This document shows, piece after piece, positions 1-64,000 of a DNA stretch of 64,000 nucleotides. Origin of the DNA: Actinobacteria bacterium HGW-Actinobacteria-1 (GTDB taxonomy: Bacteria > Actinomycetota > Coriobacteriia > Anaerosomatales > Anaerosomataceae); the NCBI GenBank assembly GCA_002841355.1, contig PHFB01000001.1:1-64000 (forward strand), in the 5' to 3' direction. Within the stretch, counting starts at the first letter, position 1. Each line of letters starts with the position of its first letter. The notes under the pieces were generated by a model. It worked only from the letters and a program-made list of their open reading frames with translations, did no database searches and was not told where the DNA came from. A program made the position numbers and the translations under genes.

Positions 1-56
1 ATGCGCGCCTTCTCGTTGGTCAGCACGCGCTTCTTCTGGCTCTTGATATTCGCCAC
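1..56 (-). CDS. rpsT: 30S ribosomal protein S20 (5' end only)
   Basis: Only the first 18 codons are inside the window; the gene runs leftwards off the edge. Read on the minus strand from a GTG at 56, the product begins VANIKSQKKRVLTNEKAR, the typical S20 amino terminus (small basic 16S rRNA-binding protein of the 30S subunit). A GGAGGG ribosome-binding site lies about 9 bases upstream of the GTG. The gene is divergent from lepA, and rpsT next to lepA is a widely conserved bacterial arrangement, which supports the call despite the short visible part. Confidence 0.9.
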   Translation of the reverse strand, partial: MANIKSQKKRVLTNEKAR

Positions 57-118
57 GTTCTCAGGTCCCTCCAGATTCGGATGATGCCCGTCGCAGTGGG
101 GTGCAGACGAACCCTGAG

Positions 119-148
119 ATACTAACACACGGCATCGGGCGTCGCCAA
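119..148 (-). promoter_or_regulatory. Predicted sigma-70 promoter of rpsT
   Basis: On the minus strand there is TTGGCG (143-148) and TAGTAT (119-124) with an 18-base spacer, pointing at rpsT about 60 bases downstream. It is a pattern match only; it lies in the sole gap between the two divergent genes. Confidence 0.4.
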
Positions 149-192
149 CAGGGGTATTCGTAATAGACCGTCACTGCTATCCTTACGCTCCG

Positions 193-1995
193 ATGACAGA
201 CCCCACACTCATACGAAACTTCTCGATCATCGCGCACATCGACCACGGAAAGTCCACGCTGGCCGATCGCATGCTCGAGCTGACGAACACCATCGCTGAC
301 CGCGACATGATGGAGCAGGTGCTCGACTCGATGGATATCGAGCGCGAGCGCGGCATCACCATCAAGGCGCAGGCGGTGCGTGTCTACTTCGAGGCGTCCG
401 ACAGCCAGACGTACCAGCTGAACCTGATCGACACGCCAGGTCACGTTGACTTCACCTATGAGGTCTCCCGCTCGCTCGCGGCGTGCGAAGGCGTTCTCCT
501 GGTCGTCGACGCGACGCAGGGTGTCGAAGCGCAGACGGTCGCCAACGCGCAGCTCGCCATGAACGCGCACCTGGAGATCGTTCCGCTCATCAACAAGATC
601 GACCTGCCAGCTGCCGATCCCGAGCGCGTCCGTCACGAGATCGAAGAGGGTCTCGCTATCCCCGCAGACGAAGCCGTGCTTACGAGCGGCAAGACGGGAC
701 TCGGCGTCCGCGAGGCGCTCGAGGCGGTCGTCAAGCATGTGCCGCACCCCGTCGGCGACCCGGACGCGCCGCTCAAGGCGCTCATCTTCGACTCGTACTT
801 CGACGCGTACCGCGGTGTAGTCGCCCTGATCCGCATCGTCGATGGTCACGTCCGCAAGGGCATGAAGGTCCGCATGCTCGCCACGCAGACCGTGACCGAT
901 GTCGAGGAGGTCGGCGTCCGCCGTCCTGCGAACCTGCCCGTCGATGAACTCGGCGTTGGCGAGGTGGGGTACCTCATCACCGGTCTCAAGGACCCGTCGC
1001 TCGTGAAGGTCGGCGATACGGTCACCCTTGCCAAGCACGGTACCGAGGATCCGCTGCCGGGCTATCGCGAAGTGAAGCCGATGGTGTACACGGGCCTGTT
1101 CCCGATCGACGGCGACCAGTACCCCGAGTTGCGCGACGCGCTCGATAAGCTTCAGCTCAATGACCCCGCGCTCATCTACGATCCCGAGAGCAGCCACGCA
1201 CTCGGCTTCGGTTTCCGAGTAGGATTCCTCGGCCTGCTGCATATGGAAGTCGTGAAGGAGCGCCTGGAGCGCGAATTCGACCTGGATCTGCTCGCGACGG
1301 CGCCGTCGGTGGAGTACCACATCTTCCGCACGAATGGCACGAGCGAGTTCATCCATTCGCCGCAGGACATGCCCGATCCCGGCACCATCGACCACATCGA
1401 GGAGCCGTACCTCAAGGTCACGGTCCTCGTTCCGCCCGACTACGTCGGTCCGGTCATGGAACTTGCCGAGGGACACAGGGCCAGCTTCAAAGACATGCAG
1501 TATCTCTCGAAGACCACCGTCGAGATGCACTACGAGATGCCGCTCTCGGAACTCATCATGGATTACTTCGACCAGCTCAAGAGCCGCACCAAGGGGTACG
1601 CGAGCATGGACTATGAGTACATCGGGTACCGGACGAGCGAGCTCGTGAAGCTTGACGTGCTGCTCGCCACCAAGATCGTGGACGCGCTCTCCTTCATCGT
1701 GCACAAGGACAAGGCGTACGCCCGCGGCAAGGTGCTGACCGAGAAGCTTCGCGAAATCATTCCTCGACAGATGTTCGAGGTGCCGATCCAGGCGGCCATC
1801 GGCGGGCGCATCATCGCCCGTGAGACCGTGAAGGCCAAGCGCAAGGACGTTCTGGCCAAGTGCTACGGCGGTGACATCACCCGCAAGCGCAAGCTCCTGG
1901 AGAAGCAGAAGAAGGGCAAGAAGCGCATGAAGAACGTGGGTAACATCGAAGTCCCGCAGGAAGCCTTCATGGCTATCCTCAAGGTCGACGAGTAG
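193..1995 (+). CDS. lepA: Elongation factor 4 (LepA)
   Basis: Ribosome-associated translational GTPase that acts on stalled or incorrectly positioned ribosomes. The 600-residue length is normal for the family. The N-terminal G domain carries the P-loop [10 protein letters not shown] (about residues 15-24), the switch region [15 protein letters not shown] and NKID. Domain II, the EF-G-like domains and the LepA-specific C-terminal domain follow, ending in the typical lysine-rich stretch ([17 protein letters not shown]) and [10 protein letters not shown]. No in-frame alternative start exists just upstream, and no Shine-Dalgarno sequence precedes the ATG, so the message may be leaderless. Identity is certain; the expression mode is inferred. 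Confidence 0.98.
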
Positions 1996-2058
1996 CCCCC
2001 GAATACCCGCATCCTTCAGTGTCGTGGTTGTTCCCCATAAGTAGGTATGACTTCCCCC

Positions 2059-2089
2059 TTGCGCAGTCTTAGCCAGCGTAATGTAGACT
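2059..2089 (+). promoter_or_regulatory. Possible promoter of the large cytochrome gene
   Basis: TTGCGC (2059-2064) and TAGACT (2084-2089) are separated by 19 bases in the 157-base gap between lepA and the large cytochrome gene. The spacer is longer than ideal, so this is a weak prediction. Confidence 0.3.
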
Positions 2090-2152
2090 GAGCCCGACAT
2101 CGCGTGTGCTCAGTTGCGGTGTTCGGACCGCGCATCGAGGGTGGGGGAACCT

Positions 2153-5100
2153 GTGAGAAGGCAAACGATCCTGCAAGTACTGTGCACGGTACTCCTGATC
2201 TGCGTGATGTGCGTGCCGGTAGGCATCGCGGGTGTCAGTGCCCGGGGCGCCGTTGGCGGGACAGGTTCCCAGTCTCTCGCGCGAGCTGCCGTCACCTTGC
2301 GAGCCAAGGCCGTTGCGTCTACTCCGTTTGCTGTTGCAGTGAAGCCGAAGCAGGTAACGGCTGACGTGACGGCAAACGTGCGCCGCAGCGCCAAGGTCGT
2401 TGCGCAGAAGCCCAAGAAGAAGCCCGTGGTGCCCTCTGTCGAGCCGACCACCCCGCCTGTCGTCACGCCCACGGGGACTGTGGATCCGCCCGTGCCGCCA
2501 GCGCCGCCTGCGGCACCCGGCAAAGTCACCGCCGTGTCGTGTGTCTCGGATGACATGGCGGATGTCGTGACGTTCAGCGCGCCAGAGGACGGCGGCTCCG
2601 TGAGCTCGTTCGCGCTGCTGCGCTCGACCTCCACTGACGGTCCGTTCACTCAGGTGCAGGCCGCCGCACCGGACGCTCGCGTGTTCCGACACTCGATTGA
2701 CGAGACCGCAGCCGCCTTCTATGCCGTCGTTGCGGTCGGCGCCGGGGGAGAGGGGCCGCGCTCGGACCTCGTCGACAATAACGTCGTGTCGATCAGTGCC
2801 GAGGTGACCCCCGATGGCCGCACGCTGCGTTCATCCAACGGTGAGGTCGTCCTGACGCTTGCTCCGGGTTCGTTCACCACTACGACCACAGTGACGATCG
2901 GTGAGGCCTTCAGCGCGCCGATCGGCGGGATTCTATCGCTCGCTGGCGCGTACATGATCGAGCCGTCAGGCGCTCTTCAGGCGCCTGCCACGCTCTCGGT
3001 TGCGTACACGCTCGCGGTGACGCACCGGCAGGTCTCGGCCGCACTTCTGAAGGCTGCATCGCTTCTCACCTACAACGAAGAGACGCAACAGTGGGTGTCC
3101 GGGGCCAGTGATGTCCGAGCAGAGGGCGGCTATGTCACCGGCACGGTCGACCACTTCAGCGAGTGGGTGCCTGGCACGATACAGCCCCACGGCACGAGCC
3201 CGGAATCCGTCGACTACTGCTCGGGTGTCTGTCACGACCTGGAGACGTCAGTCGGCTCGACCCTGCGGTACGCGGCTCGGGATTCCCAGGTCTGCTACAA
3301 CTGCCACGGCAATCCGGATACAGCGGGCGCGCCTCTTGGCGCCAGCGGGGAGAACGTCCAGGGTTCATTCACCAGTCCGTACACCATCTCAAAGCATCCC
3401 GTGGCCACAGGTGGACTGTATTGCACGGCATGCCACAACCCGCACGCTGATCCCGCCACGAGCCCCGGTCTCCTGCGTGCGTACGATGCGGTCACCGGTA
3501 AGGCTGTCACGTCCGGCACGGCATACTGCTGGGCGTGTCACGGCACGGTCGCCAATCGTGCGATCAACGCGCTGATCCCCGGGTACTACACCCGCTCGGG
3601 GGGCAACAAGAAGACGGCGTTCAACGGCGCGCACAATACCGTGAACTCGAACACGATCCGACTTGATTCTGCCGAGGAGCTGTCGCGCGGGTTCCTGTCC
3701 GGAACACAGGTGCAGGGGGATGGTACGGTCACCGTGGCGCAGACGTCCATTCTGCTGCCGAAGACCGCGACCGCGACCGCAGATCCTCCAATCACCGGCG
3801 ACTACGCGCACAGCCCGCCTGATACCGGTCATGCGTACGACGGCAGCTTGGACACGAAGGTCTTCTGGTCCGCGGCGGGGATGGGTGCCAGTGCCGCCAA
3901 TAGTTGGATTGGGGCGAGCAGTCTGAAGGTCGATCTTGGGAGCATGAGCCAGGTTACGTCTTTCGAGGTCAACTTCATCAACAACACAGGCACTGTCCCA
4001 CACGTGATCGAAGTACAAACGAGTCCCGACGGCGTCGCGTGGACGAACCTCGTGAGCCATGGTGTGATGGGAACCCCCGTGCCTACTTCCGGAGTGGTGC
4101 TGAACGGATCAGCAAACTGTCGCTACGTGAAGTTCGTATTCCGCCGCGACTTCACGACCGCGCAGACAGCTACGGTCACGATCGCGGAGCTTTCAGTCCG
4201 CGGCATGGCGTCGGTCGGAACGTTCACCTTCCGACCGGATATCGCCAGGAAGGCGACGTTCACGAGCGGGGCCGTACGGTGGGCCGATTCAGTCGCGGCT
4301 CCGGCAAGCGTGGTAGTCGCTACACGCGCCTCGCTCAATGATGGGACGACGTGGACGGCGTGGCAGACGGTCGCCAACGGAAGTGGACTGACGCAGATAC
4401 CGGGCGGTTCTAGCCTGGAGCACGCGCGGCTGGAAGTGCGGGCGACGATGAACACGGGCGGCGCCACTTCGCCAGCGCTCGACTGGATCGAGGTTGCCAC
4501 CACCCGGGGCGCCATCTCGGGCTCCGTGCCGACATGGACGGGCTCGCCCACGTCGAACGAGTGCCAGCGCTGTCACGTAAGCCACGGTAGCGACAAGCCC
4601 GGGCTCGTCAGGGCGGACAGCACCACGGCCTGCACAACGTGCCACACCGCACAGTACGGATCGTACTCAGGCCAGGCGCAATTCGGCACATCGGTGCACA
4701 AGGACGTGTCATGTACCGCGTGCCACGGGTCGCACGGCACGCCCAGTGGTTCGGGCGGCGTCTATGCATACCTACTGAACGGGACGCGACGAGAGGTGTG
4801 CCTGTCGTGTCATGTGGTCGTGGCCGACGCGTTCAACGCGGTCACGCACGCTGATTCACAGTGGGCGAAACACGACGTGTTCTCGGCCGAGGCAGTCAAG
4901 AGCGGCAGCAGCATCGCCTGCGGCAACTGTCATTCCACCCACTCGTCGACGACAGGCCTCGTGGACCCGGATGCAACCGATGTCGCGTTCGTGAAGATGA
5001 TCGATGATCCGACGTCGATTCCGACATCGGAAGTCGTGGTGTACGCATCGAAGGACACCATGCTGGATTCCACAGCAGGCCAGGAGTCATGGAACTACGG

Positions 5101-6052
5101 TTCATCGAGTCAGATCACGATCACGCAATCCACCCGGGCGCTCTTCTACTTCGATCTGAGCTCGATTCCGGCTGGTGCGACGATTCAGAACGCGACGCTC
5201 GTGCTGTGGGGTACCAACCTGAACTATACCGTGTACAAAGGTGGGTACGCGGTGTACCCCGTCACGCGCAGTTGGTCTGAAGGCACCGGCGTCGGTACGG
5301 CGAACAGCGCAGTGATCGACGGGGCTACATGGGCCGAGTCCAGCTTCGGTTCTGGTTGGACCACGCCGGGCGGGGACTACGGTGCTGTGGGCGCGCCCAA
5401 CGCTACAGGCATCGCCGCGCTCAACGTGACCGACCTGGTCAGGTCATTGAAGCAGGGGACCAATCACGGAATCGGTATCAGGGCCGTCACTTCGGACACC
5501 TCCTTGCCGATGTTCATGCGCGAGACGACCACTCAGCAGAACCGTCCCAAGTTGCGGATTGTGTACCAGACGGGAACGGCTACGCGGCAGGTGGTGGATG
5601 ACATCACATTCTGCAACAAGTGCCATGACTCGACGACGCCGCTCGGCATCTCCGGGCAGACGTTGTCCATCATCGGGTACCAGTACTCGTATTCGGTGCA
5701 TGGCGGCGGTAAGGGGGTTGGACCGGAATCGTCTGCCTTCAACTTCTGGTCGGCCGACACAGGTGGCGGGGGGCTGAAGGCTCCGTATTCGTACGGTATG
5801 GACGCCCTGACATGCACAACGTGCCATGATCCGCACGGTTCGCGTTTGCCGTACCATCTGAAAGAGGTCGTGAACGGTAGGGACATGACGCCGCTCTTCC
5901 CGAGCGGGTGGACGTATGCGACGGCGGGGTCCGGGATGTCGCTGGGCTACTTCTGCGGCGCCTGCCACGTATTCCCGACGAACCATGCCGGGTATGAGAC
6001 AAGCATCGGTACTAGTTGTGCGAGTGGGTGTCATGGTCACGGCGGAAGGTAG
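2153..6052 (+). CDS. Large modular multihaem c-type cytochrome, secreted
   Basis: A 1,299-residue exported protein. It starts at GTG 2153 behind a purine-rich GGGTGGGGGA site and has a signal peptide with hydrophobic core ILQVLCTVLLICVMC. A Pro-rich linker is followed by an FN3-like domain (about 119-209), a ZU5-like domain (212-339), three CxxCH haem motifs (CYNCH, CTACH, CWACH), an F5/8 type C (discoidin)-like domain (560-685), five haem motifs (CQRCH, CTTCH, CTACH, CLSCH, CGNCH), a DNRLRE/CBM96-like beta domain (957-1139) and three more haem motifs (CNKCH, CTTCH, CGACH). That makes 11 canonical haem sites. Two CxxxCH motifs, CSGVCH at C356 and CASGCH at C1289, bracket the haem-bearing part. 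There is no C-terminal membrane anchor or sortase signal. The likely role is extracellular electron transfer with surface or glycan binding. The domain names are by eye; the haem motifs are directly visible. Confidence 0.85.
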   Translation: MRRQTILQVLCTVLLICVMCVPVGIAGVSARGAVGGTGSQSLARAAVTLRAKAVASTPFAVAVKPKQVTADVTANVRRSAKVVAQKPKKKPVVPSVEPTTPPVVTPTGTVDPPVPPAPPAAPGKVTAVSCVSDDMADVVTFSAPEDGGSVSSFALLRSTSTDGPFTQVQAAAPDARVFRHSIDETAAAFYAVVAVGAGGEGPRSDLVDNNVVSISAEVTPDGRTLRSSNGEVVLTLAPGSFTTTTTVTIGEAFSAPIGGILSLAGAYMIEPSGALQAPATLSVAYTLAVTHRQVSAALLKAASLLTYNEETQQWVSGASDVRAEGGYVTGTVDHFSEWVPGTIQPHGTSPESVDYCSGVCHDLETSVGSTLRYAARDSQVCYNCHGNPDTAGAPLGASGENVQGSFTSPYTISKHPVATGGLYCTACHNPHADPATSPGLLRAYDAVTGKAVTSGTAYCWACHGTVANRAINALIPGYYTRSGGNKKTAFNGAHNTVNSNTIRLDSAEELSRGFLSGTQVQGDGTVTVAQTSILLPKTATATADPPITGDYAHSPPDTGHAYDGSLDTKVFWSAAGMGASAANSWIGASSLKVDLGSMSQVTSFEVNFINNTGTVPHVIEVQTSPDGVAWTNLVSHGVMGTPVPTSGVVLNGSANCRYVKFVFRRDFTTAQTATVTIAELSVRGMASVGTFTFRPDIARKATFTSGAVRWADSVAAPASVVVATRASLNDGTTWTAWQTVANGSGLTQIPGGSSLEHARLEVRATMNTGGATSPALDWIEVATTRGAISGSVPTWTGSPTSNECQRCHVSHGSDKPGLVRADSTTACTTCHTAQYGSYSGQAQFGTSVHKDVSCTACHGSHGTPSGSGGVYAYLLNGTRREVCLSCHVVVADAFNAVTHADSQWAKHDVFSAEAVKSGSSIACGNCHSTHSSTTGLVDPDATDVAFVKMIDDPTSIPTSEVVVYASKDTMLDSTAGQESWNYGSSSQITITQSTRALFYFDLSSIPAGATIQNATLVLWGTNLNYTVYKGGYAVYPVTRSWSEGTGVGTANSAVIDGATWAESSFGSGWTTPGGDYGAVGAPNATGIAALNVTDLVRSLKQGTNHGIGIRAVTSDTSLPMFMRETTTQQNRPKLRIVYQTGTATRQVVDDITFCNKCHDSTTPLGISGQTLSIIGYQYSYSVHGGGKGVGPESSAFNFWSADTGGGGLKAPYSYGMDALTCTTCHDPHGSRLPYHLKEVVNGRDMTPLFPSGWTYATAGSGMSLGYFCGACHVFPTNHAGYETSIGTSCASGCHGHGGR

Positions 6053-6131
6053 TCTGACAGGGTGAAGCACGTCCACGGGGAGACCGGGTGCCACGGGGAT
6101 TCGATGACAGCCTTGAACGCCCCGGAGCACG

Positions 6132-7316
6132 ATGAGTAGGAGCGAGCCCGTGCGACTACCGGCGCATCTGTATGTGCATGTCCCACTGTGTCGCTCCAAG
6201 TGCGCGTACTGCGACTTCTACTCGCTCCCGCTCTCCAGCGCCACGGAGGGGACCACCGCGGTCGCGAACTCGCTTGCGGCGCAGGCGCTGGCTTGGCTGG
6301 ATCGGGATGTCGCACCGCGGCCGCTGCGAAGCGTGTACATCGGCGGCGGCACGCCCAGCGTTCTGGGCGCGGACCTCGCACGCCTGGTGGAGGTCCTCAC
6401 TTCATCGTTCCCGCTCGAGCCGGACGTGGAAGTCACCATTGAGGCGAACCCGGAGTCGCTCGACAGGAATCTCGTGGAGGCGCTCGCCAGAGCCGGCGTG
6501 ACACGTGTCAGTCTCGGCGCGCAGAGCCTTGATGACACGGTACTGGCGTTCCTCGAACGCCCGCATGATGCTGCAGCAGTACGTGCCGCTGCCCGAGCGG
6601 TGCACGAAGCCGGGCTCGCGCTCTCGCTCGATCTCATCTGCGGCATTCCGGGGCAGACAGCTCAGTCCTGGATTGACACCGTCAATGGCGCAATCAACCT
6701 CGGCCCGGAGCATGTGTCGGTGTATCCATTGTCGATCGAGGCGGGCACCCCGCTTGCGGCCGCGGTGGCTATCGGCGACGTGCAGGAGCCTGATCCCGAC
6801 GTCGCCGCCGATATGATGCTGCTGGCGCAGCACGTGCTGGGGCAAGCGGGGCTCGAGCGCTATGAGGTTGCGAACTACGCGCGCCGCGGAGCCGAATCGC
6901 GGCACAACACGGCGTACTGGACGGGGATGCCATACCTGGGTGTCGGCCCTGGCGCCCACGGCATGCTCGATGTCGAGACTGCGGCTGCCGTCGGCTTCGT
7001 GTCGGCGCGCACACCCGGTGTCGCGCGTCTGCGCTATGCCGTCGCCTGCGATCTGAGCGCCGGGCTTACGCCGATGCCACGCGTGGATACAGAATCTCTC
7101 TCGCGTGTGGAAGCTGCCCGGGAGGATGTGATGCTCGGCTTGCGACTCGTTCGTGGCGTCCACGAGGAGGATATTGTGGCCGCAGGGGTTGCGTCCGTTA
7201 TCGATGGACTCGCCGAGGACGGTCTGGTCGAGCTTGTCGACCATCGTTGGCGCACCACGGAGCGAGGCTGGCTGCTTGGCAATGAGGTATTCGGCGCCGT
7301 GTGGGCAGGGGAGTGA
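6132..7316 (+). CDS. hemW: HemW haem chaperone (HemN-like radical SAM protein)
   Basis: A 394-residue radical SAM protein. The [4Fe-4S]/SAM motif is C20-x3-C24-x2-C27 in the sequence CRSKCAYCDF, with the CDF ending typical of HemW/HemN. A glycine-rich GGGTPS motif and a C-terminal HemN-type domain follow. HemW proteins bind haem and help insert it into haem proteins; most are not coproporphyrinogen dehydrogenases. Its position between lepA and hrcA is the ordinary Gram-positive location, but here it also lies directly between multihaem cytochrome genes, which fits a haem-delivery role. The start is ATG 6132. The older label 'oxygen-independent coproporphyrinogen oxidase' is the alternative. 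Confidence 0.92.
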   Translation: MSRSEPVRLPAHLYVHVPLCRSKCAYCDFYSLPLSSATEGTTAVANSLAAQALAWLDRDVAPRPLRSVYIGGGTPSVLGADLARLVEVLTSSFPLEPDVEVTIEANPESLDRNLVEALARAGVTRVSLGAQSLDDTVLAFLERPHDAAAVRAAARAVHEAGLALSLDLICGIPGQTAQSWIDTVNGAINLGPEHVSVYPLSIEAGTPLAAAVAIGDVQEPDPDVAADMMLLAQHVLGQAGLERYEVANYARRGAESRHNTAYWTGMPYLGVGPGAHGMLDVETAAAVGFVSARTPGVARLRYAVACDLSAGLTPMPRVDTESLSRVEAAREDVMLGLRLVRGVHEEDIVAAGVASVIDGLAEDGLVELVDHRWRTTERGWLLGNEVFGAVWAGE

Positions 7317-7323
7317 GGCCAGC

Positions 7324-7352
7324 TTGACGTGCGCTCGCTGGGCGGCTAGCTT
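7324..7352 (+). promoter_or_regulatory. Predicted sigma-70 promoter of the 7388 cytochrome
   Basis: TTGACG (7324-7329), a 17-base spacer and TAGCTT (7347-7352) lie right after hemW and about 35 bases before the cytochrome start codon. The -35 box and spacing are good. This suggests the cytochrome is transcribed separately from hemW. Confidence 0.55.
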
Positions 7353-7387
7353 AGGCAAGAAATGGTAAGCCTGCGGAAGGTTGCAAA

Positions 7388-8449
7388 ATGGGGGAGTCAC
7401 CGATGATGGACAGGGCGCGGCCGATGGCGGCCGCAGCGGCGATCATCGGGCTTCTTGCACTGGGCATCCTTGCGATTCCGAGCGCTGCCTTCGCCTTCTC
7501 TGATCCCGGGTTCTCCAGCCCTTTCTCCTGCAACCAGTGCCATTCCACAAGTGGGACTTCTTCCGCCGACTGGGAGGGCAAGGGGCCTCACGGATTCTAC
7601 GCCGCGACCTCAAGCAAGTGCGCCGTCTGCCATACAGTGCACAGGGCACCGGCCGATGGAGTGCTCTTGCTGGCCGGATCCACCGTCTCAGGGTCATGCC
7701 TGTCGTGTCATGACGGCACCGGGGGAACCGCGCCGTACGATGCGATCGAGGCGCGCGGTGGCACGGTCGTCTCCGATCACTCGGTGGATTCGACGACGGC
7801 GGTCCCGGGCGGATCGATGGGTCTGTCGTCCAATCTAGGCTGCAACGACTGCCATAGCGTGCATCGCAGCAACGTTGTCGCGCCCTTCTATCGCGATAGC
7901 GGGATCGCCCTGGCCGCGCAGCAGCTCGTGGCCTCGGATTGTCTGCTGCGCAGTGACGTGAACACCAGTACGAACGACGGCTTCCCGGTATACGGCGCAC
8001 AGTGGTGCGCCTCGTGCCACGACGAGCGTCACTCGCAGTCGATGAAGATCAATCACCCGGTGGCTACGAGCTTCTCGGTCGGATACGGCGAGGTCACTAC
8101 CACCGAGGGGCTGGCCGGGAATCCGACGAGGGCCTACGGGGACGGTAGTGACGGAACGTACTTCGTCGGCATGGGGCAAACGAACGCCGGCTACATCATG
8201 GCGCCGGTTACGGCATCCGCTGACGGGCGCGTCGAGAATCGGCAGGACCCTCTGTGTCAGCAATGCCACGAGGATTCTCGGGACGTGACCGCGGCATTCA
8301 GAGCTGACTACTCGGATCCCGACCCGATCGGCGCTGGCTACAATCCGCGGTATCTCACATTCCCGCACCAGTCGACGAATCCAAATCTGCTGGTCGAGAC
8401 CGATGACAACCTGTGCCTCAACTGTCACCTGGTGACGGAGCTCCCGTAG
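7388..8449 (+). CDS. Heptahaem c-type cytochrome, secreted
   Basis: A 353-residue exported cytochrome. An N-terminal signal peptide (hydrophobic AAAAIIGLLALGILAI, likely cleavage after AFA) is followed by seven CxxCH motifs in order: CNQCH, CAVCH, CLSCH, CNDCH, CASCH, CQQCH and CLNCH. The segments CLSCHDGTGG and CQQCHED and the terminal LCLNCH-x5-LP recur in the minus-strand cytochrome that ends at 8613, so the two are paralogues. The start is ATG 7388, and a good promoter lies upstream. The probable role is a periplasmic or surface electron carrier. The genes convert no recognisable substrate (no nitrite-reductase CxxCK site is visible), so the partner is unknown. Confidence 0.85.
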   Translation: MGESPMMDRARPMAAAAAIIGLLALGILAIPSAAFAFSDPGFSSPFSCNQCHSTSGTSSADWEGKGPHGFYAATSSKCAVCHTVHRAPADGVLLLAGSTVSGSCLSCHDGTGGTAPYDAIEARGGTVVSDHSVDSTTAVPGGSMGLSSNLGCNDCHSVHRSNVVAPFYRDSGIALAAQQLVASDCLLRSDVNTSTNDGFPVYGAQWCASCHDERHSQSMKINHPVATSFSVGYGEVTTTEGLAGNPTRAYGDGSDGTYFVGMGQTNAGYIMAPVTASADGRVENRQDPLCQQCHEDSRDVTAAFRADYSDPDPIGAGYNPRYLTFPHQSTNPNLLVETDDNLCLNCHLVTELP

Positions 8450-8612
8450 TCCAGCATCTGGCTAGCACGTCGGATGCGGCACACGTTGCTACGGCAGGCT
8501 GAAAGCCGGTCGACTCAGTGCCGATGACCTCGGCGCACACCGACAGCCCGATCGTGTCGGATCAGCGTCCCCGTTCACGCATGGCGGCGAGCATATCCCA
8601 CAGTCTGCAGCG

Positions 8613-9722
8613 TTATGGCAGCTGCGATGTCGGATGGCAATTCAGACACAGGTCGTCGAGTTGTTGGGTCGCTCCGGCCTCGACGAGCATGCGGTAGTTC
8701 GTGGACTCATGTGGGAAGTTCTGGAACCGCGGGTTGCTGGACGTCTCCACACCGTCGGGCATCGTGACCAGGAACGGCGTCACAAGCGCCTGAGTTCCCG
8801 TTGTGGAGAGACTGCCGACACTCCGGGCATCCTCATGACACTGTTGGCAGATCGGTGCGTGCCCCGCCTGCTGGGCGGTTCTCGGGTACGGCATCAGATA
8901 GCCCTGGTTCGAGAAGCCGAGCGTCTGATTGGCGACGGTCGTTCCGGTCCAGGCCCCACTCGCGTTGAGCACGGCGACCCGGCTGTACACGAAGGGAGTC
9001 GTCGTGGTCGCGGCGGAGTCGACCGGGTGATTGTGGACGACGGTCTGTGCCGAGGAGCGACCCTGGTGGCACGCGAGACACCAATCGGACCCGTAGTCGG
9101 CCGTGCCGGTTGGACTGTTTCCAGGATGCTGCTTGAGCAGGTGCGTCTTGATCTGCGGGAGACGCGTTGTGGAGCCCGCGAGCCGGTAGCGGTCTCCCTG
9201 GTAGGCCGCAACAAGGTCACTGCCGTGCGGCGAGTGACAATCAGTGCACGTGAGCGTGCCGTTGAGGCCGCCGAACGTCATCGAGGCCGAGCCACCGGTT
9301 GCCGCGCTGCCACCCGGGATGACACTCGTCGTCTCAACAGAATGGCCAGAAGCCACCGTCAGGCCCCGCGCGGCGATCGTTCCGTACACGCCGCCACCGC
9401 CGGTGCCGTCATGGCACGACTCGCATGATGCCTGGACGGTTGCGGCCGGGAGTAGCAGTACCCCGTCAGAGGGGGCGTCATGGATCGTGTGGCACCCTTT
9501 GCACTTGTACGTCGTGGTGGTGTAGCCGCCATGGACGCCAATTGCCGTTGTGCCGTGAAAGATGCTGTAGCCATACGGGTTGTGGCACCGGCCACAGTTG
9601 TCCTCGGTCATGGCGGGGATGGTGGAGGTCGACTCGTCGTACGCGAACGCGACCCCGGTTGTGCAGCTAACGAGAATCCATGTGGTCACGAGCATCAACG
9701 CGACCCGGTGACTCCTGCTCAC
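8613..9722 (-). CDS. Heptahaem c-type cytochrome, secreted (paralogue)
   Basis: A 369-residue exported cytochrome, convergent with its paralogue at 7388. The chosen start is GTG 9722: a GGGGG ribosome-binding site lies 6 bases upstream and the signal peptide then starts cleanly (VSRSHRVALMLVTTWILVS). An upstream ATG at 9752 has no ribosome-binding site. Seven CxxCH motifs occur: CGRCH, CKGCH, CESCH, CTDCH, CLACH, CQQCH and CLNCH. Order and spacing match the sister protein, with shared blocks CHDGTGG, CQQCHEDAR, NFPHEST and LCLNCH near the C-terminus. The arrangement points to an inverted duplication of an ancestral gene. Electron-transfer function is inferred from the haem motifs and signal peptide; donor and acceptor are unknown. 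Confidence 0.85.
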   Translation of the reverse strand: MSRSHRVALMLVTTWILVSCTTGVAFAYDESTSTIPAMTEDNCGRCHNPYGYSIFHGTTAIGVHGGYTTTTYKCKGCHTIHDAPSDGVLLLPAATVQASCESCHDGTGGGGVYGTIAARGLTVASGHSVETTSVIPGGSAATGGSASMTFGGLNGTLTCTDCHSPHGSDLVAAYQGDRYRLAGSTTRLPQIKTHLLKQHPGNSPTGTADYGSDWCLACHQGRSSAQTVVHNHPVDSAATTTTPFVYSRVAVLNASGAWTGTTVANQTLGFSNQGYLMPYPRTAQQAGHAPICQQCHEDARSVGSLSTTGTQALVTPFLVTMPDGVETSSNPRFQNFPHESTNYRMLVEAGATQQLDDLCLNCHPTSQLP

Positions 9723-9823
9723 GATTGCCCCCAATGAACCAACAGTACACATTAAGCAGTCGATACGGTGATTACCACAGATGAGGCGATGTCGGCAATG
9801 GTGGCGTCGCCGTGCGGCCAGAC

Positions 9824-9852
9824 TTCAGCAAGTATGCCGAGCGTGATACCAT
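9824..9852 (+). promoter_or_regulatory. Predicted promoter of hrcA-dnaJ
   Basis: TTCAGC (9824-9829) and TACCAT (9847-9852) are spaced by 17 bases and end four bases before the CIRCE element, so the operator would cover the transcription start. The boxes are not strong; the placement relative to CIRCE is the best support. Confidence 0.5.
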
Positions 9853-9855
9853 TCG

Positions 9856-9882
9856 TTGGCACTCGTAATCGGAGAGTGCCAA
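9856..9882 (+). promoter_or_regulatory. CIRCE operator (HrcA binding site)
   Basis: TTGGCACTC, nine bases, GAGTGCCAA: a perfect 9-9-9 inverted repeat differing from the CIRCE consensus (TTAGCACTC-N9-GAGTGCTAA) at one symmetric position. It lies 15 bases upstream of the hrcA start, so HrcA probably represses its own operon until heat stress. Confidence 0.95.
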
Positions 9883-9897
9883 CGTAGGAGTACGCGC

Positions 9898-10920
9898 ATG
9901 CTGAACGAACGCCGGCGCGCTGTTCTCGCCGCTCTCGTCGATGAATATGTGAGCACCACCCAGCCGGTCGGCTCCAAGGTCCTCGTGGAGCGGCACCGTC
10001 TGGGCTGCTCGGCTGCGACGGTCCGCTCCGAGCTCGCAGCCCTCGAAGAAAGCGGCTTCGTGCGCTCGCCGCACGTCTCGGCAGGACGCGTGCCCACAGA
10101 CACCGGCTATCGCGCTTTCGTTGACGACGTTCACGAACGTATCGGTGCCCTTGGCCTCAGTTCCGAGGAGGTCGGCAGCATCCACACCGCGTATGAGGCG
10201 CTCGAGCACGAGATGGCCGACGTCATGCGCGAGACCTCGATGCTCCTGTCGCGCTTCACCAACTACGTTGCCGTGGTGGCTGCTCCCGCGCTCAGGCGCG
10301 CACGGATCCGGCGTGTTTCGGTCGTTCCGCTGGCCGAGCGACGCGCGCTGGTGGTTGTGGTCACCGACTCGGGCCAGGTTGCCAACCGTACGCTCGACCT
10401 TATGGTCTCGGCGACCGATGCGATGCTTGCCGAGGTGGAGCGGTACCTGACCGCCATCCTCGAGGACAAGGTCGGCGACCAGGTCGTGGGTATCCGCGAT
10501 GATGCGTCCTCGGCGGGTGACGCGTTCGCGCGCGTGACGCTCCAGGTGCTCGACGAAGTCGTCGACTGCCTCAAGGAGGCCGACGAGGACCGCGTGGTCA
10601 CCGGCGGCGTGGCAGCGCTGCTCGCGCAGCCGGAACTTGCCGATCCCGGCGTCGCCCGTCCTGTGGTGGCGCTCCTCGAAGACGGCCTGACGATGCTCAA
10701 GGTGCTCTCGGACGTGATGCAGTCCGGCGGCGTCGCGGTGCGCATAGGTCATGAGAACCCAGTCGACGCGCTCGGCGCGATGAGTTTCGTCGCAAGCCCG
10801 TACGGAACCAAGGACCGTACCGGTGTCATCGGCGTCATCGGCCCAACCCGCATGAACTACCCCCGCGCGATCACCACGGTGAAGACCGTGGCCGATTCGC
10901 TCACTGACGTGCTCGGATAA
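9898..10920 (+). CDS. hrcA: Heat-inducible transcription repressor HrcA
   Basis: A 340-residue repressor of heat-shock operons. The N-terminal winged-helix domain contains the family signature GCSAATVRSELAALEESGFV and the SAGRVPTDTGYR motif (about residues 40-80); the GAF-like dimerisation region follows. ATG 9898 was chosen because TAGGAG lies 7 bases upstream; a TTG at 9856 in the same frame falls inside the CIRCE operator and is rejected. HrcA is first in an operon with dnaJ 12 bases downstream. grpE and dnaK, which often lie between these two genes, are absent here and must be elsewhere. Confidence 0.97.
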   Translation: MLNERRRAVLAALVDEYVSTTQPVGSKVLVERHRLGCSAATVRSELAALEESGFVRSPHVSAGRVPTDTGYRAFVDDVHERIGALGLSSEEVGSIHTAYEALEHEMADVMRETSMLLSRFTNYVAVVAAPALRRARIRRVSVVPLAERRALVVVVTDSGQVANRTLDLMVSATDAMLAEVERYLTAILEDKVGDQVVGIRDDASSAGDAFARVTLQVLDEVVDCLKEADEDRVVTGGVAALLAQPELADPGVARPVVALLEDGLTMLKVLSDVMQSGGVAVRIGHENPVDALGAMSFVASPYGTKDRTGVIGVIGPTRMNYPRAITTVKTVADSLTDVLG

Positions 10921-10932
10921 GTAAGGAGAACC

Positions 10933-12036
10933 GTGGCTTCCACCGACTACTACGACGTTCTTGGTGTCTCTCGCGACGCTTCGGCCGAGGAGATCAAGAA
11001 GGCGTTCCGCACGAAGGCCCGCGAAACGCACCCCGATGTCTCCGACGGCGACAATGCCGAGGAGGAGTTCAAGCGCATCAACGAGGCGTACGAGGTTCTC
11101 TCGGACGATCAGAAGCGCTCCAACTACGACCAGTATGGGACCGCCGACCCACGTCAGGCCGGCTACGGTGACATGGGCGACGTCTTCGGCGGTTTCGAGG
11201 ACATCTTCTCCGTGTTCATGGGCGGCATGGGCGGCATGGGCCAGCAGCGCGTGCGGCTTGAGGGCCGAGACATGCGCGGGCAGACGGTCATCACGCTGCA
11301 GGAAGCCGCGACGGGCGTTGAGAAGGATGTGCCGCTCAACCGCGTCGGACCGTGCGATACATGCAATGCCAGCGGCGCGGCGCCTGGCGGCAGCGTCAAG
11401 ACGTGCCCCGAGTGCAACGGTGCGGGTCAGCGTCGCACGCAGCGCAGAACGATACTCGGCGTGATGGAGTCCGTCACGCCGTGCGAGCGGTGCTCGGCCA
11501 CCGGCAAGATCGCGGAGCCGCCGTGTCCCACGTGCGGCGGCGAGGGCCGAACGCGCGTCTCGGAGACGGTTCGCGTCTCGGTGCCGGCCGGCGTCTCGGA
11601 TGGAGCGACGTTGCGCGTCCCCGGCAAGGGCGAGGCGGGCGTGCGCGGCGCGCAGCCGGGCGACCTGCTGCTCACGGTGCGCATCGCGCCGCACGAGTAC
11701 CTGCACCGCGAGGGCGATGACCTGCACGCTATGGCGGCCATCAACATCGCGCAGGCGGCGTTGGGCGGGACGATCAACGTACCGGGTCTCTTCGGCGACC
11801 AGGCCGTGGAGTTCAGCGCTGGCGTGCAGAGCGGCGACACCGTGCGCGTGCGTTCAAGCGGCATGCCGCGGATGCGTGGCGGCGTGGGTGACCTCATCGT
11901 GCACCTGCGGGTGGACGTTCCCAAGAAGCTCAACAAGAAGCAGCGCGAACTGCTGCGAGAGCTCGGTGAATCGCTCGGCACCGGCAAGGGCGGACCGACG
12001 AAGCTTGAGCGTCTCAAGGACTGGCTCGGCGCGTAG
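10933..12036 (+). CDS. dnaJ: Chaperone protein DnaJ (Hsp40)
   Basis: A 367-residue type I J-protein that stimulates DnaK ATPase and delivers unfolded clients. The J domain (residues 4-70) has the HPD motif in THPDVSDG. A Gly/Phe/Met-rich segment follows, then four zinc-finger repeats (CDTCNASG, CPECNGAG, CERCSATG, CPTCGGEG) and the C-terminal substrate-binding domains. GTG 10933 is preceded by AAGGAG five bases upstream. The stop codon directly abuts the rsmE ATG, so translation is coupled. Control by the upstream CIRCE site is likely. Confidence 0.97.
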   Translation: MASTDYYDVLGVSRDASAEEIKKAFRTKARETHPDVSDGDNAEEEFKRINEAYEVLSDDQKRSNYDQYGTADPRQAGYGDMGDVFGGFEDIFSVFMGGMGGMGQQRVRLEGRDMRGQTVITLQEAATGVEKDVPLNRVGPCDTCNASGAAPGGSVKTCPECNGAGQRRTQRRTILGVMESVTPCERCSATGKIAEPPCPTCGGEGRTRVSETVRVSVPAGVSDGATLRVPGKGEAGVRGAQPGDLLLTVRIAPHEYLHREGDDLHAMAAINIAQAALGGTINVPGLFGDQAVEFSAGVQSGDTVRVRSSGMPRMRGGVGDLIVHLRVDVPKKLNKKQRELLRELGESLGTGKGGPTKLERLKDWLGA

Positions 12037-12792
12037 ATGAGCGCACACCGCTTCTTCCTCGAGGGACCTGTGGGTGCCGAGGGTGCGCTTGCGCTCTCGG
12101 CCGAGGACCTGCACCACCTCCGGGACGTGCTGCGCCTCGCGCCGGGCGACGAGATCGTCGCTGTTGGCGCCGATGGTGCCGCCGCGCTCGTGCGGCTTAC
12201 GGCGGTTGGTGCCGAAGGCGCGAGCGGCGTGGCACTTGGAAACGTGGACGCTCCGCGGATTCCGCGCGTGTGGCTCGTGCAGGGACTCGCGAAGGGCGAG
12301 AAGATGGACCTCGTCGTGCGCATGGCCACCGAGCTGGGTTGCGAGCGGATCGTACCGCTCATGACGTCGCGCTCGGTTGTTCGGCTCGATGCCGGGAAGG
12401 CCGCCGCACGCGTAGACCGTTGGGAGCGCATCGCCGCCGGTGCCGCGAAGCAGGCGCAGCTCACGCGCGTGCCCGAGGTGGCCGCGCTCGCCGACGTCAG
12501 CGGCCTCATGGGCGCGGTTGCGGGCGCAGCTCTCGTACTTGTCGCGTGGGAAGACGCCGCTGGCGCGCCCGGAATCGCCGCTACCATCACCGACGCAGCG
12601 CTTTCGGCGGACGCCGCCGTCGCGATCGTCGTCGGCCCCGAGGGCGGCTTCGCGGCCGAGGAGGTATCTGTGCTCGTCGCGCAGGGCGCACAGGTCGTGT
12701 CGCTCGGCGACACGGTGCTGCGTACCGAGACGGCCGGCGTGGTGGCTACCGCACTCGCACTCGCGGCTCGCGGAGGTCTCGGTGGCGCGTAA
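12037..12792 (+). CDS. rsmE: 16S rRNA m3U1498 methyltransferase RsmE
   Basis: A 251-residue SPOUT-class methyltransferase that methylates N3 of U1498 in 16S rRNA. The N-terminal PUA-like part contains LHHLRDVLRL. The C-terminal knot contains the AdoMet-binding signature IVVGPEGGFAAEEV and LGDTVLRTETA, both diagnostic of RsmE. The ATG follows the dnaJ stop codon with no gap, and the 3' end overlaps mtaB by 11 bases. The order dnaJ-rsmE-mtaB is common in Gram-positive bacteria (often with prmA, which is missing here). Confidence 0.95.
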   Translation: MSAHRFFLEGPVGAEGALALSAEDLHHLRDVLRLAPGDEIVAVGADGAAALVRLTAVGAEGASGVALGNVDAPRIPRVWLVQGLAKGEKMDLVVRMATELGCERIVPLMTSRSVVRLDAGKAAARVDRWERIAAGAAKQAQLTRVPEVAALADVSGLMGAVAGAALVLVAWEDAAGAPGIAATITDAALSADAAVAIVVGPEGGFAAEEVSVLVAQGAQVVSLGDTVLRTETAGVVATALALAARGGLGGA

Positions 12793-14023
12793 CGCGCATC
12801 GTGTGGCGTTCCGGACGCTCGGCTGCAAGGTCAACCAGGTCGAGGCCGAGACGATCGCCGCCGCGCTCATCGGCACTGGCGCCGTTGTCGTGCCGCAGGA
12901 AGACGCCGAGGTCGTCATCGTGACGACGTGCACGGTCACCGGTGAAGCCGACCACAAGGCGCGCAAGGCAGTTCGCCACGCGCACTCGCTCCCGCAGGCA
13001 CCCGTGGTCGTCGTGACCGGCTGCCTCGCAGCGATCGACGACGGCGCGCTTGCATCGCTCGGGGAGCGCGTGATCGTCGAGGCCGACAAGAGCGCCGTCC
13101 CCGCGCGTGTCGCCGCCGTTCTCGGCACTCCCTCGGCACCCGCGACGACATCTGCACGCGCAGGGGAGGGCTTCCACACCCGCGCGATGGTGAAAGTCGA
13201 AGACGGCTGCGACAACTTCTGCGCGTACTGCATCGTGCCTCACGCGCGGGGCGTGCCCCGCTCGACGCCGATCGAAGACGTCATCGCCGAGGTGCGCGCG
13301 CTTCGCGACGCGGGTGCGCACGAGGTCGTCCTCACCGGCATCAACATCGGTCGATACGATCACGCAGGCGTTCGCTTGCCGGACCTCATCGAGGCAGTCG
13401 CCGAAACAGGCATCGAGCGCATCCGGCTCTCAAGCGTGGAGCCCGAAGACGTGGACGATGCGCTTCTCTCGGCCATCGGGCGCACCCCTGCGTTCTGCGA
13501 GCACCTGCATGTGCCGCTCCAGTCCGGCAGCGACCGGACTCTTGCCGAGATGGGCCGGCACTACGACACCGCCACGTACGCCGCGATCATCGAACGTGCC
13601 CGAGAGGCGATCCCGCACCTTGCGGTCTCGGCCGACGTCATCGTCGGCTTCCCGGGTGAGACCGAGGCCGATGCCGCCGAGACCCTTGCGTTCCTCGAGC
13701 GCGTCAGCTTCGCGAAGCTGCACGTCTTCCGGTACTCAGCGCGCGCGGGCACGCCCGCCGCTGCTCGCGATGACCGGGTCCCGCCCGAGACGATCGCCCG
13801 TCGCGCTGCCGCCGTGCGCGCGCTCGGCGGCAGCATGCGGGTCGAACATCTTCGCGAGCAGGTCGGGCGCACGGTCGAGGTTCTCGTGGAGCGCACCGGC
13901 GAGGGCACCGCCCGGGACGGCTCGCGTGCGCGCTTCGCGGCAACAGTCGCGGCACCGGGAACGCTCGCTCGCGTGTCCGTTTCGGGTATCGACGAAGCAG
14001 GATTCGCGCTCACTGCGTGGTAG
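12782..14023 (+). CDS. mtaB: tRNA t6A37 methylthiotransferase MtaB
   Basis: A 413-residue radical SAM methylthiotransferase that converts t6A37 to ms2t6A37 in ANN-decoding tRNAs. The N-terminal UPF0004 domain starts FRTLGCKVNQVEAE, with further cluster cysteines in TTCTVTGEAD and TGC. The radical SAM motif is CDNFCAYC in KVEDGCDNFCAYCIVP. The C-terminal TRAM domain ends near ISGIDEAGFAL. The start is GTG 12782, five bases after GGAGG, inside the end of rsmE; an upstream extension in the same frame merely overlaps rsmE and is rejected. Confidence 0.95.
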   Translation: MARNAHRVAFRTLGCKVNQVEAETIAAALIGTGAVVVPQEDAEVVIVTTCTVTGEADHKARKAVRHAHSLPQAPVVVVTGCLAAIDDGALASLGERVIVEADKSAVPARVAAVLGTPSAPATTSARAGEGFHTRAMVKVEDGCDNFCAYCIVPHARGVPRSTPIEDVIAEVRALRDAGAHEVVLTGINIGRYDHAGVRLPDLIEAVAETGIERIRLSSVEPEDVDDALLSAIGRTPAFCEHLHVPLQSGSDRTLAEMGRHYDTATYAAIIERAREAIPHLAVSADVIVGFPGETEADAAETLAFLERVSFAKLHVFRYSARAGTPAAARDDRVPPETIARRAAAVRALGGSMRVEHLREQVGRTVEVLVERTGEGTARDGSRARFAATVAAPGTLARVSVSGIDEAGFALTAW

Positions 14024-14058
14024 AATCTAGTCGTCAGCCCAAGGAGGCGATTGCAAGC

Positions 14059-15033
14059 GTGTCGAACCCCACCCAGGTCCGCCTGGTCGTGCCACCCGAG
14101 ATCAACATGGTCGATCTCCTCGGAGAGGGAGACCATCTCCTCAGACTCATAGAAGAGCAGTTCGAATCGGATATCAACGTGCGCGGCAACGAGGTCGCCA
14201 TCGTCGGCGACGTCGCCGAGGCGCAGGCCGTATCGGCCGTGTTCGGCGAACTGATCTCGCTTCTGAGCAAGGGCGAGCACCTGACACCAGACAGTCTCGA
14301 CCGTGCAATGGACATGCTCAAGCGGGGCGAATGCAGCCCCACAAGCGTGTTCTCGGACGTCATCCTCGCGCATCGCGGCAAGAGCATCCGCCCGAAGACA
14401 GCCGGGCAGAAGCACTACGTCGATGCCATCCGCAAGAACACCGTTACGTTCGGCATCGGCCCTGCCGGTACCGGCAAGACATACCTCGCAATGGCGATGG
14501 CCGTCGATGCGCTCCGCAAGAAGGAAGTAGGACGCATCATCCTCACGCGTCCGGCGGTGGAGGCGGGGGAGAAGCTCGGCTTCTTGCCCGGCAACCTCTA
14601 CGAGAAGGTCGACCCGTACCTTCGCCCGCTTTACGACGCACTCTTCGACATGATGGACATCGAGAAGTCCACGATGCTCACCGAGAAGGGCGTTATCGAA
14701 GTCGCGCCACTTGCGTTCATGCGCGGCCGCACGCTCAACGACAGCTTTGTCATTCTCGACGAGGCGCAGAACACCACACCCGAGCAGATGAAGATGTTCC
14801 TGACGCGCCTTGGCTTTGGCAGCAAGATCGTCGTCACCGGTGACGTGACGCAGATCGACCTCATCGGCGCGCTCTCGGGGCTCAAGCAGGTGCGCGGCAT
14901 CCTCGAGAACGTGAACGACGTCGCGTTCGTGGAGTTCTCGTCGCGCGATGTCGTGCGACATCGCCTCGTGCAGCGCATCGTCACTGCGTACAGCGAGTTC
15001 GAGGAGGCGAAGGCGGCAGCCGCCGATGCCTAG
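14059..15033 (+). CDS. PhoH-family ATPase (PhoH/PhoL)
   Basis: A 324-residue cytoplasmic P-loop ATPase. Walker A is GPAGTGKTYLAMAMA, Walker B is VILDEAQNTT, and the conserved block RPAVEAGEKLGFLPG lies between them. An N-terminal PhoH-like appendage (about residues 1-110) precedes the ATPase core. The family is linked to RNA metabolism and ribosome maturation together with ybeY, which lies two genes downstream. GTG 14059 follows AAGGAGG (14041-14047) with a rather long 11-base spacer; an in-frame GTG at 14017 overlapping mtaB is possible. The 3' end overlaps the next gene by 8 bases. Confidence 0.93.
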   Translation: MSNPTQVRLVVPPEINMVDLLGEGDHLLRLIEEQFESDINVRGNEVAIVGDVAEAQAVSAVFGELISLLSKGEHLTPDSLDRAMDMLKRGECSPTSVFSDVILAHRGKSIRPKTAGQKHYVDAIRKNTVTFGIGPAGTGKTYLAMAMAVDALRKKEVGRIILTRPAVEAGEKLGFLPGNLYEKVDPYLRPLYDALFDMMDIEKSTMLTEKGVIEVAPLAFMRGRTLNDSFVILDEAQNTTPEQMKMFLTRLGFGSKIVVTGDVTQIDLIGALSGLKQVRGILENVNDVAFVEFSSRDVVRHRLVQRIVTAYSEFEEAKAAAADA

Positions 15034-16477
15034 TCTGCTGGACAGGATCGCGCGGCTCTGGCCAACGAAAGGTGCTCTCTCGACCGCTTCGGGCCAGCGC
15101 ATCGCGCTTGGGGCGGCGACGGCGCTTCTCGCCTCGATACCGCTTATCGTCGCGCGCGCGAACGTCTCGACCGCCATCGCCGATGTCGTGCTCGTGTCGC
15201 TGCTCGTGTTGGTCGGTGGACTCTACCTGGTCCGCAACGAGCGCGATGTGTGGGAGCGCTTTCGTGACGTCGCGATCCTGGCAACCCTCGTGCTTGGCGT
15301 CGTATACGGGACATGGCTTTCGGCGATGCTCCTACCGGGCGTTCCGCCGTACGTCCTGCCGATCCCGTTGGCCCCGATTCTCGCGACGCTGCTGCTGAAC
15401 CCGCGCGTTGGCATCCTGATCGCGGTGGTGGGTGTAGGCGTGGGGATCCTGTTCAGCGTGCTCGACGGCGCTCATGTGGTCGGCTCGCTTCTCGCCACCG
15501 CTGCTGGTGTCACGGCGATGGGAGTCATCAGCGAGCGCTCTCGGCTCATCTCGGCTGGTGGTCTTGTCGTGGCGGTCACGGGTGCGTCGGCTCTTGGCGC
15601 AACGCTCATCGAGGGCGCCGCGCTGTCACAGGCGGTCGTCGCCGGCGGTCTGGGGCTTGTGGGCGGCGCAATCACGGTCATCCTGATGCTGGGGCTGCTG
15701 CCGATCTTCGAACTCGTCTTCGGCGTGACTACCGATGTGCGACTGCTTGAACTCGCCAACCCCGGGCACCCGCTGCTCAAGCGACTGATGATGGAAGCGC
15801 CCGGCACGTACAGCCACTCGGTGATGACAGGGAATCTGGCCGAGTCAGCCGCCCAGCACATCGGGGCGAATGCGTTGCTCACCCGCGTGGGTGCGTACTA
15901 CCACGACATCGGTAAGATCAGGCGTCCGGGGTTCTTCGTGGAGAACCAGGCAGGCCTGGCGAATCCGCACGACAACACGTCACCGGCGCTCTCGGCGCTT
16001 ATCATCACCGCGCACGTCCGCGAGGGCGTCGAGCTTGCCGAGGAATACCGGTTGCCGCAGGAGGTCGTGGAGATCGTTCGCCAACACCACGGCACGTCGA
16101 TGGTGGTGTACTTCTACAACAAGGCCGCTGCGTCGGGCGGTCCGGTCTACGAGGCCGACTTCCGGTACTCCGGCGAGCGCCCGCGTTCGCGCGAAGCAGC
16201 GCTCGTGATGCTTGCGGATAGTGCCGAGGCCGCCGTGCGCGCCACTGTCAAGCCAACGCCCCCACGCATCGAGGAGGTCGTCCGCAAGGTCGTCTCGACG
16301 AAGCTTGCCGACCACCAGCTCGATCTGGCGAACATGACGCTCGCGGAGATCGAAGCCGTCATCGGCGTCTACACACGGCTTCTGTCGAGCGTGTACCATC
16401 CAAGACTGGAGTACCCGGACGTCGTTAGCGGGAGGGACAAGCATGCTGGTCAGCGTAACGAGCCATCGCGAGCCTGA
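15026..16477 (+). CDS. Membrane HD-domain phosphohydrolase (short PgpH-like)
   Basis: A 483-residue integral membrane protein. Residues about 25-240 form a cluster of hydrophobic segments like the 7TM part of 7TMR-HD proteins. The cytoplasmic HD domain follows, with YSHSVMTGNLAE near residue 262 and the YYHDIGKIRRP metal-binding motif near 291. Relatives of this type (PgpH) hydrolyse the second messenger c-di-AMP. Full-length PgpH proteins are about 700 residues and carry a large extracellular sensing domain; that domain is missing here. Its place between phoH and ybeY is the usual one for this family. Substrate is inferred from the family and position. Confidence 0.85.
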   Translation: MPSLLDRIARLWPTKGALSTASGQRIALGAATALLASIPLIVARANVSTAIADVVLVSLLVLVGGLYLVRNERDVWERFRDVAILATLVLGVVYGTWLSAMLLPGVPPYVLPIPLAPILATLLLNPRVGILIAVVGVGVGILFSVLDGAHVVGSLLATAAGVTAMGVISERSRLISAGGLVVAVTGASALGATLIEGAALSQAVVAGGLGLVGGAITVILMLGLLPIFELVFGVTTDVRLLELANPGHPLLKRLMMEAPGTYSHSVMTGNLAESAAQHIGANALLTRVGAYYHDIGKIRRPGFFVENQAGLANPHDNTSPALSALIITAHVREGVELAEEYRLPQEVVEIVRQHHGTSMVVYFYNKAAASGGPVYEADFRYSGERPRSREAALVMLADSAEAAVRATVKPTPPRIEEVVRKVVSTKLADHQLDLANMTLAEIEAVIGVYTRLLSSVYHPRLEYPDVVSGRDKHAGQRNEPSRA

Positions 16478-16886
16478 GCCGCTCAACTTCGAGGCGTTCG
16501 AGCGTTTGGCGCACTTCGCGCTGGGGCTGGAGTCGGCTCCGGAGCAATCGGAGCTTTCAATCGCGCTCGTCGACATCGACGAGATGGCGCGACTGAACGA
16601 GCAGTATCGCGGCATCGTTGGCCCCACGGACGTGCTTTCGTTCGGTTGCGACGATCCGTGCGTTGCCGCGGGCGACGAGCCGATCACCCTCGGCGACGTC
16701 ATCATCGCGCCCGAGGTTGCCGCGGCACAGGCCGTGGAGCTTGGCACGACGGTCGAGTCCGAGCTGAATCTGCTTCTGGTGCACGGCATATTGCATCTGC
16801 TCGGCTATGACCACGAGACGGACGAGGATGCGTCGGTGATGCAGGCGCGCGAGGTGGTCCTGCTCGAGGCGTACGCGGCGGAATAG
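16443..16886 (+). CDS. ybeY: Endoribonuclease YbeY
   Basis: A 147-residue metal-dependent RNase used in 16S rRNA 3'-end maturation and ribosome quality control. The zinc-binding signature HGILHLLGYDH is complete (H114, H118, H124). VLSFGCDDP and LGDVIIAPEV match the conserved family core. The start at ATG 16443 lies inside the 3' end of the preceding gene (35-base overlap), and dgkA begins four bases after the stop. phoH-ybeY-dgkA-cdd-era-recO is a conserved bacterial order. Confidence 0.95.
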   Translation: MLVSVTSHREPEPLNFEAFERLAHFALGLESAPEQSELSIALVDIDEMARLNEQYRGIVGPTDVLSFGCDDPCVAAGDEPITLGDVIIAPEVAAAQAVELGTTVESELNLLLVHGILHLLGYDHETDEDASVMQAREVVLLEAYAAE

Positions 16887-16889
16887 AGC

Positions 16890-17594
16890 ATGCGCAGCCG
16901 TTCGATCCTCTGGAGTTTCAACTACGCGATCGAGGGCATCGTCTACGCGCTGCGAACGCAGCGCAACATGCGGATTCACGTGGCGGCCGCGACGATCGTA
17001 CTTGTTGCCGCGCTCTTCTTCAGGGTCAGCAGGCTCGAGTTCCTTGCGCTCATCCTCACGATCTCGTTCGTGATCGGCACCGAGCTTGTGAACACCGCCA
17101 TTGAGGCGACGATCGATGTCGCCACGCAGAGCTTCGATCCGTTCGCGAAGATCGCGAAGGACGTTGCCGCGGGCGCGGTGTTCGTCAGTGCGGTGTGCGC
17201 GATGGTCACCGGCTACGTCGTTTTCTTCGGCCGGCTGGCGAACGTCGCGACCACACTGCTCGTTCGCGTGCGTCAGACGCCCTCGCACATCACGGTTGTA
17301 GCGCTCGTGCTCGCGGCGTTCGCCGTCCTCGTGGCGAAGGCCCTGCGTCACGAGGGCGGGACGTGGCTTCGCGGCGGATGGCCGTCGGGGCATACGGCGC
17401 TCGCAACCGCGGGTGCCGCGGCGATCGCATACACCACGGGGAATGCAGGTGCTGGCGTCATCGGCCTCTTCATTGCGGCGCTCGTTGCGCAAAGCCGTGT
17501 GGAGTCAGAAACGCATACGGTGTGGCAGGTCATTTGGGGCGGCGTGCTTGGCTTCCTCATCACGACGGCCATCTTTCAGGTATTCTGGTTCTAG
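16890..17594 (+). CDS. Diacylglycerol/undecaprenol kinase fused to a PAP2-like domain
   Basis: A 234-residue membrane protein with two parts. Residues 1-115 are a DgkA-type lipid kinase: SFNYAIEG near the start and the signature GTELVNTAIEATID with the catalytic Glu/Asn residues. Residues about 130-234 resemble a PAP2 phosphatase: WPSGHTALATAG (P165, S166, G167, H168) and an SR-x5-H block (SRVESETH). The usual K-x6-RP first PAP2 motif is not clear, and the residue four after the final His is Gln instead of Asp, so the phosphatase activity is uncertain. A kinase plus phosphatase for undecaprenyl phosphate would tune the carrier lipid used by peptidoglycan and by the polysaccharide locus further downstream. 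Confidence 0.85.
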   Translation: MRSRSILWSFNYAIEGIVYALRTQRNMRIHVAAATIVLVAALFFRVSRLEFLALILTISFVIGTELVNTAIEATIDVATQSFDPFAKIAKDVAAGAVFVSAVCAMVTGYVVFFGRLANVATTLLVRVRQTPSHITVVALVLAAFAVLVAKALRHEGGTWLRGGWPSGHTALATAGAAAIAYTTGNAGAGVIGLFIAALVAQSRVESETHTVWQVIWGGVLGFLITTAIFQVFWF

Positions 17595-17624
17595 TCGTAC
17601 CAGGGAGGGCCTGAACAGGACCCG

Positions 17625-18914
17625 ATGATCGCACTTATTCTTGTCTCCGAAGTCATTCTGCTCGCGTTGCTCATCGCGGCGCTGGGCGTGCTCACCGCCG
17701 CCGAGGCCGCCGTTCCGCATATCTCGCGCGGGCGTTCTCGGCGACTCGTGGAGAGCGAGCGGCGTGGGGCGCCAGCACTTGACACGCTGCTCGAGCATCC
17801 GGGTCGCCTCGTGGCTGCCACGGCGCTGGTGCGCTCGCTTGCGTATGTCATCGCATCGGCAAGCCTCGGGTGGGTGCTGCTTAATCTCACCGAATTGCCG
17901 CACGTCTGGCTCACGCTGCTCATTGGCGCGGTGCTTGGCATGCTCATCATGTTCGCGTTCGCTGAGGCGCTTCCCCGTACGCTCGCAGTTCACAATCCCG
18001 AGCGCGTTGCGCTCTCCTCGGCACCGCTGGCCACTCCGCTATCCCGCGTGCTTTACCCCGTCGCACGCGGGCTTGGCGCAGGATGGACGTCGCTGGTGGG
18101 GTTGGTTTCCGAGGAACATGTCACGGATGGCTGGGTGACTCCCGACGAGTTGCGCAGCGTGTCGGGGAATGACGACGACGAAGCCGCCAGAGATGAGACC
18201 GAAGAGGCCATCATCGACGCCGTTGCTGACTTCACGAGCAAGATCGTCCGTGAGGTCATGGTCCCGAGAACCGACATGGTGTGCCTTGAGGACACCGCGA
18301 CGGTCGGCGACGCGCTCGACCTCATCGAGGAGTCCGGAGTGTCTCGGCTGCCGGTGTACCACGACACGGTGGATGACATACTGGGCGTCCTGTATGCGAA
18401 GGACCTGCTGATCTTCCTCGGGCGGGGGAGCTACGACATGCAGCTCGCCAAGATCGCCCGAGAGCCGTACTTCGTGCCCGAGACCAAGCCGGTCGAGGAA
18501 CTGCTCATGGAGATGCGCAGCAAGACGCACATCGCCATCGTGGCGGACGAGTACGGCGGCACAGCAGGTCTCGTTACCATCGAGGATCTGCTCGAGGAGA
18601 TCGTGGGCGAGATCTTCGACGAGTACGACGTTGCCGAGCAAATGATGGTCGACCTTGGCGATGGGCGTATCCTGATAGATGGACGCACACCGATCGACGA
18701 TCTCAACACCGTCTTCGGCACGAGCGTCGAGCTTGAGGCGGACTCGGTCGGCGGGCTCTTCATCGAGATCGCCGGTCACATACCCGATGCGGGCGAGTCC
18801 ATCGAGATCGAAGGATTGCGCATCACAGCACGAGACGTTGAAGGAAACCGCATCCGACAGGTAGTCGTCGAGCCGGCGACTGCATCGATCGAGAAAGGGG
18901 CCGAGGATGACTAA
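17625..18914 (+). CDS. CNNM/HlyC-CorC family membrane protein with CBS pair
   Basis: A 429-residue protein. The N-terminal DUF21/CNNM region has hydrophobic segments at about 1-25, 65-90 and 95-120. A CBS-domain pair follows (about 200-330, beginning VREVMVPRTDMVCLED and including GVSRLPVYHDT and HIAIVADEYGGTAGLVT). The C-terminal CorC_HlyC domain (about 345-420) contains DGRTPIDDLN. Members are linked to Mg2+/Co2+ export or resistance; 'hemolysin' is a historic label. The ATG follows an AGGGAGG-type site. The 3' end overlaps cdd by 8 bases. Confidence 0.9.
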   Translation: MIALILVSEVILLALLIAALGVLTAAEAAVPHISRGRSRRLVESERRGAPALDTLLEHPGRLVAATALVRSLAYVIASASLGWVLLNLTELPHVWLTLLIGAVLGMLIMFAFAEALPRTLAVHNPERVALSSAPLATPLSRVLYPVARGLGAGWTSLVGLVSEEHVTDGWVTPDELRSVSGNDDDEAARDETEEAIIDAVADFTSKIVREVMVPRTDMVCLEDTATVGDALDLIEESGVSRLPVYHDTVDDILGVLYAKDLLIFLGRGSYDMQLAKIAREPYFVPETKPVEELLMEMRSKTHIAIVADEYGGTAGLVTIEDLLEEIVGEIFDEYDVAEQMMVDLGDGRILIDGRTPIDDLNTVFGTSVELEADSVGGLFIEIAGHIPDAGESIEIEGLRITARDVEGNRIRQVVVEPATASIEKGAEDD

Positions 18915-19338
18915 GGGCATCACGCAACCCGATCTTGCTTTGCTCGCATTCGCGCGTGAGATTCGCTCCAAGGCCTACGCACCGTACTCGGGATTCCGGG
19001 TAGGCGCCGCCATCTTCGCCGGCGGCGAGATCTTCCAGGGCGTGAACGTCGAGAACGCCGCGTATGGTTCCACCATCTGTGCCGAGCGTGCTGCCGCGTT
19101 GGCTGCTGTCACCGCCGGATTCACCGAGTTCGATGCGATCGCCGTGGTCGGCGACTCGGATGCCCCCACCGTTCCGTGTGGGGCGTGCCGCCAGTTCCTG
19201 GCGGAGTTCAATCCCGAGATGCGCGTCATCCTCGGCGGGAAGACCGACGCCGTCGAGGTCACGTCGCTTGACGTGCTGCTGCCGGACGCCTTCGTCCGCG
19301 GCTATCTCGATCAGGACGACGGCGAGGACGAAGAATGA
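18907..19338 (+). CDS. cdd: Cytidine deaminase
   Basis: A 143-residue homotetrameric-type cytidine deaminase that converts cytidine or deoxycytidine to uridine or deoxyuridine. The zinc site is complete: CAE in YGSTICAERAA (Cys ligand plus the catalytic Glu) and PCGACRQFLAEF (two Cys ligands). YAPYSGFRVGAA is the standard N-terminal motif. It overlaps corC at its 5' end and era at its 3' end by 4 bases, so it is translated as part of the operon. deoC, another nucleoside-salvage gene, lies two positions downstream. Confidence 0.96.
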   Translation: MTKGITQPDLALLAFAREIRSKAYAPYSGFRVGAAIFAGGEIFQGVNVENAAYGSTICAERAAALAAVTAGFTEFDAIAVVGDSDAPTVPCGACRQFLAEFNPEMRVILGGKTDAVEVTSLDVLLPDAFVRGYLDQDDGEDEE

Positions 19339-20249
19339 CGGCACCCGCATACGAGGTCGTCAAGAGCGGCTTCGTTGCGCTGGTCGGACGCCCGAACGCC
19401 GGCAAGTCCACGCTCGTGAACGCGCTCGTGGGCTCGAAGGTAGCGATCACCTCGAACACCCCTCAGACGACGCGGCACCGCCTTCGCGCGATCGTCGATC
19501 AGGAAGACGCCCAGATCGTCTTCGTCGACACTCCCGGGCTGCACAAGCCCGAGGACGCGCTTGGCGAGGAGCTCAACAAGTCCAGCATGATGGCGCTCGC
19601 CGACGTCGACGTGGCGTGCCTCGTCATCGATGTCTCGGCGCAGATCGGACCTGGAGACCGGTGGGTCGCGCATCGCGTTGCCGAGGCGAAGGCCGCGCGG
19701 GTGCTCATCCTCACCAAGGCCGACATCGCAAGGCCTGAAGAGGTCGAGAAGCAGCTTGCGGTCGCGAGCGGTCTCGGGAAGTTCGACGAGGTCGTGATCT
19801 GCTCGGCACGCGAGGGCTTCAACCTCGACGGCGTCATCGCTGCCGTGAAGGCGCATCTGCCGGACGGTCCGCGGTACTTCCCGCGTGACATGCCCACCGA
19901 CCAGCCCGTGGAGGTCATGCTCGCCGAGTTCATCCGCGAGCGCATCCTGCACAACACCCGCGACGAAGTGCCGCATGCGGTGGGCGTGGCGATCGATGAC
20001 ATGACGTACAACAAGAAGTCAGATACGACCACTATCATGGCGGTCATCTACGTGGAGCGTGAGTCGCAGAAGGGCATCATCGTCGGCAAGGGCGGGGAGA
20101 TGATCCGAAAGATCGGAACCGACGCCCGGGTCGACCTTGAGCGCCTGCTTGGCACGAAGGTGTACCTCGACCTCCGCGTGAAGCTCAAGAAGGACTGGCG
20201 ACGCGACGCCTCGCAGATCAAACGGTTCGGATATGGAGAGGGGCGCTAG
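19335..20249 (+). CDS. era: GTPase Era
   Basis: A 304-residue essential GTPase for 30S assembly. G1 is GRPNAGKSTLVN, the switch motif is TPQTTRHR, G3 is DTPGL and G4 is TKAD (usually NKxD; the Thr is a tolerated variation). The C-terminal KH domain has the ESQKGIIVGKGGEMI signature that binds the 3' end of 16S rRNA, followed by VKKDW-like VKLKKDWRRD. It starts in a 4-base overlap with cdd and stops immediately before deoC. Confidence 0.97.
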   Translation: MTAPAYEVVKSGFVALVGRPNAGKSTLVNALVGSKVAITSNTPQTTRHRLRAIVDQEDAQIVFVDTPGLHKPEDALGEELNKSSMMALADVDVACLVIDVSAQIGPGDRWVAHRVAEAKAARVLILTKADIARPEEVEKQLAVASGLGKFDEVVICSAREGFNLDGVIAAVKAHLPDGPRYFPRDMPTDQPVEVMLAEFIRERILHNTRDEVPHAVGVAIDDMTYNKKSDTTTIMAVIYVERESQKGIIVGKGGEMIRKIGTDARVDLERLLGTKVYLDLRVKLKKDWRRDASQIKRFGYGEGR

Positions 20250-20942
20250 ATGGCTATCGACCGGGCAACGCTTGCCGGCTCCATCGATCAAACGCTGCTG
20301 AAGCCGACGGTCGGGTTCAAGGCTGCGGCCGAGTGGATCCAGAACAGCGCAGAGCGCGGGTTCGCATCGCTGTGCGTCTCGCCGTTCCTCGTGCCCGTTA
20401 CATCGCAGATCCTCGCCGGCACCGGCACGAAGGTGTGCTCGGTGTGCGGCTTCCCGCTGGGGTACTCCATGACCGAGACGAAGGCCGATGAGGCGACCCA
20501 GCTCGTGAAGCTCGGGTGTCACGAGGTCGACATGGTCATGAACATCGCCGCGCTTATCGAGGCGGAGGATGCGTTCGTGAAAGATGACATCGCGGCGGTG
20601 GTGGAAGCGGTGCGCGAGGCGTCTGATGGCTCGGCGATCGTGAAGGTGATCCTCGAGACAGGCTTCCTCGATGCCGAGCAGATCGTTCGCGCAAGTCGCA
20701 TCGCCGTGACTGCGGGTGCCGATTTCGTGAAGACCTCGACGGGCTTCGGGCCGCGGGGCGCTTCGATCGAAGACGTCGCTTCCATGCGTGCCACGGTCGG
20801 TGCCGGCATCGGCGTGAAGGCTGCGGGCGGCATCCGCGACCTGGAGACCGCGCTCGCGATGCTCGAGGCCGGTGCCAGCCGCATCGGTTCCTCGGCGGGT
20901 ATCGAGATCCTCGAGGCTTTTGACGCGCGGAGCGGCGCGTAG
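20250..20942 (+). CDS. deoC: Deoxyribose-phosphate aldolase
   Basis: A 230-residue class I aldolase that splits 2-deoxyribose-5-phosphate into glyceraldehyde-3-phosphate and acetaldehyde. It has the DQTLLKPT N-terminal motif, the Schiff-base lysine in FVKTSTGF and the second catalytic lysine in GVKAAGGIRD. The product acetaldehyde is a conceivable substrate for the aldehyde oxidoreductase at 32003, though the two are not co-transcribed. The ATG directly follows the era stop codon. Confidence 0.96.
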   Translation: MAIDRATLAGSIDQTLLKPTVGFKAAAEWIQNSAERGFASLCVSPFLVPVTSQILAGTGTKVCSVCGFPLGYSMTETKADEATQLVKLGCHEVDMVMNIAALIEAEDAFVKDDIAAVVEAVREASDGSAIVKVILETGFLDAEQIVRASRIAVTAGADFVKTSTGFGPRGASIEDVASMRATVGAGIGVKAAGGIRDLETALAMLEAGASRIGSSAGIEILEAFDARSGA

Positions 20943-20946
20943 GCCC

Positions 20947-21699
20947 GTGGCCGCCACGTACCGCGTGCGGGCGCTCGCGCTTCGCAAGACCAAGCTCGGC
21001 GAGTCCGACCTCATCGTGACGCTCCTTGCCGCTGACGGCTGCCAGATTCGCGCCGTCGCGAAGGGTGCGCGCAAGACGAAGTCCCGCTTCGGTGCCCGGC
21101 TCGAGCCATTCTCGGTGGCGGACCTCATGCTCTCGCCCGGGCGCTCGCTCGAGATCGTCACGGAGGCCGAGACCGTCACCAGTCACGACGCGCTCAGAAG
21201 CGACTACGATCGCCTTAGGGCGGCATCCGTCATCGCCGACTTCCTCGACAAGGTCTCGGTGGAGTGCCAGGCCGAGGAGCGCCTCTTCGCGCTCGCAACC
21301 GCCACGCTCGACGCCATCGAGGTCTCCGAGATCGCCGATCTGCGCTCGCTCGTGGTCGCGTTCCTCGTGAAGGGGATGGCGATGCAGGGATACCGGCCGC
21401 AGCTTGCCGCGTGCGCGTGCTGCGCGTCGGCGACCGACCCGGGCGACGTGCGCTTCTCGCTTGCCGCCGGAGGCGTCGTCTGCCTCGCGTGCGCAGGTGC
21501 AGATCTCTCGGTGGTGCCGGTTGCATCAGACGTGCCGGTCGTGATGGATGCGCTCATCCGCACCAGGCTCGCCGACATCTCCGAACTCGGCGTGCCCGAG
21601 GCCGCGATGAACGACACGTTCCGCCTGGTGAAGGCGTTCGTGTCGTATCACCTGCCAGCTCGTATGAAGGCGCTCGACGCGTACCTGCGCGAAGGGTAG
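20947..21699 (+). CDS. recO: DNA repair protein RecO
   Basis: A 250-residue recombination mediator that helps load RecA on SSB-coated DNA with RecF/RecR. The N-terminal OB fold contains ALRKTKLGESDLIVTLL and the basic AKGARKTKSRFGARLEPF motif. The C-terminal part carries a four-cysteine zinc site (CACC and CLAC). GTG 20947 lies four bases after the deoC stop; a longer reading from 20872 overlaps deoC and was rejected. It is the last gene of the hrcA-to-recO run and converges on the minus-strand gene at 21709. Confidence 0.93.
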   Translation: MAATYRVRALALRKTKLGESDLIVTLLAADGCQIRAVAKGARKTKSRFGARLEPFSVADLMLSPGRSLEIVTEAETVTSHDALRSDYDRLRAASVIADFLDKVSVECQAEERLFALATATLDAIEVSEIADLRSLVVAFLVKGMAMQGYRPQLAACACCASATDPGDVRFSLAAGGVVCLACAGADLSVVPVASDVPVVMDALIRTRLADISELGVPEAAMNDTFRLVKAFVSYHLPARMKALDAYLREG

Positions 21700-21708
21700 G
21701 GCTCCGGT

Positions 21709-22605
21709 CTAGTACGTCCCTGCCGCGACCGACTTCTTCGCCTTGTCCCAGATCGTCTTGGCGGGCGTCGCGCGGCTCTCAAAGTGGCCGTACGTACCGT
21801 TCACCGCGCTCCAGAGGGTGGTCTCGGCGGTGTTGAGGAGCAGGGAAAGCTCAACGAGCTTGTCCCGCTGGTCGTTCATCTTGTCGATTTGAGCGTTGTA
21901 GCCGTTCACGCTGCCCTTGGTGCCGAGAACCGCGAGGTCGTACTGCATCGTTCCGAGCTTCACGCCGCAGTCGGCGTACTCGTTCACACCGGCGATCGTG
22001 CTCGAGTCGTAGAGCTTGCCTGCCTTGGTGAGCTTCGACTTTATCGACTTGTACGATGTTTGGACCGCCTGAGCCTTGGTCTTGGCGGTGGACCACTTCT
22101 CGTGGTTGCAGGCGTCGATAGCGTCACTGATCGCATCGATCGCGACGTCCTCGTCATCCCGGCATGTGATGAGGATGTCGTACGCCTCGCTCACCGGCTT
22201 GGTGTCCTCGACGCCTTTGCTGCACTCATCCAGGCACGTGAAGAGTTCATCGCACACGGCCACGTAAGACTTGGAGAGGTCTGCCGAGGGGATCTCGGCC
22301 GCCTCTTTGCGGGTGTCGGCAACAAGCTTGCGAATGCCGTCGATGTCGTCCGTGGTGAGGCCAAGCATCGTGTCGATGCTCGTTCCGGAACCGCCTGACG
22401 CTGCTTCCCATGCCTTGTCTCTCGAAGCGAGGCGAGTCCAGATCTCCTCAAGCTTCTCGTCGACCGCGCGCGACTGCGTAACGACCGCGGCGCGCCGGTC
22501 CTGCTCGTTGCCCTTCTGGGCGACACGATACGCGGCGTATCCAACACCACTCGCCGCAAGCACGAGCACACCTACGAGCGCGCCGACAAGCACCTTCTTG
22601 TTCAC
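21709..22605 (-). CDS. Membrane-anchored protein of unknown function
   Basis: A 298-residue protein I do not recognise. GTG 22605 is chosen because GGGGGAGG lies just upstream and the first residues (VNKK) lead straight into one hydrophobic segment (VLVGALVGVLVLAASGVGYAAY). The remainder is soluble, alpha-helical in character and rich in Lys, Asp, Ala and Ser, with scattered cysteines. No catalytic motif is visible. It is probably a signal-anchored extracytoplasmic helical protein. It lies alone on the minus strand between recO (convergent, 9-base gap) and glyQ (divergent). Confidence 0.75.
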   Translation of the reverse strand: MNKKVLVGALVGVLVLAASGVGYAAYRVAQKGNEQDRRAAVVTQSRAVDEKLEEIWTRLASRDKAWEAASGGSGTSIDTMLGLTTDDIDGIRKLVADTRKEAAEIPSADLSKSYVAVCDELFTCLDECSKGVEDTKPVSEAYDILITCRDDEDVAIDAISDAIDACNHEKWSTAKTKAQAVQTSYKSIKSKLTKAGKLYDSSTIAGVNEYADCGVKLGTMQYDLAVLGTKGSVNGYNAQIDKMNDQRDKLVELSLLLNTAETTLWSAVNGTYGHFESRATPAKTIWDKAKKSVAAGTY

Positions 22606-22772
22606 GTGACCTCCCCCGTATGGCCCGCAGTGCTCCCCCGACTGCGTCCGCCTGTGCAAGTGTAGCGGTCATCGGGGTTGGAAGGTAGGGCACTTCTCGC
22701 ACGCTGGGGTACACTATTCTGCACGCTATCGGCGTTGCGAAGTGACCGATTCCGAGTCAAGGGGTTCTGCAC

Positions 22773-23657
22773 ATGTCTGCACTCACGTTCCAGGACATGA
22801 TCCTGGCACTTTCCCGCTACTGGGCCGATCAGGGCTGTGTCGTTTTGCAGCCGTACGACATGGAGGTCGGCGCGGGTACGTTCCATCCTGCCACGACGCT
22901 TCGCTCACTCGGCCCGGACGCGTGGCGCACCGCATACGTGCAGCCCTCGCGTCGTCCTACTGACGGTCGCTACGGCGAGAACCCCAACCGTCTGCAGCAC
23001 TACTACCAGTACCAGGTGATCCTCAAGCCGAGTCCGGATGACGTGCTCGACCTGTACTTCGGCTCGCTTCGCGCCATCGGCATCGAACCCGCCGAGCACG
23101 ACATGCGCCTCGTGGAGGACGACTGGGAGTCGCCGACGCTTGGCGCGTGGGGTCTCGGGTGGGAAGTGTGGCTCAACGGCATGGAAGTCACGCAGTTCAC
23201 GTACTTCCAGCAGGTCGGCGGCATCGAGTGCCGTCCGATTCCCGCGGAGATCACGTACGGTCTCGAGCGACTCGCCATGTACATCCAGGGTGTGAACAGC
23301 GTCTACGACCTCACCTGGTCGGTCGGTCCCGACGGCCTCAAGTTCACCTACGGTGACGTCTTCTTGCGCAACGAGCAGCAGTACTCGGCGTACAACTTCG
23401 AGACCGCGAACGTCGAGATGCTCCTTGGCCTCTTCAACACCTACGAAGCTGAGTGCAAGCGCACGCTCGAGGCCGGCCTCGTGCTTCCGGCGTACGACTT
23501 CGTGCTCAAGTGCTCCCACGCTTTCAACCTGCTCGACGCGCGCGGCGCCATCGCGGTCACCGAGCGTACTGGCTACATCCTGCGTGTCCGCTCACTCGCC
23601 AAGGCTTGCTGCGAGGCGTACTACGCATTGGTGACCGAAGGGGGCGACGCCGAATGA
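22773..23657 (+). CDS. glyQ: Glycyl-tRNA synthetase alpha subunit
   Basis: A 294-residue catalytic subunit of the alpha2beta2 glycyl-tRNA synthetase. It opens with [31 protein letters not shown], cut here by family hallmark: the FQDMI and [10 protein letters not shown] blocks. [26 protein letters not shown]-type sequence follows (class II core). The subunit ends in a 4-base ATGA overlap with glyS. The two-subunit enzyme is not the form in mainstream Actinobacteria such as mycobacteria, which helps place the organism. No T-box leader is visible in the short upstream gap. Confidence 0.97.
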
Positions 23658-25726
23658 GCCGCGACCTCATCTTCGAGATCGGTTCCGAGGAGATTCCCTC
23701 GGCACCGCTGTATGCAGCGATCACGCAGATCAAGGAGCGCGCCGAGAAGGCGCTTGCCGATGCGCATCTGGAGTACGGCTCGATCGCGGTGTACGGCGCC
23801 CCTCGGCGTATCGCGCTTGTGGTCACCGACCTCGCCGAGCAGCAGGAAGACGTAACGCTTCGTCACAAGGGCCCGGCGGCGAAAGCGGCGTTCGACGCCG
23901 ACGGCAAGCCCACGAAGGCCGCCGAAGGGTTCGCGCGCGGCAAGGGCATCGACGTGGGCGACCTTGTGGTCGAGGACGTTGAGGGCGGCTCGTACGTCTT
24001 CGCCATCGTCGAGCGCAAGGGCATGCCTGCCTCGGCAGTGCTTCCCGAGATTCTGAGCGGCCTCGTCGGCGGGCTCGACTGGCCGAAGTCCATGCGGTGG
24101 GGAAGCGGCACCGCCAAGTTCATCCGTCCGGTCCGCTGGCTTGTGGCGCTCTTCGGCGACGAGGTCGTTCCGGTTGAGTACGCAGGTGTGACAGCCGGGC
24201 GCACGAGCATCGGCCACCGGTTCCTCGGTGGTCCGGTGGAGATACCCTCGGCAGGGGCGTACCTGGACTCGCTCGTGGGCGTGATGGTCATCGCGAACCA
24301 GGATGCTCGCGCAAGTGCGATCCGCGCGGGCGTGGAGCTTGCCGCCGCCGAGCGTGGCGGCACTGCGGTGATTCCCGAGAAGACCTTCGCCGAGGTCGTG
24401 AACCTCGTCGAGTGGCCGACCATTGGCGTGGGGCACTTCGACGAGGCGTTCCTCGACGTGCCGCGCGAAGTGCTGGAAGAGGCGATGGAGTCGCACCAGC
24501 GCTACTTCCCGATCGAGCGCGCCGACGGCGGACTTGCGCCGCACTTCATCGTGGTGCACAACGGCGACCCTGCGCGCACTGACGCGATCATCGCCGGTCA
24601 CGAGCGCGTGATCCGCGCGCGCCTCTCGGACGCATCGTTCTTCTACACCGAGGACCTCAAGCACCCGCTCGAGGCGTACGTCGAGCGGCTTGCCGCTATC
24701 GTCTTCCAGGAGAAGCTGGGGTCGCTCGGCGACAAGGTCGAGCGTATCGAGGCGCTGGCACGTGCGCTGGCCGCGGAGGCTGAGGCATCGCCTGACGAGG
24801 AAGCGTACGCGGTTCGCGCAGCGCACCTCGCGAAGGCCGACCTCGTCACCCACGCGGTCGTCGAGTTCACGTCACTCCAGGGCGTGATGGGTCGCTACTA
24901 CGCGCTTGCATCCGGCGAGGCCGAAGGCGTCGCCGATGCGATCGTCGACCACTACCGTCCGCGCTTCGCAGGCGACGCGGTTCCGCGTTCGCTTGCGGGC
25001 ATGCTCGTCTCGGCCGCCGACAAGCTCGACACGATCGCGGGCATCTTCGCGATCGGCCAGGCACCGACCGGCTCGGCAGACCCGTACGCGCTTCGCCGTT
25101 TCGCCATCGGCATCCTCACGATGATGGTCGACGGCGGCCTTGCGATCACACTTGATGAGTCTATCGCCGCCGCGCTCGCCGGCTACGTGGATGTGCTGCC
25201 CGAGATGGACGTCGAGAAGGTGGGCGCCGAGATCAAGGCGTTCTTCCTCGGCAGACTTGAGGGTATGCTGCGCGACCGCGGCAATGCGTACGACACCGTC
25301 GCCGCCGTCCTGGCGACCGCAGGCGACGATCCGGCCGATGCGCTGGCGCGCGCGGCAGCGCTCACCGGCGTGCGCGCCGAGGCCGATGCGATCGAGGACC
25401 TCTCGGTGGCATTCGCACGCGCACGCAACCTGAGCAAACCAGAGCTGGGCACGGCGGCGGACACGTCGCTCATGGGCGAGGTGGAGGCTGCGCTCGCCGG
25501 TGCGCTCGATACCGCCGAGGGTGCCGCGAAAGACGCGCTTGCGCGTGCCGACTACACCGCCGCACTTCGCGTGCTTGCCGAGCTTCGCCCGCAGATCGAC
25601 GCCTTCTTCGACGGCGTGCTCGTCATGGACCCGGATGAAGCCGTGCGCGCGATGCGCCTGCAGCTCCTCAACCGCTTCGTGGCGCTGTTCTCGGCGTTCG
25701 CTGACTTCGGAGCGCTGGCAGGCTGA
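23654..25726 (+). CDS. glyS: Glycyl-tRNA synthetase beta subunit
   Basis: A 690-residue beta subunit that provides tRNA recognition (HD-like and anticodon-binding domains). The N-terminus [16 protein letters not shown] and internal blocks [18 protein letters not shown] and [16 protein letters not shown] are family hallmarks. ATG 23654 overlaps the glyQ stop codon, and the stop overlaps the next start (25726), so glyQ, glyS and ppsR are translationally coupled. A longer upstream reading in this frame runs through glyQ and is rejected. Confidence 0.97.
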
Positions 25727-26541
25727 TGGCGACGCAGACGCTCACGATCCACGTCCTCTCGGACTCGCTTGGCGAGACGGGGGAGACCGTCGCGCGCGCT
25801 GCGTCCGCGCAATTCGATTCCGAGGCGTTCCGCATCGAGCGGTTGCCGAAGGTCTCTACCGCCGAGGAGCTCCGTGCCGAGGTGAAGGCGCACTGCGGGA
25901 CGCACTGCATCTTCTTCTACACGTTCGTGAACGAGGAACTGCGCGTAGAGATGGGCAAGCTTGCGATGGGCGGTGTGAACGCCGTGGACCTGCTCGGGCC
26001 CGCCGTCGACGTGCTCATGCGCGCAAGCGGCTATGCGCCCACCGGTGAGGCGGGGGCGATCCGCCGCACTGACCAGGACTACTTCGACCGCATCGAGGCG
26101 ATGGAGTTCGCGGTCCGTCACGACGATGGACGGAACACCGAGGGTCTGCAGGAAGCCGATATCGTCCTTGTGGGCGTCTCGCGCACGAGCAAGACGCCGC
26201 TTTCGATGTACCTCGCGTTCAAGGGATTCCGCGTGGCGAATGTGCCGCTAGCGCCCGGAGTCTCGGCCCCGCACGAGCTCTTCGAACTCGACCCGCGTCG
26301 CGTCTTCGGGCTCATCACCTCGGTGGACATCCTCATGGAGATCCGAACGGCCAGGATGTCGGAGCTGGGCGGCTGGGTGCCCGGCTATGCAGAGCGCGAG
26401 GCCATCGAACGCGAACTCGAGGAGGCGCGTGCCGTGATGCGCCGGATCGGGTGTATCGTCGTGCATACGGACGATCGTGCAATCGAAGAGACCGCACGCG
26501 AGATCACGGCGCATCTTGAGGGGTACGAGACGCAGGACTGA
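25726..26541 (+). CDS. ppsR: PPDK regulatory protein (bifunctional kinase/pyrophosphorylase)
   Basis: A 271-residue DUF299 protein. It phosphorylates (ADP-dependent) a Thr next to the catalytic His of pyruvate phosphate dikinase, inactivating it, and reverses this by Pi-dependent dephosphorylation. The P-loop-like GVSRTSKTPLSMYLA (about residue 146 on) and the N-terminal HVLSDSLGETGE are typical. It lies between glyS and ppdK; a regulator directly ahead of its target enzyme supports the PPDK (not PEP synthase) version. The start overlaps the glyS stop codon. A 117-base gap separates it from ppdK. Confidence 0.94.
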   Translation: MATQTLTIHVLSDSLGETGETVARAASAQFDSEAFRIERLPKVSTAEELRAEVKAHCGTHCIFFYTFVNEELRVEMGKLAMGGVNAVDLLGPAVDVLMRASGYAPTGEAGAIRRTDQDYFDRIEAMEFAVRHDDGRNTEGLQEADIVLVGVSRTSKTPLSMYLAFKGFRVANVPLAPGVSAPHELFELDPRRVFGLITSVDILMEIRTARMSELGGWVPGYAEREAIERELEEARAVMRRIGCIVVHTDDRAIEETAREITAHLEGYETQD

Positions 26542-26658
26542 AGCGCTCCGTCCGTCCGTCTGGCCCGCTTGTGCAACCGTCAACCAGAACGCGTGTCCCG
26601 ATGCGCGATGTTTACGCTATCATGCTCTGGTCAGTCGCCGGTGTGAGGGAGAATTGTC

Positions 26659-29376
26659 TTGTCTGACGTCAAGCGCGTGTACGCTTTCGGTGGGGGACGT
26701 ACCGAGGGCAACAAGGACATGAAGTTCATTCTCGGTGGCAAGGGTGCAAACCTCGCCGAGATGGCCAACATGGGACTCCCGGTCCCGCCCGGATTCACGA
26801 TTACGTGTCAGGCGTGCATGGAGTATTACAATTCCACGCCTCCTGCATTCCCGGCCGGCCTGGCCGAGGAGATCGACGCCTACGTCGCCGAGCTTGAAGG
26901 CAAGATGGGCAAGCAGCTTGGCGATCCCGCCGATCCACTCCTCGTCTCCGTTCGCTCCGGCTCGGCGTTCTCCATGCCGGGCATGATGGACACCATCTTG
27001 AACCTCGGCCTGAACGACGTGTCGGTACAGGGCCTCATCCAGCAGACCGGCAACGACCGGTTCGCGTGGGACAGCTACCGCCGCTTCATCCAGATGTTCA
27101 GCAAGGTCGTGCTCGATGTCGAAGGCGACAAGTTCGAGAACGCCATCAACAAGATGAAGCTCAACCGCAACGTGAAGAACGACACCGATCTTGATGCCGC
27201 CGACATGCGCACGCTCGTCGACGAGTTCAAGGAGATCGTGGCCTTGAACGTGAGCGCCGAGGAGTTCCCGGTGCTCGCCGTTGGTGGTCGCGTGGTCTTC
27301 CCGCAGACGGTCTCACAGCAGCTCACGCTGGCCATTGAGGCCGTCTTCAAGAGCTGGAACAACAAGCGTGCGATCGACTACCGCAAGATGGAGAAGATCG
27401 CGGACGACATCGGAACCGCCGTCAACGTGCAGTCGATGGTCTTCGGGAACAAGGGCGAGACCTCGGCAACGGGCGTTGCGTTCACGCGTAACCCGGCCGA
27501 CGGCACCAATGAGTACTACGGCGACTTCCTTACCAACGCACAGGGCGAAGACGTCGTTGCCGGTATCCGCAACACCTCGCCGCTGGCCGAGCTGCCCGCC
27601 GTGTTCCCCGAGGCTGGCAAGGAGCTGTGGGACATCTTCGAGATCCTGCAGAACGCCTACCGCGATATGTGCGACATCGAGTTCACCATCGAGCAGGGCA
27701 AGCTCTGGATGCTCCAGACCCGGGTCGGCAAGCGCACCGCGCGTGCGGCCCTCAAGATCGCCGTCGACATGGTCGGCGAAGGCATGATCGGGCAGGAAGA
27801 GGCGGTGCTTCGCATCGACCCCGCGCAGCTCGATCAGCTGCTGCACCCGCAGTTCGACGTGACCGCCAGCTACGACGTCGTGGCCAAGGGTCTCAACGCG
27901 AGCCCGGGCGCCGCTGTCGGTGAAGTGGTGTTCTCGGCAAACGACGCCGAAGCTGCCGCTGCCGAGGGCCGCAAGGTCATCCTCGTGCGCTGGGAGACCA
28001 CGCCGGACGACCTGCACGGCATGGTCGCGGCGCAGGGTATCCTGACCTCGCACGGCGGCAAGACGTCGCACGCGGCCGTCGTCGCCCGCGGCATGGGCAA
28101 GCCGTGCGTCTGCGGTGCCGACATGCTCAAGATCGATTCCGAGAAGAAGATCGCCACCATCAGCGGCACGGACATCGTGCTGAACGAAGGCGACGTAATC
28201 TCCATCGACGGTACGACCGGCAAGGTCGTTCTCGGCGCTGTCTCGCTTGTGGAGCCGGAAGTCTCCGGCGAGTTCGACACGATCCTCACGTGGGCGGATG
28301 AGTTCCGCACGATGGGTGTGCGCGCGAACGCCGATACGCCCGACGATGCCGCCCTCGGCCGCAAGTTCGGCGCTGCCGGCATCGGCCTGTGCCGCACGGA
28401 GCACATGTTCCTCGGCGAGCGCAAAGACATCATCCAGGACTTCATCCTGGCCGATGACCAGGCCACGCGTGACGAGGCGCTCACCAAGCTCATGAAGGTG
28501 CAGACCGAGGACTACCTGGGCATACTGAGCGCGATGGACGGGCTGCCGGTCACGGTTCGCCTGCTCGACCCGCCGCTGCACGAGTTCCTCGACAGCCCGC
28601 GCGAGCTCGAGGTCGAGATCGTGAAGGCCGAGTGCGCCGGTGCTCCCGCTTCTGAGACCGCCGCGAAGCGCCGCCTGCTCGCGCAGATCGACTCCATGAC
28701 CGAGATGAACCCGATGCTCGGTCTGCGTGGCTGCCGCCTCGGCATCATGTTCCCCGAGATCTACGGCATGCAGGTTCGCGCCATCGCGCGTGCGACCGCG
28801 CAGCTCAAGCAGGAGGGCAAGGATCCGCGCCCCGAGATCATGATCCCGCTCGTGAGCGTGAAGGCCGAGCTCGACACGCTGCGCGCCGAGAGCGAGGCCG
28901 TTATCGCCGAGGTCGTCGCCGCAACCGGTGTGGCGCTCGATATCCCGATCGGCACGATGATCGAGCTGCCGCGTGCAGCGATCACCGCCGATGAGATCGC
29001 CACGGTGGCGGACTTCTTCAGCTTCGGCACGAACGACCTTACGCAGACGACGTTCGGCTTCTCGCGTGACGACATCGAGGCGAAGTTCTTGCCGCGGTAC
29101 CTTGAGCGCAAGGTGCTTGTGCGCAACCCGTTCGAGACCGTCGACTCGGGCGTGGCGGAACTCGTGCGCATCGGCTGCGAAAAGGGTCGTAGCACCAATC
29201 CTGGCATCAAGCTCGGCGTCTGTGGCGAGCATGGCGGCGATCCCGACAGCGTGAAGATCTTCCACACGATCGGGCTCAACTACGTGAGCTGCTCGCCGTA
29301 CCGCATCCCGCTTGCGCGTCTCGCTGCGGCACAGGCCGCGCTCGCGGATAAGGCGGCTGTCTCGGACAATCGCTAA
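26659..29376 (+). CDS. ppdK: Pyruvate, phosphate dikinase
   Basis: A 905-residue enzyme for pyruvate + ATP + Pi <-> PEP + AMP + PPi. The ATP-grasp domain is at the N-terminus (VYAFGGGRTEGN, ILGGKGANLAEM). The swivelling phosphohistidine domain contains GGKTSHAAVVARGMGKPCV with the catalytic His and adjacent Thr/Ser targeted by PpsR. The TIM-barrel PEP domain ends with GVCGEHGGDPDSV and the catalytic Cys. Start codon is TTG 26659 after GAGGGAGA. In anaerobes the enzyme lets PPi replace ATP; a PPi-driven ion pump (hppA) lies 5.5 kb downstream. Confidence 0.97.
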   Translation: MSDVKRVYAFGGGRTEGNKDMKFILGGKGANLAEMANMGLPVPPGFTITCQACMEYYNSTPPAFPAGLAEEIDAYVAELEGKMGKQLGDPADPLLVSVRSGSAFSMPGMMDTILNLGLNDVSVQGLIQQTGNDRFAWDSYRRFIQMFSKVVLDVEGDKFENAINKMKLNRNVKNDTDLDAADMRTLVDEFKEIVALNVSAEEFPVLAVGGRVVFPQTVSQQLTLAIEAVFKSWNNKRAIDYRKMEKIADDIGTAVNVQSMVFGNKGETSATGVAFTRNPADGTNEYYGDFLTNAQGEDVVAGIRNTSPLAELPAVFPEAGKELWDIFEILQNAYRDMCDIEFTIEQGKLWMLQTRVGKRTARAALKIAVDMVGEGMIGQEEAVLRIDPAQLDQLLHPQFDVTASYDVVAKGLNASPGAAVGEVVFSANDAEAAAAEGRKVILVRWETTPDDLHGMVAAQGILTSHGGKTSHAAVVARGMGKPCVCGADMLKIDSEKKIATISGTDIVLNEGDVISIDGTTGKVVLGAVSLVEPEVSGEFDTILTWADEFRTMGVRANADTPDDAALGRKFGAAGIGLCRTEHMFLGERKDIIQDFILADDQATRDEALTKLMKVQTEDYLGILSAMDGLPVTVRLLDPPLHEFLDSPRELEVEIVKAECAGAPASETAAKRRLLAQIDSMTEMNPMLGLRGCRLGIMFPEIYGMQVRAIARATAQLKQEGKDPRPEIMIPLVSVKAELDTLRAESEAVIAEVVAATGVALDIPIGTMIELPRAAITADEIATVADFFSFGTNDLTQTTFGFSRDDIEAKFLPRYLERKVLVRNPFETVDSGVAELVRIGCEKGRSTNPGIKLGVCGEHGGDPDSVKIFHTIGLNYVSCSPYRIPLARLAAAQAALADKAAVSDNR

Positions 29377-29400
29377 ATCCTTCTAACTCCCTAGCGTTTC

Positions 29401-29437
29401 CGCGTGCCTCCGGTGATACTTCATACGGAGGCACGCG
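29401..29437 (+). terminator. Hairpin after ppdK
   Basis: CGCGTGCCTCCG (29401-29412) pairs perfectly with CGGAGGCACGCG (29426-29437) across a 13-base loop. No U-run follows, so it may be a GC-type terminator or an mRNA-stabilising 3' end rather than a classic intrinsic terminator. Confidence 0.65.
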
Positions 29438-29454
29438 ACGCTTGAGGGGCGGGG

Positions 29455-29808
29455 ATGGCAAAGAGGACGCGGCTCTACCAGCGAGCACGGTCGCCGCTCA
29501 TACAGGGGCATTCGAAGCGGGAACGCCCGCTTTGGCAACCGCTCGTCGGAAGCTTCGTCGTTGCACTCATCGCTCCGCTCTTCCTCTGGTGGCTCATCAC
29601 GATGATCGCCGGTGCGCAGCCCGCCGAGGCGCTGTCTTTGCTTGGCGCGGACATCTTCTCGTTGTTGCTGCCGATGCTTCCCGGTGCACTGATCGGTGCC
29701 GTTGTGGGTGTGCTGGGTGCACGTTCGTGGGGAAGCCGTCGTCCCTGGCTTCCGGGCGCCATTCTCGGCGCTGTTCTTGCAGGCGCTGGCCTGCTGCTGT
29801 TCGGCTGA
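29455..29808 (+). CDS. Small membrane protein of unknown function
   Basis: A 117-residue protein with a basic N-terminus (MAKRTRLYQRARSP) and two or three hydrophobic segments: about 28-50 (VGSFVVALIAPLFLWWLIT), 62-86 and 96-115, the last with glycine-rich GAILGAVLAGAGLLLFG. The glycine pattern recalls small membrane-packing or glycine-zipper proteins. No enzyme motif is visible. It sits 12 bases before dgt with matching strand and codon use, so it is probably co-transcribed with dgt. Function unknown. Confidence 0.65.
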   Translation: MAKRTRLYQRARSPLIQGHSKRERPLWQPLVGSFVVALIAPLFLWWLITMIAGAQPAEALSLLGADIFSLLLPMLPGALIGAVVGVLGARSWGSRRPWLPGAILGAVLAGAGLLLFG

Positions 29809-29819
29809 ACGGAGCGCAC

Positions 29820-30860
29820 GTGAGCGACGGAATCCTGACACGCGAGGCCGCAGAGGCCGAGGAACGCCTGCGGCTCTCGCCGAGGGCGTCGTTCTCGGAC
29901 GCCACCCGCGGACGCGAGGTGCCGCTCGAGCCGGATCCGTTACGGACAGAGTTCCAGCGCGACCGTGACCGCATCATCCACTGCAAGGCGTTCCGACGCC
30001 TGTCGCACAAGACCCAGGTCTTCCTCGCCCCGGAGGGCGATCACTACCGCACGCGCCTCACGCACACCCTCGAAGTCGCGCAGATCGCGCGCTCGATAGC
30101 GCGGGCGCTGCGCCTCAACGAAGACCTTACCGAGGCGATCGCGCTCGGTCACGATCTGGGGCATTCGCCATTCGGCCACACCGGTGAGGCGGCGCTCTCA
30201 CAGTGCCTGGCCGAGGTGGCGCCGGAGTATCCCGGCCTGCAGCCCGTCTACGAGCACAACATGCAGTCGCTGCGCGTGGTGGAAGTGCTCGAGTACGATG
30301 GCAAGGGGCTGAACCTCACCTGGGAGGTGCGGGACGGCATCCGGAACCACACTGGAGACGACCTGCCCGCGACGCTTGAGGGCCAGATCGTGAAGACCGC
30401 TGACCGCATCGCGTACATCAACCACGACATCGACGATGCCGTGCGCGCGGGTGTGCTGCTCGACTCGGAGATTCCCGCCGAGCTTACAGCGGTGCTCGGC
30501 AGCCATCACGGCGCGCGGATCACGTCGCTCGTGCAGTCGATGGTTACGGCGAGCGCGGATGCGGATCGCATCAGCATGACGCCGGAGGTGGAGGAGGCGA
30601 TGCTTGCGCTGCGGGCGTTCCTCTTCGAGCGCGTGTATCTCTCGATGGACGCGAAGGGTGAAGACCCCAAGGCGCTCGAACTGGTGAAGCGCCTCTTCGG
30701 CTACTACATGAGCCACCCCGCCGAGCTTCCCGATGAGTTTGCCCGAGAATCGCTCGGCTCGCTGCCACAGCGCGTTGTGGACTATGTGGCCGGGATGACC
30801 GACCGCTACGCCATCCGCACCTACGAGAAGCTCTTCCTGCCATCACGATGGAAGATGTAG
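29820..30860 (+). CDS. dgt: Deoxyguanosinetriphosphate triphosphohydrolase-like protein
   Basis: A 346-residue HD-superfamily dNTPase of the short (type 2) dgt-like family. The N-terminal block RDRDRIIHCKAFRRLSHKTQ is diagnostic. The metal site is built from H in TRLTHTLEV and HD in ALGHDLGHSPFGHTGE. It hydrolyses dNTPs to deoxynucleoside and triphosphate. GTG 29820 follows CGGAG. dgt is normally adjacent to dnaG-rpoD in this gene order; here about 6 kb of other genes separates them. Confidence 0.93.
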   Translation: MSDGILTREAAEAEERLRLSPRASFSDATRGREVPLEPDPLRTEFQRDRDRIIHCKAFRRLSHKTQVFLAPEGDHYRTRLTHTLEVAQIARSIARALRLNEDLTEAIALGHDLGHSPFGHTGEAALSQCLAEVAPEYPGLQPVYEHNMQSLRVVEVLEYDGKGLNLTWEVRDGIRNHTGDDLPATLEGQIVKTADRIAYINHDIDDAVRAGVLLDSEIPAELTAVLGSHHGARITSLVQSMVTASADADRISMTPEVEEAMLALRAFLFERVYLSMDAKGEDPKALELVKRLFGYYMSHPAELPDEFARESLGSLPQRVVDYVAGMTDRYAIRTYEKLFLPSRWKM

Positions 30861-31879
30861 TCCTCACCCTGGCGCCGCAACCACGGAGACCCCGGCTCCC
30901 GTGGCTCGACGTGCTCAAGGGCGTTGCGATGGCATTCGTCGTGATCAACCACGCGATGATCTGGCCGCTGCGCACGGGCGACGGCCTCACTGCGTTCGCC
31001 TACGGCACCTGCTACTGGACGGTGGCTGGCTTCGCGGCCGTGACTGGGTATCTGGCCGCGTCCAAGAGCATGGCCGATCCGGTCGGATTCCTGCGGCGTC
31101 GGGGCCGCCAGCTGCTTGGACCGTGGGCGCTTGCCGCACCTGTGTACGCGCTTGCCCCTTTCGTGCTGCCGCTTCTCGGGCTGCCGTTTCCCATCGAACT
31201 CGACCGCGTGCCCTGGGTGATCTCGATCCTTCTCGGCGGCGGTGCGCTGTGGTTCCTGCCCGTGCTCTACGCGGCAAGCGTGATCGCGACCCTTCTGGCC
31301 CAGCGGACGACCTCGTGGTGGCCGTTCTGGGTCTCGCTCGGCGTGTATGCGGCTACGGCTGCTCTCGTGCGCGAAAGTCCGCTTGCGTTCGGGCATGGCA
31401 CGTTCTGGGCGGTCACGCCCTTGTACGTGGCGAGCTACTGGTTCGGTCTCGAAGTCGCCTGGGGCTGGAGGCTACGCTGGAACCATGCGACCTGGCTGTG
31501 TCTGTTTGTGGCGTCGCTTGCCCTGCCCGGGCTCACGAGCTACCTGCGCACCACCCTCGCGATGCCGTGGCTCGCATGGCTCACGTACGCTGCTGGCGTC
31601 CCTGGTGGCGTGAGCGCGCTCATGCTGGCGCTGGGAACAACGCGCGAACCGGGAGTTGTGAGCAGGGCGTTCGCGCGACTCGGCGTGGATTCGCTTGGCG
31701 TGTACGTCCTGCATCCGCTCGTGCTCGGACCGCTCATGGTGGTGCTTCCCGGTGCACGCACGCTGTCGGGCGCGTTCGTGGGCGGAAGCGTGGCGATTTC
31801 GGCCTGCTACGCGATGGTTCACCTGTACCGGACGAAGCGCCTCAAACCGCGTGCAGATTCCATGAATATTCCTGGCTAG
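30848..31879 (+). CDS. Acyltransferase-3 family membrane protein
   Basis: A 343-residue polytopic membrane protein. PWLDVLKGVAMAFVVINHAMI near the N-terminus is the acyltransferase-3/OafA-type first helix with its conserved His. About ten hydrophobic segments follow, including GVDSLGVYVLHPLVL near the end, also typical (YxxH-like). Members transfer acetyl or other acyl groups to sugars, lipids or peptidoglycan at the membrane. The ATG overlaps the dgt stop by 13 bases. Substrate unknown; it is not close to the polysaccharide locus. Confidence 0.78.
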   Translation: MEDVVLTLAPQPRRPRLPWLDVLKGVAMAFVVINHAMIWPLRTGDGLTAFAYGTCYWTVAGFAAVTGYLAASKSMADPVGFLRRRGRQLLGPWALAAPVYALAPFVLPLLGLPFPIELDRVPWVISILLGGGALWFLPVLYAASVIATLLAQRTTSWWPFWVSLGVYAATAALVRESPLAFGHGTFWAVTPLYVASYWFGLEVAWGWRLRWNHATWLCLFVASLALPGLTSYLRTTLAMPWLAWLTYAAGVPGGVSALMLALGTTREPGVVSRAFARLGVDSLGVYVLHPLVLGPLMVVLPGARTLSGAFVGGSVAISACYAMVHLYRTKRLKPRADSMNIPG

Positions 31880-32002
31880 TTGTGCCAGGGGCTGTGACGA
31901 ACACTAAACAAAGGGTAAGTTTGATAGGTAGAAGACAGAGCTGCCACGTCTTCGAAATCTGTCGTGACATCCGTGATGTCGCACGTCTGCAAGGGGGTAC
32001 CG

Positions 32003-33778
32003 ATGCGAGAGATCATGCGTGTGAATATGTCGGACCTGTCCATCAAGCTTGAGCCGCTTCCCGCGGGTTGGGCTCGGTACGGTGGACGCGTACTGACTTC
32101 GGCGATCATCTTCACCGAGGTTCCCGCCGACGCGGATGCGCTCGGCGCTGACAATAAGCTCGTCTTCGCACCTGGCTTCCTTGGTGGGACGAATACGCCG
32201 AACGGTGGACGCCTCTCTGTAGGCGCGAAGAGCCCGCTCACCGGCGGTCTCAAGGAGTCGAACTCCGGCGGTCAGGCTGCTCATGGCCTTGGCAAGCTGG
32301 GTCTGGCCGCAGTCATCGTCGAGGGCAAGCCCGCGGATCCCTCGGCGGCGTACATGCTGGTCATCGAGGCGGACAAGACCGCCAAGCTCGAGCGCGTGGA
32401 TGCCTGGAAGGGCATGGGGAACTACGCAGTAGCCGAGGCCATCAAGGCGACGCGCCCCGCTGACGACCGCTTCTCCACCATCACGAACGGTCCTGCCGGC
32501 GAGATGGGCCTTCGGGCATCCGGTATCGCTGTCTCGGACATGAAGGGCTACCCGAACCGCTTCGCTGGCCGTGGTGGTCTCGGCGCCGTCATGGGCAGCA
32601 AGGGCCTGAAGGCGATCGTCGTGAGCGACAAGGGTCTCTCCAACGTCGAGCATGCCGACAAGGAAGCGTTCCAGGCTGCGATGAAGGTGTTCGCGAACGC
32701 GCTGACGTCGCACCCGGTCTCCGGACAGGGCCTGCCGACGTACGGCACGAACGTCCTGGCGAACATCATCAACGAAGCCGGCGGCTATCCCACGAGGAAC
32801 TTCTCGGACGGTCGTTTCGAGGGCGTCGAGGGTATTTCGGGCGAGAAGCAGCGCGAAACGACGCTGGAGCGTGGCGGCAACGTGAAGCACGGCTGCCACA
32901 CCGGCTGCGTCATCCAGTGCTCGCGGTACTGGTACGACAAGGACGGCCACTACAAGACGAAGGGCCCGGAGTACGAGAGCGCATGGTCGCTCGGTGCTGA
33001 CTGCGGCATCTCTGACATGGATGTCGTGGCCGAGCTCGACTACACCTGCGGCGACCTCGGTCTCGATACCATCGAGATGGGCGCCACGCTGGCCGTGTAC
33101 ATGGACTCCGGCGCTATCGCGTTCGGCGACGGCGATGCCGCGCTGGCAACGCTCAAAGAGACCGTGACGGGCAGCGAGCTTGGCAAGGCGATCGGCGACG
33201 GCGCCGAGGCGACCGGTATCAAGTACGGCGTCGCGCACATCCCGGTCGTGAAGCACCAGGCGCTGCCGGCATACGACCCGCGCCCGATCCAGGGTATCGG
33301 CGTCACGTACGCCACGTCCACGCAGGGCGCGGACCACACCGCAGGGTACGCGATCACCGCGAACGTGCTTGCCGTCGGCGGCACGGTCGACCCGCTGAAG
33401 CCAGAGGGCCAGGCGGCGTTGTCGCAGGGCCTGCAGATCGCGACGGGCATGCTCGACGCGATGGGCTTCTGCATCTTCGTGGCGTTCCCGGTGCTGGACA
33501 TCCCCGAGGCGTTCGGCGCGATCGCGGACATGGTCTCCGCTCACACCGGCGAGACGTGGGATGCCGATGCGCTCATGGCTATCGGCAAGGAAGCGCTCAC
33601 GTACGAGCGGCTGTTCAACCAGCACGCCGGGTTCACGGCTGCTGATGACCGGCTGCCCGCGTTCTTCAAGGAAGTCCCGCTGCCGCCGCACAACGCGGTG
33701 TTCACGGTGACCGACGCCGAGCTCGACTCGGTCTTCGATTTCGTGCCGGAGACTGCAGCTGGTCTCGGAATCTCGTAA
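32003..33778 (+). CDS. Aldehyde:ferredoxin oxidoreductase family protein (tungstopterin)
   Basis: A 591-residue enzyme of the AOR family, which oxidises aldehydes to acids with ferredoxin (or runs in reverse) using a bis-pterin tungsten cofactor and one [4Fe-4S] cluster. The N-terminal domain has the family signature GGRLSVGAKSPLTGGLKESNSGG. Cluster cysteines are C298, C302, C306 (GCHTGCVIQC) and C490 (AMGFC). The first spacing is Cx3C, whereas classic AOR has Cx2C. ATG 32003 follows AAGGGGG. A MoaD/ThiS-like carrier and a ThiF-like enzyme follow, the usual companions for pterin dithiolene synthesis. The substrate cannot be read from sequence. Confidence 0.9.
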   Translation: MREIMRVNMSDLSIKLEPLPAGWARYGGRVLTSAIIFTEVPADADALGADNKLVFAPGFLGGTNTPNGGRLSVGAKSPLTGGLKESNSGGQAAHGLGKLGLAAVIVEGKPADPSAAYMLVIEADKTAKLERVDAWKGMGNYAVAEAIKATRPADDRFSTITNGPAGEMGLRASGIAVSDMKGYPNRFAGRGGLGAVMGSKGLKAIVVSDKGLSNVEHADKEAFQAAMKVFANALTSHPVSGQGLPTYGTNVLANIINEAGGYPTRNFSDGRFEGVEGISGEKQRETTLERGGNVKHGCHTGCVIQCSRYWYDKDGHYKTKGPEYESAWSLGADCGISDMDVVAELDYTCGDLGLDTIEMGATLAVYMDSGAIAFGDGDAALATLKETVTGSELGKAIGDGAEATGIKYGVAHIPVVKHQALPAYDPRPIQGIGVTYATSTQGADHTAGYAITANVLAVGGTVDPLKPEGQAALSQGLQIATGMLDAMGFCIFVAFPVLDIPEAFGAIADMVSAHTGETWDADALMAIGKEALTYERLFNQHAGFTAADDRLPAFFKEVPLPPHNAVFTVTDAELDSVFDFVPETAAGLGIS

Positions 33779-33801
33779 GCAAGGTTGACGGTACTGACAC
33801 G

Positions 33802-33837
33802 GCTCGCGCCGGGCGGCTGGTTGCGTCCGGCGCGAGC
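33802..33837 (+). other. Intercistronic hairpin between AOR and moaD-like genes
   Basis: GCTCGCGCCGG (33802-33812) is the exact inverse complement of CCGGCGCGAGC (33827-33837), with a 14-base loop. No U-run follows. It may protect the AOR transcript or partially stop transcription, so that the carrier and ThiF genes are made in smaller amounts. Confidence 0.6.
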
Positions 33838-33868
33838 GCTGTTCGACGGTGGTGGCGAAAGGTGGTGA

Positions 33869-34114
33869 GTGGCGATGATCGTTGATGTCGCGTTGTTCGC
33901 TAGTCTTGCGTCGTTTCAGCCTGATGGGCTACCTGGCCGTCACTCACGGCCCCTCGAGTTTCCCGAGGGGTTCACGATCTCGCAGGTGATCTCTGCGCTG
34001 GCGCTGCCGGATGAGCCACGCGTGATCTTCGTGAACGGACGCCATGCCGAAGAGAGCACCGTGCTTCGTGAAGGCGACCGGCTCGCGATCTTCCCGCCTG
34101 TGGGTGGAGGGTAG
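33869..34114 (+). CDS. MoaD/ThiS-family sulfur carrier protein
   Basis: An 81-residue ubiquitin-fold sulfur carrier. It ends in IFPPVGGG, the flexible Gly-Gly tail that is adenylated and thiocarboxylated. VIFVNGRHAEESTVLREGDRLAIF (here quoted by its key parts VIFVNGR and REGDRLAIFPP) is the typical beta-grasp C-terminal half. The context, between AOR and a ThiF-like activator, favours a dedicated MoaD-like role in tungstopterin synthesis over thiamine synthesis. The start is GTG 33869 or ATG 33875; the GGTGGTGA site fits either. Confidence 0.85.
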   Translation: MAMIVDVALFASLASFQPDGLPGRHSRPLEFPEGFTISQVISALALPDEPRVIFVNGRHAEESTVLREGDRLAIFPPVGGG

Positions 34115-34118
34115 CGCG

Positions 34119-34715
34119 ATGGATGTGAAGGCGGATCCGCGTGCTGCGCTGCGTGCAGCCACGGTTGCGATCATCGGGTGTGGCGGACTCGGCAGCAACG
34201 TGGCGTCGATGCTCGTGCGCTCCGGCGTCGGGACGCTGCGACTCATCGACTACGACCGCGTCGAGGAAGACAACCTGAATCGCCAGCTCTTCTTCCGGGA
34301 GGACATCGGCCGCCTCAAGACCGAGGCGCTGGCAGACACGCTGCGCAGGATCACGCCGGAGGTGACGCTGATCGAGGTCGTCGCCCGGGTTGATGCCGAG
34401 AACATCCTCGGGCTCGTGGCCGGTGCCGATGTGATCGTTGAGGCGGTTGATGGCGCCGCCGACAAGGCGATGATCGTGAATGCCTGCAGCACCGGGTTGC
34501 CCGATGTGCCGCTCGTGACCGCGTCGGGTCTGGCAGGGAGCGGCTCGGCGAACGAGATCGTGAGCGAGCGAATCGCCGACAACGTGTACCTCGTGGGCGA
34601 CCTGGCAAGCGACGTTCGTGACGGATTGCCGCTCTTCGCATCGCGGGTGATGGCCGCGGCGGCCCATGAAGCGCACGTGGTGATTCGCGTGCTGCTCGGG
34701 TACTGCGAGCCGTAG
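34119..34715 (+). CDS. ThiF/MoeB-family sulfur-carrier adenylyltransferase (short form)
   Basis: A 198-residue E1-like enzyme. The nucleotide-binding Rossmann motif is IIGCGGLGSNVA, followed by LIDYDRVEEDNLNRQLFF, the adenylation signature. It is the short form without the C-terminal zinc CxxC pairs and rhodanese domain. It would activate the C-terminal glycine of the carrier encoded four bases upstream. Similar short proteins are annotated as ThiF family 2; the AOR context makes a MoeB-like role for the tungsten cofactor the preferred inference. ATG 34119 follows GGTGGAGG. Confidence 0.85.
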   Translation: MDVKADPRAALRAATVAIIGCGGLGSNVASMLVRSGVGTLRLIDYDRVEEDNLNRQLFFREDIGRLKTEALADTLRRITPEVTLIEVVARVDAENILGLVAGADVIVEAVDGAADKAMIVNACSTGLPDVPLVTASGLAGSGSANEIVSERIADNVYLVGDLASDVRDGLPLFASRVMAAAAHEAHVVIRVLLGYCEP

Positions 34716-34808
34716 CGCGGCAACCGCAAAGCTTCTTGCCACCTCGCCTCTGGAACAACTCGGCGGCTGAACACCTCACACCGCATACATCCATCCGTTT
34801 CTAACTTG

Positions 34809-34837
34809 TTGCCGCACACCGCTCCTTCGCATAGAAT
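34809..34837 (+). promoter_or_regulatory. Predicted sigma-70 promoter of hppA
   Basis: TTGCCG (34809-34814), exactly 17 bases, TAGAAT (34832-34837). The predicted leader of about 80 bases contains a CAGGGG/CCCCTG stem (34851-34856 with 34868-34873) ahead of the hppA ribosome-binding site. Confidence 0.6.
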
Positions 34838-34921
34838 CACCGGAGCATCACAGGGGATGTTGGGAGACCCCTGCGCTTTGCACACCCGGAATTAGAAATG
34901 TTCGAAGGGAGAGGCGCTTCT

Positions 34922-37027
34922 ATGGCTAATTGGATCGCCTGGTTCGCACCCATCGCCGCCGTTATCGGTGTCGCTGTGGCTGCCTACCTGGGCTCCTGGG
35001 TCCTCAAGCAGGATCCGGGCAACGAGAAGATGCAGGAGATCTCCAAGGCGACCCAAGAGGGCGCCATGGCATTCCTCCTGCGCGAGTACCGCGTGCTTGT
35101 CATCTTCGCCGCGGTCGTGTTCCTGATTCTCGGCGTTGCCGTGAACTGGCTCACGGGTATCGCGTTCCTCACGGGTGGTATCCTTTCCGCCGCCGCCGGC
35201 TTCTTCGGCATGTACATCGCGACGCGCGCCAACTCGCGCACCGCGCAGGCTGCCACCGTGGGTATCGCCAAGGCGCTCAACGTGGCGTTCCGCTCGGGTC
35301 TCATGATGGGCCTCACCGTCGCCAGCTTCGGCCTCGGCGGTCTGAGCCTCTGGGCCATCTTCCTGCTCGTGACCGGCACGAACCCGGCCGCCAACGCCGA
35401 GATCGTCAACGGCTTCGCCATGGGTGCCAGCTCGATCGCGCTCTTCGCGCGTGTCGGCGGCGGCATCTACACCAAGGCTGCTGACGTGGGCGCCGACCTG
35501 GTCGGTAAGGTCGAGGCCGGTATCCCCGAGGACGATCCTCGCAACCCCGCCGTCATCGCTGACAACGTCGGCGACAACGTGGGCGACGTGGCCGGCATGG
35601 GCGCCGACCTCTTCGAGAGCTACGTGGGCTCGATCCTCGCCCCGATGGTTCTCGCTATCAGCCTCTGGTTCACCGCAGGCGGCGCACGCAGCCTCGACCT
35701 GCAGTACGGCATCATCGCACCGCTGCTGATTGCCGCGTTCGGCATCATCATGTCGGTCATCGGCCTGTTCGCTGTCCGCGCCAAGGAAGGCGCGAACCTC
35801 CACAACGCGCTCAATATGGGCACCTACGTGGCGGCCGGACTCGAGGTCATCGCGATGTTCTTCCTGTTCTATCACTGGAGCACGCGCGGCGTTGAGCTTG
35901 CCGGCGTCGACACCAGTGCCCGTCTGTGGTTCTTCGGCTCCGTGGTGCTCGGCCTTGCCGCCGGTATCGCTATCGGCAAGATCACCGAGTACTACTGCTC
36001 GGATCACTACGGCCCGGTGAAGAAGATCGCCGAGGCATCCGAGACCGGTGCGGCCACGAACATCATCCAGGGCCTCGGCACTGGTATGCTCTCGACCGCG
36101 CTGCCGATCCTCGTCGTGGGCGGCGCCATCCTCGGCGCGTACGCCATGGGTAACATGGCCGTTCCGGACAACAACCTCTCGGGCATCTACGGCATCGCAC
36201 TTGCCGCGCTCGGCATGCTCTCCATCACCGCTATCACGGTCGGCGTCGACGCGTACGGCCCGGTTGCCGACAACGCCGGTGGTATCGCCGAGATGGCGCA
36301 CATGGGCAAGGACATCCGCAAGATCACGGACAGCCTCGACTCGGTGGGCAACACCACCGCAGCCATCGCCAAGGGCTTCGCGATCGGCTCCGCCGGTCTC
36401 ACGGCTCTCGCGCTGTTCGTCGCGTTCCGCCAGTCGCTCTCGCTTGGCGGACTCAAGATCGATATGTCGCTTGAGAACCCGTACGTCATCGTCGGCCTCT
36501 TCGTCGGCGGTATGCTGCCGTTCCTGTTCGGCGCCCTCACGATGGGTGCCGTCGGCCGCGCGGCCTTCGCCATGATCGGTGAGGTCCGCCGCCAGTTCCG
36601 GGAGATCCCGGGCATCATGGAGGGCACCGGTCGTCCCGACTACGCCGCGTGCGTGGACATCTCGACCAAGGGCGCTCTCAAGGAGATGGTCGTTCCTGGC
36701 GCCATCGCCGTTGCAGTGCCGATCGTGGTCGGTATCCTCAACTTGTCGCTCCTCGCGGGTCTGCTCGCGGGCGCGCTCGTGACCGGCTTCCTGCTGGCCG
36801 TCTTCATGGCCAATGCGGGTGGCGCGTGGGATAACGCCAAGAAGTACATCGAGGGTGGCGAGCACGGCGGCAAGGGCAGCGATGCCCACAAGGCCGCAGT
36901 CGTTGGCGACACCGTTGGCGATCCGTTCAAGGACACCTCCGGCCCCGCGATGAACATCCTTATCAAGCTCATGACGGTCGTCTCGCTCGTCTTCGTGCCC
37001 CTGTTCCTCAAGGTGCACGGCGCGTAG
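34922..37027 (+). CDS. hppA: Membrane-bound ion-translocating pyrophosphatase
   Basis: A 701-residue polytopic pump (about 16 helices) that couples PPi hydrolysis to H+ and/or Na+ export. The PPi/Mg site is visible in [32 protein letters not shown] and near the C-terminus in [25 protein letters not shown] has Ala at 480 and Ala at 483, the pattern of K+-dependent enzymes; K+-independent ones have Lys and Thr there. Na+ versus H+ specificity cannot be decided by eye. ATG 34922 follows GGGAGAGG. It has its own promoter and a strong terminator. It would recover energy from PPi made by PPDK and biosynthesis. Confidence 0.97.
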
Positions 37028-37055
37028 CGCTTTCGCGTCACTGCTGTAGGGTAGA

Positions 37056-37091
37056 ATGCTCCCGGGTGCCGTTATCGGTGCCCGGGAGCAT
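37056..37091 (+). terminator. Strong hairpin terminator after hppA
   Basis: ATGCTCCCGGG (37056-37066) and CCCGGGAGCAT (37081-37091) form a perfect 11-bp stem. TGCCG/CGGTG extends it inward to 16 bp with two G-U pairs and a TTAT loop. It is followed by CGTCTTTG, a weak U-rich tail. It separates hppA from dnaG. A TAGAAT box at 37052-37057 abuts it and could be a -10 element for dnaG. Confidence 0.8.
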
Positions 37092-37114
37092 CGTCTTTGC
37101 CGAGAGGGGGTTCT

Positions 37115-38962
37115 GTGGGTCGCATTTCCGATGATGATGTCCAACGCGTTCGCGACGCCACAGATCTAGTCTCGCTTGTATCCGAGACGGTCGTCCTCAA
37201 GAAGAAGGGCCGCCTGTTCTGGGGGAACTGTCCCTTCCACGGCGAGAAGACGCCCAGCTTCAAGATCGATCCGGGCACGGATCTGTGGCATTGCTTCGGC
37301 TGCGGCCTGGGCGGTGACGCCTTCGGCTTCGTCATGCGCACCGAGAACCTCGACTTCCCCGATGCCGTCAGGCGTCTTGCCGATCGCGCGCACATCGAGA
37401 TCGTCGAGGAGGGTGGCGGCGGGCTGCCGGCCGGTCGCAAGGAACGCTTGATCGCGGCATGTGAAGCCGCTACCGACTTTTTCCACAAGAACCTCACGGC
37501 GGGAAAGAGCCCCGGCGCACAGCAGGCGCGGGAGTACCTCAAGCGCCGCGGCTTCGGAATCGACGTCGCCAAGCGCTGGCGTCTGGGCTTCGCGCCAAGC
37601 GGCCGAGACGAGATGACGCGCGCGCTGCTCGCGCAGGGCTTCACGCGCGAGGAGCTCGTCGAAGCGAACATCACGCTCGCCGTCGAGCGCGGCGCGCTCA
37701 AGGACCGCTTCTTCGGGCGCATCATGTTCCCGATCACCGACCTCTCCGGCCGCGTCATTGCGTTCGGTGGACGGGTGGTGGGCGAGGGGCACCCCAAGTA
37801 CCTCAACAGCAACGAGACGCCGATCTTCCACAAGTCGTCGAACATGTACGGCATCGACCGCGCGCGCAACGAGATCGTCACGAGCGGTACAGCGGTCGTG
37901 GTCGAGGGCTACACCGACGTCATCGCTCTTGCCGAACAGGGCATCGGCTTCGTGGTCGCCACGCTCGGCACTGCACTCACCGAGCGTCACGTGAAGCTGC
38001 TCGGACGCTTCGCCAAACGGGTCGTGTACCTCTTCGACGGTGATGAGGCCGGCCTCCGGGCTGCCAACCGCGCCGCCGAGTTCATCGATGCCACGGCTAC
38101 GCCCGAGGCGGGCAGCGCGCGGGTGGACCTCGGCGTGACCGTGATCCCGGACGGCATGGATCCAGCGGACTTCGTGAGCGCGAAGGGTGCCGAGGCGATG
38201 CGCGCGCTCATTGACGACGCGCAGCCGCTGTTGCGCTTCGTGATCGACCAGCGTATCTCGGCGCACGACTTGTCGCGGCCGGAAGGGAAGTCGGCAGCGC
38301 TGGCGGACGCGGTGCAGCCGCTTGCGGCGGTGCGCGGCTCGATCCTCGCACAGGAGTACGTGAGCTACATCGCCAGCCGGCTGCTCACCACGCCCGAGTT
38401 CGTACAGCGCGCGCTTGCAGGCGTGCAGGTGCAACGCACGCGCGCCGAGGAGCCCGAGACCGCTGCAGCGAGCGCGCCACTGGTGCCGCCGGTCATCGAC
38501 GACAACCAGTCCCGTGCGGAGCGCGAACTGCTCCGAACCGTGACGCTTGCGCCAAGCGTGCGCGCCGAGGCACGGGAATTGCTTTCGGAGGAGTTCGTGC
38601 TCGATGAAGGTCGTCGAGTGCTGCTCGGCTGGATTCTCGACGCTGGTGAGGCGACGAAGCAGGCGCTCTACGACGCCATCGTGGCCCGTGACAGAAACGT
38701 CGCAGAATCCCTGTCTGAGTGGTTGGTAGACGCTCCAGACGTGGAACAGATAGAATACGCGTTCCGGGAAATTTCGGTCCGCCTCAAGGAATTCGCCCTT
38801 GAGCGTCTAATCTTAGGTAAGAAAGCTGCACTTCGCGCGCTAGACGCTGCGCGAGACCAGGCTGAGTACGACGGACTATTTCGGGAGATCGTCAACTTGG
38901 AGCGTCAGCGCAATGCGTTGCGTTCCCGATCGATGAATCCTACTGACGGAAGAGTGGAGTGA
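37115..38962 (+). CDS. dnaG: DNA primase
   Basis: A 615-residue primase that makes RNA primers at the replication fork. The N-terminal zinc-binding domain reads [11 protein letters not shown] and [13 protein letters not shown]. The RNA-polymerase TOPRIM core contains [16 protein letters not shown] and [16 protein letters not shown]. The C-terminal region is helicase-binding in type. GTG 37115 is chosen because AGAGGGGG lies five bases upstream; a TTG at 37097 would include this site inside the gene. rpoD follows four bases downstream, the classic macromolecular-synthesis operon arrangement. Confidence 0.96.
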
Positions 38963-38966
38963 CTGC

Positions 38967-40331
38967 GTGAGTCCTGCAGCCAAGAAGACCGACAAGACCG
39001 AGACCGCCGCTGCGCCCGCAAAGGCGAAGCCGAAGGCGAAAGCCAAGGTAGCGACGCTTCCCCCCGAACTCGATATCCCGGTCGTCAAGAACCTTGTCGT
39101 CGCCGGCAAGGCCAAGGGTAGCCTCACCGATGAGGAGATCCAGGCCGCGCTGTCCGATATCGACCTCACGGACGAGCAGTTCGAGAGCGTCTACACGCAC
39201 ATCCAGAAGAGCGGCGTCGACATCGTCGAGGACCCCATCCATCTTGCGGTGGACGATCCCGACCTCGTCGACGAGCTCGTCGAGCATACCGAGGACATCC
39301 CGGCCGACACCGATGACGATGCCGAGCCCGACGTCGAAGTCGCGGTCGCGAAGCCCGCAGCGAAGCGCAAGAAGCCGAAGCGCCGTGCGGATGCACATAC
39401 GCTTGCGCCGCTCACGAGCGACCCGGTGCGCATGTACCTCAAGGAGATCGGCAAGGTCCAGCTCCTCAATGCGCGCCAGGAAGTCGACCTCGCCAAGAAG
39501 ATCGAGGCCGGCGAGGAAGCTGCCGCGCGCCTGGAGGTCCTCGAGTCCGGTGCCGAGAAGATCGACCGCGTCGAGCTGCGTCGCCTGCGCCGCATCGAAG
39601 ACATCGGTCTGAACGCCAAGAAGCAGCTCGTGGAAGCGAACCTCCGCCTCGTGGTCTCGATTGCGAAGCGCTATGTGGGTCGCGGCATGCTCTTCCTGGA
39701 CCTCATCCAGGAGGGCAACCTCGGTCTGATCCGTGCCGTGGAGAAGTTCGACTACTCCAAGGGCTTCAAGTTCTCCACGTATGCCACCTGGTGGATCCGT
39801 CAGGCCATCACCCGCGCGATCGCGGACCAGGCCCGCACGATCCGCATCCCGGTGCACATGGTGGAGACCATCAACAAGCTCATCCGCGTGCAGCGCCAGT
39901 TGCTGCAGGAACTCGGGCGCGAGCCGCTTCCCGAGGAGATAGGCGAGAAGATGGACATGTCGGCCGAGCGGGTACGCGAGATCCTCAAGATCTCGCAGGA
40001 GCCTGTCTCGCTCGAGACGCCGATCGGCGAAGAAGAAGACTCACAGCTCGGCGACTTCATCGAAGACTCCGAAGCCGTTGTCCCGCCGGACGCCGCCAGC
40101 TTCTCGATGCTGCAGGAGCAGCTGACCCGCGTGCTCGACTCGCTTTCCGAGCGCGAGCGCAAGGTCATCGAGCTGCGCTTCGGTCTGGACGATGGGCACC
40201 CGCGTACGCTTGAAGAGGTCGGCCGGGAGTTCGGCGTGACCCGCGAGCGCATCAGGCAGATCGAGAGCAAGACGCTCTGCAAGTTGCGGCATCCGTCGCG
40301 GTCGAGCAAGCTCAAAGACTACCTCGAGTAA
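38967..40331 (+). CDS. rpoD: RNA polymerase principal sigma factor (RpoD/SigA type)
   Basis: A 454-residue group 1 sigma factor. The Lys/Ala-rich N-terminal extension ([18 protein letters not shown]) is followed by a region 1.1-like segment and an acidic stretch. Region 1.2 contains [16 protein letters not shown]. Region 2 has [20 protein letters not shown] and the -10-recognition part [17 protein letters not shown]. Region 4 is [23 protein letters not shown] start after GTGGAG. It would recognise the TTGaca/TAtaaT-type promoters predicted in this window. Co-operonic with dnaG. Confidence 0.97.
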
Positions 40332-40343
40332 GCGCGAAGCTTC

Positions 40344-40937
40344 CTAGCGGTTTGATTCCCGCGCTGCCAGCTCCTCGTTGAGGCGCCGTATCAGCGTGTC
40401 CTTCACGCCGACTTCGTCCGTGAGCAACTCGATCGCGGAGCGAAGCTCGGCGTTGGCGGTCTGCAGATCGGCCACCTTCTTCTCGAGCTTGCTCACGAGT
40501 CGGTCGTTGTACTCGCGCAGCACGCCGGTCTCGTCGGTCGCTTTCGGCTTGCCCGGGCGTTTGCCGCTCTTACTGGCGCGCTGGATATCCTCCACCGCAC
40601 GCACGAGCGAAGGGGAGTCCATCGGCTTGCGCAGGAACGCATCGGCGCCAAGCGTGAGCGCAAAGGATTCGTCGGCGTCTTCCACGTAGGTAGCCGTGTA
40701 GAAGACGAACGGGATGCCGCTCAGGCGGAAGTCCTGATGCCACTCGATGCACAGGCGGTACCCGTCCATGCGCGGCATGAGTATGTCGGTGATGACCATG
40801 TCCGGAGGATTGAGCCGCGCCTTGTCGAGCGCGTCCTGGCCGTCCGAGGCCGAGTCGACCTGATGGCCGCGAGCCGAGAACACCGATTCCATCAAGTAGC
40901 GTGACGGCGAATCGTCATCAACGACCAGCAACCGCAT
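40344..40937 (-). CDS. Response regulator, receiver plus coiled coil
   Basis: A 197-residue protein. Residues 1-125 form a receiver domain: the acidic pocket DDD (7-9), the phosphoacceptor D51 in VITDILMPRMDGY, and the conserved Lys in FLRKPMD. The rest has no DNA-binding domain. It is a basic linker (KSGKRPGKPKA) and a heptad-rich stretch (about 140-195: LEKKVADLQTANAELRSAI) predicted as a coiled coil. It is divergently placed from the sensor kinase at 41314 with a tRNA between, so pairing is possible but not shown. It probably acts through protein contacts. ATG 40937 follows GGGGGG. Confidence 0.87.
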   Translation of the reverse strand: MRLLVVDDDSPSRYLMESVFSARGHQVDSASDGQDALDKARLNPPDMVITDILMPRMDGYRLCIEWHQDFRLSGIPFVFYTATYVEDADESFALTLGADAFLRKPMDSPSLVRAVEDIQRASKSGKRPGKPKATDETGVLREYNDRLVSKLEKKVADLQTANAELRSAIELLTDEVGVKDTLIRRLNEELAARESNR

Positions 40938-41006
40938 CAGGAACCCCCCACAGGCCTCGTTTGCTCAGTAACGTGAGTATGCGCCGATTAAAGGCCCTGA
41001 AACAAG

Positions 41007-41033
41007 AGCACCCCCCGCAGAGCGGAGGGTGCT
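41007..41033 (-). terminator. Intrinsic terminator of tRNA-Asn
   Basis: On the minus strand AGCACCCTCCGC, loop TCT, GCGGGGGGTGCT form a 12-bp stem (one U-G pair), followed by CTTGTTTC. It begins 10 bases after the CCA end of the tRNA. Confidence 0.85.
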
Positions 41034-41043
41034 TGAAGGTCTG

Positions 41044-41119
41044 TGGCTCCTCGGGTAGGACTCGAACCTACAACCCTCCGGTTAACAGCCGGATGCTCTG
41101 CCAATTGAGCTACCGAGGA
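41044..41119 (-). tRNA. tRNA-Asn (anticodon GTT)
   Basis: A 76-base cloverleaf on the minus strand. The acceptor stem is TCCTCGG/CCGAGGA with discriminator G and an encoded CCA. The anticodon loop is CTGTTAAC with GTT, the Asn anticodon. The T arm is GTAGGTTCGAGTCCTAC. The D arm is AGCTCAATTGGCAGAGC. A TATAAT promoter lies upstream and a hairpin terminator downstream, so it is a single-gene unit. Confidence 0.97.
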
Positions 41120-41157
41120 ATCTGATCGTCGCCCGTTCGGCTCGGGCGCACCGACGC

Positions 41158-41187
41158 ATTATAGACGGAGCGCGCGCTTGGACGCAA
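41158..41187 (-). promoter_or_regulatory. Promoter of tRNA-Asn
   Basis: On the minus strand, TTGCGT (41182-41187), 18 bases, and a perfect TATAAT (41158-41163). The predicted start is about 30 bases before the tRNA 5' end. Confidence 0.7.
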
Positions 41188-41313
41188 CGGGCTGCGCGCG
41201 ATGTTTCCGTTGGTTGTCCACACGCTCCGTTCAGCAGAATGGCTCATTGCGGTGAACGTGCGTGATGTATACGCTGTGCCCCGAACTAAGTAAACCACGG
41301 GGGTGGGGGATCG

Positions 41314-42990
41314 GTGTCACAGAGCAAGGCCAACGGTAGCGAGGGCCACCAGCGAGCACGCATGTCCAAGACGCTGCTCGGTGTTGTGTCGGGCATGGTG
41401 CTCTCGTTCGTGGTGCTCTCTGGCGTCGCGGTCTTGGCGTATCTGGAGCAGGTGGACAGGGCCACCGACAACGCGACGGCCCACCTTCAGCGGGTCGCGA
41501 ATGGCAATGGCGCCGTCATCAAGTACTGGTATGCGGAGGGCGAGTCGGATATCCGCGTCCTGGGGTCGACGTCCCGAGTGCGTACCGAGTTCGAGCGGTA
41601 CCTGCAGGGTGACGGTGCTGCCGAGGAGTGGCTGCGGCTGCGCCTTGAGGCCGAGCGGGCTGCGCGCGACTACGTGAACATCACGCTCTTCGACACAAGC
41701 GGCAAGGCGCAGCTGGTCTTGGGTGAGGATTCTCCGGGGCACGTACAGGACCTCACCATGCATGCCGTGGAAGCGGCTGCTCTCACGAGCGGCACCGTCG
41801 TCGCATCGCATCCAGGCGAGGACGGCACATACCACGTGGCGTGGTTCGCTCCTCTGCGGATCGAGGAAGAGCCGGGTCATGAACGGACAACCGGCGTCGT
41901 GATGTTCGAGTCGGATATGAAGGCGTACCTCCAGCGCGTTTTCGCGCCGATTGATGACCCGTGGCCGACCACTCTTGCGCTACGGTTCGAGGACCGCGGC
42001 GACGCCTATGTGGCAGACACTTCAGGCGACTTCAGCTTCAGACTGCTTCGCAATGCGGAGTACCCCGACGTAGACGGCGTCAGCGCATCGGCGCCCATCG
42101 TGAACGACAGCTTCGCCGTGGTCGCGTGGGTTGCTCGGCAAGACATCCTCGATTCGCTCGCCTGGGAGCGTTGGACGATCGCCGGAGTCGACCTGCTCGT
42201 ATTCCTCACATTCGCCTCGTTCGTGTACGCGTACATCCGCTCGGATGCGAACCGGCGCAAGGAGATGCGTGCGAAGGAAGCCCTGCAGGATGCGCTTGAC
42301 ACCCAAGACCGGTTCCTCGCGAACGTCAGCCACGATCTGCGCACGCCGCTCAACTCCGTCATCGGGTTCTCGGGACTGCTCAAGCAGGGCCTACCCGGGC
42401 CGCTCAATGCCGAGCAGTACCGCCAGGTGTCGATGATCGAGGCTTCGGGCAAGCATCTGCTGGCGCTTGTGACGGATGTCCTTGACCTGTCGAAGCTCAA
42501 GGCGGGTGCCGAGGACGTGGATCCCGAGACGGTGCTTGCTGCCGATCTTGTCGCCTATGTCACCGAGCGTCTCGCACCCCAGGTGGCCGAGAAGGGCCTT
42601 ACGTGGGAGACGTCTGTCCCCGATGGGCTCGAGCTCATCACCGATCGACACCTTGCGCAGCGCGTTTTACTGAATCTGGGCGCCAATGCGGTGAAGTTCA
42701 CCGTGAACGGCGGCGTGAAGATATCCGTGACGCGCCGCCCCCACAACATGATCGCGTTCGCCGTAACCGACACCGGTCCCGGGATCGCCTACGGCACACA
42801 TCGCGAGATCATGCGTGAGTTCCGCCAGATGCATTCTCCCGGCGAAACGAAGCCTGAGGGCAGCGGTCTCGGACTGCCCATTTCCAGCAAGACCGCGGTG
42901 CTGCTTGGGGGCGAGATCGAGATCGACAGCACTCCCGGCCATGGTGCGACGTTCACGTTCGTCTTGCCCGCAGATGGTGCGGTATTATAG
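41314..42990 (+). CDS. Membrane sensor histidine kinase
   Basis: A 558-residue two-component sensor. TM1 is at about 24-45 and TM2 at about 287-308 (GVDLLVFLTFASFVYAYI), framing an extracytoplasmic sensing domain of about 240 residues (Cache-like by size and pattern; the ligand is unknown). HisKA follows with H340 in FLANVSHDLRTPLNS. The HATPase_c domain has the N box in LNLGANAVKFT, G1 VTDTGPGIA and G2 GSGLGLPIS. The start is GTG 41314 after GGGGGTGGGGG. No receiver or HAMP domain is obvious. The nearest response regulator is divergent at 40937. A tRNA and an amidase gene follow on the same strand. Confidence 0.92.
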   Translation: MSQSKANGSEGHQRARMSKTLLGVVSGMVLSFVVLSGVAVLAYLEQVDRATDNATAHLQRVANGNGAVIKYWYAEGESDIRVLGSTSRVRTEFERYLQGDGAAEEWLRLRLEAERAARDYVNITLFDTSGKAQLVLGEDSPGHVQDLTMHAVEAAALTSGTVVASHPGEDGTYHVAWFAPLRIEEEPGHERTTGVVMFESDMKAYLQRVFAPIDDPWPTTLALRFEDRGDAYVADTSGDFSFRLLRNAEYPDVDGVSASAPIVNDSFAVVAWVARQDILDSLAWERWTIAGVDLLVFLTFASFVYAYIRSDANRRKEMRAKEALQDALDTQDRFLANVSHDLRTPLNSVIGFSGLLKQGLPGPLNAEQYRQVSMIEASGKHLLALVTDVLDLSKLKAGAEDVDPETVLAADLVAYVTERLAPQVAEKGLTWETSVPDGLELITDRHLAQRVLLNLGANAVKFTVNGGVKISVTRRPHNMIAFAVTDTGPGIAYGTHREIMREFRQMHSPGETKPEGSGLGLPISSKTAVLLGGEIEIDSTPGHGATFTFVLPADGAVL

Positions 42991-43030
42991 GAACTCGCTG
43001 TTCGGCTGGCTGCTTGGCCCGTCGTCAGTC

Positions 43031-43105
43031 GGGCCCGTAGCTCAATGGTGGAGCAGGGGACTCATAATCCCTTGGTTGTAGGTTCGAATCCTACCGGGCC
43101 CACCA
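43031..43105 (+). tRNA. tRNA with CAT anticodon (Met, or Ile2 if lysidinylated)
   Basis: A 75-base cloverleaf: acceptor GGGCCCG/CGGGCCC, discriminator A and encoded CCA, D arm AGCTCAATGGTGGAGC, anticodon loop CTCATAA with CAT, and T arm GTAGGTTCGAATCCTAC. It has no initiator features (the 1:72 pair is normal G-C and there is no run of three G-C pairs closing the loop). It could be elongator tRNA-Met. The anticodon-arm context GGGGACTCATAATCCCTTGG also resembles tRNA-Ile2, whose CAT is modified to lysidine. The amino acid is therefore left open. Confidence 0.93.
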
Positions 43106-43134
43106 TCACAAACTGGCACCCTGGAGGTGCATTC

Positions 43135-44262
43135 TTGGCGATCGGTAGAGTTGCCCGGCGCGACAGGGCGAAGACACGACGCAAGCGGACGTACGTCATC
43201 CCGGTGGCGGCGATCGTGGTTCTCGCTATAGCCGCAATCGGCACCGGCGTCGCCCTTGGCGTTTTCCGAGCCGCCCCTGACGGCGTCGAGTCCGTAGAAG
43301 TCCCCGTTCCCACAGGAACACCCGCCACGTCCTTTGAGACGTCTCTGGCGGCCTCTCAGGACGCCAGTGGCACCGAGACGATGGTGGAAGTGCCGGATGT
43401 GCTCGGCAAGCCGTTGCAGGAAGCCGACATGCTCCTGGAGATCGCCGGCTTCACCGTGACGCACGTGGCGACGCCGGCGGGGGAGAGCGCGACCGGCACA
43501 GTGCTGGCGCAAGACCCGGCGTCCGGCTCGGTCATGGTCCGTGGCACGGTCATCACGCTCACGTACGCCGATGACGGAACCGGTATCGACCCAACCAGCA
43601 GCCGCAACAACCCGTCCGCAGCGGGGACGGGTCGCGTCTACGTTGTCTGCATCGATCCCGGACATCAGGACAAGGCGAACAACGAGGGCGAGCCGATAGG
43701 CCCGGGCTCCAAGACGCTCAAACCGAAGGTGACCGGTGGTGCCAGCGGCGCAGTCACCAAGCAGCATGAACCTGACTTTGCGCTCAAGGTCGCGAACCGC
43801 CTCAAGAAGCTCCTCGAGGACCAGGGCGTGAAGGTCGTCATGACGCGCACGACCGGCGCCGTGGACATCTCCAACGCGCAGCGTGCCGAGGTGGCGAATG
43901 CCGCAAACGCCGACCTCTTCATCCGCATACACGCCGACGGCAGCACCAACGGCGACATCCGCGGCCTGTCCACGCTCTACCCGGCGGGCAACGACTGGGT
44001 GAAGCCGATCACCGCCGAGAGCCTCAGCGCGGCCAAGCTCGTCCACAAGGAGCTGCTGCTCACAACCGGTGCGGTGGACCGAGGCATCGTCGAGCGCAAG
44101 GACATCGCGGGATTCAACTGGTCGAAGGTGCCCGCCATCATCGTGGAGTGCGGGTTCATGAGTAATCCGGTAGAAGACAAGCTCCTGGCAAGCGAGGCGT
44201 ACCAGGCCAAGCTTGCCGAGGGGATGACAGCGGGAATCATGACGTTTCTGAGGGGGGACTAG
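43135..44262 (+). CDS. N-acetylmuramoyl-L-alanine amidase with PASTA domain
   Basis: A 375-residue peptidoglycan hydrolase. A basic N-terminus and one membrane segment (about 21-43, VIPVAAIVVLAIAAIGTGVA) anchor it. A PASTA-like domain (about 83-150, VEVPDVLGKPLQEADMLLE) binds peptidoglycan. The amidase_3 domain (about 165-372) carries the zinc ligands H177 (CIDPGHQD), a Glu in KQHEPDF and the His in FIRIHADGS, plus the catalytic Glu in IIVECGFMSN. The start is TTG 43135, six bases after TGGAGGTG. It begins 29 bases after a tRNA, so both may come from one transcript. It cleaves the amide between MurNAc and the stem peptide. Confidence 0.92.
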   Translation: MAIGRVARRDRAKTRRKRTYVIPVAAIVVLAIAAIGTGVALGVFRAAPDGVESVEVPVPTGTPATSFETSLAASQDASGTETMVEVPDVLGKPLQEADMLLEIAGFTVTHVATPAGESATGTVLAQDPASGSVMVRGTVITLTYADDGTGIDPTSSRNNPSAAGTGRVYVVCIDPGHQDKANNEGEPIGPGSKTLKPKVTGGASGAVTKQHEPDFALKVANRLKKLLEDQGVKVVMTRTTGAVDISNAQRAEVANAANADLFIRIHADGSTNGDIRGLSTLYPAGNDWVKPITAESLSAAKLVHKELLLTTGAVDRGIVERKDIAGFNWSKVPAIIVECGFMSNPVEDKLLASEAYQAKLAEGMTAGIMTFLRGD

Positions 44263-44263
44263 C

Positions 44264-44948
44264 GTGGCCGAAGCGGGGGGTTTCGGCGCTGCGATCCGTA
44301 GGGGGGCGATCGCGGGGCTCATAGTCGTTCTCGTGGCAGGGGTCGGCATCGCCGTGTACGCGGCGACCGGTCATCCGCTGCCGGGGCAAGGCCGAAGCGA
44401 TGCGGGACGCGTTCTCATCATCGGTGCACTCACCGATGAGAACGGCGACCTTGTCGCCCAGGTGATTGCCGACGCGGATGCCGGCGCATCGATCGACGAC
44501 GTGCGCAGCGTGGACCCGTCGAGTCCGGTGACGATCGTGGGCACCAGCTACGGGCATCTGCTCGACAGCTACGCGTTCGGCGGCGGGGCGGCCGTGAGCA
44601 GCTCATACGCGCAACTCACCGGTGGCGATCCGCTACCGTTCATCGATTTGGGTCCCGAGGCACTGCGTGCAGCGATCACTGCGGCGGGCGGCGTACCACC
44701 TGTACACGTTCCCCGCAGGCGCGGTGACGGCGGATCCCGCCGAGTTCCGGGCGATTCTGAACGGGGCCGCGTACCTTGCGCCAGCACAGCGGAGCGACGT
44801 GCTGGCTCAGGCGGCTCGCATCGTGGCGGAGTTGGCGCGCACCTATCCCGGTGGTCTGGCTGCCGCGATCGAAGACGGAACGGTGGCAAGCGATCTCAAT
44901 GCCGAGGATGCAGAGGCTTTTGTGACCGGCCTCACAGAAGCCCGCTAG
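44264..44948 (+). pseudogene. Frameshifted LCP-like membrane protein gene
   Basis: A reading frame from GTG 44264 encodes a basic tail, a membrane segment (AIAGLIVVLVAGVGIAVYA) and LCP-like sequence: VLIIGA, SYAFGGGAAVSSSYAQLTGG and LGPEALRAAITAAGGV, like the LytR-CpsA-Psr core. Near 44694 the good coding sequence jumps frame by +1, continuing as AAYHLYTFPAGAV and ending at 44948. The first frame then becomes Arg/Gly-rich nonsense to 45031. The break lies in the repetitive stretch GCGGCGGGCGGCG, so either a one-base error or a real mutation would explain it. The Arg residues needed for LCP transferase activity are not seen. It starts two bases after the amidase stop. Confidence 0.7.
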
Positions 44949-45001
44949 CTGCGGCTTTCTTGCTTCAGAACGTACGCACGACGTGCCGATGTACCCAATG
45001 T

Positions 45002-45018
45002 TCGTGTAAACTACACGA
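45002..45018 (+). promoter_or_regulatory. Palindrome upstream of the polysaccharide locus
   Basis: TCGTGTA-AAC-TACACGA is a perfect 7-bp inverted repeat. It contains TAAACT (45007-45012), a plausible -10 box, and lies 42 bases before the start at 45060. It could be a repressor operator. Basis: sequence symmetry only. Confidence 0.45.
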
Positions 45019-45059
45019 GATTGCGCACTGATTCGTATGACACCTGCGGGGGGTCTTCA

Positions 45060-45920
45060 ATGGTTGAGGATGGAGTTCGGCACGACGAAACGGTCAAGTC
45101 CAGCAGGCGCGGTGTTGTAACCGCGGTCCTGTTGCTTGTTCTCGTGTTCGGTCTGTTGGCGATTGCGTACGCCTTCATGGGTGGTGACGAGCTTGTCGCG
45201 GACCTGCTGGGGGGCGCAAAGAACGAGCCCGTCGTAGTGACGCCGACGAAGCCGTCGACGCCGTCGACCGAGACGACAGACACCGCAACTACCGATAACA
45301 CGTCCACTGCCGAGGTGCCCGGTGAGTCCACCGAGCCCACGCCGACCGCCACTGATACGAGCGGCGGCACCACCGGCGGTACCACCACGCCCGCCGTGAA
45401 GCCGCCCACCGCCGATCAGGCTGCCCGTATGTACTGGGAGCAGGTTGCCAGCCAGGAGCAGATCGTGAAGCTCGTGAACGGTGAGGTTGTCAGCGTGAGC
45501 TTCGGGACGGTCTCGAAGAGCGGCACCACCGCGAACGTACCCATCACCGTGAGCTACAAGGCGGGCGGCTCGCTCTCCGGCACCATGGTGCTCCGTAACT
45601 ACAGCGGCGTGTGGTACTTCTCCAGCATCGCGCGTTCCGGAGGCTCGCTTGCCGTTGAGACCGGCAAGGCTGCCGATCTGGGCATCGTTTCCACCATCGT
45701 GAGCAACCAGGCAGCGAACCAGGCGATCGTCGTCGGCATCGTGAATGGCACCTACAAGAAGTGCACCGTGAACAGCGTCTCCGGCGGATCAGGCACCGCG
45801 ACCGTGAACATCACGGTTGGCGGCGGCACGGCACCCAGTGCTGCTGGCAGCATCGTCTGTGTGAGCAAGACCATCAGCGGCACGAAGACCTGGTTCATCA
45901 CCTCGTTCACGAAGAACTAA
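45060..45920 (+). CDS. Membrane-anchored protein with Thr/Pro-rich linker, unknown function
   Basis: A 286-residue protein not recognised as a known family. A short cytoplasmic tail is followed by one membrane segment (about 23-44, GVVTAVLLLVLVFGLLAIAYAFM). A long low-complexity Thr/Ser/Pro/Glu linker (about 60-115, with TETTDTATTDNTSTAE) leads to an extracytoplasmic domain (about 118-286) rich in Val, Ser, Thr and Gly, probably beta-sheet. It has two cysteines, possibly disulphide-bonded (KKCTVNSV and SIVCVSK). ATG 45060 follows GGGGGG. It is immediately upstream of the Wzz/Wzc gene, so a wall-spanning or glycan-assembly role is plausible. Confidence 0.75.
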   Translation: MVEDGVRHDETVKSSRRGVVTAVLLLVLVFGLLAIAYAFMGGDELVADLLGGAKNEPVVVTPTKPSTPSTETTDTATTDNTSTAEVPGESTEPTPTATDTSGGTTGGTTTPAVKPPTADQAARMYWEQVASQEQIVKLVNGEVVSVSFGTVSKSGTTANVPITVSYKAGGSLSGTMVLRNYSGVWYFSSIARSGGSLAVETGKAADLGIVSTIVSNQAANQAIVVGIVNGTYKKCTVNSVSGGSGTATVNITVGGGTAPSAAGSIVCVSKTISGTKTWFITSFTKN

Positions 45921-45947
45921 CCCGGCCTCAAGAAGCGGAGAAACTGC

Positions 45948-47777
45948 GTGGAGCTGCGCGACTACCTCAGCGTCATCCGGGCTCGCAAATGGGTCATCAT
46001 CCAGGCAGTAGTGATCGTGACGATCACGGCGCTTGCCGTGAGCTTCCTGCAGGCACCCGTGTACGAGGGCCAGGCCAAAGTCCTCATCTCCGAGAAGGAC
46101 ACCGGCGCCGCGCTTCTGGGCAACGTGATCTCCGAGTTCTCCAGCCAGCCTGAGCGCGGCCTGCAGACGCAGGTTCAGCTCATGCAGCTTCGCCCGCTTG
46201 CCGAGAACACCATCCGCAAGCTGGGCCTGAAGGAATCTCCCGAGGCGCTCCTCAAGCGCATCACGATCTCCGCCGTGGGCCAGACGAACATCGTCACGGT
46301 CACCGCCAAGGCCGGAGATGCCCGCATGGCTGCGATGATTGCCAATACCATGGCCGAGGAGTTCGTAGCCTGGAGTAAGCAGTACAAGCGGGAAAGCATC
46401 AAGACCGCTGCCGATGAGGTTGAGCAGCGCCTGGAGCAGTCCAAGCAGGAACTGCTCGAGCTTGGCCGCAAGATCAGCACGCAGGGCAAGAGCGATGAGC
46501 TCTCCGCCGAGCTTGCTATCGCCACCGGCAGCTACACCACGTTGGCCAGCAAGCTGGAGGAGCTCCGCATCCAGGAGCAGCTTGAAGTTGGTTCCGGCCG
46601 ACTCGTGAGCAGCGCCGTGGTCACTGAGGAGCCTGTCGAGCCCAGTCCGATGCGCAACGGCGCACTCGGTCTGGCCGTGGGCCTCGTCTTCGGCCTGGGC
46701 ATGGCGTTCCTCTACGAGTACCTGGACAACACCATCAAGTCATCCGAGGAAGCCGAGAAGGTGTTCGGCGCGCCGGTGTTGGGTCTGATACCGGCCGAGA
46801 AGTTCGAAAAGGACGAGAAGCGGCGTCTCACGCTCGTAACGCATGCGGGCACAGCTGCAGCCGAGGCATACCGCGTTCTGCGCAACTCGCTCGACTTCAT
46901 CAACTTCGAGCACAACATCAAGACGCTGCTGGTCACGAGCGCGGCGCCCGCCGAGGGCAAGTCGACCGTTGCGGCAAACCTTGCCGCAGGTCTCGCGCAG
47001 GCCGGGAAGAAGGTCGTGCTGCTCTCCTGCGACTTCCGGCGCCCGACGACGCAGCAGTTCTTCCAGGTGAACACGATGATCGGCCTGTCCGATGTGCTGA
47101 CCGGTGCCAACTCCCTCAAGAGCGCGCTGCAGCGCTCTGCTGAGCTGAGCAACCTGCTCATCCTCACCAGCGGCAAGCTGCCGCCGAACCCGAGCGAGCT
47201 CCTGGGTTCCGAGAAGATGCACGCGCTCATCAAGGAGCTTGAGGAGTGGGCGGACTGGGTGATCGTTGACTCGCCGCCGCTCTTGGCCGTTGCCGACGGC
47301 GCCGCCGTGGCCCGCTGGGTCGACGGTGTGCTCGTCGTCACCAAGGGCGGGGAGTCCACCCGCGACGCGGGTAAGAAGGCCACCGAGATGCTGGGCCAGA
47401 TCGGCGCACGCGTGATCGGTACGGTCGTGTGGGGTCTGGAGAGCAGCGCTGCCGGCGGTGGCTACGGCTACTACTACGGCAAGGGCTACAAGGGCTATTA
47501 CTACTACGCCGACTACTACAACAGCGTGCCGGCAGACGGCCGCTCCGCGAAGCACGGCAAGACGGTGGCGACAACACCGTCCGCGCAGACGCAGCAGCAG
47601 ATCTACATCCCGCCGACGAGTCCTGGTCGCAAGTTCGCCGAGACGGTCGGCCGAGTGTTGACCGGCGTTCTGGCGGCACTCGTGGTGATCGTGATCGTTG
47701 TGCTGGTGGTGTACTTCCTCGACCAAGCGATGGGCTGGGGGATCTTGCAGGGCCTTCGGGTGTGGATCGTTGGCTAA
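45948..47777 (+). CDS. Wzz/Wzc-type chain-length regulator with tyrosine kinase domain
   Basis: A 609-residue polysaccharide co-polymerase. The Wzz part has TM1 at about 15-36 and TM2 at about 231-253 (GALGLAVGLVFGLGMAFLY). The BY-kinase domain has Walker A APAEGKST (G337, K338, S339), Walker A' VVLLSCDFRRP and Walker B DWVIVDSPPLL. A tyrosine cluster follows at about 505-525 (GYGYYYGKGYKGYYYY), the usual autophosphorylation tail. Unusually, about 85 more residues follow with an extra membrane segment (about 564-590, VLAALVVIVIVVLVVYFL). GTG start after AAGCGGAG. It would control chain length and export of the glycan made by the genes downstream. Confidence 0.92.
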   Translation: MELRDYLSVIRARKWVIIQAVVIVTITALAVSFLQAPVYEGQAKVLISEKDTGAALLGNVISEFSSQPERGLQTQVQLMQLRPLAENTIRKLGLKESPEALLKRITISAVGQTNIVTVTAKAGDARMAAMIANTMAEEFVAWSKQYKRESIKTAADEVEQRLEQSKQELLELGRKISTQGKSDELSAELAIATGSYTTLASKLEELRIQEQLEVGSGRLVSSAVVTEEPVEPSPMRNGALGLAVGLVFGLGMAFLYEYLDNTIKSSEEAEKVFGAPVLGLIPAEKFEKDEKRRLTLVTHAGTAAAEAYRVLRNSLDFINFEHNIKTLLVTSAAPAEGKSTVAANLAAGLAQAGKKVVLLSCDFRRPTTQQFFQVNTMIGLSDVLTGANSLKSALQRSAELSNLLILTSGKLPPNPSELLGSEKMHALIKELEEWADWVIVDSPPLLAVADGAAVARWVDGVLVVTKGGESTRDAGKKATEMLGQIGARVIGTVVWGLESSAAGGGYGYYYGKGYKGYYYYADYYNSVPADGRSAKHGKTVATTPSAQTQQQIYIPPTSPGRKFAETVGRVLTGVLAALVVIVIVVLVVYFLDQAMGWGILQGLRVWIVG

Positions 47778-49077
47778 GCAGCTCGGGAAGCTGACGCGAC
47801 TAGGCCGCGTGCAGCTCTCCGTGGTCTCTCAGATTCTGAGTATCGTCTTAAACCTCGCCGGCGCTATCATCCTGGCACGCTGGTTGGGCCCGACCGGCAA
47901 AGGGGTTCTATCCGTATTCCTCAGCGCAGCGTTCTTCGGCGCGGTTCTGTATGGCTTCGGCATAGTGCCGGCGGTTTCAACATGGGTGTCAAAGGGACTG
48001 TTAACCCTTCGACAATCATTGGCCGTTGGATCGTTAGCAGCACTGCTGACGTGTGGGCTGGCAGCAGCCACTATTGCGGTCGCGCCGGGCCTGGTACCTG
48101 TTGGACGGAATTCGTGGTATGTCGTGCCGATGATCGTGTCCGTGATGCTGAGCCAGGTCCAGCTGGCTGCAGCGCAAGGCGTCGGCGAGATGCGATCTAT
48201 TGTGGTGAACAATGTCGTATCACTGGGCCTTCAGGTCGCGGTCTTCGCCGCCCTGGCGGTTTCGGCTCCAGCGGACCCAATCGCGGCAGTCCTCGGTTGG
48301 CTTCTCGCGCAGAATGTAGGCACCGGCGTCGGTTGGTGGCATCTCTTCAAGCTAACCCATGAGCGTACGCCCGAGCGCCCTAGCGCGCTTGGGGGCATGT
48401 TGCGATTCGGACTGTCGGCAGCCCCAGCCCAAGTACTCACTGCAGCCAACGCTAGATTGGACATTCTCCTGCTGGCCTCGCTTTCAGGATCTGCCATTAC
48501 GGGCCAGTACTCCATGGCGGTGACGGGGGTACAGCTGCTTTCAGTGGTGCCCGCATCGGTGGCACAAGCCATGGCGGTCGAGTTTGGATCTGAGCAGCGA
48601 GACAGTGGCGAGAGCGTGGCCGCGTCCTTCCGCCTATCCCTATTTGCGGCTGCAGCAACAGGCTTGCTTCTGGCACTGGCAGCATGGCCAACGGTTCGAT
48701 TCGCCCTGGGATCTAGATACGCGCAGACGGTTCCCATGTTGTGGATCATGCTGCCCGGGATGGTCGCATACTCCATCGTACCCATCGCGATTTCCTACTA
48801 CTGGCATGCGCGTTCACGGGGGATGCAGCCGAACCTCATCGTGGGGACTGCAGTCACTGTGGACGCAATTCTGCTCCTGCTTCTCGTACGCCCTCTCGGG
48901 GCATATGGAGCCGCAGCAGCTGCGAGCGTCGCCTACCTTATTGCAGGGCTTCTCGCGGCCCGCATTGCTGCGACGGGTTTGAACTGCCACTTGAGGGACC
49001 TGCTGGTCCCAAGACGCTCTGACTTTGAGCGAGTTCGGGTCGCGGTGCGCCGGAGATATGGTGGTCGAGATGCCTGA
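47770..49077 (+). CDS. Oligosaccharide flippase (Wzx/MATE-like)
   Basis: A 435-residue polytopic membrane protein with about 12-14 hydrophobic segments. The opening QLSVVSQILSIVLNLAGAIILARWLGPTGKG is the typical Wzx/RfbX start (key parts: ARWLGPTGKG). Such proteins flip undecaprenyl-PP-linked repeat units across the membrane. TTG 47770 overlaps the end of the wzc-like gene by 8 bases. Base composition drops from here on relative to the upstream genes. It is the first of a set with flippase, glycosyltransferases and polymerase, the composition of a Wzx/Wzy-dependent pathway. Confidence 0.88.
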   Translation: MAKQLGKLTRLGRVQLSVVSQILSIVLNLAGAIILARWLGPTGKGVLSVFLSAAFFGAVLYGFGIVPAVSTWVSKGLLTLRQSLAVGSLAALLTCGLAAATIAVAPGLVPVGRNSWYVVPMIVSVMLSQVQLAAAQGVGEMRSIVVNNVVSLGLQVAVFAALAVSAPADPIAAVLGWLLAQNVGTGVGWWHLFKLTHERTPERPSALGGMLRFGLSAAPAQVLTAANARLDILLLASLSGSAITGQYSMAVTGVQLLSVVPASVAQAMAVEFGSEQRDSGESVAASFRLSLFAAAATGLLLALAAWPTVRFALGSRYAQTVPMLWIMLPGMVAYSIVPIAISYYWHARSRGMQPNLIVGTAVTVDAILLLLLVRPLGAYGAAAAASVAYLIAGLLAARIAATGLNCHLRDLLVPRRSDFERVRVAVRRRYGGRDA

Positions 49078-50212
49078 GAATGGTGGCTCGAGCGCGCCGC
49101 GCGTGCTCTTTGTGATGACGAACATTCCACCCGCAAGTCTAGGAGGCGCGGAGCATCTCAATCTCGCGCTTCTTAGTGATCTGCATTCGCGCGGATGGGA
49201 TGTGTCATTGCTGGGCAGGAGTGCAGGCGATCCTACGCCAGAGACGCTGGGCATTCCTGCCACGCGCTTCCGCGGCTTAAGGGCTCGCAGCCACTACGGA
49301 TACATGTTGAAGCTCTTCCTCTGGCTGGTGGCCAACTCGCGCCGGCACTCCCTGATTCACTTTGTCGACGCAGACCAGCTTAGCGGAATTGGTTTGCTGG
49401 CAACTCGGTGGGTCGGCGTCCCGCGCATCCTGAGATTCGAAAGCGAGGAGCGTCTGCTGCGAGAGCGCTTGGGGCGGGCCCGTATCCCGTTCGTCGGCGC
49501 CATGGCTCTTTGGGGTTTGCGCTCCGCAGATGCGGTCGTGTATGTGGCCGAGGCGCTGCGAACCGAAATCGTGACGTTCTTGAGGTACTCGCAGTCGGCG
49601 TTGCATCTCATTCCGAACGCGGTCGATGTGGAGAGGTACAACCGTCCCCCGTATCCTGATAGAGCAGATGTAGTCGTATGCCCTGCGAGACTCCGGGCGG
49701 AGAAGAACCATTCCATGCTGCTGCAAGTGTGGCAGCGCGTAGTGGCATCACTTCCGAAGGCTCAACTGTGGCTGGTAGGCGACGGTCCGTTGAAGGATGG
49801 GCTTGTAGCACAAGCGGCTGCGCTCGGCATATCTGATTCCGTGGCGTTTTGCGGGTATCGGGGAGACATGCCGGAAGTCTACCGCCGCAGTCGGGTGTGT
49901 GTCTTGTTGTCTCTGTCTGAGGCAGATCCTCTAGTATTGCTCGAGGCGTGTGCAGCTTCGGTTCCCTGCGTCGCTTCGCGTGTTGGCGGCATACCGTCCG
50001 TGATTGAGGATGGAGTGACAGGGCTCTTAGTGGATCCTGACGATACGGATGCGGCTTCGAGGGCGATTGTCGGCTTGCTCAGCGACCGAGGCCTTGCTGC
50101 AGTTCTGGGGGCGCGCGCACGCGAGTACGTCGTGGCGAATCGCAGTTTCACGGGCCTCGCCGACGAATACGAGTTGCTAATGCGCCAGTTGATGGGCCGG
50201 GGTCAACGGTGA
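49061..50212 (+). CDS. GT4-family glycosyltransferase
   Basis: A 383-residue GT-B enzyme. The N-terminal acceptor domain begins RVLFVMTNIPPASLGGAEHLNLAL. The C-terminal donor domain has VCPARLRAEKNHSMLL, VGDGPLKDGL and the E-x7-E motif EADPLVLLEA, ending GGIPSVIEDGVTGLL. It transfers a sugar from an NDP-sugar in the assembly of the repeat unit; donor and acceptor unknown. GTG 49061 lies five bases after CGGAG; ATG 49058 and ATG 49070 are alternatives. It overlaps the flippase by 17 bases and the next gene by 4. Confidence 0.88.
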   Translation: MVEMPENGGSSAPRVLFVMTNIPPASLGGAEHLNLALLSDLHSRGWDVSLLGRSAGDPTPETLGIPATRFRGLRARSHYGYMLKLFLWLVANSRRHSLIHFVDADQLSGIGLLATRWVGVPRILRFESEERLLRERLGRARIPFVGAMALWGLRSADAVVYVAEALRTEIVTFLRYSQSALHLIPNAVDVERYNRPPYPDRADVVVCPARLRAEKNHSMLLQVWQRVVASLPKAQLWLVGDGPLKDGLVAQAAALGISDSVAFCGYRGDMPEVYRRSRVCVLLSLSEADPLVLLEACAASVPCVASRVGGIPSVIEDGVTGLLVDPDDTDAASRAIVGLLSDRGLAAVLGARAREYVVANRSFTGLADEYELLMRQLMGRGQR

Positions 50213-51603
50213 TCTCGAACACGCTGAGGGCTGCCATCTTCGCGCTCTGTTCGATTGCAATCGGAGTGGCGCTGGCCACCGGGCATGTTCTGGTTGGGCT
50301 CGTGCCTGTGGTGTTCCTGGGCGCTCTATGGGCTCATCGCGCACCAGCTTCAGCGCTGATTGCTGCCATCTGGATCGCCGCACTTCGGCCCATCGCCACT
50401 CAGACTCTCGGAGTCCCTCGAGAGCTTGCCTTAATGGCGGACATCATGCTCATTGCCGCCCTAATTGGCATTCTGCTGGGCCGGCGGTCCCACGACCATA
50501 GACCGTCCTCTTCCCAGCGGGGTGTGCTGGTCGGCATGGCTTCGTTCCTTCTCGTTGCAGGAATCTCTACCGCAGTTAACCAGTCCAGTTTGGTCGATAC
50601 GGTCGGAGCAACCAGAGCGCTGCTTCTTGGCCCTATTGCCTACCTGGTCGGAGTCGAAGTGTCCACCGGGCATCGAGAGCGTCAGGCACTCCAGCAGAAT
50701 CTCCTGGCTGTGCTTCTGCTGGAGTGTGTCCTGGCAATGTTGCAGTTCCCGCTTGCCGCGCAATCTAGCAACCCGGACCTAGTGGTGGGGACATTTGGTT
50801 CAGGAGGCGCGAATGTTCTGGGCCTGTTCTGCCTCGTCGGTGTTGCATTCGTGGCTTCGCTTGATTGGCTACCGACCAAACGGGCTGTGACTTTGGCATT
50901 GCTGCTAACGATCCCGATTGTCTTCTCTTCGTCACGGCTCTCGATGCTGCTGCTTCCTTTCGTGTGGCTCGTTGTCTACTGGTCGCGAATCCGAACGGGT
51001 GGTCTAAGACTACTGCTCCTTCTGGTGTCGGCGATTCTGGGGATTGCCATCGTGTCGGCGTATGCGGTCTCCACGGGCAGATCGCCTGCAGATGACTTCG
51101 ATCTGGGCGTGATCACTCGTGGGCAGATCGAAGTGAAGGCCGGCAATGTGCCGCGTCTTGCGTACTTCAAGTACATTGAAGCACCGCTCAGCGCCAGACC
51201 GTGGGGTTGGGTGATTGGACTTGGGCCGGGGCAATTCGCCAGCGGCTATGCGATTTCGAGAGGCGCGCCAAACGCTGCAAACCTTCTGTCGACCCTTCGA
51301 GTCACTGCCACCGGGTACACCAGCGGAGGTTACACATATCTGAATGGTGAAATCCCGGTCACGTCGCAATTGGCATCAACCTTGAGTGAATATGGGTTGG
51401 TTGGACTCATTGCCTACGCGGGCATTCTCATCTCAATACTGTCCGGGGTTCGCAAGCTACCATCTAGGACGGATCGCGTGTTCATCTTGCTCGCAGCTGG
51501 GGGCACGCTGGTTGGTTCAGTTTGGGCGAATCTCTGGGAGCTTCAGACTTGGATGATGGTGTGGGCGATGCTGTCGATCTCTCGGGTGAGCAATGTCGAA
51601 TAG
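50209..51603 (+). CDS. O-antigen polymerase/ligase-like membrane protein (Wzy/WaaL)
   Basis: A 464-residue polytopic protein with about 11-12 hydrophobic segments. A large external loop (about 285-385, with IGLGPGQFASGYAISRG and LAST-LSEYGLVGLIAY after it) is the usual Wzy_C arrangement of polymerases and ligases. Sequence similarity in this family is always low, so the call rests on topology, size and place between glycosyltransferases. It would join repeat units on the outer face. GTG start overlaps the previous stop; the 3' end overlaps the next gene by 11 bases. Visibly lower GC content than the flanks. Confidence 0.78.
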   Translation: MISNTLRAAIFALCSIAIGVALATGHVLVGLVPVVFLGALWAHRAPASALIAAIWIAALRPIATQTLGVPRELALMADIMLIAALIGILLGRRSHDHRPSSSQRGVLVGMASFLLVAGISTAVNQSSLVDTVGATRALLLGPIAYLVGVEVSTGHRERQALQQNLLAVLLLECVLAMLQFPLAAQSSNPDLVVGTFGSGGANVLGLFCLVGVAFVASLDWLPTKRAVTLALLLTIPIVFSSSRLSMLLLPFVWLVVYWSRIRTGGLRLLLLLVSAILGIAIVSAYAVSTGRSPADDFDLGVITRGQIEVKAGNVPRLAYFKYIEAPLSARPWGWVIGLGPGQFASGYAISRGAPNAANLLSTLRVTATGYTSGGYTYLNGEIPVTSQLASTLSEYGLVGLIAYAGILISILSGVRKLPSRTDRVFILLAAGGTLVGSVWANLWELQTWMMVWAMLSISRVSNVE

Positions 51604-52774
51604 TGAAAGCAGGACGATTCGCGCCGCAATCGTCATTGGGAGTACACGCAGGCGGTCGTGGCTGACGAACTGGCAGCGCCACCAGGAGTTTGTGTCTCGG
51701 ATCGCGGGCCGGGTGCCCACTCTGTACGTATGTCTCGGTGTGACACGCAACAAGTCGTTTGAGGATGTTCTTCGTCGGATACTCGCTCGGAGAACACGAA
51801 GTGTTCGCCGGGTACCGTTGACTGGCTGTTCAGAGGGAATCGAGTTTGTGGATATGCCCGGCGTGCCCATTCGGGACATCCAACCGTGGAGGCGCTTGAA
51901 CTCGGTTCTGCTGAATAGGCGAATCGCTCGATGGCTCAGTGAGCAGGGGTGCAAGTCGAGTGAGGCGCTGCTTTGGATTGGGATTCCGACTGACTACGCT
52001 TTGGACGCAGTTCTTGAGTTTGGTGACGCCTTTTCCGTGTATGATGTCGCGCAAATCTACTCTGAATCACAACACCTGGGATCGTCCGTTACCGGAACAG
52101 AAAGCACGCTGCTTGAATCGGTCGATCTGATTCTTGCAGACTCTAAGGTCGTTGCGAAATCACTCGGCCAGAGTGCGCCCGCCGCAGTCATCGTTCCTCA
52201 GGGCGTAGACGTCGAGTTGTTCCGCCCCTCACGTCGTGTTCGGCGTGAGGGGGTTGTGGGATACCTCGGGTCCGAGAATCAGGCGTTCGATGCTCGGCTC
52301 ATGAGAGAGGTAGTCGGTGCGCTGCCAGCAGTCCGGTTCGAGTTGGCTGGTGACTTCGATTCTTCATGGGAGTCCGCGAATGTGCATGTGCTTGGGCCTG
52401 TCGCGCATTCTGAGCTACCAATCATTTTGGGAGCGTGGTCAGTTGGGATCGTCCCGTACAAGCTCAATGCCTTCACGGCGGGAGTCCTTCCCACGAAGGT
52501 CTTGGAGTACCGTGCAGCGGGTCTGCCAGTTGTGTCGACCGGACTGGACGCGCTGCGGGGAATGGGTTGGCCCGGAATTCACTATGCAGATGATACCCGG
52601 GCGTTCGCACGCGAGATTGAGGCGGGAATCATGAAGGGCTCCAACGAGGAGCCCGACTGGTCCTGGTTGGACGCGCAATCATGGGATGCTCGGTTTGAGA
52701 GTATCGAGCGTGCACTGCAGACCCAGGGCGTGCACCTTCCAGCGGACAAAGGACACAGAAGTGACTGCGCTTAA
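51593..52774 (+). CDS. Glycosyltransferase (GT-B fold)
   Basis: A 393-residue glycosyltransferase. The N-terminal half has AAIVIGSTRRRSW and a conserved LWIGIPTDYALDAV. The middle has ADSKVVAKSLGQ and VIVPQGVDVELFRPSRR, the typical GT-B linker. The C-terminal donor domain has VGYLGSENQAFD, LAGDF and LPTKVLEYRAAGLPVVSTGLDALR. It lacks a clear E-x7-E, as seen in TuaH-like enzymes. The donor is unknown. It overlaps genes on both sides, so it belongs to the same translationally coupled run. Confidence 0.83.
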   Translation: MSNSESRTIRAAIVIGSTRRRSWLTNWQRHQEFVSRIAGRVPTLYVCLGVTRNKSFEDVLRRILARRTRSVRRVPLTGCSEGIEFVDMPGVPIRDIQPWRRLNSVLLNRRIARWLSEQGCKSSEALLWIGIPTDYALDAVLEFGDAFSVYDVAQIYSESQHLGSSVTGTESTLLESVDLILADSKVVAKSLGQSAPAAVIVPQGVDVELFRPSRRVRREGVVGYLGSENQAFDARLMREVVGALPAVRFELAGDFDSSWESANVHVLGPVAHSELPIILGAWSVGIVPYKLNAFTAGVLPTKVLEYRAAGLPVVSTGLDALRGMGWPGIHYADDTRAFAREIEAGIMKGSNEEPDWSWLDAQSWDARFESIERALQTQGVHLPADKGHRSDCA

Positions 52775-53903
52775 GGTCTGTCACTACATGCGAGAGTACG
52801 CGCGGGCAACTGAGACGTTTGTCGTTAATCAGATCGCAGCCCTCTCCTCGGTGTCCGAGAGCGTGCTGTGCCGCGACCATCTGCCCCTAACGCCGACTTC
52901 AACTCTTGCATCCGCGAGGACATCGGTGAACGCGTACGGACTGTCAGGCGCGCACCCAATCTACCGTCGGCTGAAGATCGCTGGCCCGGGCGAAGCGGCG
53001 TTCTACAGGGATAGCCTCAGGTCGCTCGGACCGGACGTGCTTCACGTCCACTATGGAACCGATGCCGCCTATCTCCTCCGCGCAGTCGGATCGATTGAGG
53101 CGCCCATGGTGGTGTCCTATTACGGATACGACGTCTCTAGATTCCCACAACGACTGTTTGGTGCCGCAAGGCTGTACCTGATGCCAGTGTTTCGACGTGC
53201 GGCAATGCACCTAGCCATGACACCCCAGATGGCTGGTACCTTGATTGCCCTGGGTGCTCCACTGGATAGAGTCAAGGTCCACCACCATGGTATCGATGTG
53301 GGCGCTTGGGAGACTGTCGATAGGACCGCGAGCGTGGGCACTCGGCTACTTATCGTCGCATCACTCGTGGAGAAGAAGGGGCATGCGGTACTGCTCAAAG
53401 CGGTCGCTCTTCTGGCGAGCGCGGGACTCGATGTGAGACTGAGGATCGTGGGTGACGGACCGCTTCGCCGCGAGTTGGAGTCAACCGTAAGTGCGCTTGG
53501 GATTGCGCCGCGTGCGGAATTCATTGGCTACTTGCCCCATGGGCCGCAGTTGGCTAGTGAGTATGCGGCGGCCGACATCTTCGTTCACCCATCGCGGGTC
53601 GATCGCCGCGGAGACTCCGAGGGCTTGCCCGGAACCATTCTTGAAGCAATGGCATCCGGGCTGCCGATCGTTTCGACTGAGCACGCCGGGATCCCGTACG
53701 CGGTTGAGCAGAATCGGTCTGGCTTGCTTGTGCCAGAGGGAGACGCCGCCGCTCTTGCTCAGGCGGTTCGCAGACTCATAGAGTCTCCGGCCGAACGTCT
53801 AGCAATGGGGGCGGCTGGTCGGAATCGAGTTGTGAAGGACTTCAACATCGTCAATCAGGCAGCACGGCTGACTGATCTCTACTGCGAAGCCCTGTCAAAC
53901 TAG
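52761..53903 (+). CDS. GT4-family glycosyltransferase (WcaL/AmsK-like)
   Basis: A 380-residue GT-B enzyme. HVHYGTDAAYLL and VVSYYGYDVSRFP in the N-terminal half recall colanic-acid-type transferases. The donor domain has SLVEKKGHAVLLKAVALL, IVGDGPLRRELES, FVHPSRVDRRGDSEGLPGTILEA (with E-x7-E) and GIPYAVEQNRSGLLV. GTG 52761 is chosen, overlapping the preceding gene by 14 bases and behind AAAGGA; a longer in-frame reading from 52686 is an unlikely extension. The stop overlaps the next start. Confidence 0.88.
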   Translation: MTALKVCHYMREYARATETFVVNQIAALSSVSESVLCRDHLPLTPTSTLASARTSVNAYGLSGAHPIYRRLKIAGPGEAAFYRDSLRSLGPDVLHVHYGTDAAYLLRAVGSIEAPMVVSYYGYDVSRFPQRLFGAARLYLMPVFRRAAMHLAMTPQMAGTLIALGAPLDRVKVHHHGIDVGAWETVDRTASVGTRLLIVASLVEKKGHAVLLKAVALLASAGLDVRLRIVGDGPLRRELESTVSALGIAPRAEFIGYLPHGPQLASEYAAADIFVHPSRVDRRGDSEGLPGTILEAMASGLPIVSTEHAGIPYAVEQNRSGLLVPEGDAAALAQAVRRLIESPAERLAMGAAGRNRVVKDFNIVNQAARLTDLYCEALSN

Positions 53904-54922
53904 TGGGACTGGGAGTCGACAAGAAGCGACTCGAGGGCTTGGACGCCCTTCGCGCTCTGGCCATGCTCATGGTGATCGTCATTCACGTGACGGCCAGCCG
54001 CGCGACGCCTGGGGCTTTCAACGCGGCGACCATGCTCAACGCTGCATCCAGGTTGGGAGTCTGCATATTCTTCGGAATCAGTGGATTCCTCGATCAGCGA
54101 TCCACATCACGACAAGAGGCCTTCTCCAGATGGCTGCGGCGACGCAGTGGCTTTCTGGTTGGCGCGTACATTATCGGGTCTGTTGCGTACCTCGGACTTA
54201 ATCATGGGGTGTCGCTGGGTCTACCGTGGACTGCACGGGAGCTGGTGCTCTACTTGGGATTCGGCCAAGCGGAATGGCACTTGTGGTTCCTGTTGGCACT
54301 TGCGGAAACGATCGCGGTGTATTGGCTGATGCGGAGGATTGGTGTGAGCGCCGGACGGCTGGTGGTGTTGGCCGGCTTGGTGTTCGGGTTCGCTAATCTG
54401 GCACTGTTCCAGCAGCATTCTTCGTTGAGGTTGGTAGCTTACTTCACGTGCGTCGATTGGCTCGTCTACTATGCGCTGGGCGCGTGGGTCGCGGTCCGTT
54501 CTGAAGCCGAGTCCGTTGAGTTCAGTGTCGAGCGCTGGGCGGCGCCAGCCGGTGTCATCGGATATTGCGCGTTCAGTCTGATTGGAGTCACGTCCGCATT
54601 CGAGCGTGGCCTTTCGCCGGCACGAATCGTATGGTTCCTACTATCATGCGCGCTGCTCGTGGGGAGTATCGTGTGGGCGACGCAACGCGAACTGCGAGTG
54701 CCCAAGTTTCTCTCGAGGTTGGGCGCAGGAACAATGGCCGCATACCTCGTGCACATGATTCCCGTGCGGATTGCTGAGCGGGCCGGGTATCTCACCGGGT
54801 ATTCGTGGCTTCGGATTGCCCTGCAGGTGAGCGCGGTGCTTGTCATCACCATCGCACTCTCGTCAGTGGCTATGTGGCTACTGCAAGTCCTCAGACGATT
54901 GCGAATCGGCCAGAGCATCTGA
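53903..54922 (+). CDS. Acyltransferase-3 family protein (OafA/WecH-like)
   Basis: A 339-residue polytopic membrane protein with about ten helices. LEGLDALRALAMLMVIVIHVTAS gives the family hallmark (RALA and IHV, with the conserved His). FWHLWFL-like AEWHLWFLLALAETIAVY and AAYLVHMIPVRI near the end fit the family. It would O-acetylate a sugar of the exported glycan. GTG start overlaps the previous stop. Its last 45 bases overlap the convergent gene that ends at 54878, so the ends of both are coding on both strands. Confidence 0.85.
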   Translation: MGLGVDKKRLEGLDALRALAMLMVIVIHVTASRATPGAFNAATMLNAASRLGVCIFFGISGFLDQRSTSRQEAFSRWLRRRSGFLVGAYIIGSVAYLGLNHGVSLGLPWTARELVLYLGFGQAEWHLWFLLALAETIAVYWLMRRIGVSAGRLVVLAGLVFGFANLALFQQHSSLRLVAYFTCVDWLVYYALGAWVAVRSEAESVEFSVERWAAPAGVIGYCAFSLIGVTSAFERGLSPARIVWFLLSCALLVGSIVWATQRELRVPKFLSRLGAGTMAAYLVHMIPVRIAERAGYLTGYSWLRIALQVSAVLVITIALSSVAMWLLQVLRRLRIGQSI

Positions 54923-55489
54923 TTGGGCGTTCGTTTGACGACTTGACGGTCCCCAGATCCGTATCACGCGCGCCGGATTCCCAGCGGCAACCGAATAGTC
55001 GGCGATGTCCCGCGTGACCACCGACCCCGCGCCGATGACGCAGTACCGACCGATGTGCACACCTGGGAGTAGCGTCACCCTTGCGCCCAGCCAGCTTCCG
55101 TATCCGATGGTTGGGGCGGCGAGAGAAGTTGTCCCCTGCCAGCCGATTGGAACGGTTGGGTCGTCGAAGACGTGATTTCGGGCGATTACGAGTAGCTCTG
55201 GGCCGATCATGACTCCGTCTGCGACATGGAGAGCTTCGACTCGAGAGTCGCGTCCAATACTTGACTGGTCACCGAGAAGTATCTTGCTGCCGTCACCAAG
55301 GTAGACGCGAGGGCCAATGTTGATCCAGCCTCCGGAGTTCTCGAGCAGTGTTTGCGCGCATGCCTGGCGCAGGACTCTTCCGAGTTTCCCGCCAGGCAGA
55401 GGGTACTCGGGAAGATGTGACGCGAAGCCGTAGTAGAGAAACATCGCGATAGCGCGTGTGAACCGGTTGTTGGACCTGGAGTGTGTCAC
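54878..55489 (-). CDS. Hexapeptide-repeat (LbH) O-acetyltransferase, WcaF/WcaB-like
   Basis: A 203-residue left-handed beta-helix acyltransferase. Hexapeptide-type repeats run through INIGPRVYLGDGSKILLG, PTIGYGSWLGARVTLLPGVHIG and YCVIGAGSVVTRDI, ending in the typical AGNPARVIR. It uses acetyl-CoA to acetylate a sugar. It is the only minus-strand gene in the polysaccharide locus and its 3' end overlaps the membrane acyltransferase by 45 bases. The GTG start at 55489 follows AAGGGC. Its base composition matches the low-GC cassette. Confidence 0.88.
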   Translation of the reverse strand: MTHSRSNNRFTRAIAMFLYYGFASHLPEYPLPGGKLGRVLRQACAQTLLENSGGWINIGPRVYLGDGSKILLGDQSSIGRDSRVEALHVADGVMIGPELLVIARNHVFDDPTVPIGWQGTTSLAAPTIGYGSWLGARVTLLPGVHIGRYCVIGAGSVVTRDIADYSVAAGNPARVIRIWGPSSRQTNAQSDALADSQSSEDLQ

Positions 55490-55803
55490 GTGTACTGCCC
55501 TTCGGCGGCTCGGTCGGCGGGGACACGGAGCGTGGATCCCTACCGCGCATTATGCTCGACTTCCGAACGACACACGAGAGCATGGAGCGCTCGGTTGAGA
55601 CCGATCGTGTCGCAGGCCTCTTGGGCTAGGGCGGCGTACACCATGAAGAACCTGGTAGACTCACTATGCGTGGACTGCGCTGCTGGAGCCTCCGTTCTGC
55701 CGAGCGCCCACGTGCCTATATCCTGTCAGCGCGCGGTGCGAAAGCGAGCGGTTGTTCGCCGTCGTCGGTGCGTGAAGGTGTACGGGATTTGTGGAAGCGG
55801 GCC
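55490..55803. other. Intergenic region at the edge of the glycosyltransferase cassette
   Basis: These 314 bases separate the minus-strand acetyltransferase from the wecG-type gene. A forward frame is open from 55666, but its predicted residues are Arg/Ser-rich and unlike the enzyme family, so it is not counted as coding. The region should hold two divergent promoters; I see no convincing pair of boxes. It marks the point where composition returns to the genome's higher GC. Confidence 0.5.
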
Positions 55804-56568
55804 ATGGCCGCTGCGAGTGGGAAGAGCAAAGTGAAAACTGAAATCTTCGGCGTTACGCTCGACATGCTCACGATGGACCAGAGCGTCGAGCGCTGCACGG
55901 AGCTGATCGAGATCGGCCAGCCAGCGCAGCATGTCGTGATCAACGCAGGGAAAGTCGCGATGATGCACGACAAGCCCCACCTCAAGGAGATCATATCCCG
56001 CTGTCAGATGGTGAATGCTGATGGCCAGTCCGTTGTCTGGGCTAGCAGGCTGAAGGGTCATCCCGTCCCGGAGCGCGTCGCCGGGATTGACCTCATGCAC
56101 AAGCTGCTTGAGCGTGCAGAGCAGCGCGGATGGCCCACGTACTTCCTAGGCGCGCGAGAGGAAGTGCTGCAGGCGTGCCTCGCAGCCTTTCGGATCAAGT
56201 ATCCCGAGCTGGTCGTGGCCGGATATCAGCATGGGTACTTCAGTGACGATAAGCTCGTCGCTCAGCAGATTCGTGAAGCCGGAACGAGACTGCTCTTCGT
56301 TGGGATTTCGAGTCCCAAGAAGGAGGAGTTTCTCTCGGAACACCTTAAGCATATGGGTCCGGTGTTCGCGATGGGTGTCGGTGGAAGCTTCGACGTAGTC
56401 GCCGGACTGACAAAACGCGCTCCGTTGTGGATGCAGAAGTCCGGACTTGAGTGGGCGTACCGCCTGGGTCAGGAGCCCGGACGCATGTGGAAGCGCTATC
56501 TCTTCGGGAATGCGAGGTTCATCAACCTTGTGATTAAGGAAGAGCGGCGACGGGTGCCTCGCAACTGA
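55804..56568 (+). CDS. WecG/TagA/CpsF family glycosyltransferase
   Basis: A 254-residue GT26 enzyme. Family members transfer ManNAc(A) or glucose to a undecaprenyl-PP-linked sugar. Conserved parts are VVINAGKVAMM, MVNADGQSVVWASR (with the proposed catalytic Asp), ERVAGIDLM, YFLGAREEVL and GISSPKKEEFL. ATG 55804 is preferred (GGAAGCGGG upstream); GTG 55831 nearer the conserved KTEIFGVTLDM is an alternative. The next gene makes UDP-ManNAc, which fits ManNAc transfer. Gap to wecB is 36 bases. Confidence 0.9.
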   Translation: MAAASGKSKVKTEIFGVTLDMLTMDQSVERCTELIEIGQPAQHVVINAGKVAMMHDKPHLKEIISRCQMVNADGQSVVWASRLKGHPVPERVAGIDLMHKLLERAEQRGWPTYFLGAREEVLQACLAAFRIKYPELVVAGYQHGYFSDDKLVAQQIREAGTRLLFVGISSPKKEEFLSEHLKHMGPVFAMGVGGSFDVVAGLTKRAPLWMQKSGLEWAYRLGQEPGRMWKRYLFGNARFINLVIKEERRRVPRN

Positions 56569-56604
56569 GCGTTGAACTCACGCGTATTCAAGAAGGGGCC
56601 GGCA

Positions 56605-57696
56605 ATGCGCATCATCGTGGTCGTGGGAGCTCGTCCGAACTTCATCAAAGTCGGTCCGCTTATGCCGGCGCTTGCTGCCGCGGGTATCGAGGCGCGCATC
56701 GCGCACACAGGGCAGCACTACGACGCCACGATGTCAGATGTCTTCTTCTCGGACCTTGAGATTCCCAAGCCTGATTGGTTCCTCGGGGTGGGCAGCGGTA
56801 CGCACGCGGTACAAACCGGGACGGCCATGATGAAGCTCGAGGAGCTTTTGTCTGCTGAGCGTCCCGATGCACTTCTTGTAGTTGGCGACGTTAATTCCAC
56901 GCTCGCCGGCGCGCTTGCGGCGGCGAAGATCGGCATTCCGGTCGTGCACCTGGAAGCGGGCTTGCGATCGGGCGATATGTCCATGCCCGAAGAGGTGAAT
57001 CGCCTCGTTACCGACCAACTATCCTCGATGCTGCTGACACCGGTGCGTGAAGCGGATGCCAATCTCGTAGCAGAGGGCATCGACGCAAACCGCATCCACT
57101 TTGTTGGCAATATCATGGCGGAGAGTGTGCTGCGCAATCTCGAGCGCATTAGGTCGCGCGACGTGTGCGCTGCGTATGGTCTCTCGTGCGGTGGGTACGT
57201 GCTCGCCACCATCCATAGGCCCGAGAATACGGATCATCCGGAGCGCCTTCGTGAGATTGCCGCAGCGTTGCTTGCCGCGCCGCTCCCAGTGCTCTTCCCC
57301 GTGCATCCGCGCACTCGCCCGTTGCTCGCCTCGGCAGGAATTGATGGGGCCAGCAATGTCCGGCTAAGCGACCCGGTTGGCTATCTCGATATGTTGGCGC
57401 TTCAGCGCGATGCTGCTGCAATCGTGACAGACTCTGGCGGTATCCAAGAGGAAGCGTGCATGGTGGGCACCCCCTGCGTGACCGTGCGCCGCAACACCGA
57501 GCGCGCGATCACGATCGCGGTCGGAGCGAACCGCCTCTCAGCCGCTGATGCGATTGAGATCGGACGTGGGCTCGGGGAGGCGCTTGCGAGCGAGCGTGTG
57601 TGGGAGCGTCCCGAGCGGTGGGACGAGAAGGTGTCTTCTCGAGTCGCGCAGGCGCTGCTTTCGGGTGTCATCCCTTTGGCGGGCTGCGCGGAGTAG
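56605..57696 (+). CDS. wecB: UDP-N-acetylglucosamine 2-epimerase (non-hydrolysing)
   Basis: A 363-residue epimerase that converts UDP-GlcNAc to UDP-ManNAc. It shows VVGARPNFIKVGPL, AHTGQHYDATMSD, VHLEAGLRSGD with EEVNRLVTD, and TDSGGIQEEA, all core family motifs. ATG 56605 follows AAGGGG; an in-frame upstream start at 56572 just spans the intergenic gap. With the preceding WecG/TagA enzyme it forms a ManNAc module for the glycan or for linkage to the wall. Confidence 0.95.
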   Translation: MRIIVVVGARPNFIKVGPLMPALAAAGIEARIAHTGQHYDATMSDVFFSDLEIPKPDWFLGVGSGTHAVQTGTAMMKLEELLSAERPDALLVVGDVNSTLAGALAAAKIGIPVVHLEAGLRSGDMSMPEEVNRLVTDQLSSMLLTPVREADANLVAEGIDANRIHFVGNIMAESVLRNLERIRSRDVCAAYGLSCGGYVLATIHRPENTDHPERLREIAAALLAAPLPVLFPVHPRTRPLLASAGIDGASNVRLSDPVGYLDMLALQRDAAAIVTDSGGIQEEACMVGTPCVTVRRNTERAITIAVGANRLSAADAIEIGRGLGEALASERVWERPERWDEKVSSRVAQALLSGVIPLAGCAE

Positions 57697-57747
57697 GATT
57701 CGATTCTGCTACTGTAGAAGCATCACAACCGCTTCTTGGAGGCTCCT

Positions 57748-58797
57748 ATGTCTCGCGTTGCACTCATCACCGGTATCACCGGTCAGGACGGCTCGTATTT
57801 GGCCGAACTGCTTCTCGGCAAGAGCTACGAGGTGCACGGGATCATCCGCCGCGCTTCCACCTTCAACACCGAGCGCATCGATCACCTGTACCGCGACCCG
57901 CACGAGTCGGGCGCGCGCATGTTCCTGCACTACGGTGACCTCACCGACGGCACCGGCCTTCGCCGCATCCTTGAGAAAGTGCACCCGGACGAGGTCTACA
58001 ACCTGGGCGCGCAATCGCATGTGAAGGTCTCCTTCGACATGCCCGAGTACACGGCCGACGTTGTCGCCACTGGCACCTTGCGCCTCCTCGACGCGATTCG
58101 CGACTACATGCACACCTCGGGCAACCAGGTGCGCTTCTACCAGGCCGGTTCCTCGGAGATGTACGGCGCGGCACCGGCGCCGCAGAGCCCAGACACAGTC
58201 TTCCACCCGCGTAGCCCGTATGCGGTCGCGAAAGTCGCCAGCCACTGGTACTGCGTGAACTACCGCGAGGCGTACGACATGTTCATCGCGAACGGCATCC
58301 TCTTCAACCACGAATCAGAGCGCCGGGGTGAGACGTTCGTCACGCGCAAGATCACGCGTGCCGTTGGGCGCATCAAGCACGGGCTGCAGGACAAGCTCTT
58401 CCTCGGCAATATGGAGTCTCGTCGCGACTGGGGCTACGCGCCCGATTACGTTGAAGCGATGTGGCTCATGCTCCAGCAGGATGAGCCCGGCGATTACCTC
58501 GTCGCCACGGGTGAGGCGTACTCGGTGCGGCAGTTCGTGGAGTACGCGTTCAGCCTTGCCGGCATGGACTGGAAACAGTTCGTGCAGATCGACCCGCGCT
58601 ACTATCGACCCACCGAGGTCGATTACCTGCTTGGCGACGCAAGCATCACGCGCGAGAAGCTTGGCTGGGCGCCCAAGGTCGGCTTCGAGGAGCTGGTGGA
58701 GCGCATGGTCAACCACGACATGGAGCTTGCCGCGCAGGAGAAGACGCTCCGCGACGCTGGCCACAAGATCGAGCTGCGAGGCATCGGCCAGGAGTAG
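57748..58797 (+). CDS. gmd: GDP-mannose 4,6-dehydratase
   Basis: A 349-residue short-chain dehydrogenase-type enzyme that makes GDP-4-keto-6-deoxymannose. The NADP motif is [34 protein letters not shown] and [13 protein letters not shown] are family-specific. The catalytic YxxxK is in [15 protein letters not shown] 57748 follows TGGAGG. Its product is the substrate of the next gene (Fcl), so together they make GDP-L-fucose. GDP-mannose synthesis genes (manA, manB/C) are not in the window. Confidence 0.97.
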
Positions 58798-58954
58798 CTG
58801 CGGCACAGAGCCGCACGTGCGCGTATGTCGTGATCCATCGATGCCCTGCTGAAGGGCCCCTGCACTCCGGCCTTGCGCGAGGCCTTCGTACGCCCGCCTC
58901 GCAAAAGTCGTAAGATTGAACGTATACACCGCCAAACACTCGGAAGGTCTTCGC

Positions 58955-59893
58955 ATGATTAGGTCGAGCCGTATCTACGTTGCCGGGCATCGCGGGCTTG
59001 TCGGCGGTGCGATCATGCGTCGCATCGAACGCCAGGGCTACGAGACCATCATCACTCGCACGCGCGACGAGCTTGACCTCACCGACCAGCAGGCCGTGAA
59101 CGAGTTCTTCGACCAGCAGCGCCCCGAGTACGTCTTCCTGGCCGCGGCCAAGGTCGGCGGCATCATGGCGAACAGCACCTACCCCGCGGACTTCATCCGC
59201 GAGAACCTGCTCATTCAGACGAACGTCATCGAGGCCGCGTACCGCAGCGGCGTGCGTAAGCTGCTCTTCCTGGGCAGCAGCTGCATCTACCCGAAGCTCG
59301 CGCCGCAGCCCATCAAAGAGGAGTACCTGCTCACTGGCCTGCTCGAGCCCACTAACAAGGCGTACGCGATCGCCAAGATCGCCGGGCTCACGATGGTGGA
59401 CGCATACCGCGAGCAGTTCGGCTTCAACGGCGTTTCGCTCATGCCCACCAACCTGTATGGGCCGGGCGACAACTTCGACCTGGAGTCCTCGCACGTCTTG
59501 CCTGCGCTGATCCGCAAGTTCCACGAAGCCAAGCTTTCCGGCGCGCCCACGGTCACGGTGTGGGGGACGGGCACGCCCCGGCGGGAGTTCCTGCACGTGG
59601 ACGATCTTGCGGACGCCGCCGCGTTCATCATGGACAAGTACGACGGCGGCGACATCCTGAACATCGGTGTTGGCGAAGACGTCAGCATCGGTGAGCTTGC
59701 CGCGCTAGTGGCGCAGATCGTCGGCTACGAGGGCGAGATCGTCTTCGACACCTCGAAGCCCGACGGCACGCCGCGCAAGTTGCTCGACAACTCGCGCCTG
59801 CTCTCGCTTGGCTGGCGCCCGAAGATCGCGCTCAAGGATGGTATCGTGTCCACGTACAAGTGGTACGTGGCAAACGGCGCGCAGCAAAGCTAG
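58955..59893 (+). CDS. fcl: GDP-L-fucose synthase
   Basis: A 312-residue bifunctional 3,5-epimerase/4-reductase for GDP-4-keto-6-deoxymannose to GDP-L-fucose. It has [14 protein letters not shown] (NADPH), [20 protein letters not shown] and the YxxxK in [10 protein letters not shown], followed by [17 protein letters not shown] 58955 follows GGAAGG; an upstream TTG reading adds a tail not seen in the family. A 157-base gap from gmd holds a small TGCGGC/GCCGCA hairpin (58799-58815). Confidence 0.97.
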
Positions 59894-59916
59894 GTCTTCA
59901 TCGGGGGGAGTCGTTG

Positions 59917-61380
59917 GTGGCCGAGGATCATTCCTCAGGGTTCCTGGAGCGGGACCGGCGTAAGGTGCTGGTCATAGTGTTGCTACTCGCTAGTGATGCT
60001 GCGGCATTGCTGGTGGCGACCATGCTTGCCACCTACCTGCGGTTCCAGACGTTTGCCAGCTACGCCGGGTTCGAGAACATCTCCGGGCACATCACGTACT
60101 ACCAGGTTGCCCTGGCTGTCTCGGCGGTGTGGCTCGGCTTCCTGTGGTCGGAGCATCTCTACGATCTCGAACGGCTCACCTGGGGCGCAGGCGAATTCTC
60201 ACGTGTGCTGCGAGCGCTCGCGATGGGTGTTGTCGGGTTCATCCTGCTCACCTTCGTGATGAAGACTCCCGGTCTGTCGCGCGTCTGGACTGTGCTGGCG
60301 TTCGTGCTCGCGGTCGTATTCGTGAGCCTGGGGCGCGCCGGCATCCGCTCGTTCCTCGCACGCAATCGTCGGAACGGTCGTATGCGCAGGCGCACACTCA
60401 TAGTCGGCTCGAACGCGGAAGCTGCCGGCATCGCCCGGGCGCTGCTGTTGCACCCCGGACAAGGACTGATGCCCACCGGGTTCCTGAGCTCGGCGCGCAG
60501 CGAGGTTCTTGAACTCGACTACTGCGGCGACTTCTTGGAGTGCTTTGGCGAGGCGGACAAGCTCACAACTGTGATCCGTGAGCAACGCATCGACACGGTC
60601 GTGATCGTATCCTCGGCGTTCGACCACGAGATCCTGGCGCGCATGATCGGTCAGCTTCGGGGCATCGACGTTTCAATTCACCTCGCGTCAGGACTCTCCG
60701 ATGTACTGTCCTCACGCGTGCTTGTGCGCGAGATCGCGGGTATCCCGCTTGTGACGATTCAGCCCGTCTCGCTCTCGCGCGGCAACCTGCTTACCAAGCG
60801 CATCTTCGACGTCGTGGTCGCCTCGGCGATCGTGCTTGTCGGGCTGCCGATCTGGCTGCTGCTCGCGCTGCTCATCCGCATGGATTCGTGCGGTCCGATC
60901 TTCTACCGGCAGAAGCGGGTGGGGGAGCACGGCGTAGAGTTCGATATGTTCAAGTTCCGATCCATGTGCATCGATGCCGACGAGCGGCTCAGGGCGCTCA
61001 AAGCTGCGAACGAGGCGACCGGCCCGCTCTTCAAGATGAAGGACGATCCGCGTGTGACGCGGGTCGGCAAGTGGATGCGCAAGTTCTCGATCGACGAGTT
61101 CCCGCAACTGCTCAACGTTCTCAAAGGTGAGATGTCGCTGGTGGGTCCGCGCCCGCCGCTGCCGGGGGAGACGGCGCAGTACTCGGAGTATCACTGGCGA
61201 CGCATGGAAGTGCCGCCGGGTATGACGGGCTTGTGGCAGGTCTCGGGACGTTCCTCGCTCACGTTCGAGGAGATGGTCCGGCTCGACCTGTTCTATATCG
61301 AGAACTGGAGCGTCGGCTTCGATATCTCACTCATCGGTCGTACATTGCCCGCGGTGTTGTTTGCGCGCGGAGCGTATTAG
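59917..61380 (+). CDS. Undecaprenyl-phosphate sugar phosphotransferase (WcaJ/CpsE type)
   Basis: A 487-residue initiating transferase. The N-terminal half has four or five membrane segments and a CoA-binding-like Rossmann part (RTLIVGSNAEAAGIARALL). After the last membrane helix (about 305-328), the catalytic bacterial sugar transferase domain begins GPIFYRQKRVGEHG and includes FDMFKFRSMCIDADERL, KWMRKFSIDEFPQLLNVLKG, MSLVGPRPPL and PPGMTGLWQVSGRS. It loads a sugar-1-phosphate onto undecaprenyl phosphate, starting the repeat unit. GTG 59917 follows GGGGGGAG with a 6-base spacer; TTG 59914 is also possible. It is the last gene of the polysaccharide locus. Confidence 0.93.
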   Translation: MAEDHSSGFLERDRRKVLVIVLLLASDAAALLVATMLATYLRFQTFASYAGFENISGHITYYQVALAVSAVWLGFLWSEHLYDLERLTWGAGEFSRVLRALAMGVVGFILLTFVMKTPGLSRVWTVLAFVLAVVFVSLGRAGIRSFLARNRRNGRMRRRTLIVGSNAEAAGIARALLLHPGQGLMPTGFLSSARSEVLELDYCGDFLECFGEADKLTTVIREQRIDTVVIVSSAFDHEILARMIGQLRGIDVSIHLASGLSDVLSSRVLVREIAGIPLVTIQPVSLSRGNLLTKRIFDVVVASAIVLVGLPIWLLLALLIRMDSCGPIFYRQKRVGEHGVEFDMFKFRSMCIDADERLRALKAANEATGPLFKMKDDPRVTRVGKWMRKFSIDEFPQLLNVLKGEMSLVGPRPPLPGETAQYSEYHWRRMEVPPGMTGLWQVSGRSSLTFEEMVRLDLFYIENWSVGFDISLIGRTLPAVLFARGAY

Positions 61381-61486
61381 GCGAGCACTCGGCATTCGGT
61401 AGCGCTGAGTAGAACGCTCGTTTCTATACGAGTGTGATGCATTTCACTAGCGCACACGGCGCTCATCCATGCTATACGGCGAGTTT

Positions 61487-61529
61487 TTGATACGTTATTG
61501 TTGGCGAAATAGTCACGCAACATGTGACT
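61487..61529 (+). promoter_or_regulatory. livJ promoter overlapped by a palindrome
   Basis: TTGATA (61487-61492), 17 bases, TAGTCA (61510-61515). The inverted repeat AGTCAC-GCAACAT-GTGACT (61511-61529) covers the -10 box and the expected start, a typical repressor position. Further up, CTCGT/ACGAG (61417-61432) and AGCGC/GCGCT repeats are present in the 250-base gap after the sugar transferase gene. Confidence 0.5.
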
Positions 61530-61568
61530 GTCAGAGTTTGTTAGTGCACTACCAAGAGGGGGTCGGTG

Positions 61569-61585
61569 CTCGCCGGGACGGCGAG
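61569..61585 (+). other. Hairpin in the livJ leader
   Basis: CTCGCCG-GGA-CGGCGAG, a perfect 7-bp stem with a 3-base loop, about 45 bases before the livJ start. It may affect leader stability or attenuation; no terminator U-run follows. Confidence 0.45.
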
Positions 61586-61630
61586 TCCACGCGGGTCCGG
61601 CTCCGAAACAGCAACGGAGGGCGGAACGGT

Positions 61631-62827
61631 ATGAAACGATTGGGAGCAGTGGTATGCCTGGTGCTGGCTGTGGCACTCATCCTTCCCGGATGTGCGGCCA
61701 AGGACGGCACGAGCGGTACCGACAGCAGCGACAAGATCGTGATCGGCGCGGCCCTGTGCCAGACCGGCATTCAGGCCCCGCTCGACGAGCCCGCCCTTCG
61801 TGGCGCGCAGCTTGCCGTTGACGAACTCAACGCCAAGGGTGGCATTCTCGGCAAGCAGGTCGAGCTTGTCGCACTCGACGGCAAGAGCGACCCGGTGACG
61901 GTGGGCAACGTTGCCAAGCAGCTCATCGACGATGGCGCTAAGGCGATCATCGCCCCGAGCGACTTCGACTTCGGTGGTCCGGCAAGCCGCGAGGCGCAGA
62001 AGGCCGGCATCGTCGGCATCTCGCCGTGCGCATCTTCGCCGCTCTACGGCTCGGCAGCGCTTGGTGACAAGCAGTTCACGCTCTCCATGTGGAACACCAC
62101 CATGGGTGCAGTCACCGCCGAGTACGCGTACAACGAAAAGGGCTGGCGTACCGTGTACGTCATCACCGACGACTTCATCGACTACACCAAGTCCCTCTCG
62201 AAGTACTTCATCGTTCGGTTCGAGGAGCTCGGTGGCAAGGTCATCTTCGAGGACACCTACACGCAGGGCCAGGCCGATGTCTCGGCACAGCTCGCGCGCA
62301 TCAAGGCTCTCCCCGAGAAGCCTGACTTCATCTACATCTCCTCCTACATGCCCGACCTTGCGCTCATGATCCGCACGCTCCGCGAGTCCGGCGTCACGCA
62401 GCCGGTCGTCGGCGGCGACTCGTACGACGATCCGTCGCTCTTCGAGGCGCTGGGTACCCAGTACGGCAGCGATGTCTACTTCGACACCCACGGCTACCTC
62501 TCCGACGAGGCCAACCCGAAGTACAGCGAGTTCGCGGCGTCGTATGAGAAGAAGTTCGGCAATGCCCCCGAGGCCGTCTGGATCATGCCGGGCTACGACG
62601 TGGTCATGGTCATCGCTCAGGCGATGGAGAAGGCCGGTAGCACCGATGGCGCCGAGATGGCGAAGGTCATGGAGACCACCACGTTCGACCTGTTCACCGG
62701 TCAGCTGAAGTGGTCCGATGCAGCCTCTGGACACGAGCCCAACAAGGCCGCAGCCATGGTCTCCCTCACGGAAGGCAAGCCGAAGTTCCTCGGCTGGGTC
62801 ATTCCCGAGAAGATCCCGGCTCCGTAA
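61631..62827 (+). CDS. livJ: Branched-chain amino acid ABC transporter substrate-binding lipoprotein
   Basis: A 398-residue type I periplasmic-binding protein. The signal sequence MKRLGAVVCLVLAVALILPGCAA contains the lipobox LPGC, so the mature protein is a lipoprotein tethered by its Cys. KIVIGAALCQTG opens the fold; LRGAQLAVDELNAKGGILGKQVELV and IIAPSDFDFGGPASREAQK are the ligand-binding elements of Leu/Ile/Val-binding proteins. ATG 61631 follows GGAGGG. Substrate may be branched-chain amino acids or other amides. ATPase genes follow after a strong hairpin. Confidence 0.92.
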   Translation: MKRLGAVVCLVLAVALILPGCAAKDGTSGTDSSDKIVIGAALCQTGIQAPLDEPALRGAQLAVDELNAKGGILGKQVELVALDGKSDPVTVGNVAKQLIDDGAKAIIAPSDFDFGGPASREAQKAGIVGISPCASSPLYGSAALGDKQFTLSMWNTTMGAVTAEYAYNEKGWRTVYVITDDFIDYTKSLSKYFIVRFEELGGKVIFEDTYTQGQADVSAQLARIKALPEKPDFIYISSYMPDLALMIRTLRESGVTQPVVGGDSYDDPSLFEALGTQYGSDVYFDTHGYLSDEANPKYSEFAASYEKKFGNAPEAVWIMPGYDVVMVIAQAMEKAGSTDGAEMAKVMETTTFDLFTGQLKWSDAASGHEPNKAAAMVSLTEGKPKFLGWVIPEKIPAP

Positions 62828-62856
62828 GCTTCACCGCACCACGGTATCGAATGACG

Positions 62857-62890
62857 CCAGGGGGGAGTCCGTTCGCGGGCTCTCCCCTGG
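62857..62890 (+). other. UUCG-capped hairpin between livJ and livG
   Basis: A 15-bp stem (62857-62871 with 62876-62890, two G-U pairs) closed by the exceptionally stable TTCG tetraloop between C-G-rich strands. No U-run follows. It is well placed to end most transcripts or to protect livJ mRNA from 3' decay, giving more binding protein than ATPase. A second small stem (CCCC/GGGG, 62922-62933) holds the livG ribosome-binding site. Confidence 0.75.
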
Positions 62891-62936
62891 ACTGAACTGT
62901 ACTGCAGCGATTCAGGTCCAACCCCTGGAGGGGTGA

Positions 62937-63680
62937 ATGGAACCACACGAGGACACACAGCAAAGCACGCTTGAAGTCGCGCATCTGTGCAAGTCGTTCG
63001 CCGGACTCAAAGCGGTCGACGACGTCGGCTTCACTGTTAAGACAGGCGACATCCTGGGCCTTATCGGCCCGAACGGATCCGGCAAGACCACGCTCATCAA
63101 CGTCGTGACCGGACTCCTGCCCGCTACGAGCGGAACCGTGCGTGTCGACGGCTACGAGACCACCGGACGCAAGCCGCATCGCGTGGCGCGCGCGGGCATC
63201 TCGCGCACGTTCCAGACGATCCGGCTCTTCCGCGAGCTTACCGTGCTTGAGAACGTCGAGGTCGCCTCGGTAAGCATGGGGCATTCCCGCAGCAAGGCTG
63301 CCGGGCTTGCGAGCACGCTGCTCGAGGACTTCGGTCTCACCGAGTGGTCGGACGTGCTCGGCTCGGAGATTCCCTTCGGTCACCAGCGCAAGCTCGAGAT
63401 CGCTCGCGCGCTTGCGATGGACCCCAAGTTCCTCTTTCTTGACGAACCCGCAGCCGGCCTCAACGAAGACGAGTCCGACCTGCTGATGGTGTTGCTCCGC
63501 GAGATTCCGTCCAAGTACAACGTTGGACTGGTGGTCGTGGAACACGACATGCGGCTCATGATGAACCTCTGTCCGCGCTTGCACGTGCTCAACTACGGCA
63601 AGACCATTGCCGAGGGCACACCTGCCGAGGTCAGAGCGAACCAGGAAGTCGTCACCGCCTACCTAGGGAGCAGTGCGTGA
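62937..63680 (+). CDS. livG: Branched-chain amino acid ABC transporter ATP-binding protein LivG
   Basis: A 247-residue ABC ATPase. Walker A is GPNGSGKTTLIN, the signature region is FGHQRKLEIARAL and Walker B is FLFLDEPAAGLNEDE. ARAGISRTFQTIRLF is the LivG-typical Q-loop sequence. The C-terminal LNYGKTIAEGTPAEVRANQEVVTAYLG is LivG-specific (key part AEGTP). ATG follows GGAGGGGTGA. It overlaps livF by four bases. The permease genes livH/livM, normally between livJ and livG, are not there. Confidence 0.94.
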   Translation: MEPHEDTQQSTLEVAHLCKSFAGLKAVDDVGFTVKTGDILGLIGPNGSGKTTLINVVTGLLPATSGTVRVDGYETTGRKPHRVARAGISRTFQTIRLFRELTVLENVEVASVSMGHSRSKAAGLASTLLEDFGLTEWSDVLGSEIPFGHQRKLEIARALAMDPKFLFLDEPAAGLNEDESDLLMVLLREIPSKYNVGLVVVEHDMRLMMNLCPRLHVLNYGKTIAEGTPAEVRANQEVVTAYLGSSA

Positions 63681-64000
63681 CGATGCCGATGCTCACTGTA
63701 GAGAACCTGATGGCGTCGTACGGAGTCGTACGCGCGCTGCACGGCGTTTCACTGGAAGTGAACGAGGGCGAGCTCGTGGCCCTGCTCGGCGTGAATGGCG
63801 CCGGGAAGTCCACCACGCTCAAGTCCATCACGGGCATCCTGCGGCCGGTGAAGGGGAGCATCACGTTCCTCGGCACTGAGATCACGAACCGCAAACCCGA
63901 GTGGATCGTGAAGCAGGGCCTGTCGCTCGTGCCGGAAGGCCGCGAGATCTTCGGCTCGCTCACGGTTGAAGAGAACCTGCGCCTGGGCGCGTTTGCGTCG
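63677..64000 (+). CDS. livF: Branched-chain amino acid ABC transporter ATP-binding protein LivF (5' part)
   Basis: The frame is open from GTG 63677 to the window edge (108 codons, no stop), overlapping the livG stop as GTGA; ATG 63683 and 63689 are alternative starts. It reads LTVENLMASYGVVRALHGVSL, Walker A GVNGAGKSTTLKSI, and GLSLVPEGREIFGSLTVEENL, the distinctive LivF sequence. LivF pairs with LivG to power the transporter. The signature and Walker B lie outside the window, as does any livHM. Confidence 0.93.
   Translation, partial: MTMPMLTVENLMASYGVVRALHGVSLEVNEGELVALLGVNGAGKSTTLKSITGILRPVKGSITFLGTEITNRKPEWIVKQGLSLVPEGREIFGSLTVEENLRLGAFAS

Follow-up and report, generated by a model that had tools for sequence, protein, structure and literature searches.

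A likely 13-haem cytochrome with beta-domain cassettes at the joints of a conserved haem core in a probably Gram-positive actinobacterium

Introduction

Can domains of the adhesion and glycan-binding kind be placed inside a multihaem cytochrome without breaking its chain of haems, and what would such a protein be used for? This question is raised by a gene for a 1299-aa protein in a 64,000-nucleotide stretch of actinobacterial DNA (hereafter the window; Table 1). The preliminary description, made from the sequence alone, had read the protein as a cytochrome in which three groups of CxxCH sites are separated by an F5/8C-like domain and a DNRLRE domain and preceded by FN3- and ZU5-like domains, and had called this architecture unusual.

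The host is a deep-branching, probably Gram-positive actinobacterium. Little is known of how Gram-positive and deep-branching bacteria bring their electron conduits into contact with minerals, matrix or partner cells. Members of the Anaerosomatales are known to have 17-18 multihaem cytochromes; one strain has a Gram-positive wall and reduces Fe(III) obligately (PMC9686372). In the passages of this description that were covered, no domain architecture like that of the 1299-aa protein was seen.

Results

The gene and its product

The gene is a single uninterrupted frame of 1299 codons from a GTG start at 2153 to a stop at 6052, with a good ribosome-binding stretch 5' of the start. By eye, the signal peptide reads VRRQTILQVLCTVLLICVMCVPVGIAGVSA and is followed by RG; an orthologue has FANA/K at the position matching the VSA/RG cleavage site. 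No lipobox, transmembrane segment, sorting signal or other C-terminal anchor was seen by eye, in agreement with the earlier reading of a protein with a signal peptide and no anchor. The linker that follows (aa 31-117), with 13 prolines and a net charge of +10, had been overlooked, as had a beta domain at aa ~691-793 and the CxxxCH sites at aa 356 and 1289.

An assembly chimera was rejected as the source of the gene because intact orthologues exist. The GC content is 0.635 for the gene and 0.637 for the window, and base composition gives no clear sign of recent transfer. No riboswitch or other known RNA was found upstream of the gene, the promoter and terminator scan gave nothing above chance, and none of the relatives was found on viral contigs or plasmids.

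Table 1. Features of the cytochrome locus, in window coordinates.
Feature	Position	Strand	Remarks
lepA	193..1995	+	in several genomes, related cytochromes lie at the adjoining site
Multihaem cytochrome gene	2153..6052	+	1299 aa; intact orthologues L069:3587-7474, L071:6359-10120
Sec-type signal peptide	2153..2242	+	by eye; VSA/RG site
Pro/Lys-rich linker	2243..2503	+	aa 31-117
FN3-like domain (probable)	2504..2788	+	homologous to a segment of L036, which has an fn3-type match
ZU5-like domain (probable)	2789..3178	+	weak, via homologues
Haem module 1	3179..3652	+	4 likely haems: CSGVCH aa 356, CYNCH 381, CTACH 424, CWACH 459; possible distal His 346, 415, 431, 494
Insert 1a: linker and F5/8C (discoidin-like) domain	3659..4219	+	Pfam stretch aa 558-665
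Insert 1b: second beta domain, no named family	4223..4531	+	aa ~691-793
Haem module 2	4532..4987	+	5 likely haems: aa 804, 827, 854, 883, 923; profile matches MtrA
Insert 2: DNRLRE domain	5015..5575	+	NF033679, E 4.7e-18
Haem module 3	5576..6049	+	4 likely haems: aa 1154, 1221, 1268, CASGCH 1289; His 1183, 1228, 1235, 1278 as candidate distal ligands
hemW (haem chaperone)	6132..7316	+	TIGR00539 above cut-off; sits between the 1299-aa cytochrome and cyt353
cyt353, putative partner	7388..8449	+	353 aa; 7 CxxCH, signal peptide
cyt379, paralogue of cyt353	8613..9752	-	379 aa; 7 CxxCH

Haem motifs and distal histidines

The eleven CxxCH sites, in groups of three, five and three, were found as previously counted; shuffled versions of the protein contained 0.02 such sites on average and two at most. 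Besides these there are two CxxxCH sites, CSGVCH and CASGCH, both of which are also CxxxCH in two full-length orthologues. The first is aligned with a canonical CxxCH of five relatives (L036, L138, L139, L140 and L142), and the second with a C-terminal CxxCH (CFDCH in L036, CFGCH in L017 and CSPCH in L072). These facts make it likely that the protein carries 13 haems, grouped 4-5-4. The models that define multihaem c-type cytochromes with doubled CxxCH motifs, PF09699 (96 bits, cut-off 20.6) and TIGR01905 (82.6 bits, cut-off 25.2), both scored above their cut-offs, and haem attachment is predicted on the basis of the sequence.

The histidines outside the motifs were then compared among the orthologues. 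Inside the haem modules, 13 of 15 are conserved in both full-length orthologues, as against 2 of 9 outside, and these 13 are split 4, 5 and 4 over modules 1, 2 and 3. There would thus be one possible distal ligand per haem within its own module, which is enough for bis-His ligation of all 13. In module 2, His 811, 849, 861, 907 and 930 are invariant in 10 relatives. In module 3, His 1183, 1228 and 1278 and the histidine after the last motif are invariant across 14 relatives, and His 1235 is nearly so; the histidine after the last motif is aligned with position 1296, and in two of the orthologues it is displaced by one or two residues.

Beta domains

The F5/8C domain between haem groups was confirmed by PF00754, which gave 30.8 bits for the whole protein against a cut-off of 28.2, and 36.3 bits (7e-9) for the domain alone. 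Its relatives of known structure are found in sialidase, lactadherin and chitobiase. The DNRLRE domain was likewise where it had been proposed (NF033679, 65.8 bits, cut-off 34). No solved structure matched the DNRLRE profile of the 1299-aa cytochrome family; the DNRLRE domain of the relative L144 finds one DNRLRE structure, 8wab (3.7e-5). One DNRLRE/CBM96 domain binds alginate (PMC9971899), and CBM96 is recognised by Lys/Arg groove residues, Arg36 above all, together with alginate binding. It is possible that the F5/8C and DNRLRE domains are structural instead of binding. The second beta domain has a weak match in the 1408-aa cytochrome of the same genome.

FN3- and ZU5-like domains had also been proposed. 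Membership of these families is defined by PF00041 and PF00791 above cut-off, and the 1299-aa protein itself gave no Pfam match for either. However, aa 118-342 share homology with part of L036 (1.7e-12), and weak Pfam matches were obtained among relatives (fn3 2.3e-6 in one relative, Tissue_fac 3e-4, ZU5 0.014 in one relative). Because the assignment rests on this homology and on the matches in relatives, the two domains are regarded as probable.

Cassettes at the module joints

Compact cytochromes with 12-14 motifs from other Actinomycetota lineages (L036, L139, L140, L142 and L144) have the haem modules of the 1299-aa protein, arranged in an identical order. They differ from it in having no F5/8C domain, and among the compact relatives DNRLRE was found in L144 and L145 only. 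In L036, FN3-ZU5 comes first and modules 1 to 3 follow one after another; there is no match to F5/8C, the second beta domain or DNRLRE. Its spacing between haems 4 and 5 is 50 aa, as compared with 345 aa in the 1299-aa cytochrome, and that between haems 9 and 10 is 52 aa, as compared with 231 aa. L036 belongs to the metagenome-assembled genome 'Actinomycetes bacterium' CSMAG_2342, and its sequence is identical to that of G196, of the same phylum. In L138, L139 and L140 the haem modules also match in order, again with no match to the three inserted domains, and the two spacings are 49-50 aa and 61-72 aa. For the compact relatives overall, 49-50 aa precede haem 5 and 52-75 aa precede haem 10. 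Several of them have a long CXnCH at the position of haem 8.

Four relatives (L142, L152, L144 and L145) have an additional dihaem ahead of module 2, with 44-50 aa from the last haem before that module. In L142 and L152, with these two extra haems, the joints are also closed. L144 and L145 carry DNRLRE (1.2e-31 and 1.6e-29) exactly at the joint between haems 9 and 10, and neither has F5/8C. On the strength of these closed-joint and single-insert relatives, the beta domains are cassettes inserted into a conserved haem core.

Giant relatives of 2300-2650 aa have FN3-ZU5 and module 1 in common with the 1299-aa cytochrome (e.g. 4e-78, 3e-55), and contain an insert of ~820-845 aa within module 2 and another of ~820 aa at the joint between haems 9 and 10. 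In addition, the 1047-aa cytochrome of the same genome has an FG-GAP match (PF13517, 5e-7) in a long stretch separating two haem groups. The 1299-aa family represents one solution within a wider pattern.

Distribution and conservation

Comparison of genomes indicated that the layout itself is real. It is conserved in the congener G003 at 57% identity and in two other genera at about 50% (49% in G048, of another family, and 52% in G009, partial); a partial orthologue in G041, of another family of the order, is 29-33% identical. Of the 69 genomes of the order, just 5 have DNRLRE fused to module 3; the architecture is thus patchily distributed and not required for this way of life. The N-terminal end is highly identical to that of the congener (ZU5 78%, module 1 81%), whereas the C-terminal end shares 53-54% with the congener and more (60-61%) with the distant G048. 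The contrast between the N- and C-terminal parts hints at recombination or transfer.

Neighbouring genes and a putative partner

The gene order in the window is lepA, large cytochrome, hemW, cyt353, cyt379 (on the opposite strand) and hrcA. In the congener G003 it is lepA, hemW, large cytochrome, cyt353, cyt379 and hrcA. Another congener, G004, whose LepA is 99% identical, has lepA, hemW, cyt379 and hrcA, with neither the large cytochrome nor cyt353 there. Five genomes (G012, G017, G021, G009 and G006) have both a homologue of cyt353 and a giant cytochrome next to lepA. The cyt353 homologues adjoining large cytochromes form one clade (support 1.0), and cyt353 orthologues (defined by E below 1e-95) adjoin large cytochromes having the same N-terminal module. 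Among 27 genomes of the family, seven had both the cyt353 orthologue and the large cytochrome, one (G024) had cyt353 alone and 19 had neither (Fisher 9e-6, in a test that ignores shared ancestry). cyt353 thus co-occurs with the N-terminal module family and is a putative partner of the 1299-aa cytochrome.

The genome contains about 35 ORFs with at least three CxxCH sites, one of which encodes a NapC/NirT-like protein (PF03264; L127:7418-8536). The phylum of the host is Actinomycetota, where L036 occurs. Many cytochromes are present in the host lineage and its sister families are cytochrome-poor, from which its order is probably Anaerosomatales (OPB41), in the Coriobacteriia.

Discussion

A proposed haem wire held to a surface

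The reading that we prefer, at a probability of roughly 0.6, is that the protein is a secreted 13-haem wire of three bis-His modules (4, 5 and 4) with an FN3/ZU5-like stalk and cassettes at two joints. It would carry respiratory electrons to an extracellular acceptor, and the cassettes would hold the wire to a polysaccharide or another surface. Quinol would be oxidised at the membrane by a NapC/NirT-like protein, for which the PF03264 protein is a candidate, and the electrons might pass via 7-haem cytochromes such as cyt353. The 13-haem wire could then conduct them through the cell wall, or beyond it, to a mineral, the matrix or a partner cell, while the beta cassettes on its outer side may fix it to polysaccharide, wall or mineral. 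We infer in this way the location of the protein, the continuity of the wire in three dimensions, the direction of electron flow and the ligands of the cassettes.

It might be objected that the haem groups are too far apart for electron transfer. This is unlikely, since relatives have the same haem modules without the inserts. Single-sequence AlphaFold models (pLDDT 29 for aa 794-1299 and 32 for aa 111-802) were unusable for module packing. In MtrC, the position of the split barrels lets electrons pass between domains II and IV even though beta domains separate the haem modules (PMC12304082). By analogy, beta domains between modules need not break electron transfer in the 1299-aa cytochrome.

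There is another interpretation of the cassettes. The F5/8C, DNRLRE and FN3/ZU5 domains may grip the cell's own wall polymers, keeping an unanchored secreted cytochrome in the wall. The lack of a visible transmembrane or sorting anchor and the positively charged, Pro/Lys-rich linker are consistent with this, as is the Gram-positive wall of cultured members of the probable order (PMC9686372). The cassettes are absent, however, from the compact relatives, and so are not needed for the fold of the 1299-aa cytochrome. We consider own-wall binding unlikely, though worth keeping in mind; it is compatible with the preferred wire, from which it differs in the ligand alone.

It is considerably less probable that the protein is a subunit of a cytochrome filament, in which the beta domains would serve assembly or be removed. 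Module 1 has a weak profile match to 7tfs (6e-5), which we take to be OmcE, and module 3 to OmcS 6ef8 (0.014), but multihaem proteins can be expected to give weak matches of this kind to one another. In OmcZ, a haem domain is joined to tandem Ig domains, which are removed by OzpA (PMC9473688); in the 1299-aa protein, however, the beta domains sit between haem modules and not at one end, and no protease gene was noticed adjoining its gene. Hardly credible is a terminal reductase of soluble acceptors in place of a conduit, on the model of OcwA, a surface cytochrome of a Gram-positive iron-reducer proposed to be a multifunctional reductase (PMC7829351), because every one of the 13 haems can be assigned a conserved distal His, and the sequence gives no hint of a haem left open for catalysis.

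If the wire with surface-holding cassettes is taken further, one may tentatively envisage, at somewhat less than even odds, a phylum-wide plug-in system. In such a system a fixed wire of 13-15 haems would take exchangeable beta cassettes (F5/8C, DNRLRE, the ~820-aa inserts of the giants) at a few joints, and swapping them might direct conduits to new surfaces while the wire stayed undisturbed. The wire with and without cassettes is a natural experiment, in which closed-joint, one-insert and two-insert relatives can be compared for wiring and binding.

Comparison with known systems

The closest precedent in layout is offered by MtrC and OmcA of Shewanella, in which, too, beta domains and bis-His haem modules take turns along a single secreted chain. 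They have two pentahaem modules, each after a beta-barrel domain, whereas the 1299-aa protein has a 4-5-4 arrangement, other beta domains and no lipobox that could be seen; PF22113 (MtrC II/IV) gave 21.9 and 19.3 bits, below the cut-off of 30. The profile of module 2 matches MtrA (6r2q_A, 1.1e-21), and that of module 3 matches NrfH (1e-6). In MtrA/DmsE, however, the likeness is to a decahaem protein, while here it concerns one module of a larger one, and TIGR03508 (full-length DmsE/MtrA) gave 58.9 bits, far below its cut-off of 192.2.

OmcZ is likewise secreted and combines a haem domain with beta-sandwich domains. The OmcZ nanowire type is defined by polymerisation, eight haems and a C-terminal Ig pair, which is cleaved off; the 1299-aa protein has instead 13 likely haems and beta domains between its modules, and no sequence match was found between the two. 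The MHC types A, B and C of ANME are large cytochromes of the cell surface that have S-layer or pectin-lyase-like domains as fusion partners (PMC9012536). These are archaeal, and types A and B are anchored by S-layer and transmembrane parts, unlike the 1299-aa protein, in which S-layer, M6-like and pectin-lyase-like domains gave no Pfam match up to E 1.

The claim of an unusual architecture therefore needs to be narrowed. It stands for the combination of DNRLRE with a cytochrome, of which no mention was found in the open-access literature, subscription papers being outside the scope. It does not extend to the alternation of beta domains and haem modules, which has its precedent in MtrC/OmcA (PMC12304082), nor to the mere presence of beta or glycan-type domains, which OmcZ and the ANME cytochromes also have (PMC9473688, PMC9012536). 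The 1299-aa protein as a whole appears, from its sequence, to lie outside the MtrC, DmsE, OmcZ and ANME types, and what it most usefully adds to them is the likely 13-haem 4-5-4 core, the cassettes at joints that have closed and half-open counterparts in relatives, and the putative partner cyt353.

Variation at haem 8

In the window cytochrome and its same-layout orthologues, haem 8, which lies within the second haem module, is bound by a plain CxxCH motif, whereas a long motif was found at this position in the giant relatives, in the compact relatives L036 and L138, and in L144 and L145, which have only the DNRLRE insert. The long motif of the giants is CTADGTGGCH (CX7CH), located at residues ~1590 (L074), ~1596 (L075) and ~1233 (L067). 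L036 carries CYGGSSSSGACH, and the motif in L138, L144 and L145 is CX7CH or longer.

Genomic setting and related cytochromes

Cytochrome genes recur at the lepA-hemW-hrcA neighbourhood (193-10920 in the window; lepA loci L069, L073, L074, L075, L076 and L078). The large cytochrome gene precedes hemW in the window and follows it in the congener G003. In G048, from another family, a second large cytochrome comes after the orthologue, and both share the same FN3-ZU5-like region and module 1. A 4696-aa open frame in G016, a genome of the same family as the source genome, matches the cytochrome core.

The source genome itself encodes ~35 ORFs with at least three CxxCH motifs (pieces L067, L068 and L116-L132), among them a 648-aa protein bearing 23 CxxCH. 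These ORFs also include a cluster with a NapC/NirT-like protein (L127).

Coordinates of related cytochrome loci
Feature	Location	Observation
1047-aa cytochrome, source genome	L120:3519-6659	FG-GAP match between haem groups
Orthologue and second large cytochrome, G048	L071:1-11089	
4696-aa open frame, G016	C2:127383 (piece L149)	

Comparison with known cytochromes

The 1047-aa cytochrome showed matches to MtrC II/IV domains (PF22113, 9e-20). In the structure search, chain 6r2q_A, the entry matched by module 2, was found as a decahaem cytochrome; its printed molecule name is cystathionine beta-synthase, and we take the chain to be MtrA.
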